From contig RQOL01000699.1 in assembly GCA_013076295.1 (NCBI GenBank), positions 5,022,001 through 5,086,000 on the forward strand: 64,000 nt of DNA. The letters run 5' to 3'. The notes beneath the pieces are model-generated. The model was not told the DNA's origin. It saw only the letters and a list, made by a program, of their open reading frames with translations, and searched no databases. The position numbers and the translations under genes were made by a program. Shown one piece after another: positions 1-64,000 of this stretch (position 1 is its first letter; each line of letters starts with the position of its first letter). The DNA comes from Sanderia malayensis. Taxonomy: Eukaryota; Cnidaria; Scyphozoa; Semaeostomeae; Pelagiidae.

Positions 1-34
1 GAGTCCAAAGTGCTAACCATTACACCATAAGACC
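1..34 (-). tRNA. tRNA-Gln, partial at window edge
   Basis: Only the 5' half is present: acceptor strand GGTCTTA, D arm and the first anticodon-stem bases. The anticodon itself lies outside the window. Confidence 0.8.
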
Positions 35-97
35 GATATAAATGAGAAAACTAGAAATGTGAAAAACCAAATTTAACTTTGCTCGACGTTTTAATAA

Positions 98-169
98 AGA
101 TCTTACAGAGACTTGAACTCGGATCATTGGATTCAAAGTCCAAAGTGCTAACCATTACACCATAAGACG
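98..169 (-). tRNA. tRNA-Gln(TTG), degenerate
   Basis: Anticodon loop reads TTG. The first acceptor base is C and the 3' acceptor strand is TAAGATC, so the top pair is lost, and the T-stem 3' strand is CTCTG opposite CCGAG. Probably a decaying copy. Confidence 0.7.
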
Positions 170-232
170 GATATAAATGAGAAAACTAGAAATGTGAAAA
201 ACCAAATTTAACTTTGCTCGACGTTTTAATAA

Positions 233-304
233 AGATCTTACAGAGACTTGAACTCGGATCATTGGATTCAAAGTCCAAAGTGCTAACCATTACACCATAA
301 GACC
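233..304 (-). tRNA. tRNA-Gln(TTG), degenerate
   Basis: Same class as the unit at 98 (TAAGATC acceptor strand, CTCTG T stem) but with the 5' acceptor GGTCTTA intact. The T stem has a mismatch. Confidence 0.7.
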
Positions 305-367
305 GATATAAATGAGAAAACTAGAAATATGAAACACCAAGTTCAGCTTTGTTGAACGTTTTAATAA

Positions 368-439
368 AGGTCTTACCGAGACTTGAACTCGGATCATTGG
401 ATTCAGAGTCCAAAGTGCTAACCATTACACCATAAGACC
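368..439 (-). tRNA. tRNA-Gln(CTG), fully paired copy
   Basis: Acceptor GGTCTTA pairs perfectly with TAAGACC, the T arm is CCGAG-TTCAAGT-CTCGG and the anticodon is CTG. The body aligns well with animal tRNA-Gln. A good candidate for a functional copy. Only a weak T run (CTTTATT) follows the gene; a T4 run lies about 45 nt further on. Confidence 0.95.
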
Positions 440-502
440 GATATAAATGATAAAACTAGAAATGTGAAAAACCAAATTTAACTTTGCTCGACGTTTTAAT
501 AA

Positions 503-574
503 AGATCTTACAGAGACTTGAACTCGGATCATTGGATTCAGAGTGCAAAGTGCTAACCATTACACCATAAGACC
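503..574 (-). tRNA. tRNA-Gln(CTG), degenerate
   Basis: Anticodon CTG. The anticodon stem has a G-to-C change (gagtgc on the plus strand) and the T stem carries the CTCTG variant, so two stems are disrupted. Confidence 0.7.
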
Positions 575-637
575 GATATAAATGATAAAACTAGAAATAT
601 GAAACACCAAGTTCAGCTTTGTTGAACGTTTTAATAA

Positions 638-709
638 AGGTCTTGCCGAGACTTGAACTCGGATCATTGGATTCAGAGTCGAAAGTGCTAACCATTACAC
701 CATAAGACC
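638..709 (-). tRNA. tRNA-Gln(CTG), degenerate
   Basis: Anticodon CTG. One anticodon-stem mismatch (plus-strand gagtcg) and an A-C mismatch at the base of the acceptor stem. Confidence 0.75.
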
Positions 710-772
710 GATATAAATGATAAAACTAGAAACATGAAACACCAAGTTCAGCTTTGTTGAACGTTTTAATAA

Positions 773-844
773 AGGTCTCAACGAGACTTGAACTCGGATC
801 ATTGGATTCAAAGTCCAAAGTGCTAACCATTACACCATACGACC
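773..844 (-). tRNA. tRNA-Gln(TTG), degenerate
   Basis: Anticodon TTG. Acceptor strands GGTCGTA and TGAGACC mismatch at the fifth pair, and the T stem is altered next to the acceptor (plus-strand acgag). Confidence 0.65.
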
Positions 845-907
845 GATATAAATGAGAAAACTAGAAATGTGAAAAACCAAATTTAACTTTGTTGAATGTT
901 TTAATAA

Positions 908-979
908 AGGTCTTACTGAGACTTGAACTCGGATCATTTGATTCAGAGTCCAAAGTGCTAACCATTACACCATAAGACC
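908..979 (-). tRNA. tRNA-Gln(CTG), degenerate
   Basis: Anticodon CTG. One anticodon-stem mismatch (plus-strand atttgattc) and a T-stem C-A mismatch (plus-strand ctgag). Confidence 0.7.
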
Positions 980-1042
980 GATATAAATGATAACACTAGA
1001 AAAATGAAGCACCAAATTTAACTTTGTTGAACGTTTTAATAA

Positions 1043-1114
1043 AGGTCTTACCGAGACTTGAACTCGGATCATTGGATTCAGAGTCCAAAGTGCTAACCAT
1101 TACACCATAAGACC
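1043..1114 (-). tRNA. tRNA-Gln(CTG), fully paired copy
   Basis: Identical in body to the unit at 368: all stems pair and the anticodon is CTG. With that unit, one of only two copies without any stem mismatch. Confidence 0.95.
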
Positions 1115-1177
1115 GATATAAATGATAAAACTAGAAATATGAAACACCAAGTTCAGCTTTGTTGAACGTTTTAATAA

Positions 1178-1249
1178 AGGTCTTGCCGAGACTTGAACTC
1201 GGATCATTGGATTCAGAGTCCAAAGTGCTAACCATTACACCATAAGACC
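1178..1249 (-). tRNA. tRNA-Gln(CTG), near intact
   Basis: Anticodon CTG. The only flaw seen is an A-C mismatch at acceptor pair 7 (plus-strand ggtcttg). Confidence 0.88.
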
Positions 1250-1312
1250 GATATAAATGATAAAACTAGAAAAATGAAGCACCAAGTTCAGCTTTGTTGA
1301 ACGTTTTAATAA

Positions 1313-1384
1313 AGGTCTTGCCGAGACTTGAACTCGGATCATTGGATTCAGAGTCCAAAGTGCTAACCATTACACCATAAGACC
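1313..1384 (-). tRNA. tRNA-Gln(CTG), near intact
   Basis: Same body as the unit at 1178, with a single A-C mismatch at acceptor pair 7. Confidence 0.88.
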
Positions 1385-1447
1385 GATATAAATGATAAAA
1401 CTAGAAATATGAAACACCAAGTTCAGCTTTGTTGAACGTTTTAATAA

Positions 1448-1519
1448 AGGTCTTGCCGAGACTTGAACTCGGATCATTGGATTCAGAGTCCAAAGTGCTA
1501 ATCATTACACCATAAGACC
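1448..1519 (-). tRNA. tRNA-Gln(CTG), D-loop variant
   Basis: Anticodon CTG. The near-invariant D-loop GG reads GA (plus-strand taatcatt), which also alters the A box. Acceptor pair 7 is A-C. Confidence 0.75.
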
Positions 1520-1582
1520 GATATAAATGATAAAACTAGAAAAATGAAGCACCAAATTTAACTTTGTTGAACGTTTTAATAA

Positions 1583-1654
1583 AGGTGTTACCGAGACTTG
1601 AACTCGGATCATTGGATTCAAAGTCCAAAGTGCTAACCATTACACCATACGACC
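1583..1654 (-). tRNA. tRNA-Gln(TTG), degenerate
   Basis: Anticodon TTG. Acceptor strands GGTCGTA and TAACACC have two internal mismatches. Confidence 0.65.
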
Positions 1655-1717
1655 GATATAAATGATAAAGCTAGAAATATGAAGCATCAAACTTAACTTT
1701 GTTGAATGCTTTAATAA

Positions 1718-1789
1718 AGGTCTTACTGAGACTGGAACTCGGATCATTGGATTCAGAGTCCAAAGTGCTAACCATTACACCATAAGACC
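1718..1789 (-). tRNA. tRNA-Gln(CTG), T-loop variant
   Basis: Anticodon CTG. The T loop reads TTCCAGT instead of TTCAAGT, which damages the B box, and the T stem has one C-A mismatch. Confidence 0.65.
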
Positions 1790-1852
1790 GATATAAATGA
1801 TAAAGCTAGAAATATGAAACACCAAGTTCAGCGTTGTTGAACGTTTTAATAA

Positions 1853-1924
1853 AGGTCTTGCCGAGACTTGAACTCGGATCATTGGATTCAAAGTCCAAAG
1901 TGCTAACTATTACACCATATGACC
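1853..1924 (-). tRNA. tRNA-Gln(TTG), degenerate
   Basis: Anticodon TTG. The D-loop GG reads AG (plus-strand taactatt) and the acceptor stem has two mismatches (GGTCATA with CAAGACC). Confidence 0.65.
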
Positions 1925-1987
1925 GATATAAATGATAAAACTAGAAATGTGAAACACCAAATTTAATTTTGTTGAATTTTTTAATAA

Positions 1988-2059
1988 AGGTCTTACCGAG
2001 ACTTGAACTCGGATCATTGGATTCAGAGTCCAAAGTGCTAACCATTACACCATACGACC
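1988..2059 (-). tRNA. tRNA-Gln(CTG), near intact
   Basis: Anticodon CTG. One acceptor mismatch only (GGTCGTA with TAAGACC, pair 5). Confidence 0.85.
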
Positions 2060-2122
2060 GATATAAATGCGAAAACTAGAAATGTGAAAAACCAAATTTA
2101 ACTTTGTTGAATGTTTTAATAA

Positions 2123-2194
2123 AGGTCTTACTGAGACTTGAACTCGGATCATTGGATTCAAAGTCCAAAGTGCTAACCATTACACCATAAGACC
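2123..2194 (-). tRNA. tRNA-Gln(TTG), near intact
   Basis: Anticodon TTG with a perfect acceptor stem and one C-A mismatch in the T stem. This is the best TTG copy in the visible part of the array. Confidence 0.85.
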
Positions 2195-2256
2195 GATATA
2201 AATGGTAAAACTAGAAATGTGAAACACCAAATTTCATTTTTTGAACGTTTTAATAA

Positions 2257-2328
2257 AGGTCTTACCGAGACTTGAACTCGAATCATTGGATTCAAAGTTG
2301 AAAGTGCTAACCATTACACCATAAGTCC
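2257..2328 (-). tRNA. tRNA-Gln(TTG), degenerate
   Basis: Anticodon TTG. Changes in the anticodon stem (plus-strand aagttg), T-stem side (ctcgaatc) and acceptor (cataagtcc). The unit spacing is one base short here. Confidence 0.6.
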
Positions 2329-2391
2329 GATATAAATGAGAAAACTAGAAATGTGAAACACCAAATTTCTTTTTGTTGAACGTTTTAATAA

Positions 2392-2412
2392 AGGTCTTAC
2401 CGAGACTTGAAC
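2392..2412 (-). pseudogene. Truncated tRNA-Gln unit at array end
   Basis: Only the 3' acceptor and T arm remain (plus-strand ggtcttaccgagacttgaac). Sequence then switches abruptly to unrelated DNA, which marks the array boundary. Confidence 0.85.
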
Positions 2413-2422
2413 ATCAGATTGA

Positions 2423-2466
2423 ATAGAGAAGCAAACAAAAAAAATCTTTCTTGTTTGCTTCTCTAT
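2423..2466. repeat. Perfect 16-bp inverted repeat at array edge
   Basis: Arms atagagaagcaaacaa (2423-2438) and ttgtttgcttctctat (2451-2466) are exact reverse complements around a 12-base A/T-rich loop. The hairpin begins about ten bases after the last tRNA fragment. No function is assigned. Confidence 0.8.
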
Positions 2467-3331
2467 GTTTGCCGTGACAAAAGATAAAGAGAAAGACGTT
2501 GATTGAAGGAAAATTAGGTTTGGGTGTTAAGAAACTTGATGAGAAACTGTGCGCAGCATAAATGGAGTGAAAGCTAAGAATTTATGGTACGACGATTTTG
2601 CACAGTTGCGCATAATAAAATGAGTGCAAAGCTTCAAAGTGCAATAATTGTCAATAACCTAGCCTTCTATCTGAGTTGTTTTGGTGAGTTTGAGCCCATC
2701 GCTAGTGTTCTAGGAGATTTTCTTTAAAAGTTGGGTTATTTCATGTCAATTTTTGGTGGAACTTATACATACCTCTATTCTCCACGAATGTCAAGAGCGT
2801 CTCCGAAATATGTCTCCATATATTATATAGCTACAAATCAATAAATATGTAATTTTAGGCAACTCGATAAAACTACGCTCTGCTTACTATTTGCCAGGTG
2901 CATTAAATTGTATCAAGTCGTGCGATTCGTTTTGGCGAAAGCTGCTTTCCAAATCACACCTTGTTGGTTGTTGTTGATTGGAGCAGAAAGAAAGAAGAGC
3001 ACCAAAAACAAAATTCAACTGCATGTTTCAGACAAGGTCGAAATGTAATTTGTGTTGCGATGACATAGAAAAATCATTTTACATCTATGTAACCACGAGT
3101 TCATTTACAAGATTTTTATACTTGTCCTCTCGTGAATACAATCAACCAATCAAATGACGATAAATAAAAGTTTACCTGCCGTTGGACAATTGATGTCTGC
3201 CATCTCAAGTTTTCAAGGGAAGTTCAAATCTGTTTAAAATAAAGAAGGTGGATGTTCAAAATAACCAATGTGTCAACTAAATCCAAAAGTATTTCGTAAA
3301 GAAAGATGTGGTAAAACATAAAGTTTTGATT
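2467..3331. other. Spacer, no gene seen
   Basis: AT-rich, non-repetitive sequence. Reading frames are short and show no recognisable protein. Confidence 0.6.
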
Positions 3332-3339
3332 AGCAGATG

Positions 3340-3802
3340 CAGTGGCGGCGCCAGGGGGGGAATGGGGGGACTAGTCCCCCCACTTTTTCAGAAAGATGGT
3401 ATCTGAGATTCATGCAAATCCGATGAGAAAATTGGGGGGGGGGGGTATGCCTACGTTCTGTGAATTGTGTCGCAAGATTATTTCAATGTAAAACACAAAA
3501 ATGATACCTTTTTGTTTGACAGTTCCCAAACAAGTGAAAATTAAAATCTATAGGTCAGTTCACGATTCTATTGGACATGTGAAGCTTCCAATTTGAAATC
3601 ATATATCAGCTTAAAATTCAAAGAGCATTAGGGCGTCTCCCATGAATTCCCGTCTTGGAAAGGAATTCTCCGACGTTTTCCGACGGCCTCCGGCCATTGC
3701 GTGCGTGCCTTCGGCACGCTAGCAAAACACAATTTTTAAAAATTTCTTGCCCGCCCCGGAAAAAATCCCCCCCCCACCTTTTTGGAGCTGGCGCCGCCAC
3801 TG
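3340..3802. mobile_element. hAT-like MITE
   Basis: The ends are inverted: cagtggcggcgccag on the left and ctggcgccgccactg on the right (3788-3802), a perfect 15-bp match. Each end is followed inward by a G or C run. The 8-bp direct repeat agcagatg flanks the element at 3332-3339 and 3803-3810. An 8-bp duplication and CAGTGGCG-type termini are typical of hAT transposons. No transposase fragment is visible inside, so it is a non-autonomous copy. Confidence 0.88.
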
Positions 3803-3810
3803 AGCAGATG

Positions 3811-4732
3811 GTGTCAGCTACATTGCCTTCGTCCTGTGTACCATGTTTGAGTTTGCTCTGCAATAAACTATCACCCAAATAAAGCTTTATTCATTGAAGT
3901 TTGCTTTTTTAATTTTGCTAAAATAAAGCAAATTCGCATATGTTGTATATGTTGTTCGGTTTTATTTCTCCTTTCTTTAAAATATATCTCATTATGGAAA
4001 TAACCAAAGGATAAAAATATCTTGCCAATAAACATTTGGAAAACAATTATTTAAACAGGTCATTTGTTCTCGTGAGGTTAACGAAACTGTGCTTGTTTTT
4101 AACTCTTGCAAGAGTGAAAAAACCAAATTTAACGCGATCAATAAGCTGTTGGCGCACTAAAGCGGCGGTTCAATAAATAAAACCGACTATTTTGCTTGAA
4201 GTAAAATGAAAAATGAAAATCAATAGTTGAAGGAAAACATATGAAAATTTAAGTGTCTAAAATATTTAGAAAATGTAATTTCTGCGTCAATATATTGCCG
4301 GACTACACCAGACGTTGTGGGTCGTCGTTTTGTATGTCCCTCTGTTGTGGGTCACAGTGTTGTGTATCATCGTGTGAGGTTTCGTCCTGTGCTGTTGTGT
4401 CGTGTGCTATTACGTCAGGCTCATCTGGTGGCAACATATCGATGTCAATGTCCTCTAACTTGTGTTTATTGTCCTTTCAAAATCTTCCTCCATCAATCGG
4501 CGAGCCACTTTTTTTAATTGTGTCAATCTGGCTATGGTTTCCTTAGCTTTGGCTTTTGTTATTCTGTTTGAATTTCTGATCATTTCAAAACAGTGGTAAG
4601 CAACATCTGTATTCTTATCAAGGAATTGGCAGGTTCTATTCAGACGTGCAATATTGTCACTGTGCCAAAATGCAATAAATTAGATTGAAAGTAAGCAAAA
4701 TATTATTTGCGCTCATACTCCTTTGTATAGGC
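3811..4732. other. Spacer, no gene seen
   Basis: AT-rich spacer between the hAT-like element and the SINE. The one open frame around 4253-4546 is Cys/Ser-rich from a GTGT-rich stretch and looks like chance. Confidence 0.5.
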
Positions 4733-5021
4733 GCTTGGGGTCCCACCCATAGTATCACCCTAGACTCTTGGGTATTGCACTACCATGAGCTCTTGCGAGT
4801 ACATATCAGATGAAATCTAGGTAACTCTCGAGCATTATGGCGGAGCCACTGAAATCCATTGAGAGTTTTGTTTGCCTGAAAGCTTGACTCTCACCACCAG
4901 CCATCCAACATGCTGACCAGGTTATGCAACTGGTGCGGGGTTCGAGCCCGCGACTCTGGGATTCTGGGATTGATGAGTAGAATATAGTCACTCCGACGCC
5001 TTACCGCTAACCAGTCACACA
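4733..5021 (-). mobile_element. tRNA-derived SINE
   Basis: Read on the minus strand, a class-II (Ser/Leu-like) tRNA head starts near 5020: an A-box-like GTGACTGGTTAGCGG followed by TAAGGCG, then a B-box-like GCGGGCTCGAACCCCGC near 4935-4952. A non-tRNA body of about 190 bases follows. This is the standard SINE layout. The 3' end and target duplication were not fixed, so the outer boundaries are approximate. Confidence 0.65.
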
Positions 5022-5301
5022 TATATAGAGTTTCGTAAGTTCTAGTCTATGAAAGTTGTAAAGATATGACGCTTCAATTAATAAAAGTGGGCAGACGTGC
5101 GCATGCAAAACCACAGGGACGCAATGCAATGAGTCTACAGCCTGATACGTTTTCGTCTTCGACTCGAGGCTGTATGTTGTTGTCATAGATACAAATTGCA
5201 ACAACAACTGATGTCAAGGAAGCTCACAGCAGAGCAAACAGTTTGTTGGAAACAAAATTTATGTTAGTCACGTTTTGAAAAGCAGATTGAAGAAGTTGAT
5301 C

Positions 5302-8300
5302 ATGGCGTTGCCTTTTTTACCTGGAAACAGTTTTAACAAAAATGTAAGCATTCTAAGTCTAACTTAATTAATTTTTTGTTGTGTATTGCTTTAATGCTCG
5401 AACTGAATCGTAAATCCCTCCATTATGATCATCGCCATCAGCCATTCATACTGCCTGATGCTGATGCAGATGCAGAGACAGAATATGCTAAAGCTGTCAG
5501 ACCTACACTGTTATGTTTAGGTTGCTTTACGAATCTTATCTTTAAGTGGCATTTGTGGATCTTCTTAGACAATGATTTCTATTTTTTGCTTATTTTTAGC
5601 TCGGGAAAGATAAATTTAATAAATCTCAATGTTTTGATTACCGAAACGATGTTTCAGTTTATGTTGGAGAGCATAAATCAGGAATCGGTAGGTTTCAAAT
5701 GTTTTAAAACTATCTACCTTTTATTTGATTGAAAACTGCACTTTTCTTTTTACAAGAAAGCAGTACTTGCCCTATGAAAGAGTTTGAAAGTTCGGTACTG
5801 GATTCTTTAATCCTAAAAAGTTCAAGAGTTTAGATACTCAAAATTTCAAGGAGAAATTGCTATGAAATATTCAATGTTGTATTTCAACATATAATGCTAA
5901 AAATCTTAACTACATCATATCATTGCACTTCTGTCAGTGTAAATGTTTGGGAGGTTATGGAAAATGTGGAAATTCCTAAGAAAGTTTGGTTACCATTCTG
6001 AAAAAACTGATGACAATATGACAATAATTCATGATAAACAATGACAATAATTCATGATAAATATATGTATTACTATCTAGTCTATACTACCATGATTAAA
6101 AACCACTATTCTGTTATTTAAGGTGGTGAAGCATTACCTGGTGGAAAAAAGAAGCCAAAAACAAGTGTTTACCCCAATGGCATAGGCAGTCAAGCTCCAG
6201 CATGGGTGGCATTTGACAGACAGGTTTTTATTTTATTCTTAACTCTAAACAAGCTCTCAATTTCTCCCTGGTTCTTATAATAGCAATAATAATAAAATAA
6301 TGATAATTTATGATGCAGAAATTAAATGGGGCAAAGTGGCTAAACAGCCCATACATAAAGCCCTACCTTATTTAAATCTCTAACAAAAGGCAAATTTGAT
6401 TGATTGATTACTTTATTCAGGTGCTTTGCTTTGATGCCTATTTTCAAGAGGCTGTCCATGAGAAAAGAGAAGAGCAATACAGAATACGAAAGTATGCCAT
6501 TCTTTCATATTCAATACATAAAGCTTGCTTAAACTATCTTCAATACTCTTTATCACTGATTATCACTGATATCATTGATTCCCTACCTCCAAAATGTAAT
6601 GTTTCTTATGAAAAACATCGTGTTTATGGTAAGATCTTGATAGCTCAAACCAACAATTTTAAGCACTCATCAGTTCAAATTACTTTTGCATTTCCCTTGG
6701 GAACCATGTCCAATAGATTGCTCCTAACTCAAGAGTTGTTTTATTTGGCTTGTTTGACACGTTTTCATAAGCATATTGTAGTAAATTCAGCAGTATCATA
6801 TTTTTGACATACATGATAATTGATTTGACATACAAATGTATCACACACAAATTTCTTTTGCCCATGAGAGTTTACGAAATCAAGGACCAGTTTTAAATTA
6901 TTGCCATACCCACATTTTGTACTAATATCTGCTATGTCTGTGTTCAGTATGAAAGCATCTGTATAGACACACCTTAGCTGGTATCCATGCCTGCTGGCAG
7001 CCAGCTTGAACCCCTCAGGTTAAAAAGCAATTAAAAATGGTAAAGATGTTCGCTGGGTCCTTTTTAATCCTATTCAGAGCTTGGGTTCTGGTAATTTCTA
7101 CTGGTTATCTCCCTTAGACAGAACTTTCCTTGTTTATATATATTAATGATGGAGTTTGATATTTTTAACAGGTGTAAGATCTACTTCTATCTAGAAGATG
7201 ATAGTATTCAAGTCATTGAACCAAAGATAGACAACATTGGAATTCCACAAGGTAATTTAAACAGCTGTGTTAGAAGTAGCAAACAACATATCTGATGCTA
7301 AAGTGATAGGTCTATTTAACTCCATCAGTTATTGTCTGGTATTCTTCAAAGTGTTTTAGCAACCAAATTGATCATTATTACCAGTTGAACTGCGGAGAGG
7401 AGAGCATGAACTACCTCACTTAACTCTATATATTTCATTTGATTCAGGTACATTAATTAGGAGACATAGAATTCCTCTACCATCTCCTCACGATGATGAG
7501 TTCTACAATGTTGAACACTTTAATGTTGGCAAGGAAATGAAGCTTTATTCAAAAACATTCCATATAACGGTGAGATACCATGTCAGCCAGATACAGAGAC
7601 AATCCATAGATTCTAATTTTTGTGATCCTTACGGTGGATGCACTTGCTTCAAGTCATTCATTGGTATCATCAGCAATAATTATTGAGATGATTTCAAAAA
7701 ACATGATCATTTAAGAGATTTTATTTGCTTGACAGGGATGTGATGAGTTTACCAATAATTTCTTGAAAAAACTTGGAGTGCGAGTCAAACAACCTTCTGA
7801 AATTCCAACTGACCCTTACACTGGTCATCGTGAAAAAGTAAGCAGCAATCAGCATTAATACTTTTTTCGCCCAGATTATGTTGCGAGTTGAACATTCACA
7901 TATCTCATAATGCTTCACTACTTCTTACCTAATGTTTTGATGTGTTGCTTGTGGTGGCATGATGTAAAGAATTCCAGGATTCCATTCCAGTATTATGACA
8001 CGTGGTACTTTCCTTCCTTTCAGCTCACTGAAAGCATGCAGCCACTGAGACCTTATGAAAAACTCGACACACTTCGACAGGTAGGGCCTGGACATCGATG
8101 AAATTAAATGTCTTAATAGGGAATTTTATATGGAAGATTTTTACTCCAAACCTAATTTTCCATAATCATTTCAGTTGATGAGTAGCTTATAAGTCATATT
8201 ACCTGCATTGCATAATTTCTTTTCTGTGATTTCCATTGTACTTTGATGTACCTATGTATCTCTCGTTTAATCCCAAATGAAGCACAAACATTCTTCTGAG

Positions 8301-11300
8301 CCATTCCATTCCATAAAATCGTCAAAATCGGGAGAGACAAGAACATGACCGATACACTTGTGGGTGTTTGATTTAAAACACCTACACGCTATTATTTTGT
8401 GTTGTGTTTTCAAATTACAGTTTTTGGAGAACGACAGGAAAGTGCTCAGATTTTACTGTCTATGGGATGACTGCGACAGGTAAGATATTTTATGTACATG
8501 TATCTACGATATACACCAGACAGTGTGTGTGAACAACAATGAGTTATTAATCATCTATGTATGACAATGCCTTTTAACCATACAATTATTGGTATTTCTT
8601 TTTTCAGCATGTTTGGGGACCCGAGAGAAATGGTCCTGCACTATTTCCTTGCTGATGACACAGTAGAAATCAGGGAAATCATCCCGGCCAACTCGGGTAG
8701 AGATGCTGTACCACTCTTCTTGAAGAGGCAACCATTGCCCAAGGTATGAGACACAATGCAATTTATTACTAATTTTAAGATGGAACGTAGTGCTGGAACA
8801 TAACCAGAGACAGGCAGCTTTTCATTATTGTGCTATCAGAGGTAACTGGTCACCTAACTTTAAATCCGTGGCTACGTGGAGGTAGGTGCGTCTATTGTGT
8901 GGGACTGTGTCCTAATGCATGAAGTTTCAGAGATACGCGCGCTTTCGAGAGTTTGCGCCCATTTCCAAGTCTAGAAAACGATAGCTACATTCACATGCAT
9001 TACAGTTATAATACCGTTGAGTATTGTTGTTGACTAGTACCCTCGTTTTTCTTTCCAGTTGCTGACACCTTTGAATCAGCCAGGTCAAGTAACTAAGAGG
9101 ACAGTGTTGAATGTTTTTGGACCTATGGGACAAGGCGGCAGATATATTCTCGACAGTCTAAAGGTACGAATTTAATAATTGACTGGTATAGTTTAAAAAA
9201 CTTATACTGAAGGGACTTTCAATTAAGACACCAGGTTATTTACAAAGGATGGTTATAAACATTTTGATTATCAATCCCGATTTTGACTTATAAGGGATGT
9301 ATATCTGGGTGGGGGGGGGGTGTCGCACAGGATTTCCAATCAATCCGGATTTTGACTTATAATGCAAGTATATTTGATTCTTATGCTATTGTTTGATTTA
9401 ATTGTCCATCGTAGACTGGTGCGGTGCATACGGATTTCTACCACGACTCCGATCTGGTCATTGGTGCAGAGATCAATGTATGGGGAAGAAGACTGGTCGT
9501 CTGTGATTGCGACGATTTCACTAAGCAATATTACAAAACCAAGTACGGAGTCGGTAAGTATAACCAACATTGCATTGAACAATTATATCGGTACGAGTTG
9601 GGGACCAATATTTTCCCTCTCAAATGTCAATTGCTATTCACGCACTTGCTGTATGCATTACGATATACATACAGCACCATTTGGCATAAATTTGACAACA
9701 AATGCAATGACGTTGTTTTGTAGATGAATTTGCTCCAGTCACTTACAAAGCTGATCCAACAACAACGAAGAACAAGGAGATTCCACCGTACAATGGATTT
9801 GGCTCTGAAGAAGATTCCCTTTGCAATTGCGTCAGTTTGATACCCAAGCCACCCAAACGAGACTTCATCAAGTTCATGGAAAAGGACAGGTGGAGATTTT
9901 GGAGAATAAAACTTCTCAACTCCTTAAACGAGGCAGATATTTTGAATTTTTATCTTTTAAAATCCTGTTGAGCCATATATTTTTCATTCCTTTCAGGTAC
10001 GGCTTGGAAAGTAACGTGTTGAGATTTGTTGCCAAAATGGACACGACAAGGCCTATTGACATGGACCGCAGGTTCATTGTCTCGTACTTTCTGTCCGATG
10101 ACACTATCCTGGTATTTGAGCCTCCTCAGAGAAATTCTGGCATCATCGGTGGCAAATTCTTGGAACGAAGAAGAATAAAGAAGCCTGATGATACAAGCTA
10201 TTACACAGCCAAGGTAATCTAATATTTATTAATCTATCAAGTAGCTAATCGTTGCAATCATTCACAATGGTGTTAATCTTTAGGAAGGCGCTTTTTCCTT
10301 CCCTTGTTGCAAAAATATATGCTACCGAATATGCCTTTTCATTCTAAAACGTATGTTGATTAGTCATTTCGAAAAAGTGCCTTGGGAATAATCTTACCGA
10401 AAGTTCTCAATCCAAATTATTTCGGTACCAAATTTAAAAAATCCAAGAGATTATCGGTACTAAGGAAAATGTTAGTTCCATAGTGCCGAAGATTCCATAA
10501 TGTAGTGGGGCGGGATGTTCACCACAATAAACAGGGGTCACATGATCAATCTTAAGATGGGTAACTTTTTATTTATAAAAGGGGCATGCTTCATTCTTTG
10601 CAGAAGATTAGGGGGCACGTGCATCCCCTGCCCCTCCTAGCTCCTACACCACTGGTTAGTTCCTTATGAAGATTAGCTTAGTCATCCAAGAAATCTGATA
10701 ACTCTACCGTCAAAATGTTCCAGTAGTAAATAGATCCAATATATCGATTGCATTTTTATAATTCTATTTCTTTACTTTCATTACTACAGGACTTGTACAT
10801 TGGCAGTCGGGTAGCATTCTCCAAGCATGCATTCATATTGATCGATGCCGACGAATACGCAATAAGATACATGGAATCTCACCCAATCTTGATGCAGCAC
10901 AGTGATTTGAATGCCATACTCCCAAAACTTTCGCAACTTCCAGCTAGCACCAAAGACGAACTCAAGCAATTCATTGCTACCATTGGCGGTCAGACCTCTT
11001 TCGACCAATTCATGTAAGATTTTATAATAGACAAGCTGTTTCGTTTAGATTATGGCCGAGCCTAAAAATGTTTACCCATCGGGTGTAAGGGAAAATTTAC
11101 CGAGTCAAAACGACGAAGTGAATGCTGAAATCTAATTCAAAACTGTCGAGTAAATGCTTCCCTGTAGGTGTCTGTCATATCTTCATGGGACCAATCCTAT
11201 CATCCTCAAAGTGTATCTTACATTTCTTCCATGTTTTCTCCGCTGGCTCTAAACCTGACCCTACAGGAGTCCTGTAGGGTCAGGTTTAAAGGTCAGGTCA

Positions 11301-13237
11301 CGTTCAACTTTACTGGAAATTGGAATCCTCCAGGTTTAACTTTACCGCTGAATATCGATTTAGCGCACCCAGTTCCTAGTTCCATTTGAACTCCTCTGCA
11401 CTACAAGTTAGCCCTGCAAGATATTTCTTCTCGTGTCATTCCATTATTAACTTATGTTCTACATTTCAGGGGGTTCTTCGCCCAACACTCGCAAGACGTA
11501 TTGACTGAGCACGAAATCATTATTTTGGCAAGGCATTTCGGTGAAAAAATGGTAGGTTATAAGGACATGTGGTCACTCGTTAAGGTTTAATTGTTTAATC
11601 TGAAGCATAATGAAGCAAGGGTTTTTCTTCAGTATCTACCTCCTTATAGACGTTATAATAAAAGACTTTCGTATTATGTTCAATAGACTCAACAAGATGA
11701 TATTGAAGTCCTGGTAGCGACAGTTCAAGAAGAATTGCGCAAGGTCAACTACGAGAGCTTTTCTGTTATGATGGATGCGTGTGTTTACCAAGATGAAATT
11801 GGGTATGTAGCTATTTCAATGTGCTTTTTATGTACATTTCCTACGTACGAGTCTGAGAAATTTGTCCGAGTTTTGTTTTGCACTAAGAAGAACTGAAGAC
11901 CAGAACTAAAGCACAGAATGGTGATATATGACCATAAATATCTGTATATGTGGATACAAATTTTAAAAAAAACACATTTCTCAATTTGCCAAAAACTAAA
12001 AACAAACATGCTTGGACTCAGACGAGAAATATAAAATTTGTAATTTGAATATTTATTTCATGTCAATAAAGCAAAATAATGCGACTTCTAAACAAAGTTC
12101 ATTCATAAGAAAGCAGTGGTCATTGCTTTACAGTAGACATCCGCTTACTCGAACACCCGCTAACTCGAACATTCGCTTGCTCGAACAAATTTTCATTTCC
12201 CTTGGTTTTGCTATAGCGTTACGTATAGAACTCACTGGTCGCTAACTCGAACCCCTTACTCGAACATTCGCTTGCTCGTACGAATTTTCATTTCCCTTGG
12301 ACCAAAAAGTGTCTGCTAACTCGAACTCTAAGATTTTTTTCACAAAATAATTCAAAAATTGTATTGATTTTTCATTAAATTAATATGTTAATAGTTGTTA
12401 GTAATTAATTGTTCCTGTAGAACATCTATAAACGCCCATCTGTCCTTATACACACGAAAACCTTTCATGTATGAACCTTTCACGCGTTGGACTCGTATTT
12501 GTTGCCCAATTAACGCGCTTTTATACGTTAGAATATCGAGCCTCAGACAAAATTATTTGGTTCTTATAAGAAGTGTATATATTAACGTGTCGTGATACAT
12601 TGTTGCGCTTTTTTTGCAGATCTGGATTTATTCCAATGAAAGACCTATGGAACATCACGAAATCTTTCAATGTTCCCATCAAGAACCACCTGCTTGAACT
12701 TGTGATTGCAAAGTAAGAAGCTCGAAGTTTCATAGTTAGAATTACAGCAACATACCTTAGCCATCTCTCTATCTCATACGGTGTGTGCTCTCGCTTTTGG
12801 GACAGTTTATACAAAACAATTCAACTCGTTGCTTGTTTGTTTTTAACTATGATGCCTACCTCCGTCTATTTAGCACCGATAAAAACGAAGCTGACGAAGT
12901 TAACTACAAACAGTTCATTAATTTCCTAAACTGGAGAGATTACCCTGGTAAGTCACAGTCAATAAATGCTTAATTAAACACTTTTTATAAAAAGTAATGT
13001 TTATAAGAACACTGAGGCTCAGAATTGGCGAAATTCAGCGCGAAGACTTAAGGATAAACCTTGATAAGTGAAACTAATTTCCTTTTCTATCCTTTTTGTT
13101 AATCAGTGATGACTCAGAAGTTCAAGCCAAGTCTTGCCTACGGAGTGAATATTCCCGACAGAATTGGGCCTAAAGATGGCATATCCAAGGTTCACTTGAA
13201 ACCACTGATGGACGCACTGGGCATGGACAGCGAATAA
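5302..13237 (+). CDS. EFHC2: EFHC2-like DM10-domain ciliary protein
   Basis: Complete 20-exon gene of 734 codons; all junctions are GT/AG and keep frame. Exons: 5302-5343, 5600-5687, 6123-6223, 6421-6491, 7172-7251, 7448-7569, 7736-7837, 8024-8080, 8421-8479, 8608-8743, 9059-9163, 9415-9553, 9724-9889, 9997-10213, 10790-11013, 11470-11551, 11687-11802, 12620-12712, 12874-12947, 13107-13237. The N terminus [11 protein letters not shown] is near-identical to vertebrate EFHC2. Three DM10 domains lie near residues 75-183, 224-367 and 427-530 (each starting with a LRF/LCF motif and ending D-x-D-x-F/Y-T/A). The C-terminal part corresponds to the EF-hand region; canonical calcium loops are not obvious. 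EFHC1/2 proteins are microtubule inner proteins of ciliary doublets. An AATAAA overlaps the stop and another lies at 13441. EFHC1 is less likely because similarity is closer to EFHC2 throughout. Confidence 0.95.
12131..12330. repeat. Internal duplicated MITE-like repeat in EFHC2 intron 17
   Basis: The phrase cattcgcttgctcg followed by aattttcatttcccttgg occurs twice about 100 bases apart, interspersed with gctaactcgaac. The start cagtagacatccgcttactc resembles pogo/Tigger-type ends. Boundaries and target duplication were not established. Confidence 0.45.
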
Positions 13238-14134
13238 ATTTATGCGCATTTTATTTCTTTGTTTCTAATAGGTCAGGTAATTTACTTTGAACATATATGT
13301 TAAGCTGTCTCAATACTGATAAACAACTAAGATGTTCTTTAATTCTGCAAGTAATTTTCCGTCATCTATATCTCTTAATACAGTGGTGTTTCACTACGTT
13401 GTATGTTTTATGTAGATACAACTTATAGATAAATCCAAGAAATAAACCAATTTACGGATATTTTTTATTTTTGACTTGACCTACATTCAAAGAACTTCCA
13501 GCAGAAAGAACGGTGTCCATTTTCAATATGCAAAGTTGACCTGAGAAAAGGCCGAAATTTGAAAGCGAAATGTTTAATGTAAGAGATGCAAACTCTAAGA
13601 TCTTGCATTGCTCTCAAGGCTCAGAAAACATGTCACGTTGCTTGTCCCTTTTGAAGCGACAATTACGGTAAGAAGTAACATCATCATCATTCGTCTCATC
13701 TGTTTTGACGTCATTGGCTTCTTTGCTACAGAATACAACTAACTCTGGCTTGTTGTTTGTTACAACAAGGGTTAATCTTTTCTCAAGAAATTGGGGGTTG
13801 AGCATACAGGCCCGAATTGTTTGAGTAGGAATAAGCTTTACGGTCGGTGATACCGATTTTATGTGCAAATTTCGGCCCACAGAACACGAAGTGTGAATTG
13901 GAGAAAGGTCAGCAACCCTGAGAAGGACGCCAATTAAAGAAGAAGATTAATTTCCTCTGGCAAGACTGAAAACTATTCAAAATTAGCTATTCCTGGGAAC
14001 TAGGTATCTATCCCGTTGTAATGCGCAATATGGCCCAGCTGGAATCTGAATCACATAGAACATTGGAATACCGATATGACATGTAGATCACTCATAAGAA
14101 GACTCGTGTTATTATTGCCACTGAAAGTGAGGTA
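13238..14134. other. Spacer between EFHC2 and U2
   Basis: Contains the EFHC2 3' end and a repeat copy at about 13793-13890. I see no gene. The minus-strand open frame across 13614-13880 has no recognisable motif. Confidence 0.5.
13793..13890. repeat. Copy A of a 90-bp repeat flanking U2
   Basis: Shares ttgagcatac-ggccc-aattg-ttga-taggaataagctt, then tacggtc-gtgatac-gattt and tgtgcaaattt-ggcc, with the copy at 15533-15620 in the same orientation. The pair brackets the U2 locus, which could mean an ancestral tandem U2 unit. Confidence 0.7.
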
Positions 14135-14283
14135 GTGGGCCGTCCATGGCGGTACTGCAATACCAGGACAACCCGTGTCTGGGGTGAAGCAAGCTTCAGA
14201 CCCACAGACCAATTCCAAAAATCAGTTTAATATTTGAGCACCCTTGGGTGCATATCAGATATTAAGCTGATAAGAACAGATAC
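14135..14283 (-). ncRNA. U2: U2 snRNA, 3' part of an interrupted gene
   Basis: Read on the minus strand from 14283, the sequence begins GTATCTGTTCTTATCAG, then CTTAATATCTGATA, an Sm-type site TGATTTTTGGAA, and the diagnostic 3' loop CCTGGTATTGCAGTACC. These match animal U2 snRNA from about nucleotide 36 to the end. The preceding base run is ten A residues, where the U2 5' third should be. That 5' third sits at 15265-15289, separated by a LINE fragment, so this copy cannot make a normal U2. The exact 3' end is approximate. Confidence 0.9.
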
Positions 14284-15264
14284 TTTTTTTTTTATCATTT
14301 TATATTATTTGGAGGTGCCCCCTGGTAAACAGTAGGTACACCTCCAACCCTCCATAGACATGGCAAGGGCGATAGGTACAAAAATCAGATTACTTACATG
14401 GATACATTAAATCAACGAAAACCAGGTTAATAACAAAGATATTATATATTCAAATGAAGTTTGTCATTTTCAACATGTGCTAAAATATTGTTTACTAAGA
14501 ATTGGCTAAGAGTTTTGCCGCCATCAATGGAAGCTGTGTTAAAAGCTATTGTTATCCTTTCTTTTAAAGCTTGACGAATGCGGTATATTACGGCTTTACT
14601 ATTATAGTGTTTGTGTTCGTATACCAATTTACATCTAGAAGTCCATAAGTGATAGCAAATAAGTTTAATTAAGTATAATAATAAAGGAACGTTCTTGTTA
14701 ATTACATAAGAAGGAAGCATGCGCAGAAGAACTATCTGAGAATTAAGGTCAAAAGCGTCACTGGTTAAAGATTGGAAAATGGTCTTAAAGTTGATCCAAG
14801 TTTCGATGGCAACAGGGCATTCAAGAAAAACATGTTCGATAATCTCCGGAGCTTTACAGCGTCTACAGAGTCCATATGTTTTACAGCCCCATGACTTGAG
14901 GTGACATAACGTTTTGAGAACGCAATGAGTAGTTTTCCACGCGACGTCATTCTCGTAGCCCGAGGATAGTCCGTAGAGGGTCGAAGACCACACAGACTTC
15001 TACGGAATGGAACGGGAGAAAATGATTATCTTCCAAAGCTCTTCGGAGCGAGGCACTAACTGCAGAGAAGTTAATATGAGTTGATACATTCTGTTAACGG
15101 TGCCAGGGCCGGTTCCAGAAAATTTTCTTCGCGGGGTGTAAGCTCTTATGTACCGAGCAATTTTAAAAAAAACCTTACCACAAAACCATGTAAACTTTCG
15201 TAACATAATTTTACCCCCCAAGAATTTGGCTAAGTTCTACTCGTTTGAGTAAAACCGAGTAGAA
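14284..15264 (-). mobile_element. 5'-truncated LINE inserted in a U2 snRNA gene
   Basis: About 980 bases lie between the two halves of the U2 gene, in the same orientation. The 3' end is a 10-A tail at 14284-14293 that abuts U2 directly. Inside is the C-terminal part of a reverse-transcriptase ORF from about 15221 to 14442, with a zinc-knuckle motif CRRCKAPEIIEHVFLEC (C-x2-C-x7-H-x4-C) and the preceding LSSGYENDVAWKTTH block typical of the region after the RT domain. One in-frame stop interrupts it at 15000-15002. Non-LTR elements that target U2 genes are known (the Keno family, which I recall as Tx1-clade). Assignment to that family is inference. Confidence 0.85.
14442..15221 (-). pseudogene. 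LINE ORF2 C-terminal fragment
   Basis: One frame of about 260 codons is open apart from one TAG at 15000-15002. The distal part (14993-14442) carries the CCHC-type motif given in the element entry, then a 110-residue tail rich in I/L/K. The RT and endonuclease domains are missing because the element is truncated at its 5' end. The protein is therefore a remnant without catalytic activity. Confidence 0.8.
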
Positions 15265-15274
15265 CTTAGCCAAA
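15225..15274. repeat. Inverted repeat at the U2/LINE 5' junction
   Basis: Arms tttggctaagttctactcg (15225-15243) and cgagtagaacttagccaaa (15256-15274) are perfect 19-bp complements with a 12-base loop. The outer ten bases of one arm are U2 nucleotides 16-25, so the other arm is an inverted copy of target sequence. Confidence 0.85.
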
Positions 15275-15289
15275 AGGCTGAGAAGCGAT
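15265..15289 (-). ncRNA. U2: U2 snRNA, first 25 nucleotides
   Basis: On the minus strand 15289 to 15265 reads ATCGCTTCTCAGCC then TTTTGGCTAAG, which is the U2 5' end with one G-to-A change at nucleotide 11. U2 nucleotides 26-35, including part of the branch-site pairing GTAGTA element, are missing at the interruption. The upstream promoter should lie just above 15289; I did not identify a PSE. Confidence 0.88.
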
Positions 15290-16575
15290 AACTAGCAAAG
15301 GTTCCCTATGGAAGGGTTAACGAGAGATTGCCCGGTCGCATGTGAGAACACGTTTTTGATTTGCAACGCGCATGCGTACATACGTAATTCTTGGTGTATA
15401 AGGACAATGTTGTGTTTCTGTTGAGCTTCTCATGTAAGGTGCTTTTTCGTAATTTTATCAAGTGACTCTCCACAATAGAAAGGTGCCCGTTTTGATCAGA
15501 GAATTGCCTTCAATTCAAGTTAATGTTATCGGGCGTTGAGCATACCGGCCCTAATTGCTTGAATAGGAATAAGCTTTTACGGTCAGTGATACTGATTTGC
15601 TGTGCAAATTTTGGCCGGTACCTCTGGCAGTAATAACCGGACTGGTTAAACTGCAGCCTAATGACTGAAAACATAATTTAAAATCAAACAAACATTAGAA
15701 GAGGACAGGGTGGGAGGGAGAAATGAAGCTTCTTCACTATGCTTATAACTCGGAATGATTAGAGAATCTGAGTTGACTCCACTAATTAATTATCGAAGCT
15801 GTTGCCGACGTAAATCTCTGGGTTAATCTTGCTTGGTCCCACCATCCCCGACTCGTGTGGGTGGATATAAACCGTGGGTTATTACAATGACAATTTCTAT
15901 CGTCCCTTAACTGTAAACAAAATAATCAGCGAAGATTTACTGCGCCCACACGGTGTGACTGTGTGATCAGCTTCTGGTTGACGAGCGGGTAGCTGTCTGC
16001 TGCAAAGTTGTGCAAATGGATAATTACTAAAAAAAGAAACGGGGAACCGAAATCATACTAGTATCTCTGAAACCGTTTGAAACATCCGAATTAAAAAGCT
16101 TGCAGGCAAAAGATGCAGGCAAAAGTTTGTGAACGATTTGGAATTTATAATGGCGGACACGAACCAAACCAAACCAATGACAATTTGTTTACAAGCAATG
16201 AACAATGATTTATTGCGCAATTATGTACGTACATATAACTAGCGGTTGAAAGTTTACTCAGTGTCCTTGGCAACCCTTAATACTTTTGCAACTCTTTTGT
16301 GTCTATTGTAATATTGTGTTGTATCATTAGTGATTGTGTACCTTTAAAGCTTGCACCTTCATTCTTGAATACAAACAATTTGATTTGACTTTGATTTGAG
16401 AGAAACAAAGATAAATGTGGACAGGCTTCCCAGGTCATATGCATTATCGATTACCATGGATACATTGGATGTCACATGGACGCAGTCACACACACAGAGG
16501 CAAAGGCCCACACAACAATCAATTATCAAGTAGAAATCAATTAGTTTACATTAAATTAAAAATAGCAGAATAAAT
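15290..16575. other. Shared upstream region of U2 (-) and KY-like gene (+)
   Basis: Divergent promoter region. It contains repeat copy B at 15533-15620 (see the copy at 13793). No other gene or RNA is recognised. Confidence 0.5.
15533..15620. repeat. Copy B of the 90-bp repeat flanking U2
   Basis: Same orientation as copy A at 13793-13890, and about 245-330 bases upstream of the U2 start on the minus strand. Confidence 0.7.
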
Positions 16576-18559
16576 ATGGGCTGTGGATCTTCCCGAAACA
16601 GTGTAAAAGTCGTTATAACTGGGCCCTCATCGATTGTTGACAACACAAACGCGAATAAAGCTCTTGTTGTCAATAATGAGGTTTCAAAGAGAAATAGCGA
16701 TGCGTTGTCTAGCTGGTCAGACCAAAGACAAAATGACAAAAGGAATATTTCGTCAAAAGCAGCTGGTCAGAATGAAAGCAATGATGTAACTAATAATGTT
16801 GACAACGGGCTGGTAGCTGTTAGTCCCGTAAAAGAAAAAAGTTCTCCCAAAGACGAAACCGTTGCAAAAAGCGACCCACATTCCCCTCGCAACAATAACA
16901 ACAACACAAATGTCACACACTTTGTTGCTGAGCCTCAGTCAAGGCCAAATAGTTCAAACAGACGATCCAAAACACAATTGTTTGCTTCGGTCAATATCTT
17001 CAGAGATGTGGACCTGTATGCATTAGAGGTATGAATGATCATTGAATTAAATTGCACATTTATCATGTTGCATGCACAGGAAGAAAGAACAAAGAGAACC
17101 CTGTTTTGCTTGTTTTTGGGTGTTTTTGAACAGGTTCCATGTTATCAAACCAACTTCACAAATAAGACAAACTTAAAGAATCTAATTGGTCCATCTTTCT
17201 ATTTTCAGGCTCCAAATGGATGCAAAGAATCATTTGGGGCACTATCAAATTACTTGACCGGCCCATATGACTCTGAATTAATGAAATTTAGGGCCATATG
17301 GAAATGGGTAACTGCCAATATCGAATACGACACTGAGCAGTTTTTCAACCCCCACACTGCTACTGTAGCATCTGGGGGTACAAATGATATTTTGAAAAGT
17401 GGAAAAGGGGTGTGTGATGGATATGCATCCGTGGTATTGGAGCTGTGCAGGTAATATCTAAATTCTCCTCTGTTTTTTTATTCTTACATATTATGCAAAA
17501 GATCAGACTGGATGCTTGCTTTGATTTACCAAAGACAGGCTGCTACAACCTATGTGATATTTATTACAGCATGATTACTAAAGATCTTGATTTTGCAGGT
17601 GTGCAGGAATCAAGATTCATAAGATTACTGGTCATGCTAAGGGCTTTCGGTATCGGCCAGGTGACAGAATAAAAGGAACAAAAACAAACCATGCTTGGAA
17701 TGCGGTCAAGATAGAAAATCAATGGTGGCTGTGTGATTTTACTTGGGGTGCAGGCTATGTAGGCAATGACAAGCGTTTTGTATGGAACTACACAGAGCAT
17801 TATTTCTTGACAGATCCGGAAGATTTTGTCTTGGACCATTTTCCAGCTGACGATGAATGGCAATTACTGAAATCATGTTATACGATCGAGGAATTTGAGA
17901 AATGGGCAAAGTTTTACAAGCATTTTTTTATTTACGAACTTAAACCTTTAGCACATCGTGATGGTGTCATCAGTGCTGAAAATGGAGCTGTTGAAGTAGC
18001 ATTAAAGACCACAGGGGTACCAGTGAATGTGATCTGCAAGCTTAACAGTTTATCTGAAGGCAAGACCAAAGACAAAAGTGAATATTGCTTTTGCTACCAG
18101 GTGGGAAATAAAGCAGTTTTTCAAGCTCACCTTCCCGAGGTTGGAGACTATGGGCTCAATCTATTTGCTCAGAAAACATCTGATACTGGCAAATCCTATG
18201 ATTCTGTGGCACATTACATCATACGATGTGAGAAGGCAATGCAAAATTGCCAAGTTTTTCCAAAGACATTTAACTCTTGGACTAGTGGCTACATTTTACA
18301 TGACCCAACTCGAGGCATTCTGCCCCCACACCAGAAAATCCTGTTCAAAATCACAGCACCTAGTGTGGTTACTGACATGGCTGCATGTGTTACCGGTGGT
18401 GATGGCGAATGGCTGACATTATCTCTCAACAGTGAAGGATTTTGGACAGGGGAATTTTCATTTAGTGAAAATGCCAAACTTGTAAGTGTGGTTGTCAAAC
18501 TAGATGGGCAAACTTCAACCACATATTCAAGTATACTCAAATACACCATTCAAGCTTAG
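16576..18559 (+). CDS. KY-like transglutaminase-core protein
   Basis: Three exons, 16576-17028, 17209-17450 and 17599-18559, give 551 residues. Residues 1-150 are Asn/Ser-rich and low in complexity, beginning MGCGSS, a motif fit for N-myristoylation at Gly2 and palmitoylation at Cys3. The transglutaminase-like core shows a Cys-His-Asp triad: Cys220 in GKGVCDGYA, His263 in TNHAWNAV, Asp278 in WLCDFTWG. The C-terminal half has beta-rich KY-type repeats. Vertebrate KY (kyphoscoliosis peptidase) is a muscle Z-disc-linked protein of similar size; family members in invertebrates are mostly uncharacterised. Membrane anchoring is inference from the N terminus. The start is the first ATG in a long open exon. 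The 3' end converges on ADAT2. Confidence 0.92.
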
Positions 18560-19052
18560 GTTTTTCTTATCTTTATAATTTGTGTACTGCCCATCATAAG
18601 AAGAGCCCAGGCCAAGAATCTACCACTAAACAGCTTCTGTCCAATTACTTTTGTATTCAGCATCTATATTCACCAACTAACTGTCATGGATGCTAGAATA
18701 TTGGGTTTTTAGGTGTCATTTAATGGTTTGTTTTTTATTATATCAAACTGTTTCTGTAGATAGAGTGGAGTCATTTTAAGTAACTGTAAATATTGTTTTC
18801 CTATTAAACACATTTATTTATTTAAATCTGTATTAACATTGAAACATTCACAGAATTATGTATCATCTCTAATAGCCAATTCTTCTTCACGGTTTCATTC
18901 TATTCTATATGAACATCAGATGTCTAAATAGTAAACATTACCTGTCATGTATTCTCCAGATGCCAAGTTGCACGTAAGGCCTCTACTGACTGCTACCATG
19001 TCATGATGAATTGTCTGCCACTGTAGCTCTGTCTGCTTCTGTCAAAATATTT
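18560..19052. other. Convergent 3' spacer, KY-like / ADAT2
   Basis: AT-rich region holding both 3' UTRs. No feature of its own is seen. Confidence 0.6.
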
Positions 19053-19764
<712 letters not shown>

Positions 19765-20685
19765 GTCATTGGCATTGACTTTCAAAATTAAAGAAAGTTA
19801 TTCAGAGGTGAAGAAATCTGAAAAGTATCAAAGAAATCAGAAGTCAAGAGACAGTACAAGATCAACCACAGCAGGGTAACAAACTACATTCATTTTTTTA
19901 TAAGCAATTTCAACTCGGGCTCAGTACTAAAAATTGCTTAGCTGGAAGGCGAATTTGAGTACTGAAAATTTCTTAGGAATTGCTTAACTTTTTGTTCGTG
20001 TTTTTTGAAAATAGATTAGAAAAAGGTAAATATAGGGCCATATACTTGTAGGTGGCCAACACAATTACTGTATGCTAAATACTTCATTACAAATCGCTAC
20101 ATATTACTGGTGATCAGGCTTCCTGCTTGTGGTTAACGAAACTGAAAACGGTTTGATAATTTGTAAATATTGAAAGTTAACAAGTATTGAGGGCAGATAA
20201 CGCTTGCACAGGCTTTAAAGCAGTTGCTTATAAAGCAAAATGAGTGTACCGTTGCATTGAATTGAAGGTTGTAGCACAGAATGAAGAAAGGCGACACAAT
20301 TTCTTCTCCTCTATTCTGTGGTTGAAGTGAGATCAAATTGTATTAAATTATGGTTGGTTGTTGGTTGACAGGACAGGCCAGGATGACGTCCTGAGGTCCG
20401 AGCTATAAATCGTTCCTCATTTAAGACCTTTACCAACCAAGTTATCCTATACGCATGACATGTAAACGAGGTAGTATATCATAATGAGGTTATAGGTCAT
20501 GAAGCCCGCTGTTTTCATTTGCCAAGTTGGCGGGAAATGTTGGAAATATTATGATATACTTTTCCACCAAATATATTTTGCATATTTATTATTATTGATT
20601 TGTTGGATACAACACAATTACAATTTTTGCGTGATTGTTAGTCAGTCGCAGTTGAGAATTTAATTATCTATTGTAGAGAGTAGAC
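19765..20685. other. Divergent promoter region, ADAT2 / PHD-like gene
   Basis: Contains one MITE-like block near 19895-19990 (ataagcaattt, gctcagtactaaaaattgctta) without a clear second terminus. No gene is seen. Confidence 0.45.
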
Positions 20686-23600
20686 ATGGAGCCTCAAGTT
20701 AATCGCAAGGTAAATTGCTGAAACTATAGATAGGTATAAACGTTTTCTTTGAATTCACAAAAGCATTGTGAATACACGTTTTTTTTTTATAAGAAACCTG
20801 GCTCAAGGCCTAGTAGTAAAAGTTTCTTAATTTTTAGCCACATTTTAGTTCTAAAAGTTTCTTAAAAGTTTCTTAACTTAATGAACAAAGTTGTAGTGAA
20901 AACGAAGAAAAAAACGTGAATGTGGCAAAATATTAGTATCATAACAAAGAAAAATCGTCAATGCGAAAAATCGTCATGTGGAGCCGACAATGTTATGCTT
21001 TGCACATAAAACATACTTACTGTAGTTGACATTAGTTAAGTCCGTGAGGGAAAACGTGTTTCCGAAATTTCTAATGTTTCTTAGATATTTCCTTGTAGTT
21101 CTAAAAGTTTCTTAAATTTTAGGGCGTCTAGATCTAGGTTTCTTATAAACCGGTTTCTTATAAAAAAAAAAACGTGTAGGCCTTCTGGTTTGATTTTAAT
21201 GATAACAATAGCGTAATTAATACCTGTGCGTGGTTTATTGTATAGTAGGTTTTTAAGATAATTTTGAGCAATATTTATTTATTTTTAATTTTTTTCATTA
21301 AGTTAGCATAAATATATTTTTTGCTAAACTTTTGTCCTCAATCCATCCTGTTCATACAAATACCCATTGGTAAAAATATCTTTACCTTTTAGTTTAACTT
21401 ATATTCTATTTCCATATATTACATAGATTTATAGATATGTATTACATTTTTATTTTGGATGTACAATGTACACGTTTTTTTTTTTATAAGAAACCTGGCT
21501 CAAGGTCTAGTAGTAAAAGTTTCTTAATTTTTGGCCACATTTTAGTTCTAAAAGTTTCTTAAAAGTTTCTTAACTTAATGAACAAGGTTCTAGTGAAAAT
21601 GAAGAATGTGGCAAAATATTAGTGTCATAACAAAGAAAAATTGTCAATGCGAAAAATCGTCATGTGGAGCCGACAATGTTATGCTTTGCACATAAAACAT
21701 ACTTATTGTAGTTGACATTTGATAAATCCGTGAGGGAAAAACGTGTTTCCGAAATTTCCAATGTTTCTTAAATATTTCCTTGTAGTTCTAAAAGTTTCTT
21801 AAATTTTAGGGCGTCTAGATCTAGGTTTCTTATAAACCGGTTTCTTATAAAAAAAAAAACGTGTAAAGAGGTGACACAACATTTGACATACAAACATGGT
21901 ACAATGATATCCTTCAAATAACCCTTGATTGAGTTTGTTTAATTTTTGCTAACTAAAGAAAACTAAAGAGAGTGTAGTTACTATATGCAAGCTATCATTT
22001 TTTAGCATTTACCTTACGTATTTATTTGAAGTATGGACATAAGGTACCTAATTAGAGTATTGATATGATAATAATATATAAATGCCTTGTGGTGTTCCTC
22101 ATTGAGTCTTCCTCTTCTGAGGGCATATTCTAAGGGTATATACTAACCCTTTGTACTTTAACATTTTGAATTCAACATTTTTATTACTGTGTTTATTTCT
22201 TTTAGAGGGTTTATAGAGGCAATGTTTTTGAAAACAGACGAAAAATAAGAAACAAAGTTAACAAGCTAAAATTGAAAGAGTTGAACAACTTGGTAGCTTA
22301 TCAATTTTTGTTTAATCTTAACAGGGCTTTTATCATTTTGTAAAATATTTACAATGGGTTATCGTTGATGTTCTGATTGAATAGTTATAGCATCAAATCA
22401 CCTTTATTTCATTTATTATATATGGCTATGTAATATATTTGCAGCTTCAGAATTGGTATATTAGGACAACTGCTCCTACATGTGCACTGACACTATTGAA
22501 ATCAAAAGATGGAAATCTTGTTGTTAAATACTCAGGTATGGTCAGACTAATATTTATTTATTTATTTTTAACTCAGTCAAAACTCTGTGAAATCACCTTT
22601 GTAGAATATGTTTCTGAATAACAACATATTTAGATGTTTATACACATGGCATTCATACAATAAAATCAATTTGTACATAGGACCAAAGGCATTTGAATCA
22701 TTTGGTTTAAATGAAGAAGTTGTCAAACTATTTTCAGAAACAGTTATTTCTGAAATGAAGAAAAGTAACATAGAGCTACTCGGTGAAGGTGATGACACCG
22801 GGGTTGAAGTAAAAGATAGTAAGTTGCAGCAATATTCTTGGCCCAAAGTTTTTCTGCCTTATTACATTACATTTTATTCCCTCCAAATAACTTCTTTAAA
22901 GTCAGAGAGGCAATTGGGTCCATGTTTGGACCAGCTCAGTGAACCTGTGATTATTCAATTATGATTATAGTCCAGAGTTCAATTAACTTTGAATTTCAAT
23001 TTTTTCCAGAAAGAAGGGCTTAATAGCTTAATAGGAGACCAGATGCTTAATAAATTATTGCAGTATTTAAATTTTAGGGCTCTTTTTTCTAAGTTTATTA
23101 TTGAAATTTTTGCATTTTGTGTATTTTCAGAATGGAGTGAAATCTTCAAGTAATATTCATATTTGGATATTTTCTTTGTATGTGCAATTTGTATTTTCAG
23201 GCATTGATCAATTTTGTATGCAAGCACTATTGAGTGTAGACCTCCTCAATTTGGGTGTCAATGAGAAGAGGAAGTTGTTAACTCAAATTATCACTGGTCC
23301 AGGTATAAAACCAAATTGTTAAGATTGATGTCAGATCAATTTTATTTCAGATTTTATTCTTTGCAAACGTTTATCACAAAATTAAGAAAACTAATTGTAT
23401 TTATTTTACGTCATTCGTATAAGAACTGAATAAATATTTTTTACCAGACATGAAGAAGAAAAACAATTGGAGTGCAAATGCAAAACCTGAATGGTGGCCA
23501 CAGGATATTCGCTTTCGTTCACCCAACGAGAGAAAACATGGCTTTGCTCCAATGTCTGTACATGAGCTTGATGAGGTTTTGGAGGCATGTGCTGAGATGG

Positions 23601-25027
23601 TTAAGGCACTCTCTCATGTTGATGATGATCAATCTCGTGAGTTAGCTAATGCTTTTTTTTCAATAGCTGTATTTGGACGTTTTTTTGGAAATTACATTTC
23701 GTTTTTCATTCATTTTTGAAGCACATACCAGAGAAGCAGAAGCACTGGACTCAAGAAGTGATGACATAGTCAGCGGTGAAGCAGTAGTAGAAGCGGTGGA
23801 ATTGAGATCGAGTGAAGTTGTGAGCCAGGATAACGATGTCCCTGAAGCTCAGCAAGTAAGGAATGGTGTCTATTTGTGATAGAGCTATTACGCATTCACA
23901 ACTGAATTTAATCGAATTAAAAAGACCAAATAAGATTGTTGATAAGATTGTTGATGTTAATAATTTCTATTTTGGCTGTTGAAGGTTGAAGATGTCGATT
24001 GTGTTGAGCTTAACTCAACTTGTGGAGCTGGAGAAAATTGCTGCTGGCTATACAAAGATCGCTTGGAGACCAGTAATCATGCTCGTTGCAGCGATTGCAA
24101 CAACTGGTTTCATTGTTTGTGCACTGGTGCAACTGGTACAGCGAACTTTCCCAATGGCTGGAAATGTGGTTGTTCTATCACTCGGGAAAACTTAAGCAGG
24201 TAGCTAACTTACATGTATGTTAGGAGATATACAGGTTAAAGTGACACAAGTTGTTATTTGGTAAATTTTTCTTTTAATTTTTATGATGTTTTGTACCGAA
24301 GTCTAGATAATTTTCAATCACGCGATGCGTTCCATCAAATGATTCAAGAAAAAAACGTTGAGTTGCAAGTATGTACACGTTTTATTGGCTTGATAGCATT
24401 AAGAAGCTTGTTAAATATTTGCAAGATAGGAACGTTATTTTCTAGACTTGTATGAATGTTTCTTTTTATAGAATCATGTTAGGGGGGTTTTAACTGGCAA
24501 GATTTTTTCGAGAAAATTTGCTCAATACAAAGCCGGACATCATTGGACTTTTCATCGGAAAAATACTGGGTACTATTGGCTAATTGGCGAAGAAGTGGTA
24601 AATGTTACATATTATTACTTAAAGAAAATTGATGGGAAGTTAGTTATTTTTTTGTAACGTAACAGCAATAATAAATGTGAACATCGTGTTTTTTTACGTG
24701 TCTGACATGTGTTCTGCATTTTTTTAAAGGCAGATTCAATTGGTGAATATGTCATGCCGTATCATCAGTGCGTGCCACCAGATAAAAGAGTTAATTTAAC
24801 AGAAAGAGTTGGTTTTAACGAGTTTATTTTAAACATAGAGGTAGGTACGTTACCTGGTCTTACTATGAAATGAAGATAGTAAATAGTACAATAGTGAGTA
24901 GCTTAGAAACGCTGCAAGTATAATTTTTACATTCTGATTTCAAAACTTCTTTCAGGTTTTGGCATTTCTTCTTAGCAAAGAAGAAAGAATTTCAATTTTG
25001 AGAGCGAAACAGTTGCTTTCGGCATGA
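20686..25027 (+). CDS. Unrecognised protein with PHD-like zinc finger
   Basis: Twelve exons joined by GT/AG introns without frame loss give 451 residues: 20686-20709, 22206-22292, 22445-22535, 22681-22818, 23201-23302, 23448-23636, 23722-23855, 23985-24199, 24302-24368, 24472-24597, 24730-24840, 24956-25027. The start MEPQVNRKRVYRG is basic. A Trp-rich segment, NWSANAKPEWWPQDIRF, lies at residues 154-170. Residues 268-318 form a PHD-like finger with C290-x2-C293, W296-F-H298-C-x-C and W314-K-C-x-C. The C-terminal part has a Trp/His-rich stretch (HHWTFHRKNTGYYWLIGEE). I do not recognise the family. Chromatin or DNA binding is plausible but inferred. It faces the KDZ transposase gene tail to tail, so a transposon-derived origin is possible. 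The 24-base first exon is the least certain piece. Confidence 0.75.
20775..21176. mobile_element. TA-flanked MITE, copy 1
   Basis: Lies in intron 1 of the PHD-like gene. Ends are cacg-(T)10-ataagaaacc and ggtttcttat-(A)11-cgtg, with TA on each side (20773-20774, 21177-21178). The TA duplication suggests Tc1/mariner. A second copy follows at 21471. Confidence 0.85.
21471..21863. mobile_element. TA-flanked MITE, copy 2
   Basis: Direct repeat of the element at 20775, by eye about 90% identical or better, also TA-flanked (21469-21470, 21864-21865). The two lie about 295 bases apart in one intron. Confidence 0.85.
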
Positions 25028-26241
25028 TGTTATAATTTTGCCAGCCGAGAGATTTGATTTATGTCGAGTTTATTTATGTTGATGTGATGTAAGTTTAATG
25101 GCAAATTATGTTCTATTTAAAACTAAAGTTAAAGCAGCCGCCATTTATTTTTGGGCCGTACTCTATCTCTTGGAGATTTTCAAAGACACGTTAGTCCTTC
25201 TTGAACATATTGGCATCTGTTATCTTGAACAGTTGCAATCTCAATCAAATTTTGATTTAGCCTTATGTGCTAAGTTATCATCATATATAATGTCAAGTTC
25301 CTCTCAATTTGATTTTCAATAATACTTGAGATTTAGTTGTTGTAGATATTGCAATTTTTTGTTTTGTAACTCTAAGGGATAAGGGATATCGATACCATTA
25401 TGATCTATCACTTTTTCACACTTTCGTAACTCTGTTACCTGTTATTATTATAATTATAGCAAAGTGAATGAAGTTTGCAATTTTTTCAGAGCATTTCTGA
25501 ACATTCATTGGCCTTTAGTCCACTCTGTGACCCAACGAAAAATTGTTCTGAATCCGATGTTTCTGATGTGTCGATTGTTTCCTTCTATTGTATCGTCTTT
25601 TGTGCTATGTTTTGTGTTTTTTCAAAGAACATTTTGTGTATTATTGTGTATTTTTTGTGTGTAATGAGGCGCCACGATGCATGAAATTAGGGACTTTAGT
25701 TTGTTTATGAGCGTCGCTCGCAGAAAGAATCCTTTTTTATACAGCTACGGACACTAATGTAAATTCAGTAAGTCTCCATCATTTTCGGAATATTATAATC
25801 GTTTTACTAACCTTCGTTTTCATTAGTTCTGTTCTGTTCTGGTCTGTCTGTATTTTGATCTATGTTTGTTTTTTGGGCCTTACCTGTTTACGTACGTATC
25901 TTATTTAGCGAAGCATTATGAATAAAATAGTGATTTTAAATAAAGAAATCGTTCATTTTGGCTGCTACATTTCCTCTGGTTATGGGTGATGGTACCTTTT
26001 TGAAAGATAAATCTCAAAAAACAGTCACTGATACAAAAGTCCGTTAATGTTCATGAATTTTTACTGCACCGCAAAACGGACAGTTCTTAATAGTTCACTT
26101 TGCAAATAAATTCCCGAGGAATAATCGAAAATTACAGGGTACATGTCATGTTTATTAAAGGAAGTCTTTGATTAAAAATATTCTAATTCCTAACGAAGTC
26201 CAACGATATTTTTGAAACCCAAGAAAGTTGGACAATTTACA
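25028..26241. other. Spacer downstream of the PHD-like gene
   Basis: AT-rich. A possible exon after tttttcag at 25488 is open for about 60 codons but shows no family resemblance. No gene is assigned. Confidence 0.4.
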
Positions 26242-26669
26242 GGGTTATTTTAAAAGCTGGGGTACCCCAATTGGGGTACGCAATAGGGTACTTAATTAAA
26301 AGTGCAAACCAGACGTTTTAACTGTAAAAAATACACACCAATGGTATTTTGGCAAATACGAAATAGACGGAGAAAACATTTGGCGACCCCGGGGGCTAAT
26401 TTCGAGAGATTTTCTCGGAATTTGAGTTCGCGATTAGGTTTTCTAATTTCGGGATTGACTGTTTAAGTTGATCAAATTTCATGGATTTATTGCGATTGAC
26501 CGTCTAGTTATCGAACTTAGCAAAGGAGGCCAAAAATCATACTCTGTAATACATTATGGACATACATCATTGAAACTAAGTTTCGACTGTGGATTGGTCA
26601 AAAATTGGTAGCCCAAAACCTACCCCATTGGGTACCCCTATTGGGGTACCCTAGCCTTTAAAACAACTC
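26242..26669. mobile_element. MITE with 27-bp TIRs and 9-bp duplication
   Basis: The left end (26242-26268, gggttattttaaaagctggg then gtacccc) is the reverse complement of the right end (26643-26669) with about four mismatches. The 9-bp repeat caatttaca flanks it exactly at 26233-26241 and 26670-26678. A 9-bp duplication points to the Mutator/MULE group. No coding sequence is seen inside. Confidence 0.85.
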
Positions 26670-26678
26670 CAATTTACA

Positions 26679-28679
26679 TGCACAATATTTCAAGAACATA
26701 TTGTTGTACAAGCATGAAATACTTAATGCTGTGATTTTCCACAGCAGTTCAAGTCAACAATGTTGTTCTCGAGTTTTTTTGCGAAATTTGCAATGATTTG
26801 CTTATATGGCAAACCGAGCACACTATAGTCTTTGGCAAGTGTTAGTGTTGATTGACGACATTCGAAATTTCAAATGAGGGTTTACACACTAAATTGGAAA
26901 ATGTTTTATATAAAGTGAAAGCATGTAAAGCGTCTCGTCATATCAGAGATTGTCTGGCCAAAACCCCAATATACTCTGGTTTTGCTAGATAATCAAAAAG
27001 TGAAAGAATGAGATATTCTTCCTCTCGGGGATGTGGGTATAATAAAGTTATTGCTAGACAAATTTTTATGACAATAGACATTTATCCCGTTACAATAGAA
27101 AGAAAAGCTGTATTGTGACAATTTTTCAAATGAACCGTACATTTTTATTTTTCAAATGAACCGTACAGAAACTAACTCCTCTGCTCTGTCCTTTTGAATT
27201 CACATACGCATGAATGGTTCAATCGCTTTTGCTTTTTTGACTACATGTCTCCCCGACTATGGCTTTAGCGTAGAAAAAGCGCTTGCATTTAGGATAAAAA
27301 CTTATTGAATTAAACTGAAGCTTTTATACATTAAAGTTCGTTCACACTTGTTGAAAACAAAAATTTTTGAAAGTAGCTCCCACCTTTCCGCATGGAAGTA
27401 AAATAATAATCATATGTATTTATCTAAAGTACTTTGCATGTTAATTAGCGACAATACTAGCTCTTAATTTATGTATGAAAAATCATATGAAATAACACTA
27501 ACCTTTTCTTTTTCACAGGTGCCGAACACCGCCAATGTTTTTGATGTTTTTCACGAAGACGTTGCCTTCATTGTACGAAGATCCATTCTTTATGTTAATG
27601 AAATTCCCAAGTCAATAATGAAATTTCTCATGGCATGAAGGAATGCAGTTGAAGATGAAATTTCGTTGAAAGTGATGAAACTAGGGTGAGTTCTATTTTC
27701 GTATTCATGTTATTTACAGGTAATGCCGAAAATCAAAATGGTTTACATTAAGCGACAAAAATTTTATCATCTGAAAATTTTACTGGCAATAAAGTAAATA
27801 GGAACTCTGGGAAGGTATGTGACGGATGTTGCTCGACAAATCAATGCAATCAGTGAAACTTATTCAATTGGTCTAAAGACAACATTGCTGTTTGGAAATT
27901 ACAATAAGGGGTAGCAAGTCCAACGAAATAGAAATATGCGAAGACAATACCATGTCTTCGCATATTTTTATAAAGGGTCTCATAACATGTCTATTATTTC
28001 CATACTTTATGGCCTCAAAAAAGGATCAATTCAAGCGCCCACCCTGGTAAGAAAGGAAAATTATTGCTACAGATGGGTTAAATCAAGAAGCATTGATTAG
28101 GATACAGGGATTTAATTGAAAAAAACTGATGGCTCCTGTGTGATCTCCATTAAGTATATAAATTCTTCACAATTTCAATATATTACTGATATAAAAAATG
28201 CGTGGTCAAATCTTACACATAAGTTACTCTTCATAACATGCCAAACAATACTGAATTATTAAGTCCAATAAGGACTTGACAATAACAAGTCCAATAACGA
28301 CTTGACGCTTTACATCCCAAAGGCAAACTCGATTTTTCAATGCGTCGACGCCATTTGTGACAATGGATTTAATATATCATAATTACAATTTAACATACTC
28401 ACAATCAAACAATCAGAAGCTAAGTGCTAAAAAATGACAAAAATTAACAAAAATTGTGAATGAGTAAATCAAAACCGTCAACTCGGTCCAAAACTGAAAA
28501 ATCGCATTGCAGCCCAGATGGCTAAAAGTTCAAGCAAGTCCCGTTAGAAACAATACCATTCTGACATAACACAGTTCAATAAAATATTGCCCACTTAGGC
28601 AATGCTTACATCTGCTACAAAAAATATTGAAATGCTTTCACGATTGTACGAGAAATAAATTAAGAACTGAAAAATAAGT
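26679..28679. other. Spacer between the two tail-to-tail genes
   Basis: Mostly anonymous AT-rich DNA. A possible exon follows ttttcacag near 27519 (reads VPNTANVFDVFHEDVAFIV and runs to a stop at about 27640). A 13-bp hairpin, aatatgcgaagac/gtcttcgcatatt, lies at 27933-27966. Confidence 0.4.
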
Positions 28680-31600
28680 TCATTTCGATTTTTGATTACA
28701 ATAATATAACATAAGCTTTAAATGGTTAGAAAAATTAGTTGGGTTCATGTAACTCAGTTGGTTTTTCGCTCTTTTTAGCAACGCGTTTCTCTGTTCATTT
28801 ATCTGGCTATTGATTGCAGAGAATTGTGGATAAAGAGACAAATTATAACTATCGGCACAAGCTGCAAAAAATGGAAACAAGCCTATTACTAAACATGAAA
28901 TGAAATTTGACCAAATGGAAAAAATAAAAAGCAATATTGAAACCCGTATGATTTTTCCAATGAAATCTGTCCACATAAAATGATGTCTTTCTGAAAAAAC
29001 CAGGGTCACGATTCATGCAATAGTCGTGCAAGTTACACGCATTGTCATAAATGATGACCTTTGGCGCTGTAAAGAATAGTACCAAGATTAAAATTTCACA
29101 TATCAATAAATTTCAAATAAACTGTTACTTTTTCATATAACAGTTCAAGAACTGTTAATAAAAAAGTACAGCTTTCATAATCTAAGATTCAAACCGTCTG
29201 AGAAGCGAGTCCGCAAAATTGTAAAGGGGGTGTTGGGCGATTCCTGGGTTTCCATAACATCAAAGCCATAACAAATATCTGTTTGGAAAATGCGTAAAAA
29301 ATATCAAATTCAAAGGATTGGCAAGTAACAAAACTTTAATTAGTCAAGTCACAAATACGATACCATGCATGCAATGTAGGGTGAATATTCCCGGCATTAA
29401 CGATGGATGTCCACGGTAGTCCTTTCGGCAGTCTTTAGACACCTTCTTTGATGATGAAACATCCTTTGCATAAGCACCCCTCTCATTCAACACAGGCCAA
29501 TTTGGAAGAAACGAAAAATCCAATTGCGCCTCTTCAGTAACGTAAGGGAGACGATGAGGATCTTTTCCAATAATCCATCCAATTCTTGACTCCATTTCCA
29601 ATAGCAAGCCATTAACTTCATTCGCTACAGATTCCTTTGGGAGTGATATTAAAAAATCGTGCATAATGGGAGCCTTTCTTCGGACCAGCAATAGCTTCTC
29701 TGGGCAACATTGTAGCACAGCCCCTGCTCTTACTTCTTCCATCACAGAAAGAAACTGGTCATCAATAGGGTAGTATGAAAGAGCTGCAGAGACTGAAGAA
29801 ATGCATTTTAACAAGGTCAACAATGCTGGGGGAAAGTCCTCTACAGCTTGAAACACACGATCACACCACATAAAGAAATTATAAAGATGCAGCGATTCTG
29901 CCTGTAAAAGTTCCATTAATTTTCGTTTGGCGGCACTGTCTAGTACTTCCTTCGCAGAAAATTTAGTGACAAGTGATCTAAGCTCTTGGCTTCGTATCAT
30001 CACTCTAGACCTAAAACTAGTAAAGATTAAATGCAATAAATATTTTTGCCCACAAAATAAAAAAGAATAAGATTTTAGTATTATAAGGCTATATTCTCCT
30101 ACTAAGAATGCATGGGGAAGAGTAGAAAAAGATGGAAATGATACAAAATACTTATCTTCCTTTCAGTAAAGTTTCTGCTTGTCCACCCATGTTTGTCTTT
30201 TGTTGGAAAATTCTTTTAAAGCCAAGTGACGTTGCATCACACGACAAAACATCGGGATATTGGCCACAAACATCACATGTGAACCCATGCTTGTAGTCAA
30301 TTTCCAGAAGGTTTAAAAAGGCATACCAAGAAAATCTCCATTGCTGATAATTCAGGAATTTACTTGAATTAATCCCTGCAGCATGGAGATTAAGCTTCCA
30401 CTTTTCGTAATATCCCACCAAACTACAACTAAAGCACAACAGAATTAGAAACTTTTATTGAAGAGTTAATAACTTTATTTAATTTATTAAATTCATACCT
30501 ATTGCCAGTCAAAAAAAGATGAAGATAATCGCGAAGAACATCATGTCCAACTAAAAATCCTTTCATGTGAAGCATCCCATCTGCAGAGCCACAGTAATAT
30601 CTTACGAATCTGCACTCTTCACAAGCACGTACAAAAACTGCAATGAAAGCTTTCAAAATTAGTAACGAACAGCTATTCATATATTAACTGTATCCAGATC
30701 AGTGTAGCAAAAACATCAATACACCAAGCAGCTTTGCAACATAATTTAATTATCTTCACATCTCTATACCTGTTACATTTACTGAATCCGCCAATAAAAA
30801 AAGAGGCTTCAATCCATCTTCACCAACTACGCTTGTCATTGGACCTCCACAAACATTACATGGGTCACCTGGAGGCACAAGTGCCAGTGTTCCATCAGGT
30901 AAAAAACTAGAGCTAAGCTCTTTATATAAACGATATATTCTGCGCTGTTGTAGGGTAGTCTCCCATTTAAACAGCTCATATGACACAGGTCTCACAAACA
31001 CACTCCTTATGCTTGACTCTTGCAAGGCATTGTGCGTAGCAATCATATCGACAACAAAATCTGGCAGACTATCATTGTCGCTATCAATTGCCTCTTTCAG
31101 AGACAAAATGTGGTTGCAAGAGTGACATCCATATGTACATGTATGACAAACAAAGCCCCTCCTGTCTGTCCCAATGACTGCAAAATTACCATTAATTGGC
31201 TTTACTAAGATGAGGTTCTCTGAGGAAAACCGGATCTCTTTAAATTCTGTAAAAACCTGCAAAATCATAGTTATTTCATTTTGAGGAAGCTATTTATCTT
31301 GTGTAGCTAGTAATAAATGGCTAATTATAGTACTTGCAGTACTAAAGTAAAATAGTATATATCACCTTAGCATATTCATGATCATCTTCTACAATATCTA
31401 AACGGAAAAAGTGAAATGTTAGGTGTTGTCATAATATTACACTGATTAGAAATATCTCAACTCCAGAATAGACCAACTTACATGAGTTTATCTCAAATGG
31501 GTCAATATTGTTAACTTTGTCAATGGTTGGAATTAGTTCTGATGCCACTTTGAGGTGCAGGCAGTCAGGAAACTGACTTGTAATCAACTGTGTAAATGCT

Positions 31601-32559
31601 GGAAAATGTAAAATAATTTCAGAAGGCATTTTATGACATTGATACAGTGCACAAAACACTAAAAAAAACAAGGAGAACTTACCATCTGGTTCACCAACAT
31701 AGTGAAAAGATATGCTTTTCAAAAAGTCCTTCTTGCTCTCATCACATGAGCACGCTAAAACTATGACTTTTGAATCTGATACAGTGACTAAATGTCTATT
31801 TACAAAACAGTAGCTGTGTAGCTAAAAAATATTTAATAAGCAAAAGATTACAAATAGTAATCATATAAACTTCTCACACGAGAATACATGTCAAAAGATA
31901 TAAACATTGAAAGTGCATATATTTACCTTCAGCTCTGTCTGTTCTAGATTGAAATCTTGTATTAGAAATAAGGTAAATTTATTATTTATTGTGAAAAAAG
32001 CCTTTGCTTGCATTATTTGAAACAAATAAACATCTTTCACGTCCTGTGTAACCTGGATATAAAAATAATAATTAAGTCTTGCTCTATCTGGGCAGCACAA
32101 CCATTCACACAAATAGTGAAAATCTAGGCCATACTATTTTTTCAAGTTCTCCAGGGCATTCAACAACATTGCTATCCAAATACTCGAATTCTGTCTCTGA
32201 GTCATTATCTATAATAAAGATTACGATATTAGGATATGTTGCGAAATTAAGCTTGTCTTGTCATGATATGAAAAAGTTTTAAAACATAGAATCAAAACGA
32301 AATATATAAGACACAAACCATCAATATATAAATCAGCTTGTGGTACTTGAAATGATGTAGCTGCACCTTCGATATTTGAATCATTGATTGCAGTGGCTTT
32401 CTTTTGCTTTTTTTCATACCTTCTTGGGCGCTTTTTCTTCTTTGCGGAATATGATGATGCTGAAGATCTACTGACGGTTCCAAAAGTATATTTCGGAACA
32501 ACATCATCAGTGCCAAGCAAACTCACCTTACTCAATTTTGTATCCCGATTTTCCGCCAT
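28680..32559 (-). CDS. KDZ-superfamily transposase
   Basis: Twelve minus-strand exons add up in frame to 857 codons: 32559-32319, 32208-32135, 32052-31927, 31821-31683, 31598-31482, 31397-31366, 31256-30770, 30637-30499, 30422-30156, 30010-29364, 29066-28944, 28861-28680. The N terminus is basic (KKKKRPRRYEKKQKK). A CxC-type cysteine cluster FVCHTCTYGCHSCNH lies in exon 7. The likely catalytic aspartates are in LSCDATSLGF (exon 9) and VIIYDNACNLHDYC (exon 11), and INEQRN near the C terminus supplies the acidic third position. These blocks mark Kyakuja-Dileera-Zisupton transposases. Ten of the eleven introns are GT/AG. The intron after exon 9 starts AT (AG|ATAAGT), so this copy may be mis-spliced. 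Whether it is mobile or domesticated is unknown; terminal repeats were not found. Confidence 0.88.
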
Positions 32560-33386
32560 TTAATAAAAGTATTTACAATTACCAAAATATGTACAAAATT
32601 TGTGTAGATACACCTATACATAGACATATAAACATGAACAAAGAGCGAGAATATAATAAGGGCAATTAGGCCATTCAGCCTTCCTGCCTTGACAGCCTCG
32701 TTGTCAATTATTGATTCGCAACAAGACAAGTTGGTTGGTAAAGGTCTTCATCGTGGAACTTTTTATACCTGGAGGTCCAGCCAGTCCATCCAGTCCATCC
32801 ACAGTGCAAGCAAAGCAATGGTCCAGTGGCAATACACGTGCAATGTACACACGTGGTTTTTTCTCGATACCGAGGCTAGAACCCGAAACGAGGCACTTTT
32901 TGAAATTCTGAGAAGCAAAAAGTGGGTTGGTGTGGAGTGTGGAAAGCTTCCTGCCTGCCTGTGGTGTCGTGTCTTTATTTCTTGTCTGGTTTTATCAAAG
33001 GTAAGTTTGTTTGGTTGAATTTCTTATCAAATATCATTGGTAAAGTGTTATCGAAGGTAATTGTTATTGTTAAGAGCTGAAATGTGTTCTACACATGGCT
33101 GAACCTACTTACGTTTTCCTTTGTGTTGTGTGATCAATTAATCTACACACCACACCAGACCACACTGCGTGGTTTGAAATAAAACAGAGAGAGACCAGCT
33201 GAACCAAATCAAAGTTTTAACATTTTTGTCAACAACAGGTCACATACACCTACTCTTGCTTTCTTGCAGGTAGATGTAAAGTATCAGCTAGCTCAGATAG
33301 AGATTTATCTATCTAGTTTATAAAAGGTTTATTTCAAACAGTGTGTGGCGTCAATCTTCTTCCAAATAATCATCTTGCAAATTAAA
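32560..33386. other. Divergent promoter region, KDZ / ASL
   Basis: Likely holds ASL 5' UTR. A good donor, atcaaaggtaagt, lies at about 33000 and an acceptor, tttcttgcag, near 33270, which would fit a noncoding first exon. No other gene is seen. Confidence 0.4.
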
Positions 33387-48125
<14,739 letters not shown>

Positions 48126-50049
48126 AGGTTTGAATTTGCCAACTGTCATTATTTCGGTTGATCATTGCTTGCAATATTTATTCAGACGAGAATGAGGCAG
48201 TGATGTAAACAGCATTGAATGAAATAAATATGAATAAATTATGAAATGGTCGTGTGGATAACATGTTTTTATTTTGAGGGGTGTTTATCAGAGGGTCGCT
48301 TAAATAAAAGTGGCGGCGCTTATTTGAAGTATTAAGTTGCATTCATTGATAAGCTGGTCAATTTTTTCATCCAAAATTTTCATCATCCGAATTTGTTCTG
48401 TCTACAAAAATTACTACGAATACAGTAAACACCCGCATATAATAACCAGTGAATTGAGATCCTTCCAGGCTGAAATCCCTGCTCAAGACAATAGAGAGAC
48501 AATTGGCTATTATATTTGAACAATAGGCTGCTGGATGCAGAATTCACACGTTCTTATACGCGGGTGTTTACTGTAGACTACAAAGAAGAAATGCGATTAT
48601 TAATTGATAATTTATTTGACCTGGTAGCATATAACAGATAAGCACTACAAATGTACTGCTTTTTGCAATGGCAGTGTGCAATTGAATTGATACCAACTCA
48701 GGGAGAAAAGAAATGCAAACTGGCTAACAACAGAATACTTCGTGTGAGCACACGCAAAAGCAGTGTGTGCTACTCACTCCAGAAAGTGATCAAATGCAGA
48801 GTCTCTGATCATACGCACAGTTTCCTGACCATCATGCAAAGACATTTGGTTGTATAAAATCTAGCATGTATTTATAGATTGTGCTTATGCACGCTTTTAT
48901 TTTCTTGGTATACCTATAAAAAGCAAGTAGGAAAGTAGAGAAAAGGTGCAAGCAAAAAAGGAGAGATTTTGCGATTGGTTTAAGAAAGGTAACTCCTTAT
49001 CTAAATATTGTTAAATTGAATTGAAACAGATTGTGCTCTGAATATTGCATATCTAAATAAGTTGCTAATTGAGGATTGATTCGCAATTGATGTTTTCCAT
49101 TTTTAACTGCAGATAGAAAGCACAAAGACGCCTATGCTTTGAAATTTCATTATACCAAGAACCAGATGATTTTGGGATGTAGCTAGTACAGTGATGCAGG
49201 TGAGTGAAGGCTCATCTTCGGTAGCAGTAAAACCGTTGCAAATTCAAAATGTCTAATAGCGATATCAAGATATAAATTTCATATACACTTTGGCATCAGA
49301 AAGTTGAATCAAGACCATTTCAACAGGCATTCAACAGGCATTGAGTTTGAATTTGAATTTCCTCCCCCATATTAAATCACTTTTAGTCAACCAAAAAGCC
49401 AACTTATATTCGTCGCAAGCCTATGAACTAGTTGCCCGGTAAATGCTGCCTTGCCTGTAATGATAATCATCGAACAATCCCATCCCAGGTATTATAGTTT
49501 GTGATCATCACTGGCAATCATATCGTCCTGAGTTGTTTGGGTCCCAAATAAGCCCGCTTTTCAAATAAGTCCTCCTTTTGAACATGGAGCTTTATCAAAA
49601 TGAGCACGGGCCTGGAATTTAAAAACAAAACGCTGTATATTGTAAAGTGTTAGTTTTTCACTTCTTCTGTTACGTTTTAACAGCTGTTTCTTATTGTAAA
49701 AAAATGCTGTAATAACTCAAAAAGAACTTTCTTCGCCTCCCTGAGCAACCCTCAAGAAAAGGCAAATGGGCAGCCCCTTGCCCCCCCCCATTCTGGCATC
49801 AATGTATCTAATCCACTGATATCAGCACAAGTAACAGAACAGAGTCTTCATTTTCACGCAAGCATAAAATACTCAGTAAAAATGTTTTACGTTAGCTATA
49901 ATACATGAAATTAACTTTAGTTAATTAGGGACCGGTGTTGTTATACCGTGTGGTTGTGCTTTGACGCTGATCAACAACACAAGTTGCGTTGATGACTTGC
50001 CACAAGCAAACTATCTTAATCTGGCACCAATCGCAAAATACCAAGCAAG
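48126..50049. other. Spacer downstream of ASL
   Basis: ASL 3' region followed by anonymous DNA with short relics of the aataagcgcc-type repeats (48300-48330, 49545-49590). No gene is recognised. Confidence 0.5.
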
Positions 50050-50057
50050 GCGATGAT

Positions 50058-50440
50058 CAGAGTCCAGAAAAAGGTCAAACCTTCCTCTGGATGCCAATTC
50101 TGTAAATTGGACCTTCCTCATTTTATAGAAGTAAAATAGTGGGGTTTTTTAAACTCCATTGCAAAACTCAAGATTTTCTATTGCTATGAGAGTCAAATGT
50201 AATTGATAATTTTTTGAGGAAATTATATAATCCATATGTCTACATAGTTGAGTGACATATATAACACAAAGTTTGCTGTTTAGCTTTTTACAGAATGATA
50301 ATGATTTCATAAAGAATATTGAAATTTTTCCTCAAACCGAAATTTTTACAAAATTAGTAAACCTTCCTCAAAAATGACTATAAAAACCAAAACCTTCCTC
50401 CGGCTCAGTGCCGTGGAGCCGTGACTTTTTCTGGACTCTG
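50058..50440. mobile_element. hAT-like MITE
   Basis: Ends cagagtccagaaaaaggtca and tgactttttctggactctg are inverted. The 8-bp repeat gcgatgat flanks the element at 50050-50057 and 50441-50448. Internal phrases aaaccttcctc occur on both sides. No transposase fragment. Confidence 0.87.
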
Positions 50441-50526
50441 GCGATGATGCCAAGCCACAATGTTCCTAAAATATGTAGCCAAAAACCAGAGAAAAACAAA
50501 CGAAAATAAATCAGAAATCCGCTTAA

Positions 50527-51382
50527 AGGGCTGCTCCCACCATATTTTTTTATTACATTTCTGGGTTGTTTTTGGCGTAAAAACAGGTACTGCAGTTTTT
50601 AAATTTTTAAATTCGCTCATTAACACCCTTTTTACGCCTCCAAACATGCACATTCCAGAAAAAAGTCGGGCAAAAAGAAAACTGGGGCGAGGCCGGTGTG
50701 ACGTAGATGCCGGAACGCAGGAAATTTACTTTGTGTTCAGTACCAAAGCTCGCACGAAAATTTTTTGCATATTTATAGTCAAATCCAAGTCGTATTTAAA
50801 AAAAATAAACCGTGCCACGCACTTGTTCAGGATCTAAGGAATCTGTTGATGCCTCGTTTATCATAAAAGGCGTAAATTTTTCACAAAAGTGAGGATGATT
50901 TGCTCACGCTTATGCTGCAAGCCGGCGGGTTTTTTGGCCTCAAAACCACGTGAGGCGTGTGAATACTGGAAAAATCCATTGTCACTGCATCAGCTTTGGG
51001 GTCAATTTTCAGCCCTTAACAATGCCGAAAATTAAAAAGAAAAACACAGGGGGAGATGTCAATAAGCTTTGCAATGATGGTGTTGAAATAGTTTGAAAAA
51101 AATTTGTATATATCATTGAAAACAAGGGAGAAAACCGGACGCGGCATTGATTTTTCCATACTGAAGCCAAAGAGAGAAGTTTTTTTGCGTTCCGGCATCT
51201 ACGTCACACAACCTCGGCCCAGATCGTTTCATGTTGCGCGACATTTTCAGAAATGGCCTGAAAATCGCACTTTTGGAGCCGTGAAAAGAGGTGTTAATGA
51301 GCGAATTTCAAAATTTAAAAAGTGCAGTACCTGTTTTTACGTCAAAAACTACCCAGAAATGAAATATGGTGGGAGTAGCCCT
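50527..51382. mobile_element. TTAA-flanked element with ~130-bp TIRs
   Basis: The left arm begins agggctgctcccaccatatt and the right arm ends aatatggtgggagtagccct. Homology runs inward about 130 bp (taaaaacaggtactgca, attcgctcattaacac). TTAA flanks it at 50523-50526 and 51383-51386, the signature of piggyBac-type insertion. The inner 600 bases have no recognisable transposase. Confidence 0.82.
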
Positions 51383-51386
51383 TTAA

Positions 51387-52798
51387 AGACCCATTGTCAA
51401 CCAACAAAGCAGACCCCATAAGTATGGAGCCTTCCTCTTGTTTATCAACAAAGCGCCTATGTAGTTACATGAATTTCTGGGTTAGAAATTAAAAATCGCG
51501 CAGCTACTTTGCTGTCACCAACGAAATGGCGAACGAATCCTTAAAGCCTGGCGCACACGGACGATTTTTGTCGCCAAGGTCGACGATTTTTGTCGCTGAC
51601 GACAAAAATCGCTCGTGTGCGGTAGTGAAAGACTGGCGATTTTTATCGTCAGCGACAGATTTTCAATATCAAACATGTTAGATATTTTTTTTCGTCGCTG
51701 GCGACAAAAGACAAAAATCGCTCTGTGTGCGGTGTTGAGAGACAAAAATTTTTGCGACAGAACGTCAAGATCCAATCATCGCGTTCCTATTTGACATGTG
51801 ACTCAAAGAAAATGGCGGATAAAGATGTGTGGTCAGAGGAAAAAGAAGGGATGTTCTGAAAAATGAATTCTGAAATTCTGAAAAATCGCTACGTGTGCGG
51901 GGTTGCAACAAAATTTCTTGGCGACAAAAATCGCCGGCCTTGGCGACAAAAATCGCCCGTGTGCGCTAGGCTTAACACTCACCATTTGGAAAAATTAGCT
52001 CTGTTGGTAGCTCTGTTCTGTGTCAGAAAATAAAAGTCGTGCAGTTACAAACAGAGTCAATGTTTCCACGTGGTTAGTGTTTGGGATTCGTTCGCCATTT
52101 TGCTTGTGAAGAGAGCAGTGAGACTGATGAACCAATTTTGCGATCGTCATTGTAAAAAGTGTAATGACTGATACAAACGATATATTCGACTGATGCAAGC
52201 TCTGAAGCCACTGTTAGTGATCAAGATTCACTTCTTCAAAATATGGTAAACTTGACAGCGCAATTAAATTATTATTATCACTTAGGCATATTTACGGCCT
52301 ACTCTATAGCCTAGCCCTTCTTGGTTTAGGATTATTCCTATTTAGATTTATGATCCTATGACACGATAATATCTTCTTTGTATTCAATATTTGACATTTC
52401 GATTGACTGGCAATGCATAGCAGATAAATGGTTTTTTCTTGAAAGGTTACTTGCAATTGCAAAAAAAACAAACAAACGTGGTTTCCTCGGGGACAGCCAA
52501 GTAACAAATTAGCCGCCATGACAGACACTTTTGTCACAAATTACAAGAACAAAAACAATCAAACAAAGAAAAGGAATAAATTAAAATCAAAATAAACGAC
52601 AAAGACTTGGAAAGTTTAGTTTTCAATGTTACTTGACTGTTCACTGTTCACTGTTTAGTTTTCAATGTTACAGCCAAGTAACTGCGGGATTTTTAATTTC
52701 TGACCCAGAAATTCATGTAACTACGTAGGCGCTTTGTTGATAAACAAGAGGAAGGCTCCATACTTAAGGGGTCTGCTTTGTTGGTTGACAATGGGTCT
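51387..52798. mobile_element. TTAA-flanked element with ~120-bp TIRs
   Basis: The left arm 51387-51512 (agacccattgtcaaccaac start) is about 95% identical, inverted, to the right arm 52673-52798. Flanking TTAA sits at 51383-51386 and 52799-52802. The left TTAA is shared with the preceding element. A third TTAA element is nested inside at 51545-51971. Confidence 0.82.
51545..51971. mobile_element. Nested TTAA-flanked MITE
   Basis: Ends agcctggcgcacacggacga and gcccgtgtgcgctaggct continue as inverted repeats for about 44 bp. TTAA lies at 51541-51544 and 51972-51975. The interior repeats cgacaaaaatcgc and its complement several times. Confidence 0.83.
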
Positions 52799-52802
52799 TT
52801 AA

Positions 52803-53230
52803 GAGTAAATGCATTTCTAAAGGAGTGAGGAATTTGAGAGAATAACCATTTATCAAGAATTCTTTTAATTCTGATTTGAAAGTGCATGTGGAAATAGTTG
52901 TGAAATCTGTTTTTCTCTCAAATGACGACCTCTCTTTTATTTGGGATAAAATCGAAATGCAAAATTCACATGTTCAATTATTAGCTGCCTAGCTTAGAAA
53001 AATCATGTACCCCCGTTCGAGCCAAAGTTTGAACGTGTGATTGGGGCCTGGGGCCTGAAATCATGAACACTTGTAACACAAGAAAGAAACCTGAAGTGTG
53101 TTGAAGGCAAGTGTCGTTCGTTTGACCTCTTTCTTCCTCTTTTTTGTAATTTGATGCGAATCGAATTTCATTCAGGTTGAGTTTGTGCAGGTTATTAACC
53201 AACACTCGCCGCGTAAAACACGTTGTAATA
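52803..53230. promoter_or_regulatory. Upstream region of the first ACE first exon
   Basis: Sequence before the ATG at 53231. No clear TATA box or other element was identified, so the promoter role is positional inference. Confidence 0.3.
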
Positions 53231-54086
53231 ATGGCACAACTTGGCTTTGCTGCTTTTTTAGCAGCCTTAGCGTTTTTCACGACTGTGAGCGTAAATGGTC
53301 AGAAGGCTGCAGCTGAGAACTTTTTGAAAAAGTACAATAAGGAAGTGAGGCAAGTTGACTATGAGAGCGGACAGGCCGCATGGGTTTACAACACGAATTT
53401 GACTGATCACAATAGTGCACTGAGTGTGAATGCAAGCTTAAAATACTCGAAATATGCTGCAGCCGTGAGAGCCAATGCATCAAAGATTAATGTTCAAGGA
53501 CTCAGCTATGATATCCAGAGACAATTTAAGTTTATTCTATCCAGCGCAACAGCAAAGGATCCGAAGGTGGTCAAGGAAGTTGCCAATTTGGGCTCCAAGC
53601 TTGAAGCCCTTTACAGCAAGGCGTGCGTAAATGCAAAGAGTTCCGATGTGAAAACTGTGAAATTCAACGGAACGAAATGTCTCAGTCTTGATCCTGATCT
53701 TTATAAGATTATGAGAAAATCACGCGATTACAACGAGCTTTTGTTTGCATGGAAAGGATGGAGAGATTCAACTGGGCCGAAGATGAAGGCGACATACAAA
53801 GAGTTTGTTGACAAACTAAACATTGGAGCAAAAGACAACGGGTTTAAAGACTACGGTGAATATGTGCGATCTTGGTATGAAGTGGGAGATAACTTGGGAA
53901 AGATTGCTGAAAAACTATGGCTTGATTTGAAACCATTCTATCAAGAGTTACATGCCTATGTTAGGTTCAAATTGTCGAAGAAATATCCTCAAGTGAAAGA
54001 TGGCGAGCCTATTCCAGCCCATTTACTTGGTAACATGTGGGCACAAAGCTGGACTAATATTTACGACATCGTTGCACCGTTTCCAA
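53231..54086 (+). CDS. ACE-like alternative first exon A (or partial gene)
   Basis: One exon of 285 codons plus one base, starting MAQLGFAAFLAALAFFTTVSVNGQ, a clear signal peptide. It encodes the N-terminal, non-catalytic half of an M2-family peptidyl dipeptidase (motifs [49 protein letters not shown]). It ends TTT CCA A followed by gtaagt, the same phase and sequence as exon 1 of the complete gene at 56576. No HEXXH exon lies between 54087 and 56575. It could be spliced over exon B onto the shared exons at 58296, or be an orphan duplicate. The frame is fully open, which argues against old decay. Confidence 0.8.
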
Positions 54087-56575
54087 GTAAGTCATATGAA
54101 TTGATTTTATTTATTTTTATCTCATTTGTTTGTTTAGCTGCCCAACAAATGGCGTTTCTTCCAATTTTGTACGTATGAGCACGGTTGGTTTGTCGGCAGG
54201 CTAGAAGAATAAGCTCATTATTACGCCACAGGTTTTCACGGCCGAACGAAACAATACGTCACGTGCAGTTCTATTTCCCGCCTTCCGTTTTTGAGATACA
54301 AGTTTTCGCGCTCCAGCCTTCCCAGCTTCAAAATAATGGACGACCAGAAAAAAAAATTAATTGTTACTTTCGTAGCTCCAGCTTTGTTATCCCTTCCCGT
54401 GACATGCCTCGGCGTACAAAATTTATTACATTTATGGAATTTTCAACAAATTAAATACTTGGCAGCGTTAAATTGTCAAATAGCAAATTGTTTAACTATT
54501 TTGTGCGTGACACTGACAAGTGACACAAAATATTTGTGCTGCTGATAGGCTTCGCGTTTACACGATTGTTTTTGCTGGTCTGTTTTCTTTACTTGTCATG
54601 CGCAGTAGGCTTTTTCATTAATTTTTGGTGCCAAGTGGAATTCCTGTGCTGAAATGAATTACTTTCTGGATTTCTATGAAATTTAAGATCGTTTTTTTTA
54701 TTTCTGAAAGTTAAGCTTCGTCGTAAATAACAGAACATTGCTGAACGCCAAATCCAACATTTTCAAATTTCCTCGTTTGCCTGACTTTCTCACCTCTTTA
54801 TGAATCCGTACAAATATTTGTCCTGATTAGAAACATTTACACAGCACTGTACAAATATTTGTCCGCTCCAGTTGTCAAGTCGACCTCTTTCTAACAAGAG
54901 AAGTTTTTGCACGGCTATCAGGACCCATATTTGTACGGATAGACGATGATCTGCAAATCTTCGAATTACCCCCACTCCCCTGGAGGTTTATTTGCTTATT
55001 TGTTTTTTGGAGGTGCTTATAAATATGTTTGAAAAGGCCTGTATAAATAGATCTAACGATTATTTCGAAACTTTGTTCTGCATCACTTTTAAATTCATTG
55101 CCATATGACCGGCATCTTCAAGGGAAAGTATTGAGCTTGAAGGAATGTGGAGGTGTAAAAGCCTGATTATTAACAGCTCTTGGAATACTTGGCGATGCAA
55201 GCTCAGAACGTGATACAAGTCACGCAATTTGAGATTATATGCTCAGTAGCTGCAAAGTTTTCGAGCAGTATAAACATCCATGCCGATATTTCTGGAGGCT
55301 GTATAATAAATAAACAAGTGAATTTCAGTAACCATTATGTGTTGTATGTTTTTAATCCCAAGAGTTGCCACCAAGAGTACAAACAATAAAACAAAAACAA
55401 CGCGCGGCCCTCCCGGCCGGCCGAAAATTTCTTTGCTAAGGTATTTTACAGACCAGAAATTGTCGGAACGAAGCTTCCAAATTTGCCCACATTTTTGACT
55501 GTTGGAAAACGAGTCTCGATGTGCAGATAATCGAGACTCGTGCAACAAGTCTAGAGAGCCAGCCCCCTTTCTGGCCCATCAAATTGATTACATGAAGATG
55601 GCTGAAAAATATTAGGAATTTGGCGAATTATTATAAATTGAAAAATATGTGGGCCTGTGTAGAAGAAGAATTTGGAAGTGTATTTAGAGAGCTTTATTTT
55701 TAGTTTTGTATCAGAATAGAATAGAAATGTAAGAATTGTGGATTGCGAGAAGAATATTCAATTTTCGAAGGTTTTGAATGTAATAGAGGTCTGTTTTTGT
55801 TGTTCCAGAGACCAGAGAATTTCGTTCGAATTATTAAAAGTTTGAATCAAACAAATTTGACAATAATTATAGCGATTGTTATTTTTAACCTACTAAGAAA
55901 CTGGCGGGAATATTTAAACCTGCTCGTAAATGTGTGAACCGTATACGATACAATGCAATTCAATTCAAGTACCATCTTATTCATATTCAATGGTTTTGTT
56001 GAATACGGACTACAGCAGACAACTGGTTTCAATCAATGATTCAGTGAGCTTCAAGTAAAATAGTTGACAGGCATGTTGTTGCATTGTTTTCTTGCACAGA
56101 GGAGAGGGAGGAGTGAAAACAGTGACACAACATAGTCGTTGTTGATTCTGTTGCGCTGATACGACGATCGCAGTTAACCACAGTTGTATAAGCCAGCTTT
56201 TTTCTACATTGATGAAATGCAACATGTTACTCCTCAGGATTCATTTTATCCAGCGGATAAGATGGAGAGAAGCGAGTCGATAGATAAACTTTGAGCCTTC
56301 TTTTACCAAGGACACCCTGCAATCTTCTTGTTTGTCTATTTTCGACTGTGTGCCTATTTGTTCGATAATTGCAATGGCTATTCAGAAGTTTCTTTGTTGG
56401 TTTAAGCAAGCCACACAAGAATTTCGGTAGACTTCTTAGAGCTCTTTCATTAAGCTGATTGGTCACTCGTAATTCAAATTCGAATCCGCAATTCTTCGAA
56501 TCTCGAGTTGTTGAGTCGGGATATCAGCCACTGCATAAAATATTACCATCTATCATATTGCAACGTCGTTGTACA
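54087..56575. other. Region between the two ACE first exons
   Basis: No M2-peptidase exon is seen here. The phrase gtacaaatatttgtcc occurs twice near 54810-54870. Sequence before 56576 should hold the promoter of exon B. Confidence 0.5.
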
Positions 56576-59500
56576 ATGAATGCTATGCGAGGTTTAGAAG
56601 CTTTGTCGCTACTGCTAGTGTCTCTTTGGTTGACGCTGATCAATTGCCAAAAACAAGCAGCAGAGGACTTCTTGGTAGCATTCAACCGTGATGTGAGGAA
56701 TATGGATTACAAGACCCGGCAAGCTGCCTGGTTACACAAGACGAATCTTACAGATTACAACAGTGAGCTGAGTGTGAATGCGAGTCTGAAATTCGCAAAG
56801 TACGCTGACGATGTTAGAAGGAATGCGTCGAAAATTGATGTTAGGTCTCTTGATTATGATACCAAGAGACAATTCAAGTTGCTTCTTAGCAATGCAGCAG
56901 CCAAAGATGGCAAAGTTATTAAAGATGTTGCAGAGTTAGGTGCCAAACTTGAAGCACTCTACGGCAACGGGTGTGTGAATGCAACACCCAGTGACGTCAT
57001 GACCCTCCGGCTCAGTGGGCCGAAATGTCTGAGCCTTGAACCTGATTTGACTGACATTTTTGTGAAATCACGCGATTACGACGAGCTTTTGTTTGCATGG
57101 AAAGGATGGAGAGATTCAACTGGGCCGAAGATGAAGGCGACATACAAAGAGTTTGTTGACAAGCTAAACATTGGAGCAAAAGACAACGGGTTTAAAGACT
57201 ACGGTGAATATGTGCGATCTTGGTATGAAGTCGGAGATAACTTGGGAAAGATTGCTGAAAAACTATGGCTTGATTTGAAACCATTCTATCAAGAGTTACA
57301 TGCCTATGTTAGGTTCAAATTGTCGAAGAAATATCCTCAAGTGAAAGATGGCGAGCCTATTCCAGCCCATTTACTTGGTAACATGTGGGCACAAAGCTGG
57401 ACTAATATGTACGACATCGTTGCACCGTTTCCAAGTGAGTCATTTGGTCTCTGTTGTGTGGGTCGTTGTTTAACGACAATTGTTAGCTTGTATTTGACAC
57501 CTATTTTTTTACAGTATTGTTAAGTATGAGCGTGGTTGACTGGTGCACCCGCTTGAAAGTGTGAAGGCGCGTGCCAATACACGGTACGGGTAACATGCGG
57601 ACAAAAATGAGGCACCATGTCACCACGCTTGTTTTTATTATTATTGTAAACATAAAAGAGTAAATAAGAATGGAAAAATAGAGTTAAACAGTCAGTCAAC
57701 CTCAGACAGTTAAAGAGAAGACAAATGATACAGTGGCGGCCTTGGGCCAGCCGTACCGTACCGCACCTTTTCAACAAAAAGCTCGTTTTCTTTATTGTGA
57801 GTAACCTTAGCGTACAGCACCATAGCAAGCGAGACATCGCCTACCGAACTACTGATTACCGTCCCCAGCTCTAGGGCGTATTCATAAAGAAACACCCTAT
57901 GACATTTTCAACTTCCATTGTTGCAAATTGGTTGCTTTGATTTGTTTGCCGTGTAAAGATTGAGGAGAGAAAATTGTGTTTCCCAATAGCTACTATATCG
58001 TAATAAAATTCCGCGATAATGTTTCGTCATGTTTATAACATGTGATAAACCATTGCATGAGGTTGTGCGTTGGAGAGTGTTAGTATGGACTGGCTCGTGA
58101 GCGCCAACGTAATTATTATTGTCATGACGAGCATTTTGATGGTGGTGATTACTATGATTATGTTATGGTTTTAATTTCAATATGAACGTGAAACCCATTT
58201 GTTTTTAACCAATACTATAAAAACGAGGCCATTCTAAGTAACTTTCCAAGTGATTTATCTTATTAATGTGCTTGTCTTCTTTTGAATTGTTTCAGATGAA
58301 CCAAAGTTGGACGTTACTCCCAAATTGGCATCGATTTTTAAGAATAATGTAACTGGTGTTTTCAAGAAAGCCGAAGATTTCTTTGTTTCAATCGGATGGG
58401 AGAAGCTTCCTGCAAGCTTCTGGACAAAATCGATGCTCGAAAAACCTAAAGATGGGCGCAAAGCTGTTTGCCATGCTTCTGCTTGGGATTTTGCTATCAA
58501 CAAAGATGTCCGGTAAACACTATACTGCTTTATCCATTATGTATTGCTTCTGAGTATTGTATGATAACTGGAGTATTGATTTTTTATGCGACCAGATTAA
58601 TTTTGTTAATTACGAGAGCAAAATAATTGCAGTGGCTATTTTCATTTGCCCATATTTGTTGGGGTTAAACAACCCTGAACCGAGGACCACAATGTAAACA
58701 GTTGTAGCCACCAGCCTCCAACCCAGGCACATTGTCAGGAAAACGACAAGGGGCCTGGGTTCGAGGCTGGGGGTTTAAAAAAGTGACGGTAAACGCGACG
58801 TTTCGGAAGTAAATGATTACTTTTCATTTGGTGATCATGTGATTATACCGTCGTCACTATTTACCTTGTTATCCTCATCTTGCGGGAAAATCTCGTCAAC
58901 TTCATGTAGATTGATCTGTTCGATTCCCTTATTGTGAGATCAGAGTGCCATCCATGCTCAGTCAGCTTTACCAGGATCTCACCAGCACTGTTCCACATTC
59001 TTGCAACTACATTTGACCAGGCTCTGAAAGTAGAATATTTGACGAAAGTCTAGATTCCCGTGAATACTCGTTGTATTTCCCTTCACTTTTCTAACAATGA
59101 ATGCGGTTTTTTATAGATTACAATGTTGTAGTTTTGAATGATTTTCTATATGGTCTACTTTTATTTGCAGAGTGAAGATGTGCACCAGTTTGAACCAGAA
59201 TGATTTCATCACGATTCACCATGAGCTAGGCCACATCTACTATTATTTGTTCTACTGGGATCAACCATACGAGTATCGTACTGGAGCCAACCCAGGATTC
59301 CACGAAGCAGTTGGTGATACAATCGCTCTGTCTGTCGAAACACCACAGCATCTTTACAAAGTTGGCCTATTGGACACTTTACCAAATAACACCAGTAAGT
59401 AAATGACAGATTTCTGCAACGATTTTAATGAGGAATCTAACCATTGCTCGAAGAAGTTTTGCAATGATATTGCGATTCAGCGCATTCTTGATTATCCGAG

Positions 59501-62052
59501 CCTCGATATCATCTCCTTTTGAATTTCCTCTCCAAACCCGCGCAACTTTTGCAGTCCGTTATTTTATGACGCTTGTTATTTTCCTAGGAAGCGAGTTGAA
59601 TTTCCTTCTGAAAACGGCTTTGTCAAAAATAGCATTCGACCCATTCGGGTATTTGATAGACCAATGGAGATGGAAAGTATTCGATGGGTCTATTAAGCCT
59701 GATCAGTATACTTCAAAGTGGTGGGAATTGAGAACAAAATACCAAGGAATCAAGCCACCCGTTGAGAGGTCTTCAAGCGATTTTGATCCAGGCGCAAAAT
59801 ATCACATTCCAGGCAACACACCTTATATCAGGTTAGTTGGAACTGTGTCGCATTTATTGGATCTTGCTTCGTGTCGTATTTAACACACTGTTAAATTTCA
59901 TACTGTCGCATTTGCAGATACTTCATGAGTTACGTCTACCAGTTTCACTTTCATAAAGCTGCATGCAAAGCCGCTGGTCACAAAGGAGTTCTCAACAGAT
60001 GCTCAATCTATAAATCCAAAGCTGCAGGCAAACAACTTGGGTGAGTGAATCTATTTTACGCATACTCGAACCAATGACACTCGCTGACCTGATGGGGTTT
60101 TCTATTATATTGTTGCCCTGCATAGAAAATTGAGCACAATTGTAAGCACGCCTTGTCTGAAATCAGAGTTCCGTTAACGAAGTTTCCATTGTAGTTATTG
60201 GTCCATTGGTTTTCAAATATTTATCCCCCTCGCGGAGCCATGTTGTTTTTGTAGGAATTCATTGTCATGAATTTAAAAATTTATTCGTTGCAAAATATAC
60301 TTTCTTAACTTGCACAAGCTTTCAGGGTAACCGCTGTACCTTTATTTTCTGCTGCGTAGCGGAGCGAAGCGAAGTGGCTGCGCAGCAGAATATAATCGAG
60401 TCCTTCTCAAGAAAACATTTTGTAAGGAAGTGTGTTTGTCTGCGTCATTCTAGCCAGCAGGTGGCCTCAAATCCTCCTCCGTTTAACCGCATGCTGCCCA
60501 GTCATAGCTAATTCCTTCATCTTTTTAAATTAAATTAATCCATGTGAACATACCTGCTATTTATTCTTTATATTCAACCCTGCCTCATCAAACACTATTG
60601 CAACACACACCTGAGCAGCACTCGCCTAAACACTGTTTACATCTTATTAGAAACCATAAACTTTTTACGTAGAATGGTAGTCATAGTGATGTTGTTGTTG
60701 TTTTTTGTGTATTTTGCGAACTGGGGGATTTACCCCGGCTTTAGCTGAACAATAAGTTTATGCATATATATAAGAAACATACAAAAACCCCTAACCCTTC
60801 TTGTTTCCAGAGAATTATATGCAATTGCGGAGCTATGGGCCCATGTACACTACAGCTTGAAAAAGCCATTAGCCAACTTTTGCAACCACAGACTTTGGGA
60901 AACCGGCATGACTAGAAAACTATTTCAATTATTTCATCTCCAAAAATGTATACATTTGGATTAACACCTAACCGCACGAAGGGCATAAACTTGGCATTGA
61001 GATCGTTTCACGTAAATGTGTAATCATGAAGAACATTGCACAGATAATCAAATGTATTCTTGCTCATTCGAAAATGTTCATGCCAATAGTTAGAAAATTC
61101 ACAATTTCGTCTGTAATACACCCAAGAACGTCGACGTTGATAATGAGATTGAAAATCCTCTATGGTGAACAACTGCACTCGCGTTTTTCGAAGCAGTTGG
61201 GCAAGATACAAATACCAGAACAATCTTTGGTACCTTTGTTGCCTATGTGTTTGCAACAGTAAAAATATAGCAGCAAAATGCTGAAATGTCAGCTGGTCAT
61301 CCATTTTAATGGAAGAACCTATTTTGTGCAAATTTGAACACAATTTTAACAGAGGCGAAAAGTGTGCATCGATTAGACACGAAAGGATTACAAGACAATG
61401 GTAATGCTTTTGGCTAATCGTTTTCAGTACCTCCAGAGGTGCTCAGAGATGCCCAATCGGTATTTTTGATGTCATATCAAATTTCGGGCAAAAGGAAAAA
61501 TCGAAAAAATAGCATGTACACTGTGTCGGGAACATTTAACCCCTTAATGACTCAAGAAAGCCCAATTTTTCTGTAGTGTACATGGGCCCAATGAAAAAAT
61601 TTTGTCGCATCGCGAAATTTCATCGTTGTGCCGACAAACACAAGATTGTGGGGGGGGGTACAGAGCCCCACGTTCCCCATCCCCCCTCGACGCCCTTGAT
61701 TCTTGGAGGAATAATTGTCTATTGCTCAGAATATTTTGTTTTCTATTAAGCCGGTGGACTCACTGTGAGCCAGGGTAATTAAATCATATTGCACTTTGTA
61801 CATCGTAGTGACATGTTGAGGATGGGAAAAAGTAAACCCTGGCAAGAAGCATTTAAAAACGTGACTGGCTATAAAGAACTCACGGCACAGCCTATTAAGG
61901 ACTACTTCGAAGTTCTCTACAAATGGATGAAAGAACAAAGAAAACGCGAAGGCTACTCCATTGGATGGGACAAACCTAGCGGCGCAACAAACATGGGTGC
62001 ATCTTTACTTGTAACAGTAGGTTGTTTTATACTAGCATTGATATACCAGTGA
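56576..62052 (+). CDS. Angiotensin-converting-enzyme-like peptidyl dipeptidase
   Basis: Six exons (56576-57434, 58296-58512, 59171-59394, 59588-59831, 59918-60040, 61809-62052) join in frame to 636 residues, a single-domain M2 peptidase. The start [21 protein letters not shown] is a signal peptide. Catalytic features are complete: CHASAWDF, zinc motif His376-Glu-Leu-Gly-His380, third ligand Glu404 in GFHEAVGD (28 residues after the first His, as in human ACE), and substrate-binding [16 protein letters not shown] with the Lys, His and two Tyr. It removes C-terminal dipeptides outside the cell. The last 20 residues ([17 protein letters not shown]) are hydrophobic and run to the end, suggesting a GPI signal or membrane anchor. 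Exon 1 may alternate with that at 53231. Intron 5 holds a Harbinger-like remnant. Confidence 0.95.
60836..61592. mobile_element. Harbinger-like element in ACE intron 5
   Basis: Inverted ends tgggcccatgtacactacag (60836-60855) and ctgtagtgtacatgggccca (about 61573-61592) match over 20 bp. Inside on the minus strand lies a HARBI1-like transposase fragment. A clear 3-bp target duplication was not seen. Confidence 0.7.
61008..61343 (-). pseudogene. HARBI1-like transposase N-terminal fragment
   Basis: A 111-residue frame with the PIF/Harbinger-type segment [20 protein letters not shown], which in that family precedes the helix-turn-helix and DDE domains. The DDE domain is absent, so this is a remnant. 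Confidence 0.6.
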
Positions 62053-64000
62053 AGGTAAATGACTGGTTCTTATTTTGATTATTATTATGTTATCTGGGCA
62101 AAATTGTGCAAATCATACCTCCTTAAACGACAAGTATTTTTAGATAGATTCGTGATTTTGGTAATTTTAGTTGCTTGATTTACAAGATGACGGTGCTTTT
62201 TAGATCTATACAGGCAGGATTGCGTTGTTTTCTGTGTTTTAAGTAATTACAATGATCGCTGTTACTTCTTGATCCATCCGTTGATTAGTTTATCGTAATT
62301 CAAATGATTTTGTTAAAGGTTACATGAAAATTTGTAGCTCTTATAACCACATCAACAATATTTCTTTGCTTACCTTAAATTAGTATCAGTGTTAATTAAT
62401 TTGATCTGTTGGCAGGACCCAACAATAATCATTTTATTAGAATCTATTTACATCATATCAAACCATTTATCTCTGCAAATTAGAAACAAATACAACTTCA
62501 AAACAATAAATGTGACTTTAGCTTTTGTAATTGAAATCAAACTATTATGAATTTAGCTTTACAAGATATGTCAACGTATTGTATAATTAATTATTACATA
62601 GGATTTTTATCCTGTCATTAGTTAATATAGGTTAAACTTAGATCAAAACCGGAATTCGAGCTGCAGTCAAGATGCTCTCTTTGATTTTCGTTACGTTTTT
62701 GGCCAATTGTGGTTTTATGTTGTCAAAGTTCATATGGACAAATTAGCATCGAAAAAATATTCATTACTGTGCAATAATTTATACCACCTTTTATCCTGTT
62801 TTTAGGTCGTATAAATTGTGATATTTTGCATTATGGAGTGATTTTCATATTTCAAGACAAACATAATCACAAGAAAAGGGTACGTTATTTATTTCTATTT
62901 TGGTAATGTACAATAAGGAGATATAATACTATACCTGAATTAAGCTATCTAAAAAATCAAAACAACATTTCGGAACGTCGACTTCGAACCATGACCATGA
63001 TGCGAATATGTTTAAGAGATCCGCGCATTTACTTGCTGACCTAATCATGCCCACCTCCACCCCTGAATTGGCACAGATTTTATGCATAAACAATCGAACA
63101 ATAATTGGAACTAGATCAATTGTTAGTTTTTGTTCAACAATATTCAATGCACGATGGATACATTATGTTAACAACATAAAACTATTTCCGATAGATTTAA
63201 GTTGCAAATGATTGTTATTTTGTTTGTGCAGTGCATTGTACAAAGCTTGTTGATTGTTTAGTAGATTGTGTAACAAAGAGGATATGGCTGTATCCTTGGA
63301 AATCATCTGAATGTCGAATTCATGTTTTCATGCACCATTTTCTACCTAATTTAAAATGCATTAAAATGTTTGCTTCTGCACGAAACTTTCTAACAAATGA
63401 TTGTCTATGGACATTATTTTGCGCTGATTAAAGTCAGTCAATTGTCTCTAGACCCTGTGGGACATGAACAGTATTGCACTGTGAAATAATTTTCATTTGC
63501 ATTTCTCGTGATTATCTCAACATGCATTGCATATTTCAATGGTTGCTGTGTCCCACAATCCCTTTAGGTTTTACTATAAATATGAGCGTCGTTTTTCAGC
63601 TCATTCCTTCGTTGAATCAGCTGAAGAGAAGACGTCTGCAGATTTACTTACAAGAAGAGAATAGTATCAGCTCAACACTTCATTGGTCTAGTATTTGGTT
63701 GCCAGCTCTTCTATACATTTGCAACAGCTACTTCTACAAAGGACTTCTATGGTCTGCCACATCACAGTACTTCGTTTGCCCTTAAGCCTCACTGCATCAA
63801 AAGTTGGTAAGTTTTATATTGCTGCATTACTCTTATTCTTGCTCGTATTTATGTTAGATTTGTTTTTTCTCTCGTTTATTCCTTTCCTTGATGTGTAGAT
63901 AGAATATACCTATATAAAATATATTAATGTTGATTGGTATCGTGTTCTTTGAAGGTGTACTCCGACCACTACTTCTACAAAGGACTTCTATGGTCTGCCA
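62053..64000. other. Downstream of ACE, no gene recognised
   Basis: ACE 3' UTR then AT-rich DNA. A TATA-like tataaat lies near 63575 with an open frame behind it to 63785, but I recognise nothing in it. Confidence 0.45.
63725..64000. repeat. Partial direct repeat at window end
   Basis: The phrase ctacttctacaaaggacttc followed by tatggtctgcca occurs at about 63728-63759 and again at 63969-64000, where the window stops. The period of about 241 bases suggests the start of a tandem duplication. Confidence 0.75.

Follow-up and report, generated by a model that had tools for sequence, protein, structure and literature searches.

A U2 snRNA gene on the minus strand of the window (the whole 64,000-nt stretch of DNA analysed here) is interrupted by a LINE. 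The inserted element is very probably an old copy of a non-LTR retrotransposon that is specific for U2 genes and of the APE type (Tx1/Keno-like), and that arose by the mechanism proposed below, taken as a whole. The first-pass annotation had interpreted the locus as the product of a U2-targeting element, and sequence comparison across the assembly (184 Mb, 918 contigs) supports this interpretation, which for the most part holds. All nine 3' ends found for this family (family A; the window and eight others) adjoin U2 nt 36, and none of the nine was found in random DNA outside U2.

The interrupted U2 gene in the window

Both U2 pieces can be read directly on the minus strand, as had been reported: nt 1-25 lie at 15265..15289 and nt 36 to the 3' end at 14135..14283. 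In this orientation the locus consists of ATCGCTTCTCAGCCTTTTGGCTAAG (15289-15265), 981 nt, and then GTATCTGTTCTTATCAGC... from 14283. The 3' piece is matched to U2 by Rfam (minus strand, 14130-14308, 117 bits) and is 98.3% identical to the intact paralog L031. An earlier estimate of about 980 bases between the pieces is refined to 981 nt, and the loss of about 10 U2 nucleotides to exactly nt 26-35, as judged against 15 intact U2 genes in this assembly. Alignment to U2 places the 3' junction at nt 36, where the poly(A) tail, 10 nt long (14293-14284, minus strand), does adjoin U2 as claimed, the next base being G36. Across the genome, a run of eight A leading straight into GTATCTGTTCTKATCAG is counted 14 times, against 0 in a reversed control, which argues that the junction is not a product of chance.

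Upstream of the tail, the 3' 819 nt of the LINE (14284..15102, minus strand) correspond to family A nt 4272-5118 and are 91% identical to copy L012 by BLAST. Within them lies the predicted ORF2 C terminus with its CCHC motif, a 185-aa frame (14442..14999, minus strand) that stops at the family A ORF2 stop; its zf-RVT knuckle (PF13966) scores 25.2 bits (E 2.7e-5), slightly below the Pfam cut-off of 27.5. A 3'-terminal RNA hairpin with the tip CUG-N5-CAG (here CUG-UUUAC-CAG) is predicted at 14309..14347 (minus strand), and family B, described below, has one likewise. At the far end of the insert, 22 nt of the LINE 5' end (15243..15264, minus strand) remain on U2 nt 25, a junction common to L009, L011, L012, L013, L046 and L070. 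Because these 22 nt are still joined to U2, the copy is regarded as internally deleted and not as simply 5'-truncated. It appears to have started out as a full-length-type insertion and then to have lost about 4.2 kb internally; in the order of events that we favour, this loss and the gain of a fold-back and a MITE would have come after integration.

The arms of the fold-back (15225..15274, minus strand) form a palindrome that is perfect over 19 nt and 95% over 22 nt; a 12-nt loop separates the perfect arms, which span U2 nt 16-25 and the LINE 5' end as an inverted copy of both. Next to it, at 15103..15224 (minus strand), is the rearranged right half of a multicopy MITE with ends GGAACCGGCCCTG, whose other copies measure 203-218 bp and have 8-bp flanking duplications. 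The view that the insert is LINE throughout is therefore ruled out, query nt 40-162 being MITE: it stands for 14284-15102 and for the 22 nt at 15243-15264, and fails for 15242-15103. When the whole insert was searched against the genome, 40 best of 107 candidates were scored, and the MITE made up 31 of the 40 matches listed. Thirteen MITE copies were read (L052-L064); CAGGGCCGG and CCGGCCCTG ends are both present in 12 of them, 203-218 bp apart, with an exact 8-bp flanking duplication in 9 of these 12. We take this MITE, with its CAGGGCCGG termini, to be hAT-like.

Each flank of the window U2 gene (left, 500 nt plus U2 1-25; right, 500 nt starting at nt 36) was compared on its own with the 15 intact loci. 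For both flanks the best matches are the intact genes L031 (C345) and L034 (C655:5190726), the latter about 154 kb from the window U2 on the same contig and strand. The left flank is 84.6% identical to this pair over 260 nt and the right flank 98.3% and 97.1% identical to L031 and L034, respectively, over 175 nt that include 3' flank; beyond these lengths the alignment ends. By this comparison L031 and L034 are identified as empty-site paralogs of the window U2, and since one intact pair best matches both flanks, the locus is read as an insertion and not a REARRANGEMENT.

Two blocks upstream of U2 resemble promoter elements. A palindromic, promoter-like GCATGCGC block lies at 15367..15377 (minus strand) and a PSE-like block, CTCACATGCGACCGG, at 15332..15346 (minus strand), 43-57 nt upstream of U2 nt 1; most other loci have CCCACGTGCGACC or a close variant there, from which the window differs by two changes. 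Interrupted and intact U2 genes alike carry the CCCACGTGCGACC-like block at about -55 and the GCATGCGC-type block further up, both being absent upstream of L027 and L044 among the loci listed. These blocks are putative snRNA promoter elements, the name PSE being given from position. An 88-nt direct repeat (87%) lies on both sides of the U2 locus (window 13790-13877 and 15528-15616); it is absent from the other loci fetched, except L001, which is the window's own DNA. Elsewhere in the window there are 17 tandem tRNA-Gln genes (98-2328, minus strand; 10 with CTG and 7 with TTG anticodon) at a period of about 135 bp, and two adjacent open frames (53150-54178 and 56459-57523, plus strand) that have a stretch of more than 100 aa in common and are presumably peptidase M2 (ACE-like) paralogs. 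A search for COX1 gave no match. An ADAT2 exon hit an EukProt gene at 100%, and every organism named among the 120 hits listed (of 1332) is an animal, so that the host is taken to be one.

Two LINE families at the U2 genes

When 803 nt from the LINE 3' end served as query, ten candidates came up and all were scored; nine are copies, the window among them, and the tenth is an internal piece of 60 nt. The complete family A element is about 5.1 kb long (5129 nt in L012), and five full-length copies are present (L009, L011-L014). ORF2 is an open frame of 1187 aa in three of the five and is split in two in L009 and L013; ORF1 has 413 aa from the first ATG in L012, and family A ORF1 carries CCHC knuckles. 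The domains of ORF2 are an apurinic-type (APE) endonuclease, RVT_1 and a zf-RVT zinc knuckle. The endonuclease is N-terminal, as in Keno (PF03372 at residues 29-251 of the L014 ORF2, 59.8 bits). Matches in the PDB are to the L1 endonuclease and APE1, and among solved structures the best relative of ORF2 is human LINE-1 ORF2p with 269 bits, versus 64 bits for R2. A 49%-identical relative bears the name Transposon TX1; among viral contigs no relative was found.

Truncated copies of family A end at differing points (2596 and 1005 nt aligned), and at two further loci only the 5' end is found: L046 (U2 1-25, A 1-62 and the U2 3' part) and L070 (at a contig end). The window, L009, L012, L014 and L046 each have different upstream DNA, and thus represent five separate target genes. 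Between any two of the eight other copies the difference is 0-0.85% (820-830 nt of the 3' end), and such near-identity indicates recent activity of the family. From each of these eight the window LINE 3' part differs by 5.2-6.0% substitutions, which marks it as an old relic of a recently active family.

A search of the genome with the A protein, in which the 39 best of 779 candidates were scored, revealed A-related internal fragments, 80-94% identical to A ORF2, on C655, C691 and C303, away from the listed U2 genes. The strictness of family A for U2 refers to its 3' ends only. Two of the fragments (C303:2591209-2591544 and 2497667-2498002) are open over 120 aa, are 88-89% identical to A ORF2 residues 875-986 with equal limits, and lie outside the listed U2 loci. 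A relative (84%) lies beside the U2 gene of L009. Other LINE ORF2 matches, 28-44% identical to A, are found on C786, C807 and C586, one of them with a 1194-aa open frame.

A second family, B, is a 5.0-kb APE-type LINE with the same 3' site in U2. Its identity to A is about 52% over ORF2 residues 1-669 and 31% in ORF1. Of the 13 B loci, 7 lie within U2; at 2 the poly(A) is accompanied by just 12 nt of U2, another 3 are located elsewhere than in U2, and 1 has lost its 3' end. Family B is not strictly U2-specific: 9 of its 12 3' ends touch U2, and those of L065, L066 and L069 do not (L069 is 83% identical to B). In four copies (L024, L050, L051 and L068) B nt 1338 is joined to B nt 4813. These ORF1-only derivatives are without nearly all of ORF2 and keep the 3' end beside U2 sequence; they are possibly non-autonomous elements.

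A protein tree was built by a quick method and rooted at the midpoint. Of its 49 rows, 47 were taken from the 120 listed hits, and the other two are A and 668 aa of B. It pairs A with P0001/P0002 and B with P0016, all within one group of 20 rows (SH-aLRT 100) that also includes P0005, named Transposon TX1; A and B are not sisters on this midpoint-rooted tree.

The search for U2 itself gave 45 matches listed (46 of 14910 candidates were scored, so that the number is a lower bound), and after the halves of interrupted genes had been merged by hand there were at least 38 loci. These comprise 16 uninterrupted genes (L027, L031-L045), 18 interrupted genes (10 by A, 8 by B) and 4 loci at which no LINE was read alongside (L017, L021, L023, L029); about half of the U2 loci found (18/38) are thus interrupted. 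One more A locus (L070) and one more B locus (L068) fall outside the list of 38. At L017, L021 and L023 (C712, C447 and C713, respectively) the first ~29 nt of U2 are replaced by similar unrelated sequence, with no poly(A).

Junctions and a proposed mode of integration

At the 3' junction of both families the poly(A) is followed by GTATCTG, or by GCATCTG in L014 (T37C). The 5' junctions fall into two types. Among A copies that reach the element end, 7 of 8 join U2 1-25 to TTCTAC (the window, L009, L011, L012, L013, L046 and L070), and the eighth, L014, joins U2 1-28, with A26 and not T26, to TACCCG. In family B, U2 1-33 is joined to ATAGAG in all five copies that show B nt 1 within a U2 gene (L020, L022, L024, L028 and L030/L051). 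Full-length A copies are accordingly without U2 nt 26-35 and B copies without nt 34-35. Three truncated copies have target duplications: nt 36-45 (10 nt) in L010, whose upstream piece is U2 1-45; nt 36-44 (9 nt) in L015, with U2 1-44 upstream; and nt 36-49 (14 nt, one U2 mismatch allowed) in L018, a 5' inversion of B with U2 1-49 upstream. Filler of about 4-5 and 13 nt is present at L010 and L015, respectively. Hallmarks of target-primed reverse transcription (TPRT) are therefore at hand in the poly(A), 5' truncation, 5' inversion and target duplications (L010, L015, L018).

We propose that the ORF2 endonuclease would nick the U2 bottom strand beside nt 36, and that reverse transcription would proceed from this nick into the element RNA at its poly(A) end, which the hairpin would mark (TPRT). 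The terminal hairpin with the CUG-N5-CAG tip has z-scores of -2.7 in A, -2.7 in the window copy and -2.2 in B, and -0.6 in the older relative L069. ORF2p probably recognises the RNA by this hairpin. If reverse transcription stopped early, the cDNA could be end-joined to a top-strand break at nt 44-49, which would explain the duplications of 9-14 nt and the filler in two copies. This rule for truncated copies rests on three of them, two with filler, and two truncated B copies do not fit it: in L019 the upstream U2 piece is reduced to about nt 1-2, and the first base of L050 is close to B nt 90, with non-U2 DNA next to it. At L016 the 5' side is an assembly gap.

If the parent U2 gene's promoter had initiated the RNA, a cDNA extended to the RNA 5' end would include U2 nt 1-28 in family A or 1-33 in family B. 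This U2 head could then join the target by homology, which would account for full-length junctions with no duplication and with nt 26-35 or 34-35 lost. The full-length junctions thus suggest a U2-headed RNA joined by homology, the main argument being that truncated copies duplicate target sequence and full-length copies of the same family delete it. The A26 of L014 is also expected, as the crossover could fall on either side of base 26, although the A26/T26 difference is a single base and back mutation could be an alternative source. Whether family A and B are U2-headed LINEs in this full sense is in our estimate an even matter: their RNA would be made from the snRNA promoter of the host U2 gene and start with U2 nt 1-28, full-length cDNA would join the next U2 via a head of about 28 (A) or 33 (B) nt, and two modes of 5' joining would be sorted by whether the head had been copied. 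Each full-length insertion would then keep a working snRNA promoter directly in front of it. snRNA promoters normally give non-polyadenylated RNA, and the poly(A) tails of the element copies are a point against transcription from the U2 promoter. No title or abstract beginning on a U2-headed LINE was among those listed for the open-licence literature, searched under other, more general terms.

An alternative that we consider unlikely, if conceivable, keeps the element U2-specific and its RNA starting at the first base of the element; the 5' junction of full-length copies would stem from a top-strand cut upstream of the nick, and hence from a target deletion. The identical deletion of nt 26-35 recurs among A copies as such a cut would have it, and PMC4640811, by Kojima and Jurka, gives an explanation of this kind for Utopia deletions in Phytophthora. 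However, truncated A copies show the opposite stagger, with duplications of 9-10 nt, so that two cut sites sorted by copy length would be needed, and the breakpoint of family B at the same target is a different one (nt 33).

The position of the nick can also be read otherwise. It might lie at U2 nt 38/39, as for Keno and Utopia, if the additional GTA were copied from RNA that reads through into U2, a reading we regard as doubtful. The 3' flank of KenoDr1 is given as TCTGTTCTTATCAG... in PMC6136364, the U2 flank of Utopia begins at nt 39 in PMC4640811, and the duplications (nt 36-45) are compatible with either nick. The RNAs of two diverged families would, however, both need poly(A) plus a constant GTA, and in eight A copies with tails anywhere between 14 and 25 A long, the GTA is constant save for T37C in L014.

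Joint spread of LINE and U2, in which gene conversion or array amplification would have carried one or a few insertions from one U2 gene to another, is improbable as a general explanation. Array-type U2 loci do have near-identical flanks, several B copies there have identical junctions, and L051 and L068 have one short U2 stub and one following sequence in common; a single insertion may have been duplicated to give some of the copies in arrays. Amplification alone, whether in tandem or as arrays, is nevertheless disfavoured by the A copies at five U2 loci with differing upstream DNA, by the varying ends of truncated copies and lengths of tails reported above, and by the duplications in two truncated A copies. 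A rearrangement that brought pieces of two unrelated U2 genes together on either side of a random LINE fragment is practically excluded despite the internal rearrangement of the window copy (fold-back, MITE), because empty-site paralogs match both of its flanks and eight other copies have the same 3' junction.

Relation to known site-specific elements

Site-specificity of LINEs, and U2 targeting by APE-type elements (Keno), are already known. Keno, of the Tx1 clade, was reportedly treated by Kojima and Fujiwara in 2004. In the present genome young near-identical copies occur along with an old relic, target paralogs with an empty site are present, and a second family uses the site, and the choice of U2 by a LINE and the joining of its 5' end become directly testable. 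With about half of the U2 loci interrupted, the system also bears on how the host maintains its U2 supply.

The comparison draws on PMC4640811, PMC6136364, PMC8869645 and PMC3414825. In the first two, Keno is described as APE-type and U2-specific, and as known from frogs, fish, lancelet and hydra. Families A and B resemble it in being APE-type LINEs of an animal that insert in the same small region of U2 (9/9 A and 9/12 B 3' ends), a likeness of enzyme and target. They differ in the 3' junction, which is at nt 36 and thus 3 nt upstream of the nt 39 (TCTGTTC) reported for KenoDr1 and Utopia; the flank runs from nt 36 as GTATCTG in 9/9 A copies, one with T37C. As published elements may be trimmed differently, this weakens the statement that family A is a Keno and not the statement that it works like Keno. 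A further difference from Keno is the coexistence here of two diverged U2 families.

Utopia is an RLE-type LINE at the same U2 site as Keno, according to PMC4640811, which also describes low-copy survival of Utopia/YURE/NeSL elements inside U2 genes, interrupted U2 genes outnumbering intact ones in some hosts, and a U2 sequence around the insertion site that is highly conserved across eukaryotes. The ORF2 enzyme is for this last reason a candidate for studies of site-specific insertion in laboratory cells. Families A and B share with Utopia, YURE and NeSL the U2 target region, 3 nt upstream of the reported Utopia start, and low-copy survival inside U2 genes. Unlike Utopia, which has an RLE and generally one protein, family A has an N-terminal APE endonuclease in ORF2 and a separate ORF1; no RLE domain was among the Pfam matches, and identity with Utopia is ruled out. 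Having an APE endonuclease instead of a restriction-like one, A ORF2 is classed as Tx1/Keno-like.

Families A and B are like R2 in using one multicopy target gene (28S for R2), in the defined 5' junction of their full-length copies and, presumably, in being cotranscribed with the target. R2 differs in its RLE and in its 5' ribozyme, which cuts the 28S cotranscript (PMC3414825). A search blind to any undescribed ribozyme class, over the 1.4-1.5 kb that surround the 5' end in a single copy of each family, found no ribozyme above cut-off; the A region gave a sub-threshold hammerhead well within the element (15.4 bits versus a cut-off of 34, E 3.3) and the B region no match. Should the RNA indeed be U2-headed, a Pol II snRNA promoter would feed a polyadenylated LINE mRNA, in parallel to R2 and 28S without an evident ribozyme. 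With LINE-1 and Tx1L the two families have in common the ORF2 order of APE, RT and zinc knuckle, the poly(A), 5' truncation, 5' inversion (L018) and target duplications; they are set apart from these by family A, whose 3' ends are strictly at U2.
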